NCBI GenBank assembly: GCA_018817385.1
Contig: JAHIUA010000009.1
Coordinates: 1-46,494, forward strand
Reading direction: 5' to 3'
Origin: Pseudomonadota bacterium
GTDB lineage: Bacteria > Desulfobacterota > Desulfobulbia > Desulfobulbales > Desulfocapsaceae
Length of the DNA stretch: 46,494 bases
The position numbers and the translations under genes were made by a program. Each line of letters begins with the position of its first letter. Within the stretch, counting starts at the first letter, position 1. The notes beneath the pieces are model-generated. The model did not search any database and had not been told where the DNA came from. It saw only the letters and a list, made by a program, of their open reading frames with translations. This document shows, piece after piece, positions 1-46,494 of the stretch.

Positions 1-655
1 AGCGAAAATTAGAGAAATCGAGACCAGATTTTCATGGATTTGAGGCGAATAGCAGGCCTATTTAACGAAAATCTATGGAAATATGGGCCGATTTGTCAAA
101 TTTGCAGCAGATTTATGTCTAAGTCCGACAGGCTCCTAGAAAGATGCTTCTGTAACCGTTGTTGCAACAGTTGTTTATTGGTGGTGGAAAAGGGTACAAA
201 CACCGTCTTGCCAATAGGCAGCATTTCACGGCTGTTGCAAGTAACATAGAGGGGAGGGGCCTGGGAAAGAGAAAAGGAAATTACCTTATTCTTGGGGCAG
301 CGATTTAAGCCGCAAACATGGGGGCCCCCTGTCTGTTTCGCCTGTATCTGTGGGGGGGTGCGGCTGAAGCCGTTCCAAGACAAGAAAAAGCACCTTCAGG
401 TACTCTCCTTCCCATGGCCACCCCACACTCCAATCTCCAGGAAATTGGCTGCTGCCGGTATTGGCGGGTATTCAGTCCGTGAAAGTTGATTTCCTTTATT
501 TGGGCAGTTGCCGCCGGCCTCAGTCTCTTCGGCACAGCATCTGCTCGGCATCTTTCCTTCTCCGTTATTGACCTTTCTTCGGCAGCGTCTTATCATGCAC
601 AGCAGAAAAGGCCATTGCTTGTCTATTACTCGCTGTCCATATCAAGAGGATTCGT
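1..655. other. No convincing gene; intergenic or leading remnant
   Basis: I see only short overlapping open frames on both strands, none with a convincing ribosome binding site or recognisable protein family. The one structured element is a REP-like palindrome near 360. The stretch may be the tail of a non-coding region that continues off the left edge of the window. Confidence 0.5.
358..380. repeat. Solitary REP-like palindrome
   Basis: GCGGCTGAAGCCGTTCCAA at 360-378 is the reverse complement, with one mismatch in the compared part, of the palindromic motif in the 264-bp tandem repeat at about 10 kb (TTGGAGCGGCTTCAGCCGC). It folds on itself as GCGGCT/AGCCG(T). This makes it a dispersed copy of the same REP-like family. 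Confidence 0.55.
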
Positions 656-898
656 ATGATTCCATTACCCCAAAAAACATGTCTCAGTTGTCGTAAATTC
701 AGATTGGATGATCCCCATTCAGGTATCTGTCGGGTGGATAAAAGTGTTGATCATTATCCAATGAAACGTACGGATGAGAGCTGCGCTCTGTGGCAGGACG
801 CCGGTCAGCAGTATTATATCCGGAGCGGATGGATTAAGCGGACCCTTGCCACAAAAGAAGAGGCAGAACAGCAGGGAGATCATTGTCGCCAGCTCTGA
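656..898 (+). CDS. Small cysteine-containing hypothetical protein
   Basis: This 80-residue protein has CXXC near its start (C9, C12) and further cysteines at C24 and C43, a spacing that could bind a metal such as zinc or an Fe-S cluster. I do not recognise the family. The start is supported by AGAGGA five bases upstream of the ATG. It contains a conserved-looking 'TCLSCRKF' opening and a polar, charged C-terminus, with no signal peptide or membrane segment. It stands alone, about 700 bases upstream of the cytochrome operon, so no function can be drawn from context. The good ribosome binding site and the ordered cysteines are the only reasons to accept it as real. Confidence 0.6.
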   Translation: MIPLPQKTCLSCRKFRLDDPHSGICRVDKSVDHYPMKRTDESCALWQDAGQQYYIRSGWIKRTLATKEEAEQQGDHCRQL

Positions 899-1614
899 CC
901 TGGAGAAACTCTTTTTATGGTCCTGTCAGGAGCCATCTCCCTTGGTTGCGGCGGGATAAAAGGTCTGTAATCGGCTTTGAACTTGACAGGGGGGGGAACC
1001 CGGAGTACAAAGCATCGCCCATGACCAAGGAGTGGCTTCAGCCATCAAGAACAGTATCGCAGGAGATCAGGCAACACGTAATGCAAAGGAAGAAAACTGG
1101 CCACTCTCTTCTGTAATATAAAAAATGATCAAGTAACAAGTCAGTTTCGATCCGCCTTCAATTCAACTCACCTCACCTTGCAGCATTCATTTTTTTTCTC
1201 TTTTCAAGGCACTTCCATATCGTGTCAGGCTATTGGTATTGTTATACCCTGAGCCTCATTTCTCAATGCATTAAAGCAGCGCATGTCCTACATTGTGGCG
1301 CGACAATCTGCCACTTGTGTGAACCCGTTGATTAGAATACTATCTTGCCCAAAGTAAAAGGTAAATAGAGAGGCTGTGGGGGCTTCTTTTGACTGTTTTT
1401 TCAAACAGATGCCGTTTGCAGATCTTACAGGTATCCTCATGTGACTCCTGTGAAGGGTCTCGTTTACTTCACTGTACACGGGGGTGCTTCAGAAAGAGGC
1501 ATCCCTGAAAAAACACATTGTTGTCTTGTTTCCATTCAAGGTTAGCAAGAGAGGAATGTCACAGTCAACATGCTGAGGGCGAGAAAATTTTTCTCAAGTA
1601 AGAGGGGGTTGAAA
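899..1614. other. Intergenic region upstream of cytochrome operon
   Basis: About 700 bases without a supportable gene. Short frames here lack ribosome binding sites and homologous-looking features. It must hold the promoter of the cytochrome operon, but I cannot point to a convincing -35/-10 or -24/-12 pair. An AGAGGGGG ribosome binding site at 1601-1608 fixes the start of the following gene at 1615. Confidence 0.45.
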
Positions 1615-2784
1615 ATGAAAAAACATGTAGCTCTATGTATTATTGCATGGACCGTACTGGCGTTATTTATAGTGCCGGCTTCGGTAATCGCTGCCGATGA
1701 GGAGGGCTGCGCGATATGTCATAAGTATTCCGGCCTTGCCAGGTTGGACAAGACAGGGAAAATTCGCTTGTTTTATGTCAACAATGATATGTACAAAAAT
1801 TCCGTCCATGGAAAAGTTCTCTGTCGAAATTGTCATCTCAATCTCGATATTATTCCGCATACGGATGCGAAAAAGGTTGATTGCGCGACAAAATGCCATC
1901 TCAAAGAGCCTTCTACTGATGTGGATTTTTCCCATGGCAATCTCTATGCCGAAGTAAATGACAGTATCCATGGCAAGGGAACAGAGGGCTCTCCGAAAAA
2001 GTTCAGTGCTGATATGCCTGGTTGTACCGACTGTCATCTGAATACCATCTACAAGCCTGTGCAGGGACTTGATCAAGAAGCGGGGATTTCACGTAATGCC
2101 CTGCGTCGCTGTATAGGCTGTCATACCCAGAAAGAGTGGGCCAGTCGTTATTATCAGCATTTTTCCCACCGGCTGCACAGATCGAGAACCGCCGTGGAGA
2201 CGGTCAATCTCTGTCTCAACTGCCATCAGGATGCTACAATGATGAAGAGACATGATCTCCCCGCCACCGCAAATTATCGTGATACCTACCACTGGAAGGG
2301 CGTCTTGTACGGTGATCATAACATGCCCGATTGTATCAGCTGTCATGCACCTGTTGGCTATTCAGTCCACTCGCTTAGCAGCATGCAGGATCCAAAGTCT
2401 CCAGTGTATATGAAAAATCTGCAAAGAACCTGTGCCAGCACCGAAAGTTCTCAGGAATGTCATCCCAATGCCAGTCAATCTTTTGCCTCTGGAAAGATTC
2501 ACCAGACAGGACTTGGATTTGATGAGACAGTGGCTGCCTTTGTCAGAGGTGAAACATCTCTTGAAGAAATCAGTGGTCTTAATAAGGATCGAAGATTACG
2601 TGACCTGATGGACGCCGATGCTGATGATGTTAGTGCCATGAGTGAGCAAGAGCGTTTTGAACGGAAGGTGTACATACTGGTAAAGTGGATATATACCCTC
2701 CTCATTACCGTCGTTATTGGCGGCATGCTGATACATCAGCTCATGGACTTTTACAGAATAGTCCAAAACAGAAAAAAACATTGA
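1615..2784 (+). CDS. C-terminally anchored multihaem cytochrome c
   Basis: The preferred start is the ATG at 1615, 7 bases after AGAGGGGG; an in-frame ATG at 1570 would put a charged extension ahead of a clean Sec signal peptide (MKKHVALCII...VIAA). The mature protein has six CXXCH haem c motifs (CAICH, CRNCH, CTDCH, CIGCH, CLNCH, CISCH), one CX3CH (CATKCH) and one unusual CX8CH (CASTESSQECH). A single hydrophobic segment near the C-terminus (YILVKWIYTLLITVVIGG) should anchor it in the inner membrane with its haems in the periplasm. The next gene is a b/c-type membrane cytochrome 13 bases downstream, so the pair may form a quinol-oxidising complex like the Geobacter Cbc-type inner-membrane bc complexes. 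That analogy is architectural only. Confidence 0.9.
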   Translation: MKKHVALCIIAWTVLALFIVPASVIAADEEGCAICHKYSGLARLDKTGKIRLFYVNNDMYKNSVHGKVLCRNCHLNLDIIPHTDAKKVDCATKCHLKEPSTDVDFSHGNLYAEVNDSIHGKGTEGSPKKFSADMPGCTDCHLNTIYKPVQGLDQEAGISRNALRRCIGCHTQKEWASRYYQHFSHRLHRSRTAVETVNLCLNCHQDATMMKRHDLPATANYRDTYHWKGVLYGDHNMPDCISCHAPVGYSVHSLSSMQDPKSPVYMKNLQRTCASTESSQECHPNASQSFASGKIHQTGLGFDETVAAFVRGETSLEEISGLNKDRRLRDLMDADADDVSAMSEQERFERKVYILVKWIYTLLITVVIGGMLIHQLMDFYRIVQNRKKH

Positions 2785-2797
2785 GAGGATGATCACT

Positions 2798-4360
2798 ATG
2801 AATACTCAAAAACCAAATGAACTGCCCAGTGAAATAGTCCGTCTCAACGCCCAGGAACGCATACAGCACCTGTTGACCTTTGTTACCTTTGTCCTTTTGG
2901 TTATAACAGGTTATATGCTTAGAATGCCTGAGGAATTTATTCTCAAGTTTGGGGACTGGGGAGAAACGATTTTCTACTATCGAGGTATTACCCACCGTGT
3001 CTGTGGTGTTCTCATGATCGCCACCGGTCTCTATCATGTCATTTACCTGGTAGCTTCCAAGAGTGGTCGATCCTTTATGTTCGCTATGATTCCGGTTTGG
3101 AAAGATGTTGTAGATATCTTTCAAAACCTGGCCTATTATCTTGGCCTGAGAGATGCTCCCCCCAAATTCAGAAGATTTGATTATCGGGAGAAGGCGGAAT
3201 ATTTAGCACTTGTGGCTGGTACCATTATTATCTCCGTGACTGGAGTTTTCCTCTGGACTGAAGTCTACTGGAGTAAGTTTGTTCTTGATCTTTCCATTCT
3301 TATTCATGGAATGGAGGCTATTCTTGCAACCTTGGCCATCATTGTCTGGCATTTTTATGCTGTCCACTGGAAGCCGGGTCAATTTCCGATGAGTAATGTC
3401 TGGATTGATGGTAAGATGTCTAATCATCATCTCAAGGAAGAGCATGCTGTCCAGTATGAACAAATGGTTGCAGATGGATTGCTTGCCCCAGTTGATGAAT
3501 CTGACCATTCAGGCCATGGACATTCAGGACATCATAAAACCTTTGGCAGGAGACTGGGGGAAATGATGTCACTGTGTACACTCATTTTCTGTCTTATCGT
3601 CTCCGTACTCCTGCTGAAGATTCTTTATTTCCCTTCAGCGCGTTCTATAACGAAGATGCAACCGGCTGATACCGGTAAATTTGTAGGATTTGTTGCCGCA
3701 GGTCAGGCAAAGAAGACAGATACACATTTTCATAATATAGATGACACTGTCAAGTTGACCATAGCTAAACAACCAATATGTGTAAGCTGTCATGGAACCT
3801 TGCCTCACAGCAAGTCACCGGATATCCGTTCGTTCTTAAATATGCATAACTACTTTATGGCCTGTGAAACCTGTCATGTGCGCCGAGCCGATGTAAAGGG
3901 AGAGGTCGCATATCTCTGGTATGATAACATGACGGAAGAACAGGTAACGGTAATTGATGAAAGCAAAAATGGCTATTATGGAGCCAGAATGGTTCCGGTG
4001 GCAACCCTGAACGGGGACACGCGTCGTCTGGATAAGGCGAGTAATCCTGGTTTTATCGCCGAGTATATTGCCCAGAAAGATAATCTTACCCCTGAGGAGC
4101 AGGCTGAAGCCAAGGTCATCCTCCATAAAGGTATGTCCAAGAAACCGCTCCAGTGTACAGAGTGTCACAGTCGTGAGCCGTACATTGATTTTGTTTCAGC
4201 AGGCTACTCAAAGACCAGGGCCGACAGCCTCTATAGGACAGAAGCGGCTGACATGATAGACAGGTATATGAAATTTTACCTGCCAACCATGTTTGACCCG
4301 GACATGATAAAAGAACAGAAGATGAAAGAACTGGAACTTGAAAATCGTTCAACCGATTAA
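2798..4360 (+). CDS. Membrane cytochrome b fused to triheme cytochrome c
   Basis: The N-terminal half has about four transmembrane helices with histidines placed as in the cytochrome b561/formate-dehydrogenase gamma type (for example HRVCGVLMIATGLYH and IHGMEAILATLAIIVWHFYAVHW), implying b haems that take electrons from quinol. A His-rich stretch (HSGHGHSGHH) is followed by a fifth helix (LCTLIFCLIVSVLLL) and then a periplasmic domain with three CXXCH motifs (CVSCH, CETCH, CTECH). I chose the ATG at 2798 because GAGAGG (2783-2788) lies 9 bases before it; the ATG at 2789 directly abuts that sequence. Translation is probably coupled to the preceding cytochrome gene. The likely role is passing electrons from the menaquinone pool to the c-type cytochromes of the operon. 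Confidence 0.88.
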   Translation: MNTQKPNELPSEIVRLNAQERIQHLLTFVTFVLLVITGYMLRMPEEFILKFGDWGETIFYYRGITHRVCGVLMIATGLYHVIYLVASKSGRSFMFAMIPVWKDVVDIFQNLAYYLGLRDAPPKFRRFDYREKAEYLALVAGTIIISVTGVFLWTEVYWSKFVLDLSILIHGMEAILATLAIIVWHFYAVHWKPGQFPMSNVWIDGKMSNHHLKEEHAVQYEQMVADGLLAPVDESDHSGHGHSGHHKTFGRRLGEMMSLCTLIFCLIVSVLLLKILYFPSARSITKMQPADTGKFVGFVAAGQAKKTDTHFHNIDDTVKLTIAKQPICVSCHGTLPHSKSPDIRSFLNMHNYFMACETCHVRRADVKGEVAYLWYDNMTEEQVTVIDESKNGYYGARMVPVATLNGDTRRLDKASNPGFIAEYIAQKDNLTPEEQAEAKVILHKGMSKKPLQCTECHSREPYIDFVSAGYSKTRADSLYRTEAADMIDRYMKFYLPTMFDPDMIKEQKMKELELENRSTD

Positions 4361-4368
4361 AAAACATT

Positions 4369-5499
4369 ATGCGCCACCATCCTAAATATATGCCCGCTTT
4401 GTTTTCTTCTGCTCGTGTCATGGCTCAAACCTTGACACAGCAGGTGAAAATCATTTACTCTAAAGATGTCCCTGTGATAAAGCAGAGAAGGCACTATTGT
4501 GGATGGTGGTTATTTGTTTTTTTTATACCAGTTATTCTGTTCATGACAAGTGGGGTCAAGGCCGGTGAGGATCCTCTTTACCCAGCTTCTGCTGGCGAGA
4601 TCGTTGAGGATCCCCTTGGCAACCTTGGCCTTGACGTTGCCGAGGCCGTTGAGGAACCTCTCAACCTGGTTTTGTATCGCACCGTTTTTGTCATTGGTGA
4701 TCCCCTCCGTCTTCCCAGCGATGTTGCTGTTGACGGGAAGGGGAAAATTTATATTCTTGACGGAACAGCGAATACCGTCAGGATTTATGACCATAATGGA
4801 AAGCCTTTATCTACTGTTGGTGACAAAGAAACACTGAATCTCCCCCTGGGACTTGATGTTTCGCCGGCAGGGGATGTGCTGGTTGCAGATTCAGGCAACC
4901 ACAGGATAGTGCTCTTTCCAGCCAAGCAGGGTGCTCCTGAATTTTTTGATCTGCCGACTCCCCCCGGAGGGAAGGCAACTGATCCAACGGATGTGGTTTT
5001 TGGCCAGCAACTCAAAAAATTCTTTGTGGTAGATAATGATAACCACAGAGTCATTGCACTGGATATGAAAGGAAAAATTCTTTGGTCCAGTGGAAAGATG
5101 GGACGTAATCCAGAGGAATTTCGCTTTCCCTTTATGCTGGATAAAGACAATAAAGATAACCTCTATATTGTTGAGGTGGTCAACACCAGGATTCAGGTGT
5201 TGAACAAAGACGGGGCCCACCTCAAATTCATTGGTGATTGGGGGATTGAAAAGGGCCAATTCTTCAGGCCCAAAGGTATTGCCGTCAGTGAAAATAATGA
5301 GCTTCTGGTCTCTGATAGTTACCTTGGTATTATCCAGGTCTTTACCCATGGCGGAACTTTTATTGGCGCTGTTGGCGATGAAGCGGGTAATCTGAGAAAA
5401 TTTACAACACCAATAGGAATGACGGTTTCGGGAGATCGCTTGTTTGTTATAGAGATGTATACCAATCGCCTTATCGTTCTCGAAAGAGAGGGGCCATAA
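4369..5499 (+). CDS. NHL-repeat beta-propeller protein, exported
   Basis: After a basic N-terminus comes a hydrophobic signal/anchor segment (WWLFVFFIPVILFMTSGVKA, about residues 46-65). The rest is a series of NHL-type blades with the typical pattern 'P.dvavd.kGkiYilD....vriyd..G', for example LPSDVAVDGKGKIYILDG, GDVLVADSGNHRIVLF, KKFFVVDNDNHRVIALD, DNLYIVEVVNTRIQVLN and GIAVSENNELLVSDS, consistent with a six-bladed propeller. There are no haem motifs. It sits between membrane and periplasmic cytochromes with 8- and 3-base gaps, so it is probably a periplasmic scaffold or docking protein of the same electron-transfer assembly. The start is uncertain: no good ribosome binding site precedes 4369, and a later start just before the hydrophobic segment is possible. 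Confidence 0.85.
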   Translation: MRHHPKYMPALFSSARVMAQTLTQQVKIIYSKDVPVIKQRRHYCGWWLFVFFIPVILFMTSGVKAGEDPLYPASAGEIVEDPLGNLGLDVAEAVEEPLNLVLYRTVFVIGDPLRLPSDVAVDGKGKIYILDGTANTVRIYDHNGKPLSTVGDKETLNLPLGLDVSPAGDVLVADSGNHRIVLFPAKQGAPEFFDLPTPPGGKATDPTDVVFGQQLKKFFVVDNDNHRVIALDMKGKILWSSGKMGRNPEEFRFPFMLDKDNKDNLYIVEVVNTRIQVLNKDGAHLKFIGDWGIEKGQFFRPKGIAVSENNELLVSDSYLGIIQVFTHGGTFIGAVGDEAGNLRKFTTPIGMTVSGDRLFVIEMYTNRLIVLEREGP

Positions 5500-5502
5500 T
5501 CA

Positions 5503-8190
5503 ATGAGTCGGTGCCTGCCTGTTGCCTGTATTATTTTGCTGGTTGGATTGTTTTTCCCTTTTCACAACCTGAAAGCAGCTGGCAACCTGACCCAGAATTC
5601 CTCACGCGAATGTGCCATCTGCCATTTCAGATGGATAGATCAGTTCGTGAAGGGACACGGTACCGTTTATACGGACTATGAAACTGAGGATGTTGCAGGT
5701 GAAGAGCTGATGTGTTTCAGCTGTCATGACGGATCAACTGCAGATTCCCGCCTGAAAGTCTGGTTCCAGGACATGCATAAGACGGGTGTGAAGCCCTCCG
5801 ATAAAGTCAAAATCCCCAAACTCTTCCCTCTCTCCAAAGATGGTTTTATAGTCTGTGCAACCTGTCACTCTGCCCATTCCAACCCGACTGATACAAGTAT
5901 CGAACGCAGTGTTTTTCTGAGGATCACCAATAATGATTCCATTATGTGCGAGATGTGCCATATTAATCAGGTGCCGGCAGATAACAATCATCCAACCCAC
6001 ACTGGGAAAAAAACTCTCCCGGCACAGCTTTATACTGAAGGAGCCAGTGTCTCTTTTACAGATCCCAATCACGTTATCTGTGAAAGCTGTCATACGGCTC
6101 ATGCCAGTGTTGAAAGAACTCTGGTGCACACCATGGCGGAGTCATCCCTCTGTATCATCTGTCATACAGACAAGATTGATGCCAACCCCAAGCAGTCGTC
6201 TGTGGGAGTCAATCACCCGCTCAAGGTAGAATTTAAGACAGAACCCTCATTGAACCTGACCCTCCAGGCCGGACCCCAAAACAGTCTTGAGTGTATGTCC
6301 TGTCACAAGGTGCACGAGCATGCCCCCGGGACCAAGGCCCTGGTAGCAACCCGTGACCCCCTGTGTTCTTTTTGTCATCCAGACAAGGATGATCGCCTGT
6401 CGCTTCTCAAGGGGACCAATGAAAATCATCCTCTGAATGTAACTTTTAAGGCTTCTCCCGATGCGAAGATTGAGCTTGCAGCTGGAGAAAACAATACGGT
6501 GCACTGTTTTACCTGTCATCGGATACATCAGCACACCCCTGATACCAAGGCCCTTGCCGCCCAGCGTGACCCGCTCTGTGGAACCTGCCATGCTGCCCAG
6601 TACCTGGTGGAACGAACCGATCATGACCTTGGCGTTACGGCCACGGCTGAATTAAACACTGCCGGCCAGAGCAGCAGACAGTTCGGTGTCTGTGTTTCAT
6701 GTCATGTCCCCCATAAGGCAAGTGGACCCTTTTTATGGTCTCGCTCCGCTATTGAGGAGAATGTTTCACCCTCAGAGCTCTGTCTGTCCTGTCACTCGAA
6801 AGAAGGCCCTGGGGCCAAGAAAACCGTTGGCAAATATTCCCATCCTGTCGGCGTCAAGGTCAAGGATTCAAAGCAACTTCCTCTCTATGTCCAGGACAGT
6901 GGTGAGTCGGTAATGGAATGCCATACCTGTCATGACCCCCATCGCTGGCAACCCGGGCATGAAACAAAAGGGAAAGGCGAAAATATTGAAGGAGATGGCG
7001 ATAGCAGTTTCCTGAGACAGACCTGTTCTGCAGATCAGGCCCTGTGCTCTACCTGTCATTCTGAGGAAGGCAGGGTGGAAAAAACTGATCATGATCTCCG
7101 CATCACTGGACGGGAAGTTAACAATATTGCCGGAAAGAATGTCGTTCAGGCAGGAGTGTGCAGTGCCTGTCATATACCGCATAATGGCAGCGGTCCAATG
7201 TTATGGGCCCAGGATCTGCCACGAAAAGGGCGGTCCACTTCACTGCTGTGTCTCTCCTGCCACAACAAAAATGGGGCTGCTGCTAAGAAAACTGTGGGCA
7301 AATACTCCCATCCAGTCGGAGTGGCCGTTAGCGGTTCTCCTGAGCTTCCCCTCCATAAAATTGATGAAACTAAATCGGTGATGGAATGCTCGACCTGCCA
7401 TAACCCTCATAACTGGAGACCGGACAGGCAACAGCCTGACAGTCTGGAAAATGTGGAAGGTGATGGATTGAGCAGCTTTTTACGGGAGACAAGTGTGGAG
7501 GATCCAGCTCTGTGCAACAAGTGCCATGTTCGCCAGAGCAAGGTTGCCGGAACAGAACACGATATGCGGGTGGTTGCGCCTGATGCCTTGAAACCGAAAG
7601 AAATCGGTTCGCCGCCGACTTCGATCTGTACCCCGTGTCATACTGTCCATAACGCCGGCAACCAGGCTGCTCTGTGGAACGCCGCCCTGTCATCCTATAA
7701 AAAGGATTTCATGGAACGTGCATGTTATGGCTGTCATAATCCGGAAGGTATCGGCAAGGCCAAACTGGTTAAAGTCGGTTCTCATCCCCGGCGGATTCAT
7801 TTTGGATACAATAAACCCTATGTCAGTAATACCCGTCCCGGGCATGATCAGTCTGTCGAGCTTCCTCTCTATGATGAGAATGGCCAAAAGACGATGTCCG
7901 GTGAGATAACCTGTCCAACCTGTCATGATCCTCATATCTGGCAGCCTGGAAAACTGGAAATAGGTCCTGGTGTTAATCTTGAAGGCACAACTGTAAACAG
8001 TTTTCTCAGAAAAGATGTGAGAAGGGGGCTCTGCTATGAGTGTCACGGTATTAAAACGCTCTCTTTGTATCGCTATTATCACGTTGTGGAAGAGAGGAAA
8101 AAAATGATGGGGCCTTATACCCCCCAGTTCAGGCAGTTAGGGCCTCAGGGCAGTGATTATCGAACAAACTCCAGAGGCAGCACACCATGA
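5503..8190 (+). CDS. Large multihaem cytochrome c, 22 CXXCH motifs
   Basis: A Sec signal peptide (CLPVACIILLVGLFFPF...LKAA) leads into an 895-residue protein in which I count 22 CXXCH motifs spread along the whole length, and no C-terminal anchor. Three consecutive modules of about 156 residues begin at residues 395, 551 and 707, each with 'vCxxCHxPH...LW', a LCLSCH-type site, 'KYSHPVGV', 'LPL', 'MEC.TCH.PH.W' and 'EGdg.sSFLR', so the C-terminal half arose by internal duplication. An earlier pair (about residues 255-365) is also duplicated around 'TKAL.A.RDPLC..CH'. Many extra histidines could supply distal ligands. It is likely periplasmic or exported and could serve as an electron reservoir or wire. 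It overlaps the next gene by four bases (ATGA). Confidence 0.9.
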   Translation: MSRCLPVACIILLVGLFFPFHNLKAAGNLTQNSSRECAICHFRWIDQFVKGHGTVYTDYETEDVAGEELMCFSCHDGSTADSRLKVWFQDMHKTGVKPSDKVKIPKLFPLSKDGFIVCATCHSAHSNPTDTSIERSVFLRITNNDSIMCEMCHINQVPADNNHPTHTGKKTLPAQLYTEGASVSFTDPNHVICESCHTAHASVERTLVHTMAESSLCIICHTDKIDANPKQSSVGVNHPLKVEFKTEPSLNLTLQAGPQNSLECMSCHKVHEHAPGTKALVATRDPLCSFCHPDKDDRLSLLKGTNENHPLNVTFKASPDAKIELAAGENNTVHCFTCHRIHQHTPDTKALAAQRDPLCGTCHAAQYLVERTDHDLGVTATAELNTAGQSSRQFGVCVSCHVPHKASGPFLWSRSAIEENVSPSELCLSCHSKEGPGAKKTVGKYSHPVGVKVKDSKQLPLYVQDSGESVMECHTCHDPHRWQPGHETKGKGENIEGDGDSSFLRQTCSADQALCSTCHSEEGRVEKTDHDLRITGREVNNIAGKNVVQAGVCSACHIPHNGSGPMLWAQDLPRKGRSTSLLCLSCHNKNGAAAKKTVGKYSHPVGVAVSGSPELPLHKIDETKSVMECSTCHNPHNWRPDRQQPDSLENVEGDGLSSFLRETSVEDPALCNKCHVRQSKVAGTEHDMRVVAPDALKPKEIGSPPTSICTPCHTVHNAGNQAALWNAALSSYKKDFMERACYGCHNPEGIGKAKLVKVGSHPRRIHFGYNKPYVSNTRPGHDQSVELPLYDENGQKTMSGEITCPTCHDPHIWQPGKLEIGPGVNLEGTTVNSFLRKDVRRGLCYECHGIKTLSLYRYYHVVEERKKMMGPYTPQFRQLGPQGSDYRTNSRGSTP

Positions 8191-9812
8191 GGAGTGAAAG
8201 AAAGTCGTCACGAGCAAATCTCTCAGGAACTATTCTGGCCTGCATAGTGATTCTTTTCTTCTCGCTCTGCCCAGGAAAGGAAGGCCTTGCAGCAGAGCAG
8301 ACATCGGACGCCGCTGGCTCCCCTCATGTTCAGGAAAATAAGGAAAAATTCAGCATAGGGCCCCATAAGAATCTGGCCTGTGTCGAATGCCATACCTCTG
8401 CAGGCAGCAATAACCTTGTGGTGGATGCCGCTGTAGCGGTCAGTATAGAACAGTGCCGGAAATGTCATCCGCAAGTCATTACCCATCCTCTGGATATAGA
8501 AATTCTGCCTGAAGCATCAAGAGCTGTGGTCCACTCCCTGCCCTTTAGCAAAGAGGACTTGATAGGAAGGATTAGCTGTCTGACCTGTCATGTAATGCAT
8601 GTCTCAGAAGAGGGTCAGAATCTTCTCAAGGGAAAGCAGACAAACTATCGAGCACAACGTACCTCACTCTGTCTGCACTGCCATCGCGATCGTTTTCAGA
8701 GAAAATCACCCCATGACGATCATGAGAAGGCCTGTGGGTATTGTCATATAGCCCGACCTGCCAAAAAAGCTCAGCAGCAGGGACCTCCCGATGTGCAGAT
8801 GCAGGCGTCATGTGATTTGTGCCATAATGAACTGGCTGACGATCACTACCCGGGGAGCGATCCCTTCATTGATGTTGTTATTCGAGAAGAGGCTATACAA
8901 GCTGGCATACTTCCAGAAAATGGTCAACCTGCCTGCACAAGCTGCCATGATCATCATGGGAAGACAGATGGTAAAGGCCTTTTGAGTGTTGCCTATTTAA
9001 CCCTCTGTAGTAAGTCCAGGTCCATTGATCCGCACTGGAGCGATCTGCACTGTTGGAGTTGCCATGAGGAAAAACCGACTAAAGACGATAGTGCTCTCCG
9101 CCATAAAGGAGACAGCAATGCCCTGTGCAATCGTTGCCACGCCTCGGAATATGCCCGGTCAGACATTCACCCGGTGGGACTCAAACCGTCACAGCATATT
9201 CGTATTCCTAAATATATGCCTTTAGAGGATGGTCTACTCACCTGTACAACCTGTCATGACTCACGGCTCCAGGCTGGTTGTGTTAAAAAAGTAAGGAGGG
9301 CTAAGACGAATGTTCTTTTTTTACGAGGGAAGTTGAAATCACGCACTTCCTTCTGCTTCCTCTGCCATATTGAAGAATCATACAAACTCCTGAACCCGCA
9401 TGAGCAGGTAAATGAACAGGGAGAGATACAGGAAATAACCTGTCTTTTCTGTCACTCAAGCATACCCGATGTTCAGGTTCTCGGACCGGGAAAGGTGGGT
9501 TTTGTTGTTCAGAATCCAGATGCCTATTGTATCGGCTGTCATCATGGTTTTGTCCGCAAACATCCGGCCGGTATTGACCACCTGAGGGTGCCTTCTCCAA
9601 AAATTTTGGCGACTCTAAAAACATCCATCCAGCGAATCGGTGTTGAGCTGCCGCTCTATAAAGGCAAAGTGGTCTGCGCCACCTGTCATAATCCCCACCA
9701 GACAGGTGTTATCAAATTTTCCGCTGCTGCCACCGGGACAAAGCGTGACAACAAGCTTCGGTTGATGCCGGGAATCATGCAATGTGTTGGCTGCCACTGG
9801 GATAAACGGTGA
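8187..9812 (+). CDS. Multihaem cytochrome c, 15 CXXCH motifs
   Basis: The start ATG overlaps the stop of the 22-haem cytochrome (ATGA), so translation is coupled. The N-terminus has a basic stretch followed by a hydrophobic signal segment (GTILACIVILFFSLC). I count 15 CXXCH motifs, from CVECH near residue 66 to CVGCH close to the C-terminus, plus additional free cysteines. The C-terminal part shares the 'IGVELPLYKGKVVCATCHNPH' type of module with the preceding protein, implying common descent. No C-terminal membrane anchor is visible. As the last gene before a strong terminator it completes an operon with 47 canonical or CX3CH haem sites; export or periplasmic storage of electrons is the most economical role. 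The final acceptor cannot be told from the sequence. Confidence 0.9.
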   Translation: MRSERKSSRANLSGTILACIVILFFSLCPGKEGLAAEQTSDAAGSPHVQENKEKFSIGPHKNLACVECHTSAGSNNLVVDAAVAVSIEQCRKCHPQVITHPLDIEILPEASRAVVHSLPFSKEDLIGRISCLTCHVMHVSEEGQNLLKGKQTNYRAQRTSLCLHCHRDRFQRKSPHDDHEKACGYCHIARPAKKAQQQGPPDVQMQASCDLCHNELADDHYPGSDPFIDVVIREEAIQAGILPENGQPACTSCHDHHGKTDGKGLLSVAYLTLCSKSRSIDPHWSDLHCWSCHEEKPTKDDSALRHKGDSNALCNRCHASEYARSDIHPVGLKPSQHIRIPKYMPLEDGLLTCTTCHDSRLQAGCVKKVRRAKTNVLFLRGKLKSRTSFCFLCHIEESYKLLNPHEQVNEQGEIQEITCLFCHSSIPDVQVLGPGKVGFVVQNPDAYCIGCHHGFVRKHPAGIDHLRVPSPKILATLKTSIQRIGVELPLYKGKVVCATCHNPHQTGVIKFSAAATGTKRDNKLRLMPGIMQCVGCHWDKR

Positions 9813-9853
9813 GAAGTTTCCCTTGAGAAAGAGAGTGGGAGAGACTATCCAAT

Positions 9854-9892
9854 AAAAAAGGCAGAACCGGCTTAGCCGGTTCTGCCTTTTTT
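9854..9892 (+). terminator. Rho-independent terminator of cytochrome operon
   Basis: A perfect 12-bp G/C-rich stem (GGCAGAACCGGC / GCCGGTTCTGCC) with a TTA loop is flanked by six A and six T, giving an 18-bp symmetric hairpin. It lies 41 bases after the last cytochrome stop codon. The symmetry means it could end transcription in both directions. Confidence 0.92.
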
Positions 9893-9928
9893 ATTGTCGC
9901 GGACAAAGGGTAACCCTTTCATCCCCCC

Positions 9929-10636
9929 ACCAACCTCAATCATGCTCTAACCAAAAAAGGGGGACAACGTGCCTCCAGAGAAAAAAGCAACTCAACCCCT
10001 CAGAGAGTGTTGGAGCGGCTTCAGCCGCGAATAGACCAGGCAAGCCCCCCTTATCTCTGTCAAACCAGCACCGGATACCATTCGCGGCTAAAGCCGCTCC
10101 AACAAGACAAGTAGCTCACTCGAAGTGCAAGAGGTATCATTCACCAGTTTTAGGAAAGTCTCTCCGGACAAGGCTACCAACCAAGTCGTACAACCAACCT
10201 CAATTTACTCAACCCCAAAAAAATAAACAGTTCATCTTCCAAAGAAAAAAGCAACTCAACCCTCAGCTCAGTGTTGGAGCGGCTTCAGCCGCGAATAGAC
10301 CAGGAGAGTCCCCCCTTATCTGTCAAACCAGCATCGGATCCCTTTAGCAATTGAATCCGGCTCCAACAAGACAAGTAGCTCACTCGAAGTGCAAGAGGTA
10401 TCATTCACCAGTTTTAGGAAAGTCTCTCCGGACAAGGCTACCAACCAAGTCGTACAACCAACCTCAATTTACTCAACCCCCAAAAAACAAACAGTTCATC
10501 TTCCAGAGAAGAAAGCAACCCAACCCTCAGCTCAGTGTTGGAGCGGCTTCAGCCGCGAATAGACCAGGAGAGTCCCCCCTTATCTGTCAAACCAGCATCG
10601 GATCCCTTTAGCAATTGAAGCCGCGCCAAAATAGAG
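9929..10636. repeat. 264-bp tandem repeat with REP-like hairpins
   Basis: A unit of exactly 264 bases is repeated about 2.7 times (anchor ACCAACCT at 9929, 10193 and 10457; anchor GTTGGAGCGG at 10009, 10273 and 10537). Copies two and three are nearly identical; copy one is more diverged at its left end. Each unit holds GTTGGAGCGGCTTCAGCCGC, itself a hairpin. In copy one an inverted partner (ATTCGCGGCTAAAGCCGCTC, 10080 on) makes a larger cruciform, which is decayed in the later copies. The design resembles REP/BIME elements, which bind integration host factor or gyrase in some bacteria. No protein is encoded; open frames across it are accidental. Confidence 0.85.
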
Positions 10637-10670
10637 AGTTGAAAATATGATTATCTACCCAAGCGAACTT

Positions 10671-11012
10671 TTATTCGGATGAACTCCATACCTCGTCTTG
10701 AATCGGTTCCATGGAGGATACAAACTCAGTCCAGGCCCAGGGGGCGTTGGTGATTTCTGCTCCCAGTATCGTGTCTAGCCCTTGTTTTGCTTCCCACCGA
10801 CTCTGCGCTTGGACTTTAAACCGATGGCCCCGGCATGACATGACAACTAAGAACTTTTTATCTTTAACATGCAGCTTTCTCGGCATGTCGGAAAGACAGA
10901 CACCATATCGGGAAACATCACGTACTCGAGCAGTACAGAAGCCAATATCATCTGATATGTCAGCCTCCATTCCTTGTACATCCATTCTGAAGTATCTTCG
11001 TTTATTATCCAT
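10671..11012 (-). CDS. PilZ-domain c-di-GMP-binding protein
   Basis: This single-domain protein of about 113 residues carries both PilZ signature motifs: RXXXR as RRYFR (residues 5-9) and D/NXSXXG as DVSRYG (32-37), followed by the expected beta-barrel pattern and 'GAEI'. It should bind cyclic di-GMP and act by protein contact. The ATG at 11012 is preferred because a G-rich GGGGGG lies just before it; the longer GTG start would consume that sequence. It lies at the edge of the exopolysaccharide locus, transcribed alone, so it may tune polysaccharide production or surface behaviour. The partner is unknown. Confidence 0.85.
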   Translation of the reverse strand: MDNKRRYFRMDVQGMEADISDDIGFCTARVRDVSRYGVCLSDMPRKLHVKDKKFLVVMSCRGHRFKVQAQSRWEAKQGLDTILGAEITNAPWAWTEFVSSMEPIQDEVWSSSE

Positions 11013-11319
11013 ATTGCCCCCCACTAATAGATTCTTAGTAGTAGATGAAGTTGATAGTACACTAGCATCTGAGTAGATAATATTATCATGAAGTCATCGA
11101 ATAGCAAATTAAGTATGAGTCCATTGCATGGGGTTAAACAATAAATACCACTATCCGGTTGGTTAGAAGAATTATTCTCCTGTTGCTTTTTTATGAGCTC
11201 CTTTAAAAAAAATATTTTAATTATAACGTAATCTGGTATAGCCTCACTCCGTTATGCATGTGAATCCAACGAATAAGGAAACATTTTCCAGGGGCTTTAC
11301 TATAGCTGCCAACTCATTC
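11013..11319. other. Intergenic, AT-rich, nothing recognised
   Basis: The roughly 300-base gap between the PilZ gene and the first PEP-CTERM gene is AT-rich and shows no ribosome binding sites ahead of open frames, no strong hairpin followed by T and no known RNA motif. It should hold the PilZ promoter on the minus strand. Confidence 0.4.
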
Positions 11320-11775
11320 TTACTTTCTTATCAGGCGAGAACCGAAAATAAAGACAATTCCTGTGGCAAACAGGAGGATGGTTCCAGGCTCGGGCACTGG
11401 CGCACTTGTATTGTTTGGTGTTGACGATATATCACTTATCTTTTCGGGACCACGTAAACGGTGTTCTCTTCCACTCCAAGGCCCATTCGATATGAGAAGC
11501 CCACTTTCATATTTAGTGGTTGTAAACGTGTTAATAAGAGCGAAATCAATGGCGTGAATTTTTTTTGGACCAGGCCTGCCATTGATAGCGTGAGTCATTT
11601 CGAAATACGAAAAACTCTTTTCAATAATGGATGCAATAGCAAATTCCTTTGGAAAGCTATCGTGCCAATTTTTTGTTGAATGGCTTGTCTCAAAAGTAGA
11701 AATTAGTGTGGCTTGTGCAGTAGCAGTGACCAATCCGAGAGCAAGAACTACTGATAACAGGATTGCTTTTTTCAT
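11320..11775 (-). CDS. PEP-CTERM sorting-signal protein, short
   Basis: The 151-residue protein starts with a Sec signal peptide (MKKAILLSVVLALGLVTATAQA) and ends with a full PEP-CTERM domain: VPEPG at about residues 127-131, a hydrophobic segment (TILLFATGIVFIFG) and a basic tail (SRLIRK). Such proteins are cut by exosortase A and moved to the surface or extracellular polymer. The middle is polar and of no family I know. GGGGAGGT sits at ideal spacing before the ATG. It shares a 28-bp upstream element with the second PEP-CTERM gene (20299-20982), so the two are probably co-regulated. Confidence 0.88.
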   Translation of the reverse strand: MKKAILLSVVLALGLVTATAQATLISTFETSHSTKNWHDSFPKEFAIASIIEKSFSYFEMTHAINGRPGPKKIHAIDFALINTFTTTKYESGLLISNGPWSGREHRLRGPEKISDISSTPNNTSAPVPEPGTILLFATGIVFIFGSRLIRK

Positions 11776-11935
11776 GGTTACCTCCCCTCATTACTTAGGT
11801 TTTGCTTTTAAATTTCCATGAGCCTGGCCTGATTCTGTTACTCCCTTCGTGAGTACATTTCTCCACCCTCAATCGACGGATTTTGTTTGTTCCTTTCCAT
11901 GAACGATATCTATTACTATATTCTCTTTTAAAGGC

Positions 11936-11963
11936 AAAAGATATCCGTATAAATACCTATTTT
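11936..11963 (-). promoter_or_regulatory. Conserved upstream element of PEP-CTERM gene, copy 1
   Basis: A 28-base sequence with core GATATCCGTATAAATACC (plus-strand reading) recurs identically at 21121-21148. Both copies lie upstream of minus-strand PEP-CTERM genes, here about 160 bases before the start codon. That distance suits an activator site. PEP-CTERM genes in other bacteria are controlled by the PrsK/PrsR two-component pair with sigma-54, so this may be a PrsR site. A weak GG-N10-GC (TGGAAATTTAAAAGCA on the minus strand, 11803-11818) could be the sigma-54 promoter, but the match is poor. Confidence 0.7.
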
Positions 11964-12389
11964 GCAATAAAAGACCGAAAAGCCGGAATGAATGCTGCGG
12001 AAATAGAAATTTATAAGAGAAAATGTACAAACATTATAGAGTGTTACGACTTGCTATTGAATAAGAAGGAAAAACAAAGAAAAGAGTTACAAAAACGTAA
12101 CAAGGTCTGTGCAGTACAGGGTTTAATCAACTACGGTTCTCTGTTGTGTTTAAGAGGAGGGAGAATATATCTAAAGGACTTAGTGAGTTGGAGAGAGGTG
12201 AAGAAATGTTTTTGGAGAGGGAAAAGGAAGAGAAGTACTTCACTAAAAAAATAACTTCCTTCGCTTTTTTTTTGTTAATCCATTTCCAATGGAGTGGGTG
12301 CCACTATTCTGGGGTATAGCGAGCATACATCGTTAGAAGTCTCTATCTGCTCTTCGGGTTGTATCTCTTTTTTTTGGGACAACACATCC
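11964..12389. other. Intergenic region between PEP-CTERM gene and sugar transferase
   Basis: An open frame of 123 codons from a TTG at 11883 crosses this stretch but includes the shared regulatory element and has no good ribosome binding site. From an internal ATG (11989) it would encode a lysine-rich 88-residue peptide that I do not recognise. I treat the region as non-coding or a decayed gene. A T-tract at 12266-12274 is not preceded by a good stem. Confidence 0.4.
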
Positions 12390-13772
12390 TTAGCGGGAGC
12401 CCTTTCTAAACAGAACTGTTTTTACGGTATGAAAAATCACCAGCAGATCCATGGCAATGGAAATGTTTTTCATATAATAGAGGTCATATTCAAGTTTGCG
12501 CAGGGCATCTTCCTCGGATGCACCATAAGGATAACATACTTGAGCCCAACCGGTAATGCCGGGTCTGATGTAATGCCTGATAGCATAATAGGGTATGCTT
12601 TCGGTAAGTTGGTTGACAAATACCGGTCGTTCCGGTCGGGGTCCGACAAAACTCATTTCACCTTTTAATACATTCCACATCTGAGGTAATTCATCGATAC
12701 GAACTTTGCGGATAAAGCGGCCAAAATGGGTAACCCGGGTATCGTTTTTCATGGCCCAGACAGCCCCATCTTTTTCTGCATCCTGTCTCATAGAGCGGAA
12801 TTTGATGACGTTAAAGACAGTGCCTTTTTCACCAACACGTTCTTGGAGGTATAAAATAGGGCCAGGAGATTCAAGTTTGATGATGATGGCTGAGAATATC
12901 ATCAATGGCAGTGAGAGGATAAGGCCAGAGATAGAAAGGGAGACGTCAAGGATTCTTTTAAACAAGTATGACCATCTGTTGAGCGTGAATCCATCGGAAA
13001 AGAAAATTTCACTGGGGTCCACTTTTTTAACCATCAATTTTCCGGTTATCCCCTCGTAAAAACTGACCCCCTGTTTCACACTGATTCCACTCAACTTACA
13101 TTTAAGAAGCTCTCTGGTGGGAGTCTTTTTACGTCTGTCATCAAGGGCCAGAACAATCTTTTCTATGTCATGTTCCCGACAGTAGCTTACCATTTCCGGG
13201 AGTTCGCTTAAGATTTCGACCTGGTGGGGGTTGAATGTAACTTCTGTGTCCCCAATGAAGTTGATGATCTTATAGGCAGAATCATGCTTGCCTTCAACTT
13301 CTTTGGCAATATCCGCAGCCAGTTCACCTGTACCTAACACTAAAATGTTTTGGACAAACATACGTCGTGTGAGCATTAAATGGTAGGCCCAGCGCCACAG
13401 TAAGACTACTCCGCAAATGGCAAAATAACCTGGCCAGAATATACGTATGGAGGTGGTAACCACCGGCAGAAAGTAATAGATAGCACCAAGAACGATACAG
13501 CCCAGTCCAAAGGCATTGGTTATTTTAGTTCCCGTCTCGGTGATGGTGAGGTCACGGCTGAGGTCGTACAAATCGTAAAAATAGAGACAGAGCTGAAAAA
13601 CAACGGTGATGAGTGCTGCCTGGATGAGGTAGGTAGTGAGGTAGTAGGAATATAAATAGTTACCAACCAGAATATAGTGGACCAGGCTGAAGGTGAGAAA
13701 AATCCATAAACCTTCACCGGCCCAAAAGATAAAATTCCTGAGAGGGTAATATTTTTTGAATAGATATGGCAT
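12390..13772 (-). CDS. Polyprenyl-phosphate sugar-1-phosphate transferase, PEP-CTERM type
   Basis: This enzyme starts repeat-unit assembly by moving a sugar-1-phosphate from a UDP-sugar to undecaprenyl phosphate at the inner membrane. The N-terminal half has several transmembrane helices and a CoA-binding-like soluble region (NILVLGTGELAADIAKEV). The C-terminal bacterial sugar transferase domain is complete: membrane hairpin 'LDVSLSISGLILSLPLMI', then 'PGPILYLQERVG', 'KFRSMRQDAE', 'IDELPQMWNVLKGEMSFVGPRPERP' and 'RPGITGWAQV'. Length (460) and sequence style fit the EpsB-type transferase associated with PEP-CTERM loci. The start lacks a strong Shine-Dalgarno sequence. It is divergent from the PrsT-like gene. 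Confidence 0.92.
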   Translation of the reverse strand: MPYLFKKYYPLRNFIFWAGEGLWIFLTFSLVHYILVGNYLYSYYLTTYLIQAALITVVFQLCLYFYDLYDLSRDLTITETGTKITNAFGLGCIVLGAIYYFLPVVTTSIRIFWPGYFAICGVVLLWRWAYHLMLTRRMFVQNILVLGTGELAADIAKEVEGKHDSAYKIINFIGDTEVTFNPHQVEILSELPEMVSYCREHDIEKIVLALDDRRKKTPTRELLKCKLSGISVKQGVSFYEGITGKLMVKKVDPSEIFFSDGFTLNRWSYLFKRILDVSLSISGLILSLPLMIFSAIIIKLESPGPILYLQERVGEKGTVFNVIKFRSMRQDAEKDGAVWAMKNDTRVTHFGRFIRKVRIDELPQMWNVLKGEMSFVGPRPERPVFVNQLTESIPYYAIRHYIRPGITGWAQVCYPYGASEEDALRKLEYDLYYMKNISIAMDLLVIFHTVKTVLFRKGSR

Positions 13773-14196
13773 AGTCCGTCAGAGAAATACAGATTTTAAA
13801 ACCTTATTATAAATATATGTATAATTAAGCAGGGTTTGTAAAGGGCTATTTTGAAAAGTGGGGAGTTCAGAGTGCCTTGAATGAAGAAGTTTCACCTACT
13901 TCATGGGGATGGTTGTTTATAGTGTGCAACAGAGTGTCAGCGGGAAAAAGAGAATGTGTGTTAGGGATCCACAGGAGAAACGCCTGAACATCTTGAAATC
14001 ACAACAGCCTCTGGTAACGGTAACTGAACAAACGATTATTATTTGCTAGGGATGATTATTTAGAAGAGCTGTTCATTGCTTTAATTATCTAATTCTGTAT
14101 AATTAGAACATTAATTTGTATGATGACCTTCGGCACTAATGTTCCCTTCCCTGTCTTGGCGTACCTTCCCAAGATTATACTAACAACAGGTTTGTT
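13773..14196. other. Divergent intergenic region with inverted repeat
   Basis: This 424-base gap separates divergent genes and must carry both promoters. A palindrome TCTAATT-N6-AATTAGA lies at 14088-14107, about 90 bases upstream of the TPR gene, and could be an operator. It has no following T-tract, so it is unlikely to be a terminator. No copy of the PEP-CTERM upstream element is present. Confidence 0.45.
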
Positions 14197-17010
14197 ATGA
14201 TGAATTTTCAGAGGCATTTTGTTCCTAGATTACTGATGATTATGAGTTTGGTTGCATTCCTTGCCGGAGGTTTTGGCTGTTCAGGGGAAGATCCTGAGAA
14301 AATGTTTCAGCAGGGAATTGATGCCATGACCGGTGACAAACTCGACGAGGCTGTAATTTGGTTTAAAAAGGCATTACAAAAAAATCCAGAAATGGCTTTG
14401 GCCCACTACAAACTGGGAGAGGTGTATCGTAAAAAAGGTGAGGCCAAGTTGGCGTATGCCGAGTTAAGTCGTGCTGTTCAACAGGACCCAAAACTAAAGG
14501 ATGCTCGAAAAGAGTTGGCTTTTCTTCTTGTTGAAAATCGGGCTGTGGATCAAGCAGTAACAGTCTGTGAGCAATTCCTCGAAGTGAATGGGGACGATAA
14601 GGACATTTACGTGATACTTGGTAATTCTCTCGCTTATCAAAAAGAAAATGAGAAGGCGGTAACGGTTTTAACAAAAGGCAGTAAACTCTATCCCGAACAT
14701 ATTGTGCTAAAAATAAATTTAGCCCGAATGCTGGTTATAAAAGGTGATGTTGAAGAGGGACGTGCCATGATGGAGGCACTGGCCCAGGAAAAACAAGCCG
14801 ATGTCGGGGTGCAGCTTGCCCTTGCCCAACTGTATGAAAAACTGGAACGATATGATCTGGCAGTAATGGTTCTTGAGGCTGTCAAAGAAAAATTCCCAGA
14901 AAACGCTCTCCCTTATCTCTTCTTAGCCCAACTGTCTCTGAAAAAAAACCAGCCTGACCAGGCCAAAAAGATTCTCCTTGATGCTGAAGAAAAAGGAGTA
15001 AGAGATTCTCGACTCTATAGCATGTATGGAATGATCATTCACCGCCAGGGAGATTCTGATAATGCTTTGAAATATTATGAAAAGGCCGTTGGTGCAGCGA
15101 CTGGTGAAATGCGCCAAAGCTATCAAATGATCCTTGCTGACTATCATATCTTTCTCAAAAATTATCAAGAAGCTCAAAAGATTCTCGAAGGTATCATTGC
15201 TGAGGATAGCAGCAAAAAAATGTTGAAATCAAAGATCGTCGAGCTCTTTATGGCTCAAGGAGAGTTCGATCAGGCGCGAGCTTCGGTTGATACCCTGTTA
15301 AAAGAAGATTCCAGTGATGCTCGTGGACACTTCTTAAAGGGATTGATGATGATGCAGGATAAAGAGGTCGCCGAGGCCAGGGAAGAATTTTCCAGGGCAA
15401 AGGATTTGGCGCCCAACGCAGCCGAAAATCAGTTCCTGTATGGGGTGACCTTCATGAATGAGTCTGAGCAGATCAGTATTGCAGAGATCAGTGAAGCCTT
15501 GAAGAAAAACCCGAATCTCTTGAAAGCCCGTTTTGCCTTGGCAGAGATCTATGCCAGAAAAGGAGAGTTTCAACAAAGCCTTGCTGAGCTTGACAAGATT
15601 CTTGCCAAACAAGGGGAAAGTAATCAGCTTGATCAGATTGTCGGGAAGCAAACCGATAACATCACGGCTAGAATTTTACGAATTGCTGTGCTCCTGAAAA
15701 TGGAAAAACCTGATGTTGCTTTGGAGGATGCTAAACTCCTGGTTGAGGAACAGCCCGATGTTTCCGGGCATAAGTTTCGTTTGGCTGAAATCTATTATTA
15801 TACAGGAGAATATGATAAAGCCTTACTCCTCTATGAAAAACTGCAGGAGGAAAAGCCAGACAGTATTACGATGTTGAATAGAATAGTTGGCGTATTCATG
15901 TTGAAAAAGGAATATGAAAAAGCCATGATGGCTGCTGATTCTTTCTTGGTAAAATATCCAATGAATAGTTCGGCAGTCATGATTAAAGCAAAAATATATC
16001 TTTCCCAAGGGTACGTGGACCTTGCTGAGAATGCTCTTAAACCTGAAGCGGATAAGGGGGAAGATGCAGCACTCATTGTCATGCTGGCAGAACTCTATAA
16101 AAATAAAAAGGAAGTGAATCAGGCAGTTCAATATTTTCAGAAGGCCTTGGAGTTGGTTCCGGATAATATTGAAATAATGATTAAGCTTGCTGGCATCTAT
16201 ATGGAAAGTGGAAGAAAGATAGAGGCAATTGCAAGCTACGAAAAGGTGTTGGAGCTAAAGGATGATTTGCTTCCGGCCATGAACAATCTCGCTTTTCTCT
16301 ATGCAGAAGAGGGGAGAGATCTTGATCGAGCCCTTAATCTTGCCAATACGGTCTATAGGAAACTCCCGAAAAATGCTGATGTTGCTGATACTCTGGGCTG
16401 GATTTATGTTATGAAAAATGTCTACACCCAGGCAGAGCCTTACCTGGTGCAGGCAATGGCTGCAAAGCCGGAAAACCCCTCTATCATCTATCATATGGCC
16501 ATGCTCCGTTATGGCCAGAAACAACAACAGAAAGCTGAAACCCTGCTGACCTTGGCCATAGAAAAGGGACTTTCCGGTAATGAACTCACTGCTGCAAGAG
16601 AAACTCTTGCCGTCCTGACTGTATCCAAAGAGAAACTTCTTATGGCAAAATCTCAAAAACAGCAGGGGAATGTGGAGCAGGCTATAGCACTGTTTGAAGA
16701 AGTGTTGAAAAATGAAGGATTCAATACTGAAGCAGCTACAGAACTGGCAGTACTCTATGTTGAACAGAATAAAGACATCACCCGTGCTTTCGAACTTGCC
16801 CAAAAGGCTTATGCAGAGCAACCATTTAACCCCCAAACTGCAGATGCCCTGGGCTGGGTCTATTACCATCAGGGATCATTTCTCCTGGCGCAACAGTACC
16901 TGGAAAAAGCCCTGAAAAACGACGAACAATACGCACCAGCCCGAATCCATCTCGCAGCAATGCATTTGAAGAAAGAAGAGTTGGAGAAGCAGGAAAAGAA
17001 TGGGAAATAG
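14197..17010 (+). CDS. prsT: PrsT-like TPR lipoprotein of PEP-CTERM system
   Basis: The N-terminus is a lipoprotein-like signal (LLMIMSLVAFLAGGFGC, Cys28), although the residue at -3 is not the usual Leu. After it come more than twenty degenerate tetratricopeptide repeats filling the remaining 900 residues, such as 'DEAVIWFKKALQKNPEMALAHYKLGEVYRKKG'-like units and 'ADTLGWIYVMKNVYTQAEPYL'. Length and repeat layout match the PEP-CTERM system TPR lipoprotein family (PrsT). Members are thought to sit in the periplasm and organise polysaccharide export or protein sorting. The stop codon TAG overlaps the first heptamer of a large repeat array. Confidence 0.88.
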   Translation: MMNFQRHFVPRLLMIMSLVAFLAGGFGCSGEDPEKMFQQGIDAMTGDKLDEAVIWFKKALQKNPEMALAHYKLGEVYRKKGEAKLAYAELSRAVQQDPKLKDARKELAFLLVENRAVDQAVTVCEQFLEVNGDDKDIYVILGNSLAYQKENEKAVTVLTKGSKLYPEHIVLKINLARMLVIKGDVEEGRAMMEALAQEKQADVGVQLALAQLYEKLERYDLAVMVLEAVKEKFPENALPYLFLAQLSLKKNQPDQAKKILLDAEEKGVRDSRLYSMYGMIIHRQGDSDNALKYYEKAVGAATGEMRQSYQMILADYHIFLKNYQEAQKILEGIIAEDSSKKMLKSKIVELFMAQGEFDQARASVDTLLKEDSSDARGHFLKGLMMMQDKEVAEAREEFSRAKDLAPNAAENQFLYGVTFMNESEQISIAEISEALKKNPNLLKARFALAEIYARKGEFQQSLAELDKILAKQGESNQLDQIVGKQTDNITARILRIAVLLKMEKPDVALEDAKLLVEEQPDVSGHKFRLAEIYYYTGEYDKALLLYEKLQEEKPDSITMLNRIVGVFMLKKEYEKAMMAADSFLVKYPMNSSAVMIKAKIYLSQGYVDLAENALKPEADKGEDAALIVMLAELYKNKKEVNQAVQYFQKALELVPDNIEIMIKLAGIYMESGRKIEAIASYEKVLELKDDLLPAMNNLAFLYAEEGRDLDRALNLANTVYRKLPKNADVADTLGWIYVMKNVYTQAEPYLVQAMAAKPENPSIIYHMAMLRYGQKQQQKAETLLTLAIEKGLSGNELTAARETLAVLTVSKEKLLMAKSQKQQGNVEQAIALFEEVLKNEGFNTEAATELAVLYVEQNKDITRAFELAQKAYAEQPFNPQTADALGWVYYHQGSFLLAQQYLEKALKNDEQYAPARIHLAAMHLKKEELEKQEKNGK

Positions 17011-17340
17011 CGGTTTGCGGTATGCGGTGTGCGGTTTGAGGTTTTAGGAAAAGATAAGGGGAAAAGAACGGGAAAAGAGCGGGAAAAGAACGGGAAAAGA
17101 GCGGGAAAAGAGCGGTAAAAGAGCGGTTTGCGGTATGAGGTTTGCGGTTTTAGGAAAAGATAAGGGGAAAAGAACGGGAAAAGAGCGGGAAAAGAACGGT
17201 TTGCGGTATGCGGTATGCGGTATGCGGTTTGAGGTTTTAGGAAAAGATAAGGGGAAAAGAACGGTTTGCGGTATGCGGTATGAGGAAGGGATAGGGGGGC
17301 AAGGGCGGTTTTGGGTTTGGGGGAAGATAACCTATAAGGG
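17009..17340 (+). repeat. Heptamer repeat array, left arm
   Basis: Runs of GCGGTTT, GCGGTAT, GCGGTGT and GAGGTTT follow directly on the prsT stop codon. They alternate with a spacer GTTTTAGGAAAAGATAAGGG (at 17041, 17148 and 17235) and with an 11-base unit GAACGGGAAAA/GAGCGGGAAAA repeated at about 17066-17120. The top strand is almost all purine plus T. Open frames crossing the array are artefacts. The array ends just upstream of the four-helix-bundle gene at 17355. Confidence 0.9.
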
Positions 17341-17354
17341 AGGTGGGGTAGGGG

Positions 17355-17720
17355 GTGGGGAATTTTCGGGGATTGAAGGTTTGGCAGCGGAGTAAGGATC
17401 TTGCTGTGTATGTGTATACGATTACCGGAAAGGGTGATTTTTCGAGAGATCTTGGCCTGAGGGATCAGATACGCAGAGCGACTGTGTCAATCGCGAGCAA
17501 TATTGCTGAGGGGGATGAACTCAACACTAACAAACAAGCTATTCATTTCTTTTTCATAGCAAAAGGATCAACAGCAGAAGTTTTAACCCAAACAATAATC
17601 TCCCACGAAATCGGCTACATCGACCCAAAAACAGCAGCCCACATCCAAGAAGAATGCGACGCCATCTCCCGCATGCTCACCAAATTAATCCAATCAAGAA
17701 TGGTGAAAAGAGCGGTTTGA
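17355..17720 (+). CDS. Four-helix-bundle protein, S23/IVP family, within repeat array
   Basis: The 121-residue protein opens with the family signature 'F.gLKVWQRSKDLAVYVY' and contains 'GLRDQIRRATVSIASNIAEG', the hallmark of the 23S rRNA intervening-sequence (S23) four-helix-bundle family. That family also includes the Avd accessory protein of diversity-generating retroelements. GTG at 17355 gives the expected N-terminus and length (family usually about 115-130). The last residues (KRAV) and the TGA stop are encoded by the repeat sequence itself, so gene and array are physically merged. There is no rRNA gene and no reverse transcriptase next to it. Family members form pentameric, basic barrels that can bind nucleic acid; a role in handling the surrounding repeats is my inference. 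Confidence 0.88.
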   Translation: MGNFRGLKVWQRSKDLAVYVYTITGKGDFSRDLGLRDQIRRATVSIASNIAEGDELNTNKQAIHFFFIAKGSTAEVLTQTIISHEIGYIDPKTAAHIQEECDAISRMLTKLIQSRMVKRAV

Positions 17721-18090
17721 GGTTTGCGGTTTGCGGTATGCGGAAAGACAAAGGGAAAAGAACGGGAAAAGAACGGGAAAAGAACGGTATGCGGTATGAG
17801 GTATGCGGTTTGCGGAAGGGATAAGGGGAAAAGAAGGGTATGCGGTATGAGGTGTGCGGTTTTCGGAAGGGATAAGGGGAAAAGAAGGGTATGCGGTATG
17901 AGGTATGCGGTTTGCGGAAGGGATAAGGGGGAAAGAACGGTATGCGGTATGAGGTGTGCGGTTTTCGGAAGGGATAAGGGGGAAAGAAGGGTATGCGGTA
18001 TGAGGTGTGCGGTTTTCGGAAGGGATAAGGGGGAAAGAACGGTATGCGGTATGAGGTGTGCGGTTTTCGGAAGGGATAAGGGCAAAAACA
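17709..18090 (+). repeat. Heptamer array with six 51-bp tandem units
   Basis: Beginning in the last codons of the four-helix-bundle gene, the array contains six units of exactly 51 bases (GCGGTATGAGGT at 17791, 17842, 17893, 17944, 17995 and 18046). Units differ by a few bases, alternating GTATGCGGTTTGCGG and GTGTGCGGTTTTCGG forms. As 51 is a multiple of three, long open frames exist in several frames on both strands (126-158 codons); their low-complexity products are not credible proteins. The G-rich strand is on top, as in the left arm. Confidence 0.92.
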
Positions 18091-18131
18091 AAAAGACGGG
18101 TTAGGCAAAACACCCCGCCTTCCCCGCCTTT

Positions 18132-18402
18132 GTCCTTCCCGCAAACCTAAAACCGCAAAGCGCCTACCGTTTCCTTTCCCTTTGTCCTTCCCGCAAACCT
18201 AAAACCGCAAACCGCAAACCGCTCCTTTCCGTTCCTTTCCTTTCCCTTTGTCCTTTCCGCAAACCTAAAACCGCAAACCGCACACCGTTTCCTTTCCCTT
18301 CGTCTTTCCCGCAAACCTAAAACCGCAAACCGCAAACCGCTCTTTCCTGTCTTTCCTATCTTTTCCGCAAACCTAAAACCGCAAACCGCATACCGTGCTC
18401 TT
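18132..18402 (-). repeat. Heptamer array, opposite orientation
   Basis: The array is reversed here: ACCGCAA/ACCTAAA heptamers and a CCTTTCCCTTTGTC-type spacer on the top strand, so the G-rich strand is at the bottom. GCAAACCTAAAACCGC recurs at 18141, 18193, 18259, 18311 and 18367; the spacings are 52, 66, 52 and 56, of which 66 differs from 52 by exactly two heptamers. The array ends against the stop codon of the SLBB gene at 18403, giving a head-on arrangement with the array behind prsT. Confidence 0.9.
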
Positions 18403-20118
18403 TCAAGGTATATAAATCATATCACCCGCCTGCAGTTGAAAGTCCACATCGGGGGCTTTCCCTTTCAGTGCGTTATCATAGTTGTACGGGAGGCTTTCTT
18501 GCTTTCCATCAACTCTGCGAATGATCATGATGTCATTTGTGTCTGCAAAATCATTCATTCCACCTGCCTGAGCAATGGCCTGAAAAGGAGTCATGGGTGC
18601 ATTGAAAGGCTGTAAGCCTTGGCTATTGCTTCCGGGTCCGGTCATCGTTATGGTCTGGGGAATAATTTGGCCTGTTTGGGTATTTATCATCCCAGCGTTT
18701 GGTTCCCTCCTGACGACATGGACAATGTCCCCTCCATTAATCTGCGGGAAAGCAGTTTCCTGGGCTGATGCAGTCGTCTCGAGTAGGGCCTGCATGTTAA
18801 ATATCTCAATCTCGCCATTGGCCCGCATGATTTTTATCTTGGTTAGATCGGCCTCTGCAGTTTCTCCCTGGGCAGTAATCAAAAGATCCAGAAAATTCAA
18901 GCCCTTTGGGGCAGGGTATATTCCTGGGCTATTGACTGCACCAAAAATACGTATCTTCGGAGTGTCAAGTGCTGGCTGAGAATCATTTGTTACCTGTTCA
19001 GTTTCTCTAATAGGAGCCAGAGGGACAAAGACTGTGTCATTCTCATGAAGTACCGGCAGCATTCTATTATCTCCCTTGGAGAGATAGTATTGAATATCTG
19101 CCAAGAGATTTATTGATTCGCTCTTTACCTTTCTGGAGATGGTCACTTCTTCAAGATTAGCACCTTCAAGGGTGCCACCGGCTTGGCCGAGAATGGCTTG
19201 GATGTTTGCTGATTCCGGTATGTTGTACCAGCCAGGATTTGCCACGTGGCCCAGAATCTGGATGTAATGCCTTTTTTCTATGAGGTTGACAGATGCTTTG
19301 TCACTTTTGGAAAGATATTTGGGTAAATTGTTGGTGAGTAACTCGCTGATTTTTTCGGTCGTATAGCCGGAGATTTTAATATTACCCTGGCTGGGCAGAA
19401 AAATAAAACCGTGACGGTCCACCTCTACCTTTTCCTTAAAATAATTCCTTTCAGTGGGGCTGAATTCACCAGTCACCTCTTTGGGAATAATTACATACAA
19501 TAGATCACCGTTGTCGACAATTGCACTGTCTGTTTCAGTAGTAAGTGTAAGGCGGTCAAATGATTGCAGGGGCAGGGCATTCGCAAAAGGCAACTCTTTG
19601 CTTTTCCCTGCGATTATCCTGGATATTCTTGCATCCACTATACTTGCCCCGGGCCGGAGGCCGGAGGCAATATCTATTAATTCTTCAATGGACGCGCTTG
19701 GTTGCACTTTGTACCAACCGGGGTAACGAACACCATCTCCCATGAGTATGAACCGATTCTGTTCAAGTAGAGATAGGTTAATTTTTGGATCAATTGAAAT
19801 TATTGAACGGAGTGCTTGCTGTATTTGATTTTTTAAATCGACAACAGATTCCCCAGCAGCATGGATATCGCCTATCTCTGCAATGGTAATGTTCCCGACT
19901 GGGCTGATTACGTAGTTTCCTGCAAGGTTGTTTAAAAGAGGATGTTTTTTGAGTTGGAGTTGTATTGTATCTCCAGGGGCAAGAATAGTGTTGTCAGGGA
20001 AATTTGTTTTCGCCTGAGCTGAGGTCTGGAACTGTACCAGGAAAAAGAGGGAGAGGATGAGAAAAAGAGAAAAGTAAACAGTTCGTTGGGGGAGGGTGCA
20101 ATACTGTGTTTTTGTCAT
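18403..20118 (-). CDS. SLBB-domain polysaccharide export protein (Wza-like)
   Basis: The secreted outer-membrane or periplasmic export protein has a Sec signal peptide (FSLFLILSLFFLVQFQTSAQA) without a lipobox. It then has two polysaccharide-export domains ('ILAPGDTIQLQLKKHP...SPVGNITIAEIG' and 'VDRHGFIFLPSQGNIKISGY') and several SLBB domains ('GVRYPGWYKVQPSASIEELIDIASG', 'GHVANPGWYNIPESANIQAILGQAGG', 'GAVNSPGIYPAPKGLNFLDLL', 'APMTPFQAIAQAGGM'). It should form the channel through which the polymer leaves the cell. The ATG at 20118 is preferred over an upstream TTG at 20127; neither has a clear Shine-Dalgarno. At about 571 residues it is longer than Wza owing to the extra SLBB copies. Confidence 0.9.
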   Translation of the reverse strand: MTKTQYCTLPQRTVYFSLFLILSLFFLVQFQTSAQAKTNFPDNTILAPGDTIQLQLKKHPLLNNLAGNYVISPVGNITIAEIGDIHAAGESVVDLKNQIQQALRSIISIDPKINLSLLEQNRFILMGDGVRYPGWYKVQPSASIEELIDIASGLRPGASIVDARISRIIAGKSKELPFANALPLQSFDRLTLTTETDSAIVDNGDLLYVIIPKEVTGEFSPTERNYFKEKVEVDRHGFIFLPSQGNIKISGYTTEKISELLTNNLPKYLSKSDKASVNLIEKRHYIQILGHVANPGWYNIPESANIQAILGQAGGTLEGANLEEVTISRKVKSESINLLADIQYYLSKGDNRMLPVLHENDTVFVPLAPIRETEQVTNDSQPALDTPKIRIFGAVNSPGIYPAPKGLNFLDLLITAQGETAEADLTKIKIMRANGEIEIFNMQALLETTASAQETAFPQINGGDIVHVVRREPNAGMINTQTGQIIPQTITMTGPGSNSQGLQPFNAPMTPFQAIAQAGGMNDFADTNDIMIIRRVDGKQESLPYNYDNALKGKAPDVDFQLQAGDMIYIP

Positions 20119-20226
20119 GGGATTCAACTATTGGCTGTTAAGGATAGGTGTATAATGAATTAACTTGTCATTTGTGAAGTTGCTATTGCTATATTATATG
20201 AGCGCTGACAAAGAGTCAATAATCTC

Positions 20227-20265
20227 AAAAAAAAACCCCACTGTAACAAATGTTACAGTGGGGTT
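20227..20265 (-). terminator. Rho-independent terminator after PEP-CTERM gene
   Basis: A perfect 15-bp stem (AACCCCACTGTAACA / TGTTACAGTGGGGTT) with a two-base loop is followed, on the minus strand, by a run of T. It lies about 35 bases after the stop of the PEP-CTERM gene and before the divergent end of the SLBB gene promoter, isolating the two transcripts. Confidence 0.92.
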
Positions 20266-20298
20266 AAATACGGCCGATGCTGTTTTGCTTTGAGCCGG

Positions 20299-20982
20299 TT
20301 AAGCTTTTTTGTTCTTTTTGCGTTTACTAAAGCCGGCAAGGCCGATTAGACCAGTACCAAAGAGCAACATGGTGGCTGGTTCTGGAACGGGAGCAGTTGA
20401 GCCACCACTTGTAGCGGAGAACAAGGGGCTATTATAGTCTCCACTAATAAAATTGCCATCAAGGGTGTAGCTTTGTGCCCAGGCCTGGCCTTCATCCCAG
20501 TCCCAATAACTTGTTCCGCTCCCACCGTCGACGTTAGAATATCTATCTGCGCCTAAGAGAATATAGTCAAGAGTTAATTGAATTGGATCATTCGCACTTG
20601 TTATAGCAGTTCCAGCGCCGTCATTGTAACTTATTGAAAATTCTACAGTTGTATTTATGTCGTTGTAGTTGATTCCCATAACCGTGAATGTAACCCAATC
20701 AACTGGATTGATCATGGTAAAATCTGAGGCATCTAGCGATGAAAGGTCAAATATATCACTTTCAAACTCTAAGGAGACTTGATTGACCTGAACAGTAGGG
20801 TCATCAATGTAGAATGAATATAGAGCAGTACCGGAAAATGTGCTCACATCCCAGCTATCTCCATAATTTGAATCTACAGTACTAGTGGAACTAAATGGAA
20901 TCGCTATTGCCATCGCCCCCCCAGCCGTCAGTATAACACCTGCAACTGCAAGGAACGCACTTCTTAAAATCGTTTTTTTCAT
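20299..20982 (-). CDS. PEP-CTERM sorting-signal protein
   Basis: The 227-residue secreted protein has a Sec signal peptide (ending AMA) and a classical PEP-CTERM tail: VPEPA, the hydrophobic 'TMLLFGTGLIGLAGF' and the basic SKRKKNKKA. The body is rich in Ser, Thr, Asp and aromatic residues with no cysteine, typical of beta-rich PEP-CTERM surface proteins, and may be glycosylated or embedded in the polymer. GGGAGAGG lies at good spacing before the ATG. It is monocistronic, bounded by its own terminator and by the shared upstream element 138 bases before its start. Confidence 0.92.
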   Translation of the reverse strand: MKKTILRSAFLAVAGVILTAGGAMAIAIPFSSTSTVDSNYGDSWDVSTFSGTALYSFYIDDPTVQVNQVSLEFESDIFDLSSLDASDFTMINPVDWVTFTVMGINYNDINTTVEFSISYNDGAGTAITSANDPIQLTLDYILLGADRYSNVDGGSGTSYWDWDEGQAWAQSYTLDGNFISGDYNSPLFSATSGGSTAPVPEPATMLLFGTGLIGLAGFSKRKKNKKA

Positions 20983-21120
20983 AATCCTCTCCCTTTTTTT
21001 TGTTTAACACTCATTGCTAGAAAAATTTTCAATGTCAGCAATACAAATTTATTAGCATATGGAATTGTAATTTTCCTGGTACAATTTCATTATTGAGGGA
21101 TAATAATCTGTCTTCTAAAA

Positions 21121-21148
21121 AAAAGATATCCGTATAAATACCTATTTT
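21121..21148 (-). promoter_or_regulatory. Conserved upstream element of PEP-CTERM gene, copy 2
   Basis: This is the same 28 bases as at 11936-11963 (core GATATCCGTATAAATACC), here 138 bases before the start of the second PEP-CTERM gene. I could not find a good sigma-54 -24/-12 pair between the element and the gene. No third copy is visible in the window. Confidence 0.7.
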
Positions 21149-21706
21149 TGTCATTAAATGGAAAAAAAAGGTACAAAAAACTCCCGGAGGAATGGAGTAA
21201 ATGGGTAGTACTGCTGTAATAATAGTGTGTTAGGGGAACCGGGAGGGGTTACAAAAAAAATAAAAAAAATGTAATTACGAAATTGTGTTTGGTGCTCTTT
21301 TGGCAGAGGTTTGTTTTAATCACAGGCGCTTTTTTTGGGTCTGGAGCAGGTTGGAATATTTGTTCCAGTTCGATTGTATATTTTCGTGGGTATAGGGTAT
21401 ACTGAGAAAGTCTGATAGTAGTTGTAGCTTATAGGTATAATTACTAGTTTTTTCAAACATTGGAAAAAAGGATTGCTCTTTACTAATACGTACAATAAGT
21501 TGCCATGTTGGATTTTGCGCTATGAATCAAGTCCAGGTATGGAATACCCATCGAAACAATTGGTTATACGCCTTGGTTGGTAGCTACAAATGATGCTCGT
21601 GTCAAATTGAAACAACCATAGGCGAAGCATTAAGCTATACACTCTATTCGTGTTTTATTTATGGACAGGCCCTCACTGGTTTGTCTTGGAAAAGGAATTC
21701 CCTATA
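21149..21706. other. Intergenic region upstream of galE
   Basis: This AT-rich 560-base stretch has no supportable gene. It should hold the promoter of the rightward galE-to-glycosyltransferase transcript. I see no strong hairpin and no known riboswitch pattern. Confidence 0.4.
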
Positions 21707-22720
21707 ATGAAAATTCTTGTAACCGGCGGAGCAGGCTATATTGGCAGCCATACCTGTCTTGAGTTGTTAGAGGCAGGACGAGACGTTGTTGTCATCGATA
21801 ACTTTTCTAATTCAAGTCCGGAAGGTCTGCGCCGAGTAGAAGAGCTGACAGGTAAAAGGGTGGAGTTACATACCGTCGATCTGTTAGATCAGGCAGCTGT
21901 GCAAAAGGTTTTTACCTCCAGTCCTGATATAGAGTCTGTAATCCATTTTGCCGGTCTTAAGGCCGTTGGCGAGTCAGTGGAAAAGCCGCAACTCTATTAT
22001 GAAAACAATGTCACTGGTACCTTGAATCTCTGTCGAGCCATGGCAGAGCACAATGTAAAAAATATCGTCTTCAGCTCCTCGGCAACAGTTTATGGCGACC
22101 CTGCCACTGTTCCAATTACCGAAGACTTTCCTCTGTCATGCACAAATCCTTATGGGCGCACCAAGTTGATGGTTGAAGAGATCCTTACTGATCTCCATAT
22201 TGCCGACCCCGAATGGAATGTCGCACTGCTTCGTTATTTTAATCCGGTCGGTGCTCACAAGAGTGGCAGGATTGGAGAAGATCCTGCAGGTATCCCCAAT
22301 AACCTGATGCCGTATATCTCCCAGGTGGCCGTTGGTGCTCTTCCCCAACTTTCAGTTTTTGGCAATGATTACCAAACACCAGATGGAACCGGTGTCCGAG
22401 ATTATATCCATGTGGTGGACCTGGCCCTTGGACACCTGAATGCCCTTGAAAAATTAGCATCAAACCCTGGTGTGGTTATTTATAATCTGGGTACAGGGAA
22501 TGGGTATAGCGTGCTCGATATGGTCAAGGCCTTTGAAAAAGCCTCGGGCAGAAAAGTGGCCTACCAGATAGTTGCCCGCAGGCCCGGAGATATTGCCCAA
22601 TGTTTTGCAGACCCAAGCCTTGCAGCAAAAGACCTAGGCTGGAAAGCCACTCGCGGTCTACAACAAATGTGCGAAGATACCTGGCGCTGGCAGTCTCAAA
22701 ACCCCAAAGGATTTTCCTGA
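21707..22720 (+). CDS. galE: UDP-glucose 4-epimerase
   Basis: This NAD-dependent extended short-chain dehydrogenase interconverts UDP-glucose and UDP-galactose (or the N-acetyl forms), supplying sugar precursor. It shows the Rossmann motif GGAGYIGSH near the N-terminus, the active-site Ser-Ser-Ala-Thr-Val-Tyr and Tyr-Gly-Arg-Thr-Lys (YXXXK), 'RYFNPVGAH', '[11 protein letters not shown]' and '[14 protein letters not shown]', all typical of GalE. The ATG at 21707 (MKILVTGG) is the true start, with AAGGA about 10 bases upstream; the longer open frame adds an unrelated leader. The length of 337 is normal. Confidence 0.95.
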
Positions 22721-22839
22721 CCTAAAAATCTCCTCAATAAAATATCTTTTAAGTTATCAGTCAGAAAAAAGAAAATTTCCATCAAGATAAAAAGACCCCC
22801 CATGACAACCTCAAACCACTTCCCACCGCACCCCCCATA

Positions 22840-22995
22840 CCGCCTTTTCCCTTTCACCGCAAACCTCAAACCGCCAACCGCAAACCGCAAACCTCAAACC
22901 GCCTTTTCCCTTTTACCGCAAACCGCAAACCGCAAACCTAAAACCGCCTTTTCCCTTTCACCGCAAACCGCAAACCGCAAACCTCAAACCGCGTC
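22840..22995 (-). repeat. Heptamer repeat array before amidotransferase gene
   Basis: ACCGCAA/ACCTCAA/ACCTAAA heptamers on the top strand alternate with a GCCTTTTCCCTTT spacer at 22842, 22901 and 22946. The spacer intervals are 59 and 45 bases, a difference of exactly two heptamers. The array ends about ten bases before the start codon of the next gene and takes the place of its ribosome binding site. Confidence 0.9.
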
Positions 22996-23001
22996 CTTCC
23001 C

Positions 23002-24960
23002 ATGTGCGGCATAGCAGGTTATTACCAATTCAATAATCGACAGTCCAATGACCGTCGAACCCTTGAGCGGATGATCTACCCTGTCATGCACAGGGGGCCT
23101 GACGGGTTTGGTTTTTTCATAGGACAGACTGTCGGATTAGCCCACGCCAGGCTCTCCATTGTCGATCTGGAAGGTGGCTGGCAGCCCATTGCCAATGAAG
23201 ATCGGACGATATGGATTATTTTTAACGGTGAAATTTTCAATTACCCTGAGTTGCGTGAAGGGCTCCTGGCAAGAGGCCATACCTTTAGCACCCATTCAGA
23301 CACCGAGGTCATTCTCCATCTGTATGAAGAAAAAGGGAAGGATTGCCTGGCAGACCTCAATGGCCAATTTGCCATAGCCATCTATGACTCAAATAAACAG
23401 TCTCTTTTTCTGGCCCGGGATCGTATGGGGATTCGGCCTCTTTTTTATACCCTTCATAATGGCTCTTTTTACTTTGCCTCCGAAATAAAATCACTCTTCA
23501 ACGCTGATCCGGCTCTGCCCAGGGAAATCGATCCGCGTGTTTTGAGTGAGATCTTCACCTTTTGGAGTCCGGCCGGAACAGAGACCGTTTTTACAGGTGT
23601 CAAGCAACTGCTTCCTGGGCATTGCCTGGAAGTTACTTCTACAGGTGTTCATGAGCCTCTGTGCTATTGGTCCATTCCATTTTGTCCCGACGAACCAGGC
23701 AGACGATCTGAACAGGAGTATGCAGCAGAGTTACGGGAATTACTTATCGACTCTGTACGGCTTCGCCTGCGTGCGGATGTGCCGGTGGGAGCCTATCTGA
23801 GCGGAGGACTCGACTCTTCAGCCATAACCTCTCTGGTAAAACATTATACGAAAAACCCCCTGAAGACGTTTTCTGTGACCTTTGCCGATAAGGTGTATGA
23901 CGAGGCAAAGGAACAAAATGAGATGGTGGATTATCTCGGAACTGATCATCATCAGGTCGCCTGCTCGTACCAGGATATTGCGGCAGTCTTTCCTCAAGTA
24001 ATCTGGCATACTGAAACGCCTATCCTGCGGACTGCCCCGGCACCACTCTTTCTGTTGTCAAAATTGGTGCGCCGGAACCAGTACAAAGTGGTGCTCACGG
24101 GTGAAGGTGCTGATGAGGTACTGGGTGGGTATGATATTTTCAAAGAGGCTAAGGTCAGGGCCTTTATTCATGCTCAACCTGATTCCGATCTTCGACCGCA
24201 GCTCCTGAAACGTCTCTATCCCTATCTGGCCATGTCTCCAACAAAGTCTGCCGAATATGCGCGAAGATTTTTTGCTACAGATGCGGATGTCAGTGATCTT
24301 TTTTATGGCCACAGACCTCGTTGGAAGACAGCCGCAGGCACTCATGTTTTTCTGACGGATCATGTCTTGGCACAGGACAGAGACCCGGTTCAGGGACTGG
24401 GCTATCTCCAGAACGATCTGCAGGGGTTGGACTTTTTTAACAGGGCTCAGTATCTGGAGTGCAAAGTACTGATGGCCAATTATCTCCTCTCTTCACAGGG
24501 CGATCGTATGGCCATGGCCAACTCTGTGGAAGGACGGTTTCCATTTCTTGATCACCGAGTGGTGGAGTTTGCCGGCCGTATTCCGACCCACTATAAGATG
24601 AAGGCACTCAATGAAAAGAATGTTCTCAAACAGGCAGTGGCAGATATCCTCCCGACAGGAACTGTAAAACGAAAAAAACAGCCATATATGGCCCCGGATA
24701 TTTTAAGCTTTTTTGGCGAAGCAGAACCTGACTACCTTGACTATTACCTTTCAGAGAGCCTGTTAACAGAAGCAGGGATGTTCAAACCCAAGGCTGTGGA
24801 CAAATTACTTGGAAAATGTCGGCAAAAAAGCAAGCAAGGTTTTAAAGAAAATATGGCATTTGTTGGAATTTTGTCGAGCCAGATAGTATATGATAAAATG
24901 ATAAAGAATTTTAAAATAGATACACCAGAGTCTTTGGACAATGTGAAGGTGGTATCGTGA
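23002..24960 (+). CDS. Asparagine-synthase-like amidotransferase (first copy)
   Basis: This is a class II glutamine amidotransferase with the nucleophile Cys2 (MCGIAGY), 'HRGPDG' and 'NGEIFNY', followed by the asparagine synthase domain with the PP-loop SGGLDSS near residue 267 and 'GEGADEVLGGYD'. At 652 residues it resembles the amidotransferases linked to exosortase-A loci rather than housekeeping AsnB. It probably transfers ammonia from glutamine to a sugar or acyl group of the polymer. The gene starts directly after a heptamer array and shows no Shine-Dalgarno sequence (GTCCTTCCC precedes the ATG). It heads a set with the ACP, ligase and PP-loop genes. Confidence 0.92.
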   Translation: MCGIAGYYQFNNRQSNDRRTLERMIYPVMHRGPDGFGFFIGQTVGLAHARLSIVDLEGGWQPIANEDRTIWIIFNGEIFNYPELREGLLARGHTFSTHSDTEVILHLYEEKGKDCLADLNGQFAIAIYDSNKQSLFLARDRMGIRPLFYTLHNGSFYFASEIKSLFNADPALPREIDPRVLSEIFTFWSPAGTETVFTGVKQLLPGHCLEVTSTGVHEPLCYWSIPFCPDEPGRRSEQEYAAELRELLIDSVRLRLRADVPVGAYLSGGLDSSAITSLVKHYTKNPLKTFSVTFADKVYDEAKEQNEMVDYLGTDHHQVACSYQDIAAVFPQVIWHTETPILRTAPAPLFLLSKLVRRNQYKVVLTGEGADEVLGGYDIFKEAKVRAFIHAQPDSDLRPQLLKRLYPYLAMSPTKSAEYARRFFATDADVSDLFYGHRPRWKTAAGTHVFLTDHVLAQDRDPVQGLGYLQNDLQGLDFFNRAQYLECKVLMANYLLSSQGDRMAMANSVEGRFPFLDHRVVEFAGRIPTHYKMKALNEKNVLKQAVADILPTGTVKRKKQPYMAPDILSFFGEAEPDYLDYYLSESLLTEAGMFKPKAVDKLLGKCRQKSKQGFKENMAFVGILSSQIVYDKMIKNFKIDTPESLDNVKVVS

Positions 24961-25004
24961 GCAGAATATTTCACTCCATGTGAGCGTAGAAAAAGGGTAT
25001 TTTT

Positions 25005-25253
25005 ATGGCAGATAACACAACTAAAATACGGACATTTATCTTTGATAATTTTCTTTTTGATGCGGAAGAGGATGCCCTGGAGAATGATACTTCCTTTTTG
25101 GAACAGGGGATTATTGATTCAACAGGTGTGCTGGAGTTAGTGGACTGGCTGGAAGAAGAATTTGCGATCTCTGTGGCTGATGAAGAGTTGGTCCCGGAAA
25201 ATCTTGACAGTGTGAACTTGTTGTCCGCCTACATTACCAGAAAAACAAGCTGA
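25005..25253 (+). CDS. Acyl carrier protein
   Basis: This 82-residue acidic protein contains the 4'-phosphopantetheine site in 'GIIDSTGVLELV' (Ser39), the normal ACP helix arrangement and length. It overlaps the following AMP-ligase gene by one base of TGATG, so the two are translated together. It most likely carries an acyl or aminoacyl group activated by that ligase. Similar stand-alone carriers occur in exosortase-A loci. It has a reasonable ribosome binding site (AAAGGG). Confidence 0.93.
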   Translation: MADNTTKIRTFIFDNFLFDAEEDALENDTSFLEQGIIDSTGVLELVDWLEEEFAISVADEELVPENLDSVNLLSAYITRKTS

Positions 25254-26746
25254 TGCAGCAATACGACGTGATTCATTCCTTTCTCCACCAGTCCGCCCTT
25301 TCCCATCCGGAGAAGATCGCCCTGATCCAGAAAGAAGAAAAGGTGAGCTATGAGGAGCTTGCCGAACGAGCAGAGCAAATCAGTCAGTGGTTGTTGCATC
25401 ATGACCTCCAACCGGGTGAGCGGGTTGCCATACTGACTGATGATGCCTGTGAGTATGTGGCAGCCTATTTTGGGATATTGGCCGCCGGTGGGATTGCCAT
25501 CGGTCTTAATACCCAGACTTCCAACCATGCGTTGAGTTCCGTTCTTGCTGACAGTGGCAGTTGCATCGTCCTCTCCCAGCAAAAATTTCAGAAATATGCT
25601 TCGGTAATCATGGCCCAGGCCTCGGTTCGTCATTTCGAGACAACCATACGATCATTGTGGGAGCATGGGATCAGGTCCGAGCCTAAGCCGCTTCCGAGGA
25701 TACACTCGGAAGATATTGCTCAGATAATCTATACTTCGGGTACAACCGGTGCTCCCAAAGGGGTCATGCTCAGTCATCGTAATCTGGCAGCGAATACGCA
25801 GTCTACTGTTGGCTACTTAGGGCTTACAGAGCGTGATACCATCATGGCTGTGCTCCCATTTTTTTATTCGTATGGCAATTCTGTACTGCTGACCCATATT
25901 GCCGCGGGTGGAACCCTGGTGGTGAATCAGAGTTTTCTTTATCCCAATGTCATTCTAGAGCAGATGGCGGCGGAAGCGGTAACAGGTTTTTCCGGGGTGC
26001 CGTCAAGCTTTGCCATATTATTGAATCGTTCTTCTGTCAGAGAGTACAGTTTTCCTAAGCTGCGTTACCTGACCCAGGCTGGTGCACCGATGTCTCCGGC
26101 ACTTGCTGCCAATCTCTCTGCAGTCTTTCCAGAAGTGAAAATTTTCATCATGTACGGCCAGACTGAAGCAGGCCCGCGCCTCAGTTTTTTGGAGCCGGAG
26201 AGAGTCGTTGATAAGGCAGGGTCTATTGGTAAGGCCATACCCGGGGTAACCCTGACGGTCTGTCGTCCGGACGGATCTGAGGTAGAAGTCGGCGAACTGG
26301 GGGAGATTGTGGCCACGGGTGATAATATTATGGCAGGGTATTGGCAGCAGCCCGAGGAAACTGCAACGGTTTTGAAAAAAGGGAAGTTATGGACAGGAGA
26401 TCTCGCCCGAGTTGATCAGGATGGATTTCTTTTCATTGAGAGTCGGAAAAGTGATATGATCAAATCCGGTTCTCATCGAATTGGTCCTAAAGAGATTGAA
26501 GACGCGATCATGGAATTTTCATCAATCCACGAAGTGGCTGTGGTTGGCCATAAAGATGATATCCTGGGGGAGAAGATTGTTGCTTTCTTAGTAGTAAAAG
26601 AGGGTTGTGATGCTTCTGAAAAAGAACTGCTTCGTCACTGTCGCCGGAACCTGCCCTCCTTCAAGGTTCCACATACCATTATTTTTGAAAACGAGTTACC
26701 CAAGACCGCTACGGGTAAGATACAAAAAACGGAGCTGAAAAAATGA
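25253..26746 (+). CDS. AMP-forming acyl ligase, acts with ACP
   Basis: A member of the ANL adenylating superfamily: the P-loop 'YTSGTTGAPKG' lies at about residues 161-171, with 'YGQTEAGPR', 'TGDLARVDQDGFLFI' and the C-terminal catalytic lysine in 'PKTATGKIQK' (about 488). It should activate a carboxylic acid as an acyl-adenylate and load it on the ACP encoded immediately upstream. Length 497 is standard. The start overlaps the ACP stop and the end overlaps the next start (ATGA). Acyl-CoA ligase-like proteins of this type are a recognised companion of exosortase-A loci; the substrate is unknown. Confidence 0.92.
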   Translation: MQQYDVIHSFLHQSALSHPEKIALIQKEEKVSYEELAERAEQISQWLLHHDLQPGERVAILTDDACEYVAAYFGILAAGGIAIGLNTQTSNHALSSVLADSGSCIVLSQQKFQKYASVIMAQASVRHFETTIRSLWEHGIRSEPKPLPRIHSEDIAQIIYTSGTTGAPKGVMLSHRNLAANTQSTVGYLGLTERDTIMAVLPFFYSYGNSVLLTHIAAGGTLVVNQSFLYPNVILEQMAAEAVTGFSGVPSSFAILLNRSSVREYSFPKLRYLTQAGAPMSPALAANLSAVFPEVKIFIMYGQTEAGPRLSFLEPERVVDKAGSIGKAIPGVTLTVCRPDGSEVEVGELGEIVATGDNIMAGYWQQPEETATVLKKGKLWTGDLARVDQDGFLFIESRKSDMIKSGSHRIGPKEIEDAIMEFSSIHEVAVVGHKDDILGEKIVAFLVVKEGCDASEKELLRHCRRNLPSFKVPHTIIFENELPKTATGKIQKTELKK

Positions 26747-27747
26747 GTGATCGTTTTCTCTGTCAACAATGCATCCTGCCATCCACATTCCCGGGAATTT
26801 CCTTTAATGAGAAGGGCGTGTGTAATCACTGTCAACGGTATAAGGGCGAGGATGCCACTGTGGCTTTGCAGGAGAAATATGAACAAAAATTTTTAAAACT
26901 CCTCGAAGAGCGGAAAACAAAGAGCAGCTACGATGTAATTGTAGCCTACAGTGGTGGAAAAGATAGTACTTACACCCTGGATGTCTTTGTCAATCGGTAT
27001 CAGTTACGGGTGCTGGCGTTAACATTTGACAATACCTTCATCTCTCCCAAGGCCTTGGTGAACATAGGTAAGGTATGCGGAAGCCTTGGTGTCGATTCAC
27101 TTATTATTAAACCTGCTCCGCAGGTGCTGAGGAAAATTTTCCGAACAGCAGCAACCCAAGAGCTTTACTCGGCCAAGACGTTGGAGCGGGCAAGTACTAT
27201 CTGCACTTCCTGTATTGGCATGGTAAAAGGTATTGTCTTACGGACAGCCCTGGAAAAACATATTCCTTTTGTGGGCTTTGGTTGGTCACCCGGGCAGGCT
27301 CCTGTGCAATCTTCGGTAATGCGGACCAACCCGGCTCTGATGCAAGGTACTCAAAAGGCGATTCTCAAGCCGTTACTGGAAATTGCAGGGGATGCAGTAC
27401 TTCCGTATTTTGTCACTGAAGAGCAGTTTACCCAAAAAGAATTGTTTCCATGGAACATCCATCCGCTGGCCTTCCTTCACTATGATGAGCAGGACATAAC
27501 GGAGCGAATCAGTCAGTTTGGTTGGGAAAGACCTAATGATACAGACCCGAACTCCTCTAACTGCACCCTCAATGCCTTTGCCAATCAGGTACACCGGAAA
27601 CGGTATGATTTCCATCCCTACGTCTGGGAGATTGCCAATATGGTGCGCACAGGAGTTTTGAGTAGAGAAGAGGGAATAGAGAAAATAGAACCACCGGAGG
27701 ACATAAAAATGGTGGCCTATTCCCAAAAAGAGCTAGGTGTGGATTAA
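26743..27747 (+). CDS. PP-loop sugar amidotransferase-like protein (WbpG/PseA type)
   Basis: This N-type ATP-pyrophosphatase has paired CXXC motifs at C7/C10 and C27/C30 (a likely zinc ribbon) and the PP-loop SGGKDS at 70-75, followed by 'CTSCIGMVKGIVLRTAL'. The opening 'CQQCILPSTFPGISFNEKGVCNHC' is characteristic of WbpG/PseA-type N-acetyl-sugar amidotransferases, which form acetamidino groups on sugars with ammonia from a glutaminase. It overlaps the AMP-ligase gene by four bases. Here the glutaminase partner could be the class II amidotransferase at the head of this gene set. That link is an inference. Confidence 0.85.
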   Translation: MSDRFLCQQCILPSTFPGISFNEKGVCNHCQRYKGEDATVALQEKYEQKFLKLLEERKTKSSYDVIVAYSGGKDSTYTLDVFVNRYQLRVLALTFDNTFISPKALVNIGKVCGSLGVDSLIIKPAPQVLRKIFRTAATQELYSAKTLERASTICTSCIGMVKGIVLRTALEKHIPFVGFGWSPGQAPVQSSVMRTNPALMQGTQKAILKPLLEIAGDAVLPYFVTEEQFTQKELFPWNIHPLAFLHYDEQDITERISQFGWERPNDTDPNSSNCTLNAFANQVHRKRYDFHPYVWEIANMVRTGVLSREEGIEKIEPPEDIKMVAYSQKELGVD

Positions 27748-28629
27748 TTGCAGTCAGCATCTTCTAACAGCAAGACAATTCTTCTCACCTTTGATGTCGA
27801 AGATTGGTTTCAGGTGGAGAATTTTAAGGAACATATTCCCTATTCCACTTGGTCTGACCGAGAGTTACGGGTGGAGAAAAATACAATCGAGCTGTTAAAC
27901 CTCCTTGCCGAGGCCCCAACACCGGTGCAGGCCACTTTCTTTATTCTGGGCTGGGTTGCAGAACGTTGCCCTGATCTGGTGCGTGAAATCCATCAGAGAG
28001 GCCATGAGGTTGCATCCCATGGCTTCGAGCACCATTTGTGCTACAATCAGACCCCGGATGAGTTACGCCGAGATTTGCTGAAGAGCAAAGAGCTTCTGGA
28101 GGGTATTATCGGACAAGAGGTCACAGGATATCGGGCCCCAAGTTTTTCCATTACTGACGAGGCCCTTACTCTTGTTCGCGAAGCTGGCTATCTCTATGAT
28201 TCCAGTTATAATTCGTATGGGGGGCATGAGCGTTACGGTTCGTTAACGTTGCCGAAGACGGAAAAGCAGGATCTTCCTCTTTACACCCTGACCCCTTCAT
28301 TTTATGAAATTCCGGTGAGTAATTTGCGGCTTGGCAACAAGGTCATCCCTTGGGGTGGAGGAGGGTACTTTAGACTGTTGCCAGCTCTCCTGCACCGGAT
28401 CGGGGTGGAATATATCCTCAAAAAAAATGACTGTTACACCTTTTATATGCATCCATGGGAAATTGATCCGGATCAGCCAAGGGTAAAGGAGGCCAAAACC
28501 TTCTTTCGTTTCCGCCATTATGTAAACCTGAGCAGAACCAAAAATAAACTGAAAAAATTTATATCCACCAATACTGAACATTCTTTTCTGACTTGTAGAG
28601 ACTTTATTGAGAAAGTGAAAAGGTCCTAA
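27748..28629 (+). CDS. Polysaccharide deacetylase of exosortase-A locus
   Basis: This NodB-type carbohydrate esterase 4 deacetylase opens with 'LTFDVEDWFQVENF', then 'TPVQATFFILGWVAERCPDLV', 'GHEVASHGFEHH', 'GYRAPSFSI' and a DUF3473-like C-terminus ('FYMHPWEIDPDQPR'). This layout is the polysaccharide deacetylase type found in PEP-CTERM/exosortase-A loci. It should remove N-acetyl groups from the polymer. It starts with TTG directly after the stop of the preceding gene; AGGTGTGG lies a few bases upstream. The length of 293 is normal. Confidence 0.92.
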   Translation: MQSASSNSKTILLTFDVEDWFQVENFKEHIPYSTWSDRELRVEKNTIELLNLLAEAPTPVQATFFILGWVAERCPDLVREIHQRGHEVASHGFEHHLCYNQTPDELRRDLLKSKELLEGIIGQEVTGYRAPSFSITDEALTLVREAGYLYDSSYNSYGGHERYGSLTLPKTEKQDLPLYTLTPSFYEIPVSNLRLGNKVIPWGGGGYFRLLPALLHRIGVEYILKKNDCYTFYMHPWEIDPDQPRVKEAKTFFRFRHYVNLSRTKNKLKKFISTNTEHSFLTCRDFIEKVKRS

Positions 28630-28657
28630 GTATTTAGCAGTCACCAAATGTGCTTGA

Positions 28658-28690
28658 CCGCAAACCTAAAACCTAAAACCGCACACCTAA
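28658..28690 (-). repeat. Short heptamer array before ugd remnant
   Basis: ACCGCAA/ACCTAAA/ACCGCAC heptamers fill the space from just after the deacetylase gene to the start codon of the ugd fragment at 28695. The G-rich strand is at the bottom, as at the amidotransferase gene. Confidence 0.8.
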
Positions 28691-28694
28691 AAAA

Positions 28695-28793
28695 ATGTAT
28701 ATAACAATGATTGGTGCAGGCTATGTCGGCTTGGTGACAGGAGCATGTCTGGCCGATTTCGGTCATCGTGTGGCACGTATCTGTATATGTTAA
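28695..28793 (+). pseudogene. ugd: N-terminal fragment of nucleotide-sugar dehydrogenase (ugd)
   Basis: An ATG opens 32 codons beginning MYITMIGAGYVGLVTGACLA, the dinucleotide-binding start of UDP-glucose 6-dehydrogenase, then diverges after about 27 residues (GHRVARICIC) and stops at TAA. Intact enzymes have over 400 residues. The downstream 350 bases hold nothing similar, so the gene was truncated by a deletion or insertion. It sits directly after a heptamer array, as the intact amidotransferase gene does. Confidence 0.8.
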
Positions 28794-29142
28794 AAAAAAC
28801 GTAACAGAATGAAGATGTTATTTTTTATCTGACATGGCGGATTGTGTTCCTATCCTGCACAGAGTGTGTTTATTGCTGTTGATACCTCATTTTTCTGTCG
28901 TGGCGATGACCATGCCGTTTTATCTCACTAAAGCAAGTGGGCGATGCCAGATTAAGGTGTCATGGTTTCGGTAGAAAATCACAAGTTTTTTGTGGCTGTG
29001 TGGCAGACTTAGATTGTAGACAAGGTGTATTATCTTTCTAAATGAAAAATGATTATAGGATTTGTAATAAAAACAATATGTTAATAACAGGTGATTGGGC
29101 TGTTCCAGCCTTTATTGGTGAATAGAATTCGGAGAATGCTGT
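28794..29142. other. Intergenic, no gene seen
   Basis: An AT-rich stretch between the ugd fragment and wecB. A loose inverted repeat of A-rich and T-rich arms lies at about 28792-28831 (TAACA / TGTTA core). No gene or clear promoter is visible. A GGAGA at 29131-29135 serves the wecB start. Confidence 0.4.
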
Positions 29143-30284
29143 ATGTTGAAAATAATGTCTATTGCTGGTGCCAGGCCCAATTTTATGAAATTGGCTTCAA
29201 TTGTCAGGGCTGTTGAACAACACAATAATACTTCCTCGGGACCAGTTATTAACCATATCATTGTTCATACCGGCCAGCATTATGATCAAAAGATGTCTGA
29301 TTCGTTTTTTGTTGATCTCGGTATTCCTCAGCCCGATATTAATCTGGAGGTTGGTTCGGGCAGTCATGCCAGCCAGACAGCGGAGATCATGAAACGGTTT
29401 GAACCGGTTTTGTTGGAGCAGTGTCCTGATATCCTTTTGGTTGTTGGAGATGTGAATTCCACCATTGCTTGTACCTTGGTTGCTGCAAAAATTGAGTATC
29501 CTGTTGGTCATAAACGTAGGCGGCCTATCATTGTCCATGTGGAAGCGGGCTTACGTTCCTTTGATCGTGATATGCCGGAGGAGGTTAATCGTATATTGAC
29601 GGATGCTATCAGCGACCTGCTTTTCACCACCGAGGAGCTGTGTCTTTCCTACCTGCAACGGGAAGGGGTGGCTGAAGACAAGGTACATTTTGTTGGAAAT
29701 GTGATGATTGATACCCTGATGCAGCATGTAGAGAAGGCTGATCTTTCAATAATTCGAGAGCAGCTGGGAGTGGATAGGTCCTATGCTCTTGTTACGTTGC
29801 ATCGCCCTTCAAATGTTGATCGACTTGAGACATTGGAGCCTTTGGTGGATTGCCTTGAGAAGATCGCTAAGAGGCAGCTGGTTGTTTTCCCGATTCACCC
29901 TCGTACCAAAAACAGTCTTCAAACCTTTGGTCTTTATCAACGGTTGGAGGACAACCAGGATATAATAATAGCAGGCCCTCTTGGTTATCTTGATTTTTTA
30001 AATCTTATTAAAAATGCCTCAGTTGTTATTACAGATTCTGGAGGAATTCAGGAAGAGACAACGGTACTCAAGGTGCCTTGTGTAACATTGCGGGAAAATA
30101 GGAACGCCCGGTTACTGTAATGGTCGGCACCAACTATCTTATTGGCACGGACACGGCACGCATCCTGGAAACAGTTGAATTGGTTTTACAGGGCCAGGGC
30201 AAGAAGGGAGAAATACCGAAGTGTTGGGACGGTTTGGCTGGTGATCGAATAGTGAAAATATTGTCAAAGGTAATTGAAGGATAA
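29143..30284 (+). pseudogene. wecB: UDP-GlcNAc 2-epimerase, frameshifted
   Basis: The frame from 29143 has the family motifs 'GARPNFMK', 'VHTGQHYDQKMSD', 'VVGDVNSTIACTLVAAK', 'VEAGLRSFDRDMPEE' and 'ITDSGGIQEETTVL.VPCVTLREN', then shifts to '..NARLL' and stops at 30120. In the next frame the sequence continues from 30103 as 'ERPVTVMVGTNYLIGTD' to a stop at 30284. One base has been lost near 30101-30103, in the codon after 'REN'. The frames would otherwise make a normal product of about 380 residues. It could be a sequencing error or a recent null mutation. The enzyme interconverts UDP-GlcNAc and UDP-ManNAc. The start has GGAGA at good spacing. Confidence 0.9.
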
Positions 30285-30289
30285 CAGTT

Positions 30290-31315
30290 GTGGAAATAGT
30301 CTCATTACAAAGTGCCCAAGATCAAGAGTGGAATGATTATGTACGTTCCCATGATCAAGGTACGCCGTTTCATTTGACAAATTGGCGAGATGCCATTACC
30401 AATGCCTTCGGTCATGAAAGTATTTATCTGGCAGCTAAAAAAGGGAAAAAAATTTCCGGTGTACTTCCTATTACTCATGTGAAAAGCATTTTGTTTGGGA
30501 ATATTCTCTCCTCAGTGGGCTTTGCCGCGTACGGAGGTATATTGGCAGATGATATTGAGATATTTGATTTCCTGTTAAAAAAAGCGGAAGACACCGCAAA
30601 GGAATTGAATGCAGATTATTTAGATTTAAAATTTCTAAGCTCACCACCCTGTAACCTTCCTTCAACTGATCTCTATGTAACTTTTATAAAAGAAATAAGT
30701 GATGACCATGAAGAAAATTTAAAGGCCATACCCCGAAAGCAGCGAGCTATGGTGCGTAAAGGGATTAAGTCTGGACTTCAAGCAATCGTTTCAAATGATA
30801 GACTTGATGATTTTTATGAAATTTTTGCCAGTAATGTTCATAGGCTAGGAACGCCTGTTTATTCCCAAAAGTGGTTTCAAGCTCTTCTTGATGCGTATGG
30901 TGATGACGCGGAAGTTTTATTAATTGGATACAACGGAAAAATTATTTCCGGCGTATTAAGCTTCTATTATGGAGATACTGTTCTTCCGTATTATGCAGCT
31001 TCTCTTGTGGAATTTAGGAAATTTGCACCTAACGATTTTCAGTACTGGGAATTAATGAAGCGAGCTGTGAATCGAGGCTGTCGATATTTTGATTATGGCC
31101 GCAGTAAAAAAGGGACAGGTCAGTTTCAATTTAAAAAGAATTGGGGTTTTGAACCACAGCAATTGGACTATCGCTATATTTTAAATAAGGTGCAAAATGT
31201 ACCAGAGATAAATCCACTTAATCCGAAATATCGAAAAAAAATAGCATTATGGAAGAAACTCCCTTTACCTATTACTAAAATTATTGGCCCTCTTATTGTA
31301 AAAAATATTCCATGA
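30290..31315 (+). CDS. FemAB-like protein of exosortase-A system
   Basis: The 341-residue protein shows a FemAB/GNAT-like fold pattern: 'WNDYVRSHDQGTPFHLTNWRDAI', 'LPRKQRAMVRKGIKSGL'-like (PRKQRAMVRKG), 'FYEIFASNVHRLGTPVYSQKWFQALL' and 'FDYGRSKKGTGQFQFKKNWGFEP', the last being typical of the FemAB-related family in PEP-CTERM/exosortase-A loci. Its substrate is unknown; FemAB relatives move amino acids from aminoacyl-tRNA to cell-wall peptides. GTG is the start, 8 bases after GAAGGA. It overlaps the next gene by four bases. Confidence 0.88.
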   Translation: MEIVSLQSAQDQEWNDYVRSHDQGTPFHLTNWRDAITNAFGHESIYLAAKKGKKISGVLPITHVKSILFGNILSSVGFAAYGGILADDIEIFDFLLKKAEDTAKELNADYLDLKFLSSPPCNLPSTDLYVTFIKEISDDHEENLKAIPRKQRAMVRKGIKSGLQAIVSNDRLDDFYEIFASNVHRLGTPVYSQKWFQALLDAYGDDAEVLLIGYNGKIISGVLSFYYGDTVLPYYAASLVEFRKFAPNDFQYWELMKRAVNRGCRYFDYGRSKKGTGQFQFKKNWGFEPQQLDYRYILNKVQNVPEINPLNPKYRKKIALWKKLPLPITKIIGPLIVKNIP

Positions 31316-32550
31316 AATTTCTTTTTATTGCTCACCGAATTCCTTTTCCTCCCAACAAAGGAGATAAAATTCGTTCGTTTCATGAGTTGAAATTTTTGGC
31401 AGGATTGGGTGAAGTATATCTCGCTGCCTTGGTTGATGAACCAAAGGATTTTTCTTTTGAAAAAGAGTTGCGTACTTTTTGTAAAGAAGTGTTTTTGGTG
31501 CCAATTAATTCAAAAATAAAAAAAATTATCTCCACGATTGGCCTTCTATCAAAACAGCCAATGTCAGTAATATATTTTTATGAGCGATCCCTTCAGGAGC
31601 AAATTGACAATATTCTTGATGATGAACATTTCGATGCAATATTCTGTTTTTCTTCAACAACGGCAGAGTATATTTTCCGTTCACGGCACAGATTTTCCAA
31701 AAAAGAAAAGAGTAGCGTAAAATTAATAATGGATTTTTGTGATGTCGATTCCTGTAAATGGGCGGATTATGCTTCTTCGCAAAAATGGCCTTTGTCTTTT
31801 GTTTATCGTCAAGAAGGGCAGTTATTAAAGGACTATGAATATCGTGTAGCTAAGACATTTGACTACTCTATTTTAATTTCATCCAGAGAGCGCATATTAT
31901 TTGAAAATGTGCATGGAAAAATGAATAATGTGGTTGAAATTGGAAATGGAGTAGACCTTGATTATTTTAATCCAAAATTTGATGGGTCTGAGCAAACCAC
32001 AACCTGTCATTCTTTTGAAATTATTTTTACTGGTGCTATGGATTACTATGTCAATATAGAGGGAGTTTTGTGGTTTGTGGAGGATATTTGGCCTTTGATA
32101 AAGAAGAAATGTCCCCAGGCTTATTTTACAATTGTTGGCAGTAATCCGGTACCTGACATAGTAAAGCTAAATGGAAAAAATGATATAGGTGTAACGGGAT
32201 TTGTAGATGATATTCGCCCGTACTATAGACGTGCTGTAATCTGTGTGGCGCCGTTACGTATTGCAAGAGGAGTTCAAAACAAAGTATTGGAAGCTATGGC
32301 AATGTCAAAGGCTGTTATTTGTACAGGAAATGCTTTTGAAGGCATAAATGCTGTTCTAGATCGCGATATTTTGGTTCGCGATGTTCCTGTGGAATTTGCA
32401 CAAGCCGTAGTGGATCTCATCGAAAATCCTTCTAAACGTCTCAAGTTAGAAAAAAATAGTCGGAATTGTGTAGAAAAAAACTATCAATGGGATACCAATT
32501 TATCACTTCTTCATGAACTTGTTCTTTCAGAAAATCGGCTTGGTGTTTGA
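31312..32550 (+). CDS. GT4-type glycosyltransferase, exosortase-A type
   Basis: The 412-residue enzyme opens with 'MKFLFIAHRIPFPPNKGDKIRSFHEL', the fingerprint of the PEP-CTERM-associated sugar transferase family, and ends with the GT-B donor site 'GFVDDIRPYYRRAVICVAPLRIARGVQNKVLEAMAMSKAVI'. It transfers an activated sugar to the lipid-linked repeat unit at the cytoplasmic face. ATGA overlap with the FemAB-like gene supports one operon. Confidence 0.92.
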   Translation: MKFLFIAHRIPFPPNKGDKIRSFHELKFLAGLGEVYLAALVDEPKDFSFEKELRTFCKEVFLVPINSKIKKIISTIGLLSKQPMSVIYFYERSLQEQIDNILDDEHFDAIFCFSSTTAEYIFRSRHRFSKKEKSSVKLIMDFCDVDSCKWADYASSQKWPLSFVYRQEGQLLKDYEYRVAKTFDYSILISSRERILFENVHGKMNNVVEIGNGVDLDYFNPKFDGSEQTTTCHSFEIIFTGAMDYYVNIEGVLWFVEDIWPLIKKKCPQAYFTIVGSNPVPDIVKLNGKNDIGVTGFVDDIRPYYRRAVICVAPLRIARGVQNKVLEAMAMSKAVICTGNAFEGINAVLDRDILVRDVPVEFAQAVVDLIENPSKRLKLEKNSRNCVEKNYQWDTNLSLLHELVLSENRLGV

Positions 32551-32582
32551 TAATTTTTGCGAAGCAAAACAGGACGGTATAG

Positions 32583-34520
32583 ATGTGCGGAATATGTGGA
32601 ATATATAAGTTCAATGCCCCAATTGAGAACCCTGCCGTTATAATACAGATGACGGATACCCTTAAGCATCGTGGTCCAGACGGTGAAGGCTTTTATCTTA
32701 ATACTTTGCAGGATTCCTTACCAGTAGAGCCGAGTATTGTTTACCAGACTAAAGGCAAGGGGAATGTTGTTTTAGGACATCGGCGTTTAAGCATTATTGA
32801 TCTTGCGGGTGGACACCAGCCCTTAAGTAATGAAGATCGTACAGTTTGGGTTACATATAATGGCGAAATATATAATTTCAATCAGGTTAGAGATGAGCTA
32901 ATTAAGAAGGGCCATCACTTTAAAACAAATTGTGATACGGAGATTATTGTCCATGGGTATGAAGAATGGGGGGAGGACTGTGTAAGGAAATTCAGGGGTA
33001 TGTTCGCTTTTATAGTCTGGGATGCCAAAAATGAAACCATGTTTGCCGCCAGAGACCGTTTAGGAATAAAACCTTTTTATTATTATAGTGATAATGAGAG
33101 GTTTGTTTTCGGTTCAGAAATTAAAGCAATATTGGCTGTTGAAGGTGTCAAAAAAGACTTAAATCAACAAGCCATATTTGATTACCTTAATTTGCTTTAT
33201 ATTCCTGCGCCAAAATCAATTTTTCAAAACATAAAAAAATTGCTTCCAGGGCACACATTAACCATTAAAAAAGGGCAAATGTGTGAGTCCAAAAAATACT
33301 GGGATTTGTCTTTTGTTTCTGTGAATCAAAGTCTGTCAGAATCAGAATGGTGTGAACGTGTCATTGACAAACTTGAAGAGGCCGTCAAGATACGTCTTGT
33401 AAGCGATGTCTCTTTAGGGGCTTTCTTGAGCGGTGGGATAGATTCAAGCGCTGTTGTTGCTCTTATGTCAGGCTTGATGGGTAAACCTGTTAAGACTTCA
33501 TCGATTGGGTTCAAGGAAGAAAAATTTAATGAGTTGCCATACGCACAAAAAATTGTATCTAAATACCAGACTGACCATCAGCAAGAGATTATTGAAGCAG
33601 ATGCGGTCGATATTTTAGAAAAACTTGTCTGGTACTATGATGAACCTTTTGCGGACTCTTCAGCTATTCCAACCTATCTTGTGTCAAAAATAACGAAACA
33701 GAGGGTAACAGTAGCCCTGTCCGGGGATGGTGGAGATGAAAATTTTGCTGGATACCGGCGTTACTATTTTGATTTAATGGAAAACAAATTAAGGGATAAG
33801 TTTTCAGATTCCTTTCGTAAAACATTTGTTGGGAAATTGGCGGTGGTCTATCCCAAGGCAGACTGGTTGCCTCAGATATTTCGGGCCAAAACATTATTAA
33901 GCAATCTTGCCATGTCACCCATGGAAGGGTATTTTAATTCCATGTCTTGGTTCGGCCCATATAAGGACAAAATTATATCTTCAGATTTGCGAGATTCATT
34001 AGATGATTACTCTCCGGTAAATTTATTCAATCAATATGGTAAAGTATGTGACAGTAGTGATCCGCTTAGCAAGATTCAATATGTTGATATTAAAACATAT
34101 CTTGTCGATGATATTCTCGTTAAGGTAGACAGGGCTTCTATGGCCAATTCTCTGGAAGTCCGAGTCCCTCTTTTGGACCATGAGTTTATGGAGTTGGTGG
34201 CCACAATGCCATCTTCCTTGAAACTTCATGGAAAAGAAGGGAAGTATCTTTTGAAAAAGTCTTTGGAACCACTATTGCCAAAAGATATTTTATATCGACC
34301 CAAAATGGGTTTTTCCGTACCTTTGGCAAAATGGATGAGAGAAGATTTAAGAAGAATTTTTGAGGATAATGTAATGTCATCAAACAACACTATTGGCAGT
34401 TATCTTCATATGCCAACCGTAAAGGAAATGTGGCAGAAGCATCAGGCAGGCTTCAGTGATTATGCTTCTGAGTTGTGGGCAATATTATTTTTTGCTATGT
34501 GGGCTAAGAGATATGTATAG
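32583..34520 (+). CDS. Asparagine-synthase-like amidotransferase (second copy)
   Basis: A second class II amidotransferase with Cys2 (MCGICGIY), 'KHRGPDGEGF', 'NGEIYNF', the PP-loop SGGIDSS near residue 283 and 'SGDGGDENFAGYRRYYFD'. This copy is the closer match to the canonical amidotransferase of exosortase-A loci. It differs much in sequence from the copy at 23002, so it is not a recent duplicate. AT content is higher than in that copy. It follows the glycosyltransferase after a short gap; its 3' end lies in a strong inverted repeat (34499-34536). Confidence 0.92.
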   Translation: MCGICGIYKFNAPIENPAVIIQMTDTLKHRGPDGEGFYLNTLQDSLPVEPSIVYQTKGKGNVVLGHRRLSIIDLAGGHQPLSNEDRTVWVTYNGEIYNFNQVRDELIKKGHHFKTNCDTEIIVHGYEEWGEDCVRKFRGMFAFIVWDAKNETMFAARDRLGIKPFYYYSDNERFVFGSEIKAILAVEGVKKDLNQQAIFDYLNLLYIPAPKSIFQNIKKLLPGHTLTIKKGQMCESKKYWDLSFVSVNQSLSESEWCERVIDKLEEAVKIRLVSDVSLGAFLSGGIDSSAVVALMSGLMGKPVKTSSIGFKEEKFNELPYAQKIVSKYQTDHQQEIIEADAVDILEKLVWYYDEPFADSSAIPTYLVSKITKQRVTVALSGDGGDENFAGYRRYYFDLMENKLRDKFSDSFRKTFVGKLAVVYPKADWLPQIFRAKTLLSNLAMSPMEGYFNSMSWFGPYKDKIISSDLRDSLDDYSPVNLFNQYGKVCDSSDPLSKIQYVDIKTYLVDDILVKVDRASMANSLEVRVPLLDHEFMELVATMPSSLKLHGKEGKYLLKKSLEPLLPKDILYRPKMGFSVPLAKWMREDLRRIFEDNVMSSNNTIGSYLHMPTVKEMWQKHQAGFSDYASELWAILFFAMWAKRYV

Positions 34521-34536
34521 CTATTTCTTAGCCCAC
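34499..34536 (+). terminator. Hairpin across stop of amidotransferase gene
   Basis: GTGGGCTAAGA (34499-34509) pairs perfectly with TCTTAGCCCAC (34526-34536), with the stop codon at 34518-34520 in the loop side. Only a short ACTTTT follows, so it is a weak terminator or an RNA-stabilising stem between operon segments. Confidence 0.5.
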
Positions 34537-34625
34537 CATAACTTTTGAGAAAGTTCAGTTTGAGTGAGATTGGTAAAAGATAAAAAACAGAACAAAAAAA
34601 AAATTCATAACCCGAAGTCTTGATA

Positions 34626-35768
34626 ATGTCACCACCCTTAAAAATAAAATTTCTCTTAGAAGATGATTTTTGTCACTTTAAAGAAGAATGGAATGCATTA
34701 CTGGATCTGTCAAATTCAAGCTCCTTTTTTTTAAAGTGGGAATGGCTTTTTTCTTTTTGGTCAACGTTGCCGAAAAGAAACTGTGAACTTTCGATTTTCC
34801 TTTTATATGAAAATTCAAATCTTGTTGGAATTGGTCCTTTTTATTTACAGAAAGAAAAGTTCTATGGTTTTGCTGTAAAAAAGCTTACTTTTCTTGGAAA
34901 TACTATTGCATCTGACTATCTTGATATATTTTCTAAGCCAGGATACGAAGAAAAGTGTTGTGAGGCGGTTATAAATTCTATTGCCTCGCAGCAATGCCTT
35001 GTCGAATTCACCAGTCTCAGCGAAGAGGCAAATGTTTTTACATATTTTAAAAAACAACATAATTCTAATCATAAATTCAAATTTATTTTTTGTGAAAAAA
35101 CATTATGTCCTCGAATATTGTTGCCTGAAAGCGTTACTGAGTTTAATGAAAGTCTGAGCAAAAGCACTAAATATTTACTTAAGAGAAAACAAAAAAAAAT
35201 ATTCAATCAATTTCCATCTATTAAATTTAAGAATATTCCTTTTAAAGAAAAGAGCTATTTAGACGAATTGTTCAGTCTGCACAAAAAAAGATGGGATTTA
35301 ATATCAGGTAATAAGAGTACTTTTTATTCTGACTACAGAAAACAATTTAATAATAAATTTATTCAGTTATGTTCAAATCATGATGGTTTTTTTAGTATTA
35401 TAGAAATTGAAGGAAAAGTTGTTTCACTGTTATATTTATTTCAATACAAAAAACAACTTTTCTTTTATCAAAACGGCTGGGAACCTGAATTTGCTCAAGT
35501 CAGTATTGGGCTAGTGCACATTAAGATGGCAGTGGAAGAAGCCATTGGGGAAAAATACTTGTCTTTTGACATGTTGAGAGGGGATGAACAATACAAATAC
35601 AAATTTAGCAATGATGTGAGAAATATTTTTTCTTTGATGATGTTTAACAATAATCTGCAGGGTTATCTATTTTATTTGTTACACAATATGGTATTGTCAA
35701 TTAAACAAAACACCAAAAAAAACATAGGTAGTATATGTACAAAACTACAAAAATTTCAAGAAGGCTAA
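34626..35768 (+). CDS. GNAT-type acyltransferase, CelD/BcsL-like
   Basis: This protein of about 380 residues has the layout of the GNAT 'Acetyltransf_6' group: an N-terminal 'EEWNALLDLSNSSSFFLKWEWLFSFW', a central 'SLSKSTKYLLKRKQKK' and 'LFSLHKKRWDLISG', then 'FFYQNGWEPEFAQVSIGLVHIKMAVEEAIGEKYLSFDMLRGDEQYKYKFS'. Such proteins are common in polysaccharide loci and probably acylate or peptidylate sugars. The ATG at 34626 is chosen over a TTG two codons earlier. It overlaps the next gene by 34 bases. Base composition is strongly AT-rich compared with the left part of the window. Confidence 0.8.
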   Translation: MSPPLKIKFLLEDDFCHFKEEWNALLDLSNSSSFFLKWEWLFSFWSTLPKRNCELSIFLLYENSNLVGIGPFYLQKEKFYGFAVKKLTFLGNTIASDYLDIFSKPGYEEKCCEAVINSIASQQCLVEFTSLSEEANVFTYFKKQHNSNHKFKFIFCEKTLCPRILLPESVTEFNESLSKSTKYLLKRKQKKIFNQFPSIKFKNIPFKEKSYLDELFSLHKKRWDLISGNKSTFYSDYRKQFNNKFIQLCSNHDGFFSIIEIEGKVVSLLYLFQYKKQLFFYQNGWEPEFAQVSIGLVHIKMAVEEAIGEKYLSFDMLRGDEQYKYKFSNDVRNIFSLMMFNNNLQGYLFYLLHNMVLSIKQNTKKNIGSICTKLQKFQEG

Positions 35769-37126
35769 ACATAAAGATATTAGTGTCCGCTCTAGTTTGC
35801 ATGAAATATCCCTTTTTATTTTTACCCAAAAAATCCAAAGCAGCTGAGAACTATGATTTTGATTTAAAAAACAAACTAGGAGTTTCCGTAGATGGAAACT
35901 CCTATGTCTACTTAGCCCAAGGAAAATCTCCTGAATTGAACATTCAATCAGTGATAAAACAGCTTGGAGGGATCAGGAAAATTATTGAGCCCGATGATAT
36001 TGTTATCATAAAACCAAATGCCCAGTGGTGGAACCAAGGGATGACAAACACTGATAATATTAAAGGTTTTATTGATGAAATATTATCAATACATAACTTT
36101 ACCGGTGAAATTGTTATTGCTGAAAATCATCAATATTCCGAGGATAAAAGCAGGGGATGGACGACTGATCACCCTAATGGCAAATATAATTACTATGAGC
36201 TAATTGATCATTATCATAAAATTGGTTTCAATCGGATTTCCCCTTATCACTGGCACAATGCTGGCAAAAATATTGAAATTCGTGAAGGCGATGCAGAAGG
36301 CAATAATGATTATGTTAGTCACCCTGATGAGGGAGACGGTTATGTTTGGCTGAAAGAAAAAATCTTTACCTCTGGCGAGAACAGAGAATGCATGATGAGT
36401 TATCCAATTTTTACTAGTGCTGTGACTGGTCGGAGGATTGATTTGATGCGTGGAGTATACGAAAACGGGCATTTTGATCGTTCAAAATTAAAATTCATAA
36501 ATTTTTCAGCTTTGAACTTTCATAGTCACTATTGCGGCATTACTGCTTCTGTAAAAAATTTAATGGGCGTCGTTGATATGACATGCGGATATCAAGGGAC
36601 AGCACCGGAAGGTTTCTTTAATTTTCACTTTATTGGAGAAGAATCTAAACTCTACTTATTGGGGCTGAGGGTTAATTATTATTTGAGGCGATTAAAACGG
36701 AACAACATGCAATTTATTGGAAATTATATAAAACAATTAGGGTATTTCAATTTCTATTACACTGGGGGAGCGTTAGGGTATTGGTTGAAACATATTTGTT
36801 GTCCTGATTTGAACATAATATCAGCTGAATGGGTTGGATGGGGGAGTAGGACAGATCTAACTAAAAGACATCATGCAAAAATGGTTTTAGCATCAACGGA
36901 TCCTGTTGCCCTTGACTATATCGCGGCACGGGATGTTCTGCTTCCTGCAGCTGTGGAAAATACCAATGATAGTAACTTACTGAAACTGCTTAATCCTGAA
37001 CTAAAAGAAGGACCTTTCTTTAAATTCCTGTATGAGACATACAAACAAGGGGTTGGGAATATTGATCCAAATAAAATAAAAGTAATAGTTTCCAGAGAAG
37101 CGTTATTTATTCCCAAAGGTCATTAA
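35735..37126 (+). CDS. DUF362-domain protein with twin-arginine-like signal
   Basis: The N-terminus 'SRRLNIK' (residues 8-14), a hydrophobic stretch and 'KSKAA' resemble a Tat signal, suggesting export after folding. The mature part has DUF362 features: 'IEPDDIVIIKPNAQWWNQGMTNTD', 'ALNFHSHYCGITASVKNLMGVV' and 'ASTDPVALDYIAARDVLLP'. No ferredoxin-type CXXCXXC cluster is present, although many DUF362 proteins have one. Its function is not known to me, and it is unusual in a polysaccharide operon. It overlaps the genes on both sides. Confidence 0.78.
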   Translation: MYKTTKISRRLNIKILVSALVCMKYPFLFLPKKSKAAENYDFDLKNKLGVSVDGNSYVYLAQGKSPELNIQSVIKQLGGIRKIIEPDDIVIIKPNAQWWNQGMTNTDNIKGFIDEILSIHNFTGEIVIAENHQYSEDKSRGWTTDHPNGKYNYYELIDHYHKIGFNRISPYHWHNAGKNIEIREGDAEGNNDYVSHPDEGDGYVWLKEKIFTSGENRECMMSYPIFTSAVTGRRIDLMRGVYENGHFDRSKLKFINFSALNFHSHYCGITASVKNLMGVVDMTCGYQGTAPEGFFNFHFIGEESKLYLLGLRVNYYLRRLKRNNMQFIGNYIKQLGYFNFYYTGGALGYWLKHICCPDLNIISAEWVGWGSRTDLTKRHHAKMVLASTDPVALDYIAARDVLLPAAVENTNDSNLLKLLNPELKEGPFFKFLYETYKQGVGNIDPNKIKVIVSREALFIPKGH

Positions 37127-37860
37127 TGAAAAAAATACAAGCCATATTAACAGCAGTCAAGAAAGGTTGCTATTTTGAACTTCTTCTTAAGGTAAGTGCC
37201 AATTTGGTGCCGCAGTGGTTAATTCTACCAGGAAAAACCAATATAGTTGCTTTTGAAGGAAGCTGTATTTATTTGAAAAGGAAAGTTAAGAACGTAGTTT
37301 TTCGTCAGGCATCATCTGAGGATCTCCATGAACTTCTTTCATGTTCAAATTACAACCCCAAAACCGATAACCTAAAAGAGTTGTTTAGTAGCTATTTTTC
37401 CAATAACCACCTTTGTTTTTGTTTAGAATATAACGATGAAATAGTAGGATATGCATGGGCTTTTTTAAATAATTATACCATAACTTTTGATCGTTATCAT
37501 AGGAGCAATGTTTTGATACGGTTTCAGGAACATACTGTTTTTCTTGGGGATGGTTTTATTAATTCTCGCTATAGGTTAAAAGGTTTCTTCCCTGTATTGT
37601 TGAGTGGAGTGGTAGATAATCTCCACCGTGATTATCAGATAACAAAATTTTTAGGACATATCGATACATCTAATGACCTTTCCTTCAAGTCTCATCTGAG
37701 GCTTGGATTCTCACATATATCCACTTTATATTATGTAAATATTTTATGGATGAATTATATCTCGTTGGTTGATTTTGTTCATCCCGGACAAAATCAGAAA
37801 GTTTTTCGTAGACACAAATCAGCTTCTTTAAAAAATAAAGAAGCTGATTTGGAAATTTAA
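37126..37860 (+). CDS. GNAT-like acetyltransferase
   Basis: The start overlaps the DUF362 stop (TAATG). The 244-residue product has a GNAT-like core: 'VVFRQASSEDLHELL', 'LCFCLEYNDEIVGYAWAFLNNYTITF', 'FLGDGFINSRYRLKGFFPVLLSGVVDNLH' and 'LGHIDTSNDLSFKSHLRLGFSHIS'. A typical Q/RXXGXG/A acetyl-CoA loop is not obvious ('SRYRLKGFFP' stands there), so the donor is uncertain. It probably modifies a sugar of the polymer. The last codons form a perfect 15-bp inverted repeat. Confidence 0.7.
   Translation: MKKIQAILTAVKKGCYFELLLKVSANLVPQWLILPGKTNIVAFEGSCIYLKRKVKNVVFRQASSEDLHELLSCSNYNPKTDNLKELFSSYFSNNHLCFCLEYNDEIVGYAWAFLNNYTITFDRYHRSNVLIRFQEHTVFLGDGFINSRYRLKGFFPVLLSGVVDNLHRDYQITKFLGHIDTSNDLSFKSHLRLGFSHISTLYYVNILWMNYISLVDFVHPGQNQKVFRRHKSASLKNKEADLEI
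37816..37850 (+). terminator. Perfect hairpin at end of GNAT gene
   Basis: AAATCAGCTTCTTTA (37816-37830) and TAAAGAAGCTGATTT (37836-37850) form a perfect 15-bp stem with a five-A loop inside the last coding codons. It is followed by GGAAATTT rather than a T-run, so it may slow transcription or stabilise the 3' end more than terminate. Confidence 0.5.
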
Positions 37861-37876
37861 CTATTTTAAAATAAAA

Positions 37877-40027
37877 ATGGAATGTAAAATTAACGTGTTA
37901 CATGTTGTTGGCCTCTTGTCATTTGGAGGGGCAGAATACGGAGTTGTTTTTAACTTGGCAAATCAACTTGATCCGAGAAAATTCAGATGTACTATCGTTA
38001 GTCTTAGCCCTATCGAGCCGGAAATTAAGAAGATATGCCCTACGCATATAAATTTGCACTATATCTCCAAAGAAAAATTGGGTCCATTGAAAACATCCTT
38101 GGAATTGAGAAAATACGCAATTAAAAATTATGTTGACGTTGTTCATACCCATAACTGGACAACTTATTTTTTTGGTTTTGTTACAACTCTTTTTAGTGGG
38201 GTTAGAGGTTTAATTCATACCGAACATGGCAGAGACACTTCCGAGTGGGAAATTTCTAAAAAGAGATATTGGTTTCTTAAATTATTTCTAACGAAGACAA
38301 ATCGAATAACAGCAGTCTCAAAAGACATCAAAGAAGCAATCAAAGTCAAGTGGCCTAAATTTCATAAAGAAGTTTTAGTTATCAAAAATGGAGTTAATAC
38401 AGAAACATTTTTCCCTGATAAAAAGCTCAAGAATTATCTTAAAAATGAATTGGCCTTACCCGATGGATCAATTATTATCGGCACAATTAGCGTACTTCGG
38501 AAAGTAAAAAACCACCCTGTTTTAATAAAAGCTTTCAATGAAGTTTGTAAAAAAAATCCAAACATTTGTCTTTTAATTGTTGGTGATTCGGAAGAACAAG
38601 AATATAAGAATGATCTCATAAAATTAACGAATCAACTAAATATACAAGATAAAGTTTTTTTTATGGGTAAACGAATAGATATTAATCAAATAATGAATGG
38701 CTTTGATATCTATGTTAATATGTCTGTGTTTGAGGGTATGTCTATTACTCTTTTAGAAGCTATGTCCTGTGGACTCCCTGTAATTGCATCAAAGGTTGGA
38801 GGAACTCCTGAATTTATAAATGATAACCTTACAGGGCTGTTATTTCTCTCCGGCGACCATAAAGAACTTGCAAATAAAATTGAATTATTGCTGGCAGTTC
38901 CAGAGCAGAGAGACAATCTTGGGATAAAAGCAAGAGAGGTAATTATTGACCATTTTTCCTGGAAAACATTGGTGCTTCAATATGCTGATCTGTATACAAG
39001 ATCTTGTTTAAAAACACCGCGAGTTCCATTTATCAGATATTGGGCCAAGTGGTCTAAATTGCGAGTTTTAGCTTCTTTTGAGGCTAAACGATTTGAGGAA
39101 AAGAATAGTTTTACCATCCTTACTTTTCATCGTGTTTTGCCTGACACTCAAAATAAATATTTTCGTGACAAGATGGTTGTGCCCTTAGATACCTTTGAGC
39201 TGATTTTGATATTTTTGTCAAAACATGCAAATGTTATTTCTCTTCGTGAGGCAATAGAAAAAAAGAAAAAAGGTGATCCCTTTGAGGCTGGAAGCGTTAT
39301 CATAACATTTGATGATGGATATTGTGACAATTACATATGGGCATTCCCGTTATTAAAAAAATACAACTTACCAGCAACGATCTTTTTAACGACTGGCCCT
39401 TTAGATACAGGGGTTCCTTTATGCTGGGATTTGTTAAATTGGGCAATCGCATGCTATTGGGAAAAAAGGATGACGTTGCTGGCTGAAGGGCCTCTAACTG
39501 CTTATATGTCTGGAAACAATGCTAAGTCACCTGGTCAGTTGGCAAACGATATAAACGACCGAATCAACGAGATGAATCAAGATGCGCGAATTACTTTTAT
39601 ATCGCAAATCACCGAATGGTACAAAAGGATACAGATGTCAGATCCTCCCAATTTAATGATGGACTGGGATATGGTTCAGGAAATGGCACAAAACAATATC
39701 TCGTTTGAGGCTCATACAGTTACACATCCTTTTCTTGATGAGCTAGAACCTGAAAAATTATTATGGGAAACGACCACGAGCCGCAACAGAATACAGCAAA
39801 TGACAGGCCAGCCAGCCGATATTCTTGCCTGCCCAAGAGGCAGGAATATGACTCTTGCTCAACAATCTGTTCTTAAAAATGAATTCATGGCTATCTGTAC
39901 GACAAATGAGGGCTTCAACACTCTTTCAACAGACGTGTTTAGTCTAAATCGGAACGACATTCTTTTTTTTCTATTAAAGAAAAGTTTTTGTAAAAAAATA
40001 TTTTCATTAAAACTCTATCGTTATTAA
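37877..40027 (+). CDS. Fused GT4 glycosyltransferase and polysaccharide deacetylase
   Basis: Residues 1-375 form a GT-B glycosyltransferase: 'NVLHVVGLLSFGGAEYGVVFNLA', 'HTHNWTTYFFGFV', 'ISVLRKVKNHPVLIKAF', 'FEGMSITLLEAMSCGLPVIASKVGGTPEFI'. Residues 410-716 form a NodB-type carbohydrate esterase 4 domain: 'TFHRVLP', 'VIITFDDGYCDNYIWAFPLLKKYNLPATIFLTTG', 'FEAHTVTHPFLDEL', 'ILACPRGR'. The fusion would add a sugar and deacetylate it or its neighbour, perhaps in turn. No signal peptide or membrane segment is seen, so it acts in the cytoplasm. There is no good Shine-Dalgarno before the ATG. The end overlaps the next gene (TAATG). Confidence 0.88.
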   Translation: MECKINVLHVVGLLSFGGAEYGVVFNLANQLDPRKFRCTIVSLSPIEPEIKKICPTHINLHYISKEKLGPLKTSLELRKYAIKNYVDVVHTHNWTTYFFGFVTTLFSGVRGLIHTEHGRDTSEWEISKKRYWFLKLFLTKTNRITAVSKDIKEAIKVKWPKFHKEVLVIKNGVNTETFFPDKKLKNYLKNELALPDGSIIIGTISVLRKVKNHPVLIKAFNEVCKKNPNICLLIVGDSEEQEYKNDLIKLTNQLNIQDKVFFMGKRIDINQIMNGFDIYVNMSVFEGMSITLLEAMSCGLPVIASKVGGTPEFINDNLTGLLFLSGDHKELANKIELLLAVPEQRDNLGIKAREVIIDHFSWKTLVLQYADLYTRSCLKTPRVPFIRYWAKWSKLRVLASFEAKRFEEKNSFTILTFHRVLPDTQNKYFRDKMVVPLDTFELILIFLSKHANVISLREAIEKKKKGDPFEAGSVIITFDDGYCDNYIWAFPLLKKYNLPATIFLTTGPLDTGVPLCWDLLNWAIACYWEKRMTLLAEGPLTAYMSGNNAKSPGQLANDINDRINEMNQDARITFISQITEWYKRIQMSDPPNLMMDWDMVQEMAQNNISFEAHTVTHPFLDELEPEKLLWETTTSRNRIQQMTGQPADILACPRGRNMTLAQQSVLKNEFMAICTTNEGFNTLSTDVFSLNRNDILFFLLKKSFCKKIFSLKLYRY

Positions 40028-41238
40028 TGAATTTCCTCAAATCTGCTGATATCCCTATGCATGGATTGTTATTTACGACTCTTTTTCCAAATCAAGCCCA
40101 ACCATTTCATGGAATATTTGTAAAAAGGCGCTATGAGTCAATTATTAAAAAAGGCAATATTAGATATAACTTTATTTGTCCTATAAGTTTTACTAGTCAA
40201 TTTAGTAAATTAGCGCGAATTCCTTTGTCTACCAACTTAGGTTCTTCGTCCATTAACTATCCAAGATTCTGCACTTTTCCTAAAATTTTAAAAACATTTG
40301 ACGGCCCTTTACTTTATTTTTTCACTAAATCATTAGTTAAACAAAAAGCTAAAAAATATATCCCAGATTTTATTGATGCTAATTATGCGTATCCAGATGG
40401 TTATGCTGCGATGCAGCATGCTAAAACCATAAAAAAACCAATGATTTTGACAGTAAGAGGTTCTGATCTTTATTTATTAGCAAAAGATAAATGTCGAAGA
40501 AATAAAATTAGCCAGACCTTACGGTTTGCCAGTGGAGTCATTGCTCTTTCTGAAGGATTAAAAAAGCTGGCCATTGAGCTAGGCGCGTGTCCGGAGCATA
40601 TCAAAGTCATAGGGAATGGGGTAGACCAGAATCTCTTTATTCCGGTAACTAAAAATATAAGCAAAGTTAACCGAGGAAGATTAGGCATCCCTGAAAAAGC
40701 TAGAGTTATTCTTGGTGTTGGTCGCCTTGTTCCATTAAAACGTTTTGATTTGATGCTGTACGTGATATCCAAAATAAAGAAATCTTCCTCACATCCTGTC
40801 TATGGTATTATTGTCGGAGCAGGCCCTGAAATGGGTAAGCTTCAACAAATTGCAGCAAGTCTTGATATCCTGAATCAAGTAAAATTTGTTGGCCAGAAAA
40901 GTCCTGAAGAGTTGCCGAAATGGTATAATTTGTCAGATGCTCTGATGGTTCTAAGCACCCATGAAGGTAGTCCTAATGTTCCGATGGAGGCCTTAAGTTG
41001 CGGCACACCTGTTATCGCAACACAGGTAGGGAACTTGCCGGAAATAATAAACAAAGACAATGGCATTCTGCTTAAAAACATAAATATTGATACAATTGCA
41101 TCTGCAACAACTGATTATTGGCATAATAATCCCTCACCCCAAGATAGAATTTCAAATTCTGTTGCATTGTATTCATGGGATGCCGTTGCAGAGAAGCAAG
41201 AGTCGTTTATAAGAAGAATATTACAGGGAAATCAATGA
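40027..41238 (+). CDS. GT4-type glycosyltransferase
   Basis: The 403-residue GT-B enzyme has 'DANYAYPDGYAAMQHAK', 'LTVRGSDLYLL', 'VIALSEGLKKLAIELG', 'VIGNGVDQNLFIP' and the donor-site stretch 'LMVLSTHEGSPNVPMEALSCGTPVIATQVGNLPEII'. It starts in the stop of the preceding gene, and its own stop overlaps a short truncated frame at 41235. It should extend the repeat unit. It is the last intact gene of the polysaccharide operon. Confidence 0.9.
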   Translation: MNFLKSADIPMHGLLFTTLFPNQAQPFHGIFVKRRYESIIKKGNIRYNFICPISFTSQFSKLARIPLSTNLGSSSINYPRFCTFPKILKTFDGPLLYFFTKSLVKQKAKKYIPDFIDANYAYPDGYAAMQHAKTIKKPMILTVRGSDLYLLAKDKCRRNKISQTLRFASGVIALSEGLKKLAIELGACPEHIKVIGNGVDQNLFIPVTKNISKVNRGRLGIPEKARVILGVGRLVPLKRFDLMLYVISKIKKSSSHPVYGIIVGAGPEMGKLQQIAASLDILNQVKFVGQKSPEELPKWYNLSDALMVLSTHEGSPNVPMEALSCGTPVIATQVGNLPEIINKDNGILLKNINIDTIASATTDYWHNNPSPQDRISNSVALYSWDAVAEKQESFIRRILQGNQ

Positions 41239-41285
41239 AAATTCTTCGCTATATATGGGTCAATCCGAATCTCCCAAACGAATAA
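41235..41285 (+). pseudogene. Truncated next gene of operon (16 codons)
   Basis: An ATG overlapping the preceding stop (ATGA) opens MKILRYIWVNPNLPNE, a beginning like that of many glycosyltransferases, then stops. The coupling overlap is typical of this operon. I read it as the stub of a gene removed when IS elements arrived; chance is possible. Confidence 0.4.
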
Positions 41286-41347
41286 TGAGGGAAACAGCCA
41301 AGAATTTCCCCGTCTCCTATCCAAAATTGTTTGCGATCATATCAGAG

Positions 41348-41410
41348 CAATTTTTTCCTCTTTCAACTCCCCTCACATAAAAGAGGGGGAGTTGAAAGAG
41401 GAAAAAATTG
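41348..41410. repeat. 25-bp perfect inverted repeat (hairpin)
   Basis: Arms at 41348-41372 and 41386-41410 are perfectly complementary (CAATTTTTTCCTC... / ...GAGGAAAAAATTG) around a 13-base loop. The A/T ends of the arms would let it act as a terminator in either direction. It stands at the junction of the polysaccharide operon and the IS cluster and could also be a small palindromic element. Confidence 0.65.
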
Positions 41411-41547
41411 CGGTGGTTGATTACATTTCAATGTTCGTTAACAATTTATTGAAATGTTAACGAATTACATGCATAGCGCTTGACAAATATGCTCATAGGC
41501 CCCAATCAAGTAGGTTACCACACTTACTTGAAAACAAAGAGGAACCT

Positions 41548-42794
41548 ATGAGCATACTTAAGTTTATCCAAAAACTTCTCAGAATTAAAGGATATCGTGT
41601 CGTCAGCTTCACTTTTCATAACTGGTGCAAAGAGCTATGGCTGGAAGTTAAGCCGCACAAAAACGGTGCCCGTTGCCCCAAATGCAACCGACGCGGGAAA
41701 ATTATCCGAACCCTTGAGAAACCACGCATCTGGCGTGATGTCCCAGTTTGTGGCAGACTGTTATTTCTTATCTACTGCCCTCGAGAAATACAATGCCGCA
41801 AACATGGTCGCATTCAAGAGAACATTCCATGGGCTGCTGCCAATGCCAGGGGTACGTACCGATTTGAATATTCATTGCTGAGTTATTGTTCGATCATGAC
41901 ACAGAAAGCGGCATCCGAGCTTTTGAAAATATCGACTTCCACCCTCTCGGATATGCTTCACCGAACCATCAGCAGGATACGCGAGGGACACCGCATCAGG
42001 GGGCTAACACATATCGGTATCGATGAAATTTCCTACTGTAAGGGCGGAAGTATGCAACTATCGTTTATGACCTGAAACGCTCTTGTGTTCTCTGGGTTGG
42101 GAAAGGGAAAGGTCGAGAAACAATAGATCGTTTCTTTGCCGAAGAACTGAGTGCGTATCAACGGAAACAGATTGTTGCAGGCTGTTGTGATATGGGTCAG
42201 GCATATATTGGTGCCATTGAGCACTGGTGCCCAAATGCCACTCTGGTCCTTGATAGATTCCACATAGTCAAGGCCTTGAATGCAGCCGTCGATGAAGTAC
42301 GTAAAGAGCAATGGCGAGAAGCAGATAAGGACGGCAAAGCTACCTTAAAGGGCCTCAGGTGGTTGCTATATCGCCACTCTTCAACACGAAAGGATGAGGA
42401 TGTCCTGCGTCTCAAGGCTCTATACATGAACGGCAACCGCCGTATTTACAGAGCCTGGGTGCTCAGTGATGAATTCGAGCAATTCTGGGATTTCAAAGAT
42501 CAAACAGAAGCCGGAGACTTCCTGGATACCTGGTGTCAGACAGCCAATAAAAGTCGTCTTGAACCGATCAAAAGCTTTGTCAAAACCATCAAAAAGCACA
42601 AGCATCGTCTTCTGCCATTTGTGGAAAACAGATTAACCAATGCTATTGCTGAGGGGCTCAACAGAGTCATCAAAATCGTAAAAAACAGAGCCAGCGGATT
42701 CAGAAACCTGAACGCCTTTTCCGACATGATTTATCTCACCGTCGGAGACGTTGATATTCCTGGGCAAATACCGGCTCGTTTCTGGACGATATAA
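41548..42794 (+). mobile_element. ISL3-family transposase, frameshifted
   Basis: The first frame (41548-42075) has the ISL3 zinc-finger start 'CPKCNRRGK', 'RIWRDVPVCGR' and 'HIGIDEISYCKGG'; the product then leaves the family. One base is missing near 42041-42044, after which the +2 frame reads 'KYATIVYDLKRSCVLWVGKGKG', 'CCDMGQAYIGAIEHWCPNATLVLDRFHIVKALN' and 'TNAIAEGLNRVIKIVKNRASGFRNLNAF' to 42794. The DDE residues (ID, CD, AE) are present, so the protein was active until the frameshift. GAGGA precedes the ATG. Clear terminal inverted repeats were not identified. Confidence 0.88.
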
Positions 42795-42992
42795 AACTGC
42801 AGTCAAACGCTGTATCAGCCTACATTAGGGAGTGACACACAATTTGGGAAACTCGGATATAGCCTGAATTAATGGGTTTACCCGACACCAAAATCCTCCT
42901 TTTATAAAAGTCGTTTTTTGGGTTGGATTATACCACGGTGAACCGGACAAGATAGTTGTCAGCAACCGGCCAAGTTAATTGTCACATAATAG
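42795..42992. other. IS-derived intergenic with 21-bp direct repeats
   Basis: Two similar 21-base copies lie at 42941-42961 and 42964-42984 (AACCGGACAAGATAGTTGTC and AACCGGCCAAGTTAATTGTC). Repeats of this kind occur at ends of IS21-like elements. No gene is present. Confidence 0.4.
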
Positions 42993-43157
42993 CTTGGGGT
43001 TCTTGATCATATAAACTGGCGCTTGGTGCGTTGGGCAACCTGTAAATATAAGAAACTCAGGGGGCGTCAACGAAAGGCAACCAGATGGTTGAGGAAAATT
43101 GCTGAACGTCAGCCGAATATTTTTGTTCATTGGAGAGTTTTGTATAAAAATGGCTGA
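42993..43157 (+). pseudogene. C-terminal remnant of group II intron reverse transcriptase
   Basis: The frame ending at TGA 43155-43157 reads 'NWRLVRWATCKYKKLRGRQR', 'ATRWLRKIAERQPNIF' and 'VHWRVLYKNG', the standard C-terminus of group II intron maturases. The rest of the protein is missing upstream of 42993. It lies just before intron domain V, in the right place and orientation. Confidence 0.82.
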
Positions 43158-43164
43158 GCGATAG

Positions 43165-43198
43165 GAGCCGGATGAGTCGAGAGATTTACGTCCGGTTC
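43165..43198 (+). ncRNA. Group II intron domain V
   Basis: The 34 bases begin GAGCCGGATGAGTCGAGAGA and end TACGTCCGGTTC, the canonical domain V hairpin with closing GAGCCG/CGGTTC-type pairing and GAGA tetraloop. Domain VI-like sequence follows (GCCTGAAGGGGCAGTTCC, 43207 on) with the intron end near 43240 or 43275. The 5' part of the intron is absent, so it cannot splice. Confidence 0.85.
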
Positions 43199-43280
43199 TG
43201 AGAGAGCCTGAAGGGGCAGTTCCTTTGGGCTACTCACCTGAGAAGCTTGGGGGGAAGTTTCCCTTGCTTACTCGACCAAC

Positions 43281-43403
43281 ACAGCTAAAGTGACTGCGAA
43301 AAAAGCATATGGTTTCAAGAACTACGATGTTATAAAGATAGCTTTATATCATACACTTGGGAATCTGCCAGAACCGAAGACCACCCACAAATTCTGCGGG
43401 TGA
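43281..43403 (+). pseudogene. C-terminal fragment of ISL3-type transposase
   Basis: The frame encodes 'AKVTAKKAYGFKNYDVIKIA' and 'LYHTLGNLPEPKTTHKFCG' then TGA, a transposase tail of the ISL3 type distinct from the copy at 41548. The intron remnant lies directly upstream, so the intron may have been inserted in this element. A second decayed tail of the same kind lies at 44814. Confidence 0.65.
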
Positions 43404-43565
43404 ACCCCACTTTTACTTGACCACGCCATATTGTAGGCTCGGCGATCTTGCTTATGCGTCTGGTGTGCTTGCTGAAGCGCTTACGCTTATTTAAGTTCGA
43501 TTAAATCACTTAAGTTTTTTAAATAAAAAATAAAATCACGATGGTAAAATATTTTTCTGAAAATA

Positions 43566-44507
43566 TTACATCTCGATTTTTTTTCTAGCAGTACTTAAAA
43601 GTCTATTTGTTAATATTTGGGATTTACATAGAAGGAAAAGTGATTCTTCTTCTATGTCAAGACAATCGTACCCTTCACAGAAACATTTCCAAAGAGTACT
43701 GATTTTTTTGTTTGAAAAATAAAATTTGCTTTTTAACTGTTCTTCAAGACTAACACAATAAGTTGCAGCATCGAAATATTTTAAACCAAGCATGCTAATG
43801 TCATAATCAAAAATTATTATTTTATCATTATCAGCTAAAAAGTTATATTGTGAATAGTCACCAAAAATATGAACTAGTTCCATATCAGAACGGGGAATAT
43901 GTAGCGTCTTTTCTTTAATAAAAGATATCATATTTTCAATAATCATCTGATCAAATGTTTTGTTTATTTTCTGTATTTCTTTTAATGCATTAATGTTAAT
44001 ACTAAGAAAATCGTTTGGTGTAATGAAAATATTAGTATTTTTGTTTTGTAACTGGAAATGTTTTAGCCATTCTCCTGTAAGACGATTCAACGCACAAAAT
44101 TTATGAAAATTAGGACTAATTGGTAAGATAAATGTTGCGAATTTGTTCACCAGCCTAAGGTTTGTTCCTCGTAGTTTTTCTGACAACAATGCATTGTAAG
44201 TAGGAAAACAACTAACATATTTAATTGTTGCGCATGAAGGAAAATTCGCCGCAATTTTATCAACTTTATCCGCTGCAACATACTCGTTATTAACAGTTTG
44301 CTGAATTCTATCTTTCGAATCTTCAGTAGTTTTATATTGTTTTAAAAAATATATACGACAACTCTTATCAGCGAAGTCTGCCCGAATTTGAGCTAGTCGT
44401 GAATGTGGGCGTTCAGTTGTTGAAATTATATTGAACTTTAGGAGCAAATTTCCAGGAAAAAGCTTAGCTACACTGTTCTCTGCCAATTTTATTAATTCTT
44501 TATTCAT
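43566..44507 (-). CDS. Aminoglycoside-phosphotransferase/choline-kinase-like protein
   Basis: The 313-residue protein carries a kinase-like core: 'ELVHIFGDYSQYNFLADNDKIIIFDYDIS' with catalytic-loop residues GD....N and the metal-binding DYD (about residues 215-235). The usual HGD is FGD here, though a His lies two residues before. The gene is very AT-rich like the glycosyltransferase block, so it may be a sugar or lipid kinase of the polysaccharide locus moved with IS elements. There is no Shine-Dalgarno before the ATG. Activity and substrate are unknown. Confidence 0.65.
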   Translation of the reverse strand: MNKELIKLAENSVAKLFPGNLLLKFNIISTTERPHSRLAQIRADFADKSCRIYFLKQYKTTEDSKDRIQQTVNNEYVAADKVDKIAANFPSCATIKYVSCFPTYNALLSEKLRGTNLRLVNKFATFILPISPNFHKFCALNRLTGEWLKHFQLQNKNTNIFITPNDFLSININALKEIQKINKTFDQMIIENMISFIKEKTLHIPRSDMELVHIFGDYSQYNFLADNDKIIIFDYDISMLGLKYFDAATYCVSLEEQLKSKFYFSNKKISTLWKCFCEGYDCLDIEEESLFLLCKSQILTNRLLSTARKKIEM

Positions 44508-44582
44508 TTTGATTCAATGCAAACCTTGTGGTTGAACGAAGCCGCTGTCGCGGCGGGGGAAAACTAATATAGTGTATACTTC

Positions 44583-44610
44583 AGTTTGTGTTCAATTCAG
44601 AACACAAACT
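44583..44610. repeat. 11-bp inverted repeat before tnp remnant
   Basis: AGTTTGTGTTC (44583-44593) and GAACACAAACT (44600-44610) form a perfect palindrome just upstream of AAGGAG and an ATG at 44628. It looks like an operator or IS end of the remnant that follows. Confidence 0.5.
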
Positions 44611-44627
44611 ATAAAAAGGAGTATAGC

Positions 44628-44771
44628 ATGAAGTCATCATAAAAAAAACGATTTGCAGCCCTCTATGAAGGTCATCTGAAATTACTCAAGCTCGAACATG
44701 AGGGCCTTACCCCCGTAGGACAAATGCTGGCATTAATCTTACCGAATTTTACAGGGAAAGGCCGCTCATGA
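44628..44771 (+). pseudogene. N-terminal remnant resembling tyrosine recombinase
   Basis: ATG with a good AAGGAG opens MKSS then stop TAA; in the same frame the sequence continues 'KKRFAALYEGHLKLLKLEHEGL', like the N-terminal SAM-like domain of integrase-type recombinases ('LYE.HLKaLkLqG'), before ending at 44771. It is broken by a stop codon and truncated. The family call is tentative. Confidence 0.4.
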
Positions 44772-44813
44772 AGAGTGAAAAATCCATTTCTAAAGCAGGC
44801 TCCAGTTTTTTTT

Positions 44814-44934
44814 TTGGCTAAACTGACCATCAGAAAATCTTACGGTTTTCGGAGCGACAAATTAAGAAAAAATGGTTCTATATCATACTGTTGGCAATTT
44901 TCCCGTTCCGGACATCACCCACAGATTTGTCTGA
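44814..44934 (+). pseudogene. Second ISL3-type transposase tail, frameshifted
   Basis: 'AKLTIRKSYGFRSDKL' runs in one frame and 'KKMVLYHTVGNFPVPDITHRFV' then TGA in another, matching the tail at 43281 ('LYHTLGNLPEPKTTHKF'). It is a separate, diverged remnant with one frameshift near 44868. Confidence 0.6.
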
Positions 44935-45069
44935 AGAGGCAAAAGTGGACATGTTATTAAGCGACTTTTAACAGAAGCCACTCACCCTCACATTCCATAG
45001 GAGTGTAAGCGCTTCAGCAACTACACTCAACGTATAAAACCATTACAGCGTGCCAATTACACGTCAAAG

Positions 45070-45490
45070 CTAGACCAAACTGACCCCTGTGATGGTTTCA
45101 AGCTCTGTCGCAGAGAGGTTGCTCGGTAATAGCTTCCTGTAATCCTCTTTGGTTTTGGCAAAGGGTAGTCTCTCAAAGAGATACCGAAGGTACTTGTAAG
45201 GTTCAAGCTTATTTGCTTTAGCCGATACAAGTATATAACAGCACTGGCCTGAGCTCCTTTTGGGTTGCCCGCAAAGAGCCAGTTTTTACGTCCTACGCAG
45301 AAGGGGCGTGTAGGATTTTCAGCAAGATTGTTATTGGGGGGTTGCATATTCGAAATCAATATAACCTGTCAACCGGTGCCATTGGTTCAATGTATAACTG
45401 ATCGCTTTACCAAGTAAACTTTTCGGAACAACCTGGAGGGATTTTTTCTCTAACCATTTATGCATGTTATCAAGAACTGGTGTAACTACT
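45070..45490 (-). pseudogene. IS66-family transposase remnant, multiple frameshifts
   Basis: Read on the minus strand, 'VLDNMHKWLEKKSLQVVPKS' and 'LLGKAISYTLNQWHRLTGYI' is followed after a shift near 45350 by 'PNNNLAENPTRPFCVGRKNW' and 'LFAGNPKGAQASAVIY', and after another shift near 45230 by 'KANKLEPYKYLRYLFERLPF' and 'AKTKEDYRKLLPSNL' to TAG at 45070-45072. These are the conserved C-terminal blocks of IS66 transposase. The N-terminal part is absent. Confidence 0.82.
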
Positions 45491-45538
45491 CACCCCTATC
45501 CGATTCAACTTCCAAAGCCTTACCTGTCAAAGCTATCT
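45482..45538. repeat. 57-bp direct repeat, copy 1
   Basis: Identical to 46359-46415. The two copies bracket the IS110 and IS4 remnants. This copy abuts the end of the IS66 remnant. Confidence 0.85.
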
Positions 45539-45557
45539 TTTAAGTAACAAGATGGCA

Positions 45558-45893
45558 TCAACCACAAGGAACTAGCTGAAAACCAAGCGTTTTTGTTTTG
45601 GTTTTCAAGTTTTTCAAAACTCGCTTTTGATGAGCTGTATCGGTAATTGCATTTGGAGCTCCATTTTTTGCTCGTTTTCGTCGATAATAATTGCCGAGGT
45701 AAGACTTGCTATGACTTAAAGACATTGCTGACATTTTTAATGCCTGAGCCAACCTGTTCTTCCCAGGAAGGGTGCGTGGGGATAATATTTTTCCACCGCT
45801 AATTTTGTTCCCCGGGCAGATATTTAACCAGGATGTAAAATGCCTTCTATTCTTGAATTTGGAAACATCATTACCAACTTCAGAAAAGAACAT
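45558..45893 (-). pseudogene. IS110-family transposase C-terminal fragment
   Basis: The minus-strand frame 'VGNDVSKFKNRRHFTSWLNI', 'CPGNKISGGKILSPRTLPGK', 'NRLAQALKMSAMSLSHSKSY' and 'LGNYYRRKRAKNGAPNAITD' matches the C-terminal Transposase_20 domain of IS110/IS116/IS902 proteins, with the serine in SGGK. The N-terminal DEDD domain is missing: the frame opens at 45893 where the IS4 remnant ends. Confidence 0.82.
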
Positions 45894-45901
45894 CTGTGCA
45901 G

Positions 45902-46309
45902 TTACCAGCCAAGGGTAAGCAGCTTGAAGCCCTTCAGGTTGCGCCCGATGTTATGGTCATAGATCCATGCCAGCAATTCAACCGCCTTGGAGCGAGACCG
46001 GTCATAAGTAGAGTCGTCAAAGATCAGCACTTTCTCTCGTTTATCGCTGGTCAGTACATCGATGAAACGAACAACGATGGCCGCCAAGGCCAACATAAAT
46101 TTACGCCAGTTATGCCTGGGATTTTTCAGGAAGTCATAGGCAGCATCCTTCCCGGATCCCAGATTCGGGTTCCTTACTATTCCCTTGGAAAAGTTAACAC
46201 CTTCGAACGGCAGCGAGAAGATCACGCTGAACAAAGTGAGCGGAGATATGCCACGCAGCTTTCTGATTCCGTTCTTATGCAGCAGAGTTCCAATCTTGAA
46301 ATCTTTCAT
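45902..46309 (-). pseudogene. IS4-type transposase N-terminal fragment
   Basis: The 135-residue minus-strand frame includes 'RGISPLTLFSVIFSLPFEG', 'DAAYDFLKNPRHNWRKF' and 'VLIFDDSTYDRSRSKAVELL', typical of the N-terminal half of an IS4-like DDE transposase with the first Asp in 'FDDS'. It stops after 'KLLTLGW', where the IS110 fragment begins, so the catalytic rest is lost. A junction of two broken elements is the simplest reading. Confidence 0.75.
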
Positions 46310-46358
46310 AAAGGAGCCAATTTTATTCTGCAGTTGTATTGCCTCTTGTTGATCCAGG

Positions 46359-46415
46359 GTAACTACTCACCCCTATCCGATTCAACTTCCAAAGCCTTAC
46401 CTGTCAAAGCTATCT
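46359..46415. repeat. 57-bp direct repeat, copy 2
   Basis: The exact second copy of 45482-45538. Here it forms part of a minus-strand open frame that continues to the window edge. Confidence 0.85.
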
Positions 46416-46494
46416 GAATAGCAACAAGCGGATTGACTCCTTGACTGGCCATGGTTTGCAAGTAACTTGAAATCCGGCAATATGCCAATGCATA
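46362..46494 (-). pseudogene. Partial transposase-like tail running off the window
   Basis: On the minus strand, 'ISSYLQTMASQGVNPLVAIQ' and 'IALTGKALEVESDRGE' end in TAG. The pattern resembles the C-terminal tail of a transposase, but I cannot assign the family. The N-terminal part lies beyond the window, and the last 19 codons are in the 57-bp repeat. Confidence 0.4.

What the first reader, a model, noticed from the sequence alone, without database searches (positions are those of the whole stretch)
17009..18402. Four-helix-bundle (S23/IVP) gene embedded in convergent heptamer-repeat arrays
The gene at 17355-17720 belongs to the S23 four-helix-bundle family, known from rRNA intervening sequences and from Avd of diversity-generating retroelements. 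It sits inside GCGGTTT/GCGGTAT arrays, and its last codons and stop are made of repeat sequence. No rRNA or reverse transcriptase is adjacent. A nucleic-acid-binding protein fused to its own repeat suggests a mobile or repeat-managing element that I cannot name; function is inference.
Basis: partly seen in the sequence, partly recalled or inferred. Interest (0 to 1): 0.82.

Follow-up and report, generated by a model that had tools for sequence, protein, structure and literature searches.

The report
Minimal mobile element with heptamer arms
A small bacterial gene known from ribosomal RNA inserts turns out, here and across many bacteria and some archaea, to sit between two facing arrays of 7-8-letter repeats, which suggests an overlooked tiny mobile element that may also explain scattered heptamer repeats.

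Summary
Window 17355-17720 encodes an S23/IVP four-helix-bundle protein (PF05635, E 1e-31), set among GCGGTTT/GCGGTAT arrays; an inverted array closes the block at 18127-18395.

The pattern is general, and not specific to GCGGTTT. In 80 S23 loci from many phyla (587 relatives found, best 80 kept), the upstream flank matches the reverse complement of the downstream flank in 67 of 80, against 372 of 6085 cross-locus pairs. ParE genes of related genomes show this in 0 of 30. The unit is mostly 7, sometimes 8 or 9 bp. It differs between loci, even within one genome, so the arms belong to the element. Only 2 of 132 loci show 23S rRNA.

Elements come and go: one Bacteroides sdhA-sdhB junction holds the element while a sister has a 48-nt spacer. 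The window's junction lacks S23 in eight of its genus, and holds it in opposite orientations in the other two examined.

I read it as a minimal mobile element, of which the rRNA intervening sequence is a special case, decaying to solo arrays. Movement through RNA is inference; a wobble test did not support it.

The parts
17010..17296 (+). upstream arm: GCGGTTT/GCGGTAT heptamer runs alternating with GGGAAAAGAGC-type runs; begins at the last base of the stop codon of the PrsT-like TPR gene
   Evidence: local match to reverse complement of the outer downstream array, score 80 vs shuffled max 24
17355..17720 (+). S23/IVP four-helix-bundle protein gene (GTG start, 121 aa, pI 9.4)
   Evidence: PF05635 E 9.9e-32, TIGR02436 E 1.3e-32; model pLDDT 93.7 matches 2gsc and 2rld, and more weakly DGR Avd chains; pI computed
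17712..18087 (+). inner downstream array, direct orientation (heptamer and 11-bp runs, then a 51-bp compound unit of about 6 copies); starts inside the last codons of S23
18127..18395 (-). outer downstream arm: related units in reverse orientation (CCGCAAA, CCTTTGTCC); ends 7 bp before the stop codon of the EpsE-like gene
14197..17010 (+). left neighbour: XrtA/PEP-CTERM TPR lipoprotein PrsT-like gene (context)
   Evidence: TIGR02917 338.8 bits over cut-off 312.2
18403..20127 (-). right neighbour: SLBB/Poly_export polysaccharide export (EpsE-like) gene (context)
   Evidence: PF10531, PF02563; below NCBIfam cut-offs
22838..22992 (-). solo heptamer array without S23, directly upstream of an ATG at 23002 (asnB-like gene by my reading)
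28657..28689 (-). short solo heptamer array directly before an ATG at 28695

Best explanation
The S23 gene and its facing arrays form a minimal mobile genetic element (0.45-0.48 kb at the two junctions measured; enlarged by array growth here). Shown: one S23 gene; arms of degenerate repeats, mostly of 7 or 8 bp, inverted with respect to each other; units that differ between S23 loci; placement in spacers, mostly between co-directional genes and in sense; patchy occupancy of the same spacers, by more than one S23 lineage; remnants and solo arms at those spacers. Inferred: the 23S rRNA intervening sequence (IVS) is the same element in an rRNA gene; a transcript running through it can fold the arms into a stem, cut by RNase III as reported for rRNA IVSs, so the host tolerates it in mRNA spacers; S23, structurally like the Avd protein of diversity-generating retroelements, binds the element's nucleic acid and is needed for its spread; the arrays left behind seed the scattered heptamer repeats of the genome. 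How the DNA copy is made (reverse transcription by a host enzyme, or recombination) is open.
For: Arms at S23 genes: 67 of 80 genome loci, 23 of 29 relatives, 12 of 12 viral contigs and 8 of 11 cyanobacterial plasmid loci reach inverted score 16 (250-bp windows beside the family match, for the plasmids beside the annotated gene); cross-locus control 372 of 6085; ParE 0 of 30; Y1 transposases 1 of 22. Tandem score >=12 in 86 of 157 flanks vs 14 of 423 windows 1.25-2.5 kb away. Periods 7:149, 8:37, 9:4, none other of 5-12, among flanks scoring >=10. Different units at different copies in one genome (G036, G037). Two 23S rRNA elements with the same kind of arms (L063, L066). Junction states: (G057 vs G163, flanks 95-96% identical). 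Same junction in opposite orientation in window and G018, S23 dS 0.287 vs neighbour 1.106. sdhA-sdhB: S23 of G057 and G147 only 59% identical although SdhB is 93%, which points to separate insertions. Purifying selection on S23 (dN/dS about 0.16 window-G018; median 0.15 in Chryseobacterium, two shortened copies included). Sense:antisense between co-directional genes 79:5 in three cellular sets vs 7:4 for Y1 transposases. Fold like Avd in the DGR ribonucleoprotein 8ub7 (TM 0.76-0.79 by query, but E 0.03).
Against: No transposition was observed. No target-site duplication: in the best empty site the spacer looks replaced, and loss with a scar is not excluded. Sense-strand G-U wobble is not favoured in the arms (173 G-U vs 247 A-C over 113 of 132 loci; by locus 34 vs 48, p 0.15), so no sign of selection on an RNA stem. 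Ordinary genes of the same loci show a similar sense bias, 23:2. In the viral set the bias is reversed, 0:7. 13 of 80 genome loci miss the arm threshold, and two G037 copies show little array (L095). Arrays abundant without an S23 gene of that unit. Some placements look vertically inherited (Chryseobacterium purC-purF S23 92-94% identical).
Confidence: 0.55

Rival explanations
1. DNA-level element: the inverted arrays act as terminal repeats or recombination sites; S23 binds them as DNA and the element moves or flips by recombination or transposition without an RNA step. Solo arrays are MITE-like or excision products.
For: Opposite orientation of S23 at the same junction in window and G018; arms match without sense-wobble preference; solo inverted arrays with tiny loops in the own genome (L044) and heptamer hairpins without S23 at purC-purF (by eye); basic protein, pI 9.4.
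Against: S23 matched no nuclease or recombinase family or structure in the searches made; no target duplication; mostly sense placement in cellular operons differs from a DNA transposon family (79:5 vs 7:4, p 0.009).
Confidence: 0.25
2. Domesticated regulatory cassette: S23 with its arms is kept in operon spacers as an RNA-processing or transcript-balancing module (for example between sdhA and sdhB, purC and purF), mostly inherited vertically with occasional loss.
For: Purifying selection; shared placement in purC-purF, sdhA-sdhB, fadB-fadA and argE-argH spacers in related species (gene names are my reading of the sequences); hairpins remain at purC-purF where S23 is absent.
Against: Patchy presence (2 of 27 resolved sdhA-sdhB junctions), remnants, and different S23 lineages at the same junction.
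Confidence: 0.15
3. Coincidence: S23 genes merely sit in repeat-rich intergenic DNA; arrays are ordinary simple-sequence repeats.
For: Arrays are common in this genome without S23; distant windows of the loci also hold some 7-bp arrays (19 windows scoring >=10).
Against: Strong contrast with distant windows of the same loci and with ParE and Y1 transposase genes; the two arms of a locus match each other far more often than those of other loci; units differ between S23 copies within a genome.
Confidence: 0.03

Closest known systems
rRNA intervening sequences (IVS) with S23 ORF, e.g. the Coxiella burnetii IVS in helix 45 of 23S rRNA (PMC4990558; passages and Discussion section read)
   Same: S23 gene between terminal inverted repeats; tandem heptameric repeats upstream of the ORF are reported there, with copy number differing between strains; cleavage by RNase III shown in vitro; old ideas of a transposition remnant are cited
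   Different: 130 of the 132 loci tested here show no 23S rRNA; most lie in spacers of protein-coding genes; units differ between loci; presence/absence and remnants at mRNA junctions
Cyanobacterial STRRs (recalled term) and other heptanucleotide repeats: TAACTGA in Beggiatoaceae (PMC4679880, passages read) and GGGAATC in Xanthomonas/Nostoc (PMC4692102, passages read)
   Same: dispersed intergenic arrays of 7-bp units; TAACTGA (as TCAGTTA) and GTGATTA fit, by my comparison, the soft RGTNAnn consensus of S23 arms
   Different: term search found no 's23' or 'four helix' in the main text of either paper; the passages read tie no S23 protein to these repeats
Avd of diversity-generating retroelements
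   Same: similar fold (4dwl, 8ub7); Avd being a pentamer is recalled
   Different: 11-14% identity in the structural matches, E 0.03 and above; no reverse transcriptase gene next to the window's S23 gene
REP sequences with RAYT transposase; MITEs
   Same: one small protein gene flanked by inverted repeats, with many solo copies without the gene (analogy, recalled)
   Different: S23 is not a Y1 nuclease; arms are tandem 7/8-mers with variable sequence

Membership tests
S23/IVP (PF05635, TIGR02436) protein family | profile match over the curated cut-off | tested here: met
   109.8 bits vs 33.8; 112.2 vs 24
S23/IVP (PF05635, TIGR02436) protein family | four-helix bundle fold | tested here: met
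   four helices, pLDDT 93.7; 2gsc TM 0.79-0.83 by query
rRNA intervening sequence | located inside an rRNA gene | tested here: not met
   window locus lies between two protein genes; no rRNA match in the window
rRNA intervening sequence | inverted repeats bounding the insert | tested here: met
   17010-17354 vs 18101-18402, score 80 vs shuffled max 24
rRNA intervening sequence | excision from the transcript by RNase III | not testable with these tools
   needs RNA; reported for rRNA IVS in PMC4990558
DNA transposon (transposase, terminal repeats, target-site duplication) | transposase gene | tested here: not met
   S23 is the only family match between the arms; other ORFs there are array sequence
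DNA transposon (transposase, terminal repeats, target-site duplication) | target-site duplication | tested here: inconclusive
   none visible at the G057/G163 sdhA-sdhB junction; spacer looks replaced; one site only
Diversity-generating retroelement | reverse transcriptase gene beside the Avd-like gene | tested here: not met
   both neighbours of S23 are other genes; the rest of the genome was not searched for reverse transcriptases
Heptanucleotide STRR-type repeat | tandem arrays of a 7-bp unit dispersed in the genome | tested here: met
   182 pattern hits vs 0 reversed control

The most novel reading that the evidence does not exclude
S23 elements are a widespread, unrecognised class of minimal selfish element of bacteria and archaea. 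The rRNA IVS is merely the copy that landed in rRNA, and the long unexplained heptanucleotide repeats of bacterial genomes are its arms, left behind or spread in trans. S23 works like Avd: it binds element RNA freed from host transcripts by RNase III at the arms and hands it to a reverse transcriptase encoded elsewhere, so one 120-residue non-enzyme carries a retroelement life style.
Probability: 0.25. Interest if true: 0.93.

Novelty: new variant of a known kind. Interest (0 to 1): 0.8.

Why it matters
It would turn three separate puzzles (rRNA intervening sequences, orphan 'four helix bundle protein' genes, heptanucleotide repeats) into one testable element, with known junctions (purC-purF, sdhA-sdhB) where presence, decay and RNA processing can be measured in harmless laboratory bacteria. 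It also gives a candidate binding partner (S23) for heptamer arrays.

Tried and rejected
GCGGTTT-specific association: rejected, since units differ among S23 loci and the unit is nearly confined to the window's genus (9 of the 11 genomes with hits, 56 searched).

RNA-stem selection by wobble: tested and not supported.

Unit rule: a soft consensus RGTNAnn in S23 sense (information 3.35 vs permuted-column maximum 2.72, 74 upstream 7-bp arrays; 3.23 vs 2.70, 86 downstream arrays); the window's own unit fits it poorly, so I do not build on it.

Apparent multicopy of S23 in G030 as proof of transposition: rejected, because the five copies compared are in 23S rRNA; one (C71) carries a different S23 and unit at the same site.

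Sense bias as proof of an RNA step: weakened, since ordinary genes of the same loci give 23:2.

Phages: no match in 50,697 records with one S23 query. Published link of S23 genes outside rRNA to heptamer arrays: not found in ten full-text searches of the held library (listings seen, three papers opened in part); subscription papers and preprints are not held.

Not analysed although fetched: L232-L241. Of the match rows, the 29 relatives' loci it returned (plus the window's own, L001) were used in the main statistic and further copies fetched. L245 (near copy of L244) was left out of the 132-locus counts; the window itself is not among the 132. The sdhB and purC junctions are the 30 best-matching loci of 57 and 59 genomes, not a random draw.
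Full report
OBSERVATION. The gene 17355-17720 is a member of the S23/IVP family (PF05635, E 9.9e-32; TIGR02436, E 1.3e-32). It stands between a PrsT-like TPR gene (14197-17010, +) and an EpsE-like export gene (18403-20127, -). Apart from the gene and a short stretch before it, most of the spacer is repeat: + oriented heptamers 17010-17296, + oriented compound repeats 17712-18087, and the reverse orientation 18127-18395. The upstream block matches the reverse complement of the outer block with score 80 against a maximum of 24 in 200 shuffles, while the inner downstream block is direct (117 direct, 7 inverted). This is the only S23 gene found in the genome, yet the heptamer pattern occurs 182 times (reversed control 0); 19 clusters without S23 in 15 further regions were read, and two more lie in the window.

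GENERALITY. Reading the flanks of 29 S23 loci of related genomes showed short tandem repeats beside most, with units that differ from locus to locus. Measured on 30 loci (window plus 29): tandem score >=14 in 40 of 60 flanks vs 1 of 53 windows 1.15-1.4 kb away; inverted match >=18 in 22 of 30 loci vs 28 of 812 cross-locus pairs (the window itself misses here, because its nearest downstream array is direct). There, tandem score >=12 occurs in 86 of 157 flanks vs 14 of 423 distant windows, and inverted match >=16 in 67 of 80 vs 372 of 6085 cross-locus pairs; direct match 13 of 80. Viral contigs: 12 of 12 vs 8 of 132 cross pairs. Controls: ParE genes in relatives (30 loci), tandem >=12 in 1 of 60 flanks, inverted >=16 in 0 of 30; Y1 transposases (30 loci) 3 of 52 and 1 of 22. 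Among flanks scoring >=10 the period is 7 (149), 8 (37) or 9 (4); distant windows are mixed (7: 19 of 36). Only L063 and L066 of 132 loci show 23S rRNA similarity; masked letters lie near S23 in only 3 of 132 loci, these two and L111, and Rfam names LSU rRNA in L063 and L066 and in none of 11 other loci given to it. Both have the same kind of arms.

ARMS BELONG TO THE ELEMENT. G036 and G037 carry several S23 genes with differing units; two neighbouring G037 copies (L095) show little array. On the S23 sense strand upstream arrays have G over C in 69 of 79, downstream arrays C over G in 73 of 87. A soft unit consensus RGTNAnn exceeds column-permuted controls.

WHERE THEY SIT. By ORF calling, S23 lies between co-directional genes in sense 53 times and antisense once in the genome set, 17:2 in relatives, 9:2 in cyanobacterial plasmids, but 0:7 in viral contigs. 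Ordinary genes in the same loci give 23:2, so the bias is gene-like; it differs from Y1 transposases, 7:4 (Fisher p 0.009). Annotated examples: cas10-S23-cmr3, cas6-S23-cas4, TraM-domain gene-S23, and nrdB-S23-nrdA with S23 antisense. Of the plasmid records 28 matched; I fetched 12, all cyanobacterial. All 12 show an inverted arm match when the windows reach into the gene ends (lowest score 17, no cross-locus control); with windows outside the annotated gene 8 of 11 reach 16.

GAIN AND LOSS. (i) Window junction: the EpsE query was found in 10 of the 19 other genomes of the genus. G007 ends at the contig edge; G018 has S23; the eight others (G001, G003, G004, G008, G009, G010, G012, G015) have no S23 there, G004 keeping short heptamer pieces (by reading). 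In G018 EpsE and S23 are + and PrsT -, i.e. S23 is flipped relative to both neighbours. S23 dS is 0.287 against 1.106 for EpsE (p 7e-8 with approximate site counts), so the two S23 copies look younger than the split of the neighbours. (ii) Bacteroidaceae sdhA-sdhB: 30 loci read of 57 genomes with a match, 27 resolved: S23 in 2 (L284, L289), solo 3' arm in 2 (L306, L307, by eye), short spacer in 23. G057 with the element and G163 with a 48-nt spacer share 96% (sdhA part) and 95% (sdhB) nucleotide identity; the spacer seems replaced and no duplication is seen; loss with a scar is not excluded. S23 of G057 and G147 are 59% identical where SdhB is 93%. (iii) Chryseobacterium purC-purF: 30 loci read of 59 genomes, 29 resolved: full-length S23 in 6, shortened reading frame in 2, a 456-nt copy without the S23 motif (L281), apparent deletion remnants L278, L280, L259, heptamer-like hairpins with other units and no S23 in 8 (by eye), other spacers in 9. 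S23 median dN/dS 0.15 (shortened copies included) against 0.025 for purC.

MECHANISM. The model of the window protein (pLDDT 93.7) matches XCC0516, BT_0352 and, at 11-14% identity and E 0.03 or more, Avd in the DGR ribonucleoprotein. With published RNase III cleavage and heptameric repeats of the Coxiella IVS I favour an RNA-processed selfish element. Against: no wobble preference (173 G-U, 247 A-C, 113 of 132 loci), no target duplication, and no direct evidence of movement. The DNA-level version remains a serious rival.

KNOWN AND NEW. Heptameric repeats beside S23 are in print for one rRNA IVS (PMC4990558). Dispersed heptamers are in print without S23 (PMC4679880, PMC4692102; passages read; term search). 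I found no paper that ties S23 genes outside rRNA to such arms in the ten searches listed under Tried and rejected. I file it as a new variant of the IVS kind; it fails the defining rRNA location.

Noticed in passing
window 22838-22992 and 28657-28689: Two more heptamer arrays of the same unit type without S23, each directly before a gene start.
   Followed up: partly
L188, L189, L192-L196: In viral contigs S23 is antisense to both neighbours in 7 of 7 co-directional cases, the reverse of cellular loci.
   Followed up: no
L230 vs L099, L100, L229, L231 (G030): One genome has two different S23 intervening sequences with different units at the same 23S position in different rRNA copies.
   Followed up: partly
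window 41548-42794 and 43163-43238: Two neighbouring same-strand ORFs that look like one split transposase (my reading, no profile search) and a group II intron match.
   Followed up: no
window 9974-10623: 264-bp tandem repeat, 2.5 copies, 93% matches.
   Followed up: no
L306, L307: sdhA-sdhB spacers that keep only one arm with 8-bp-like units and no S23.
   Followed up: partly
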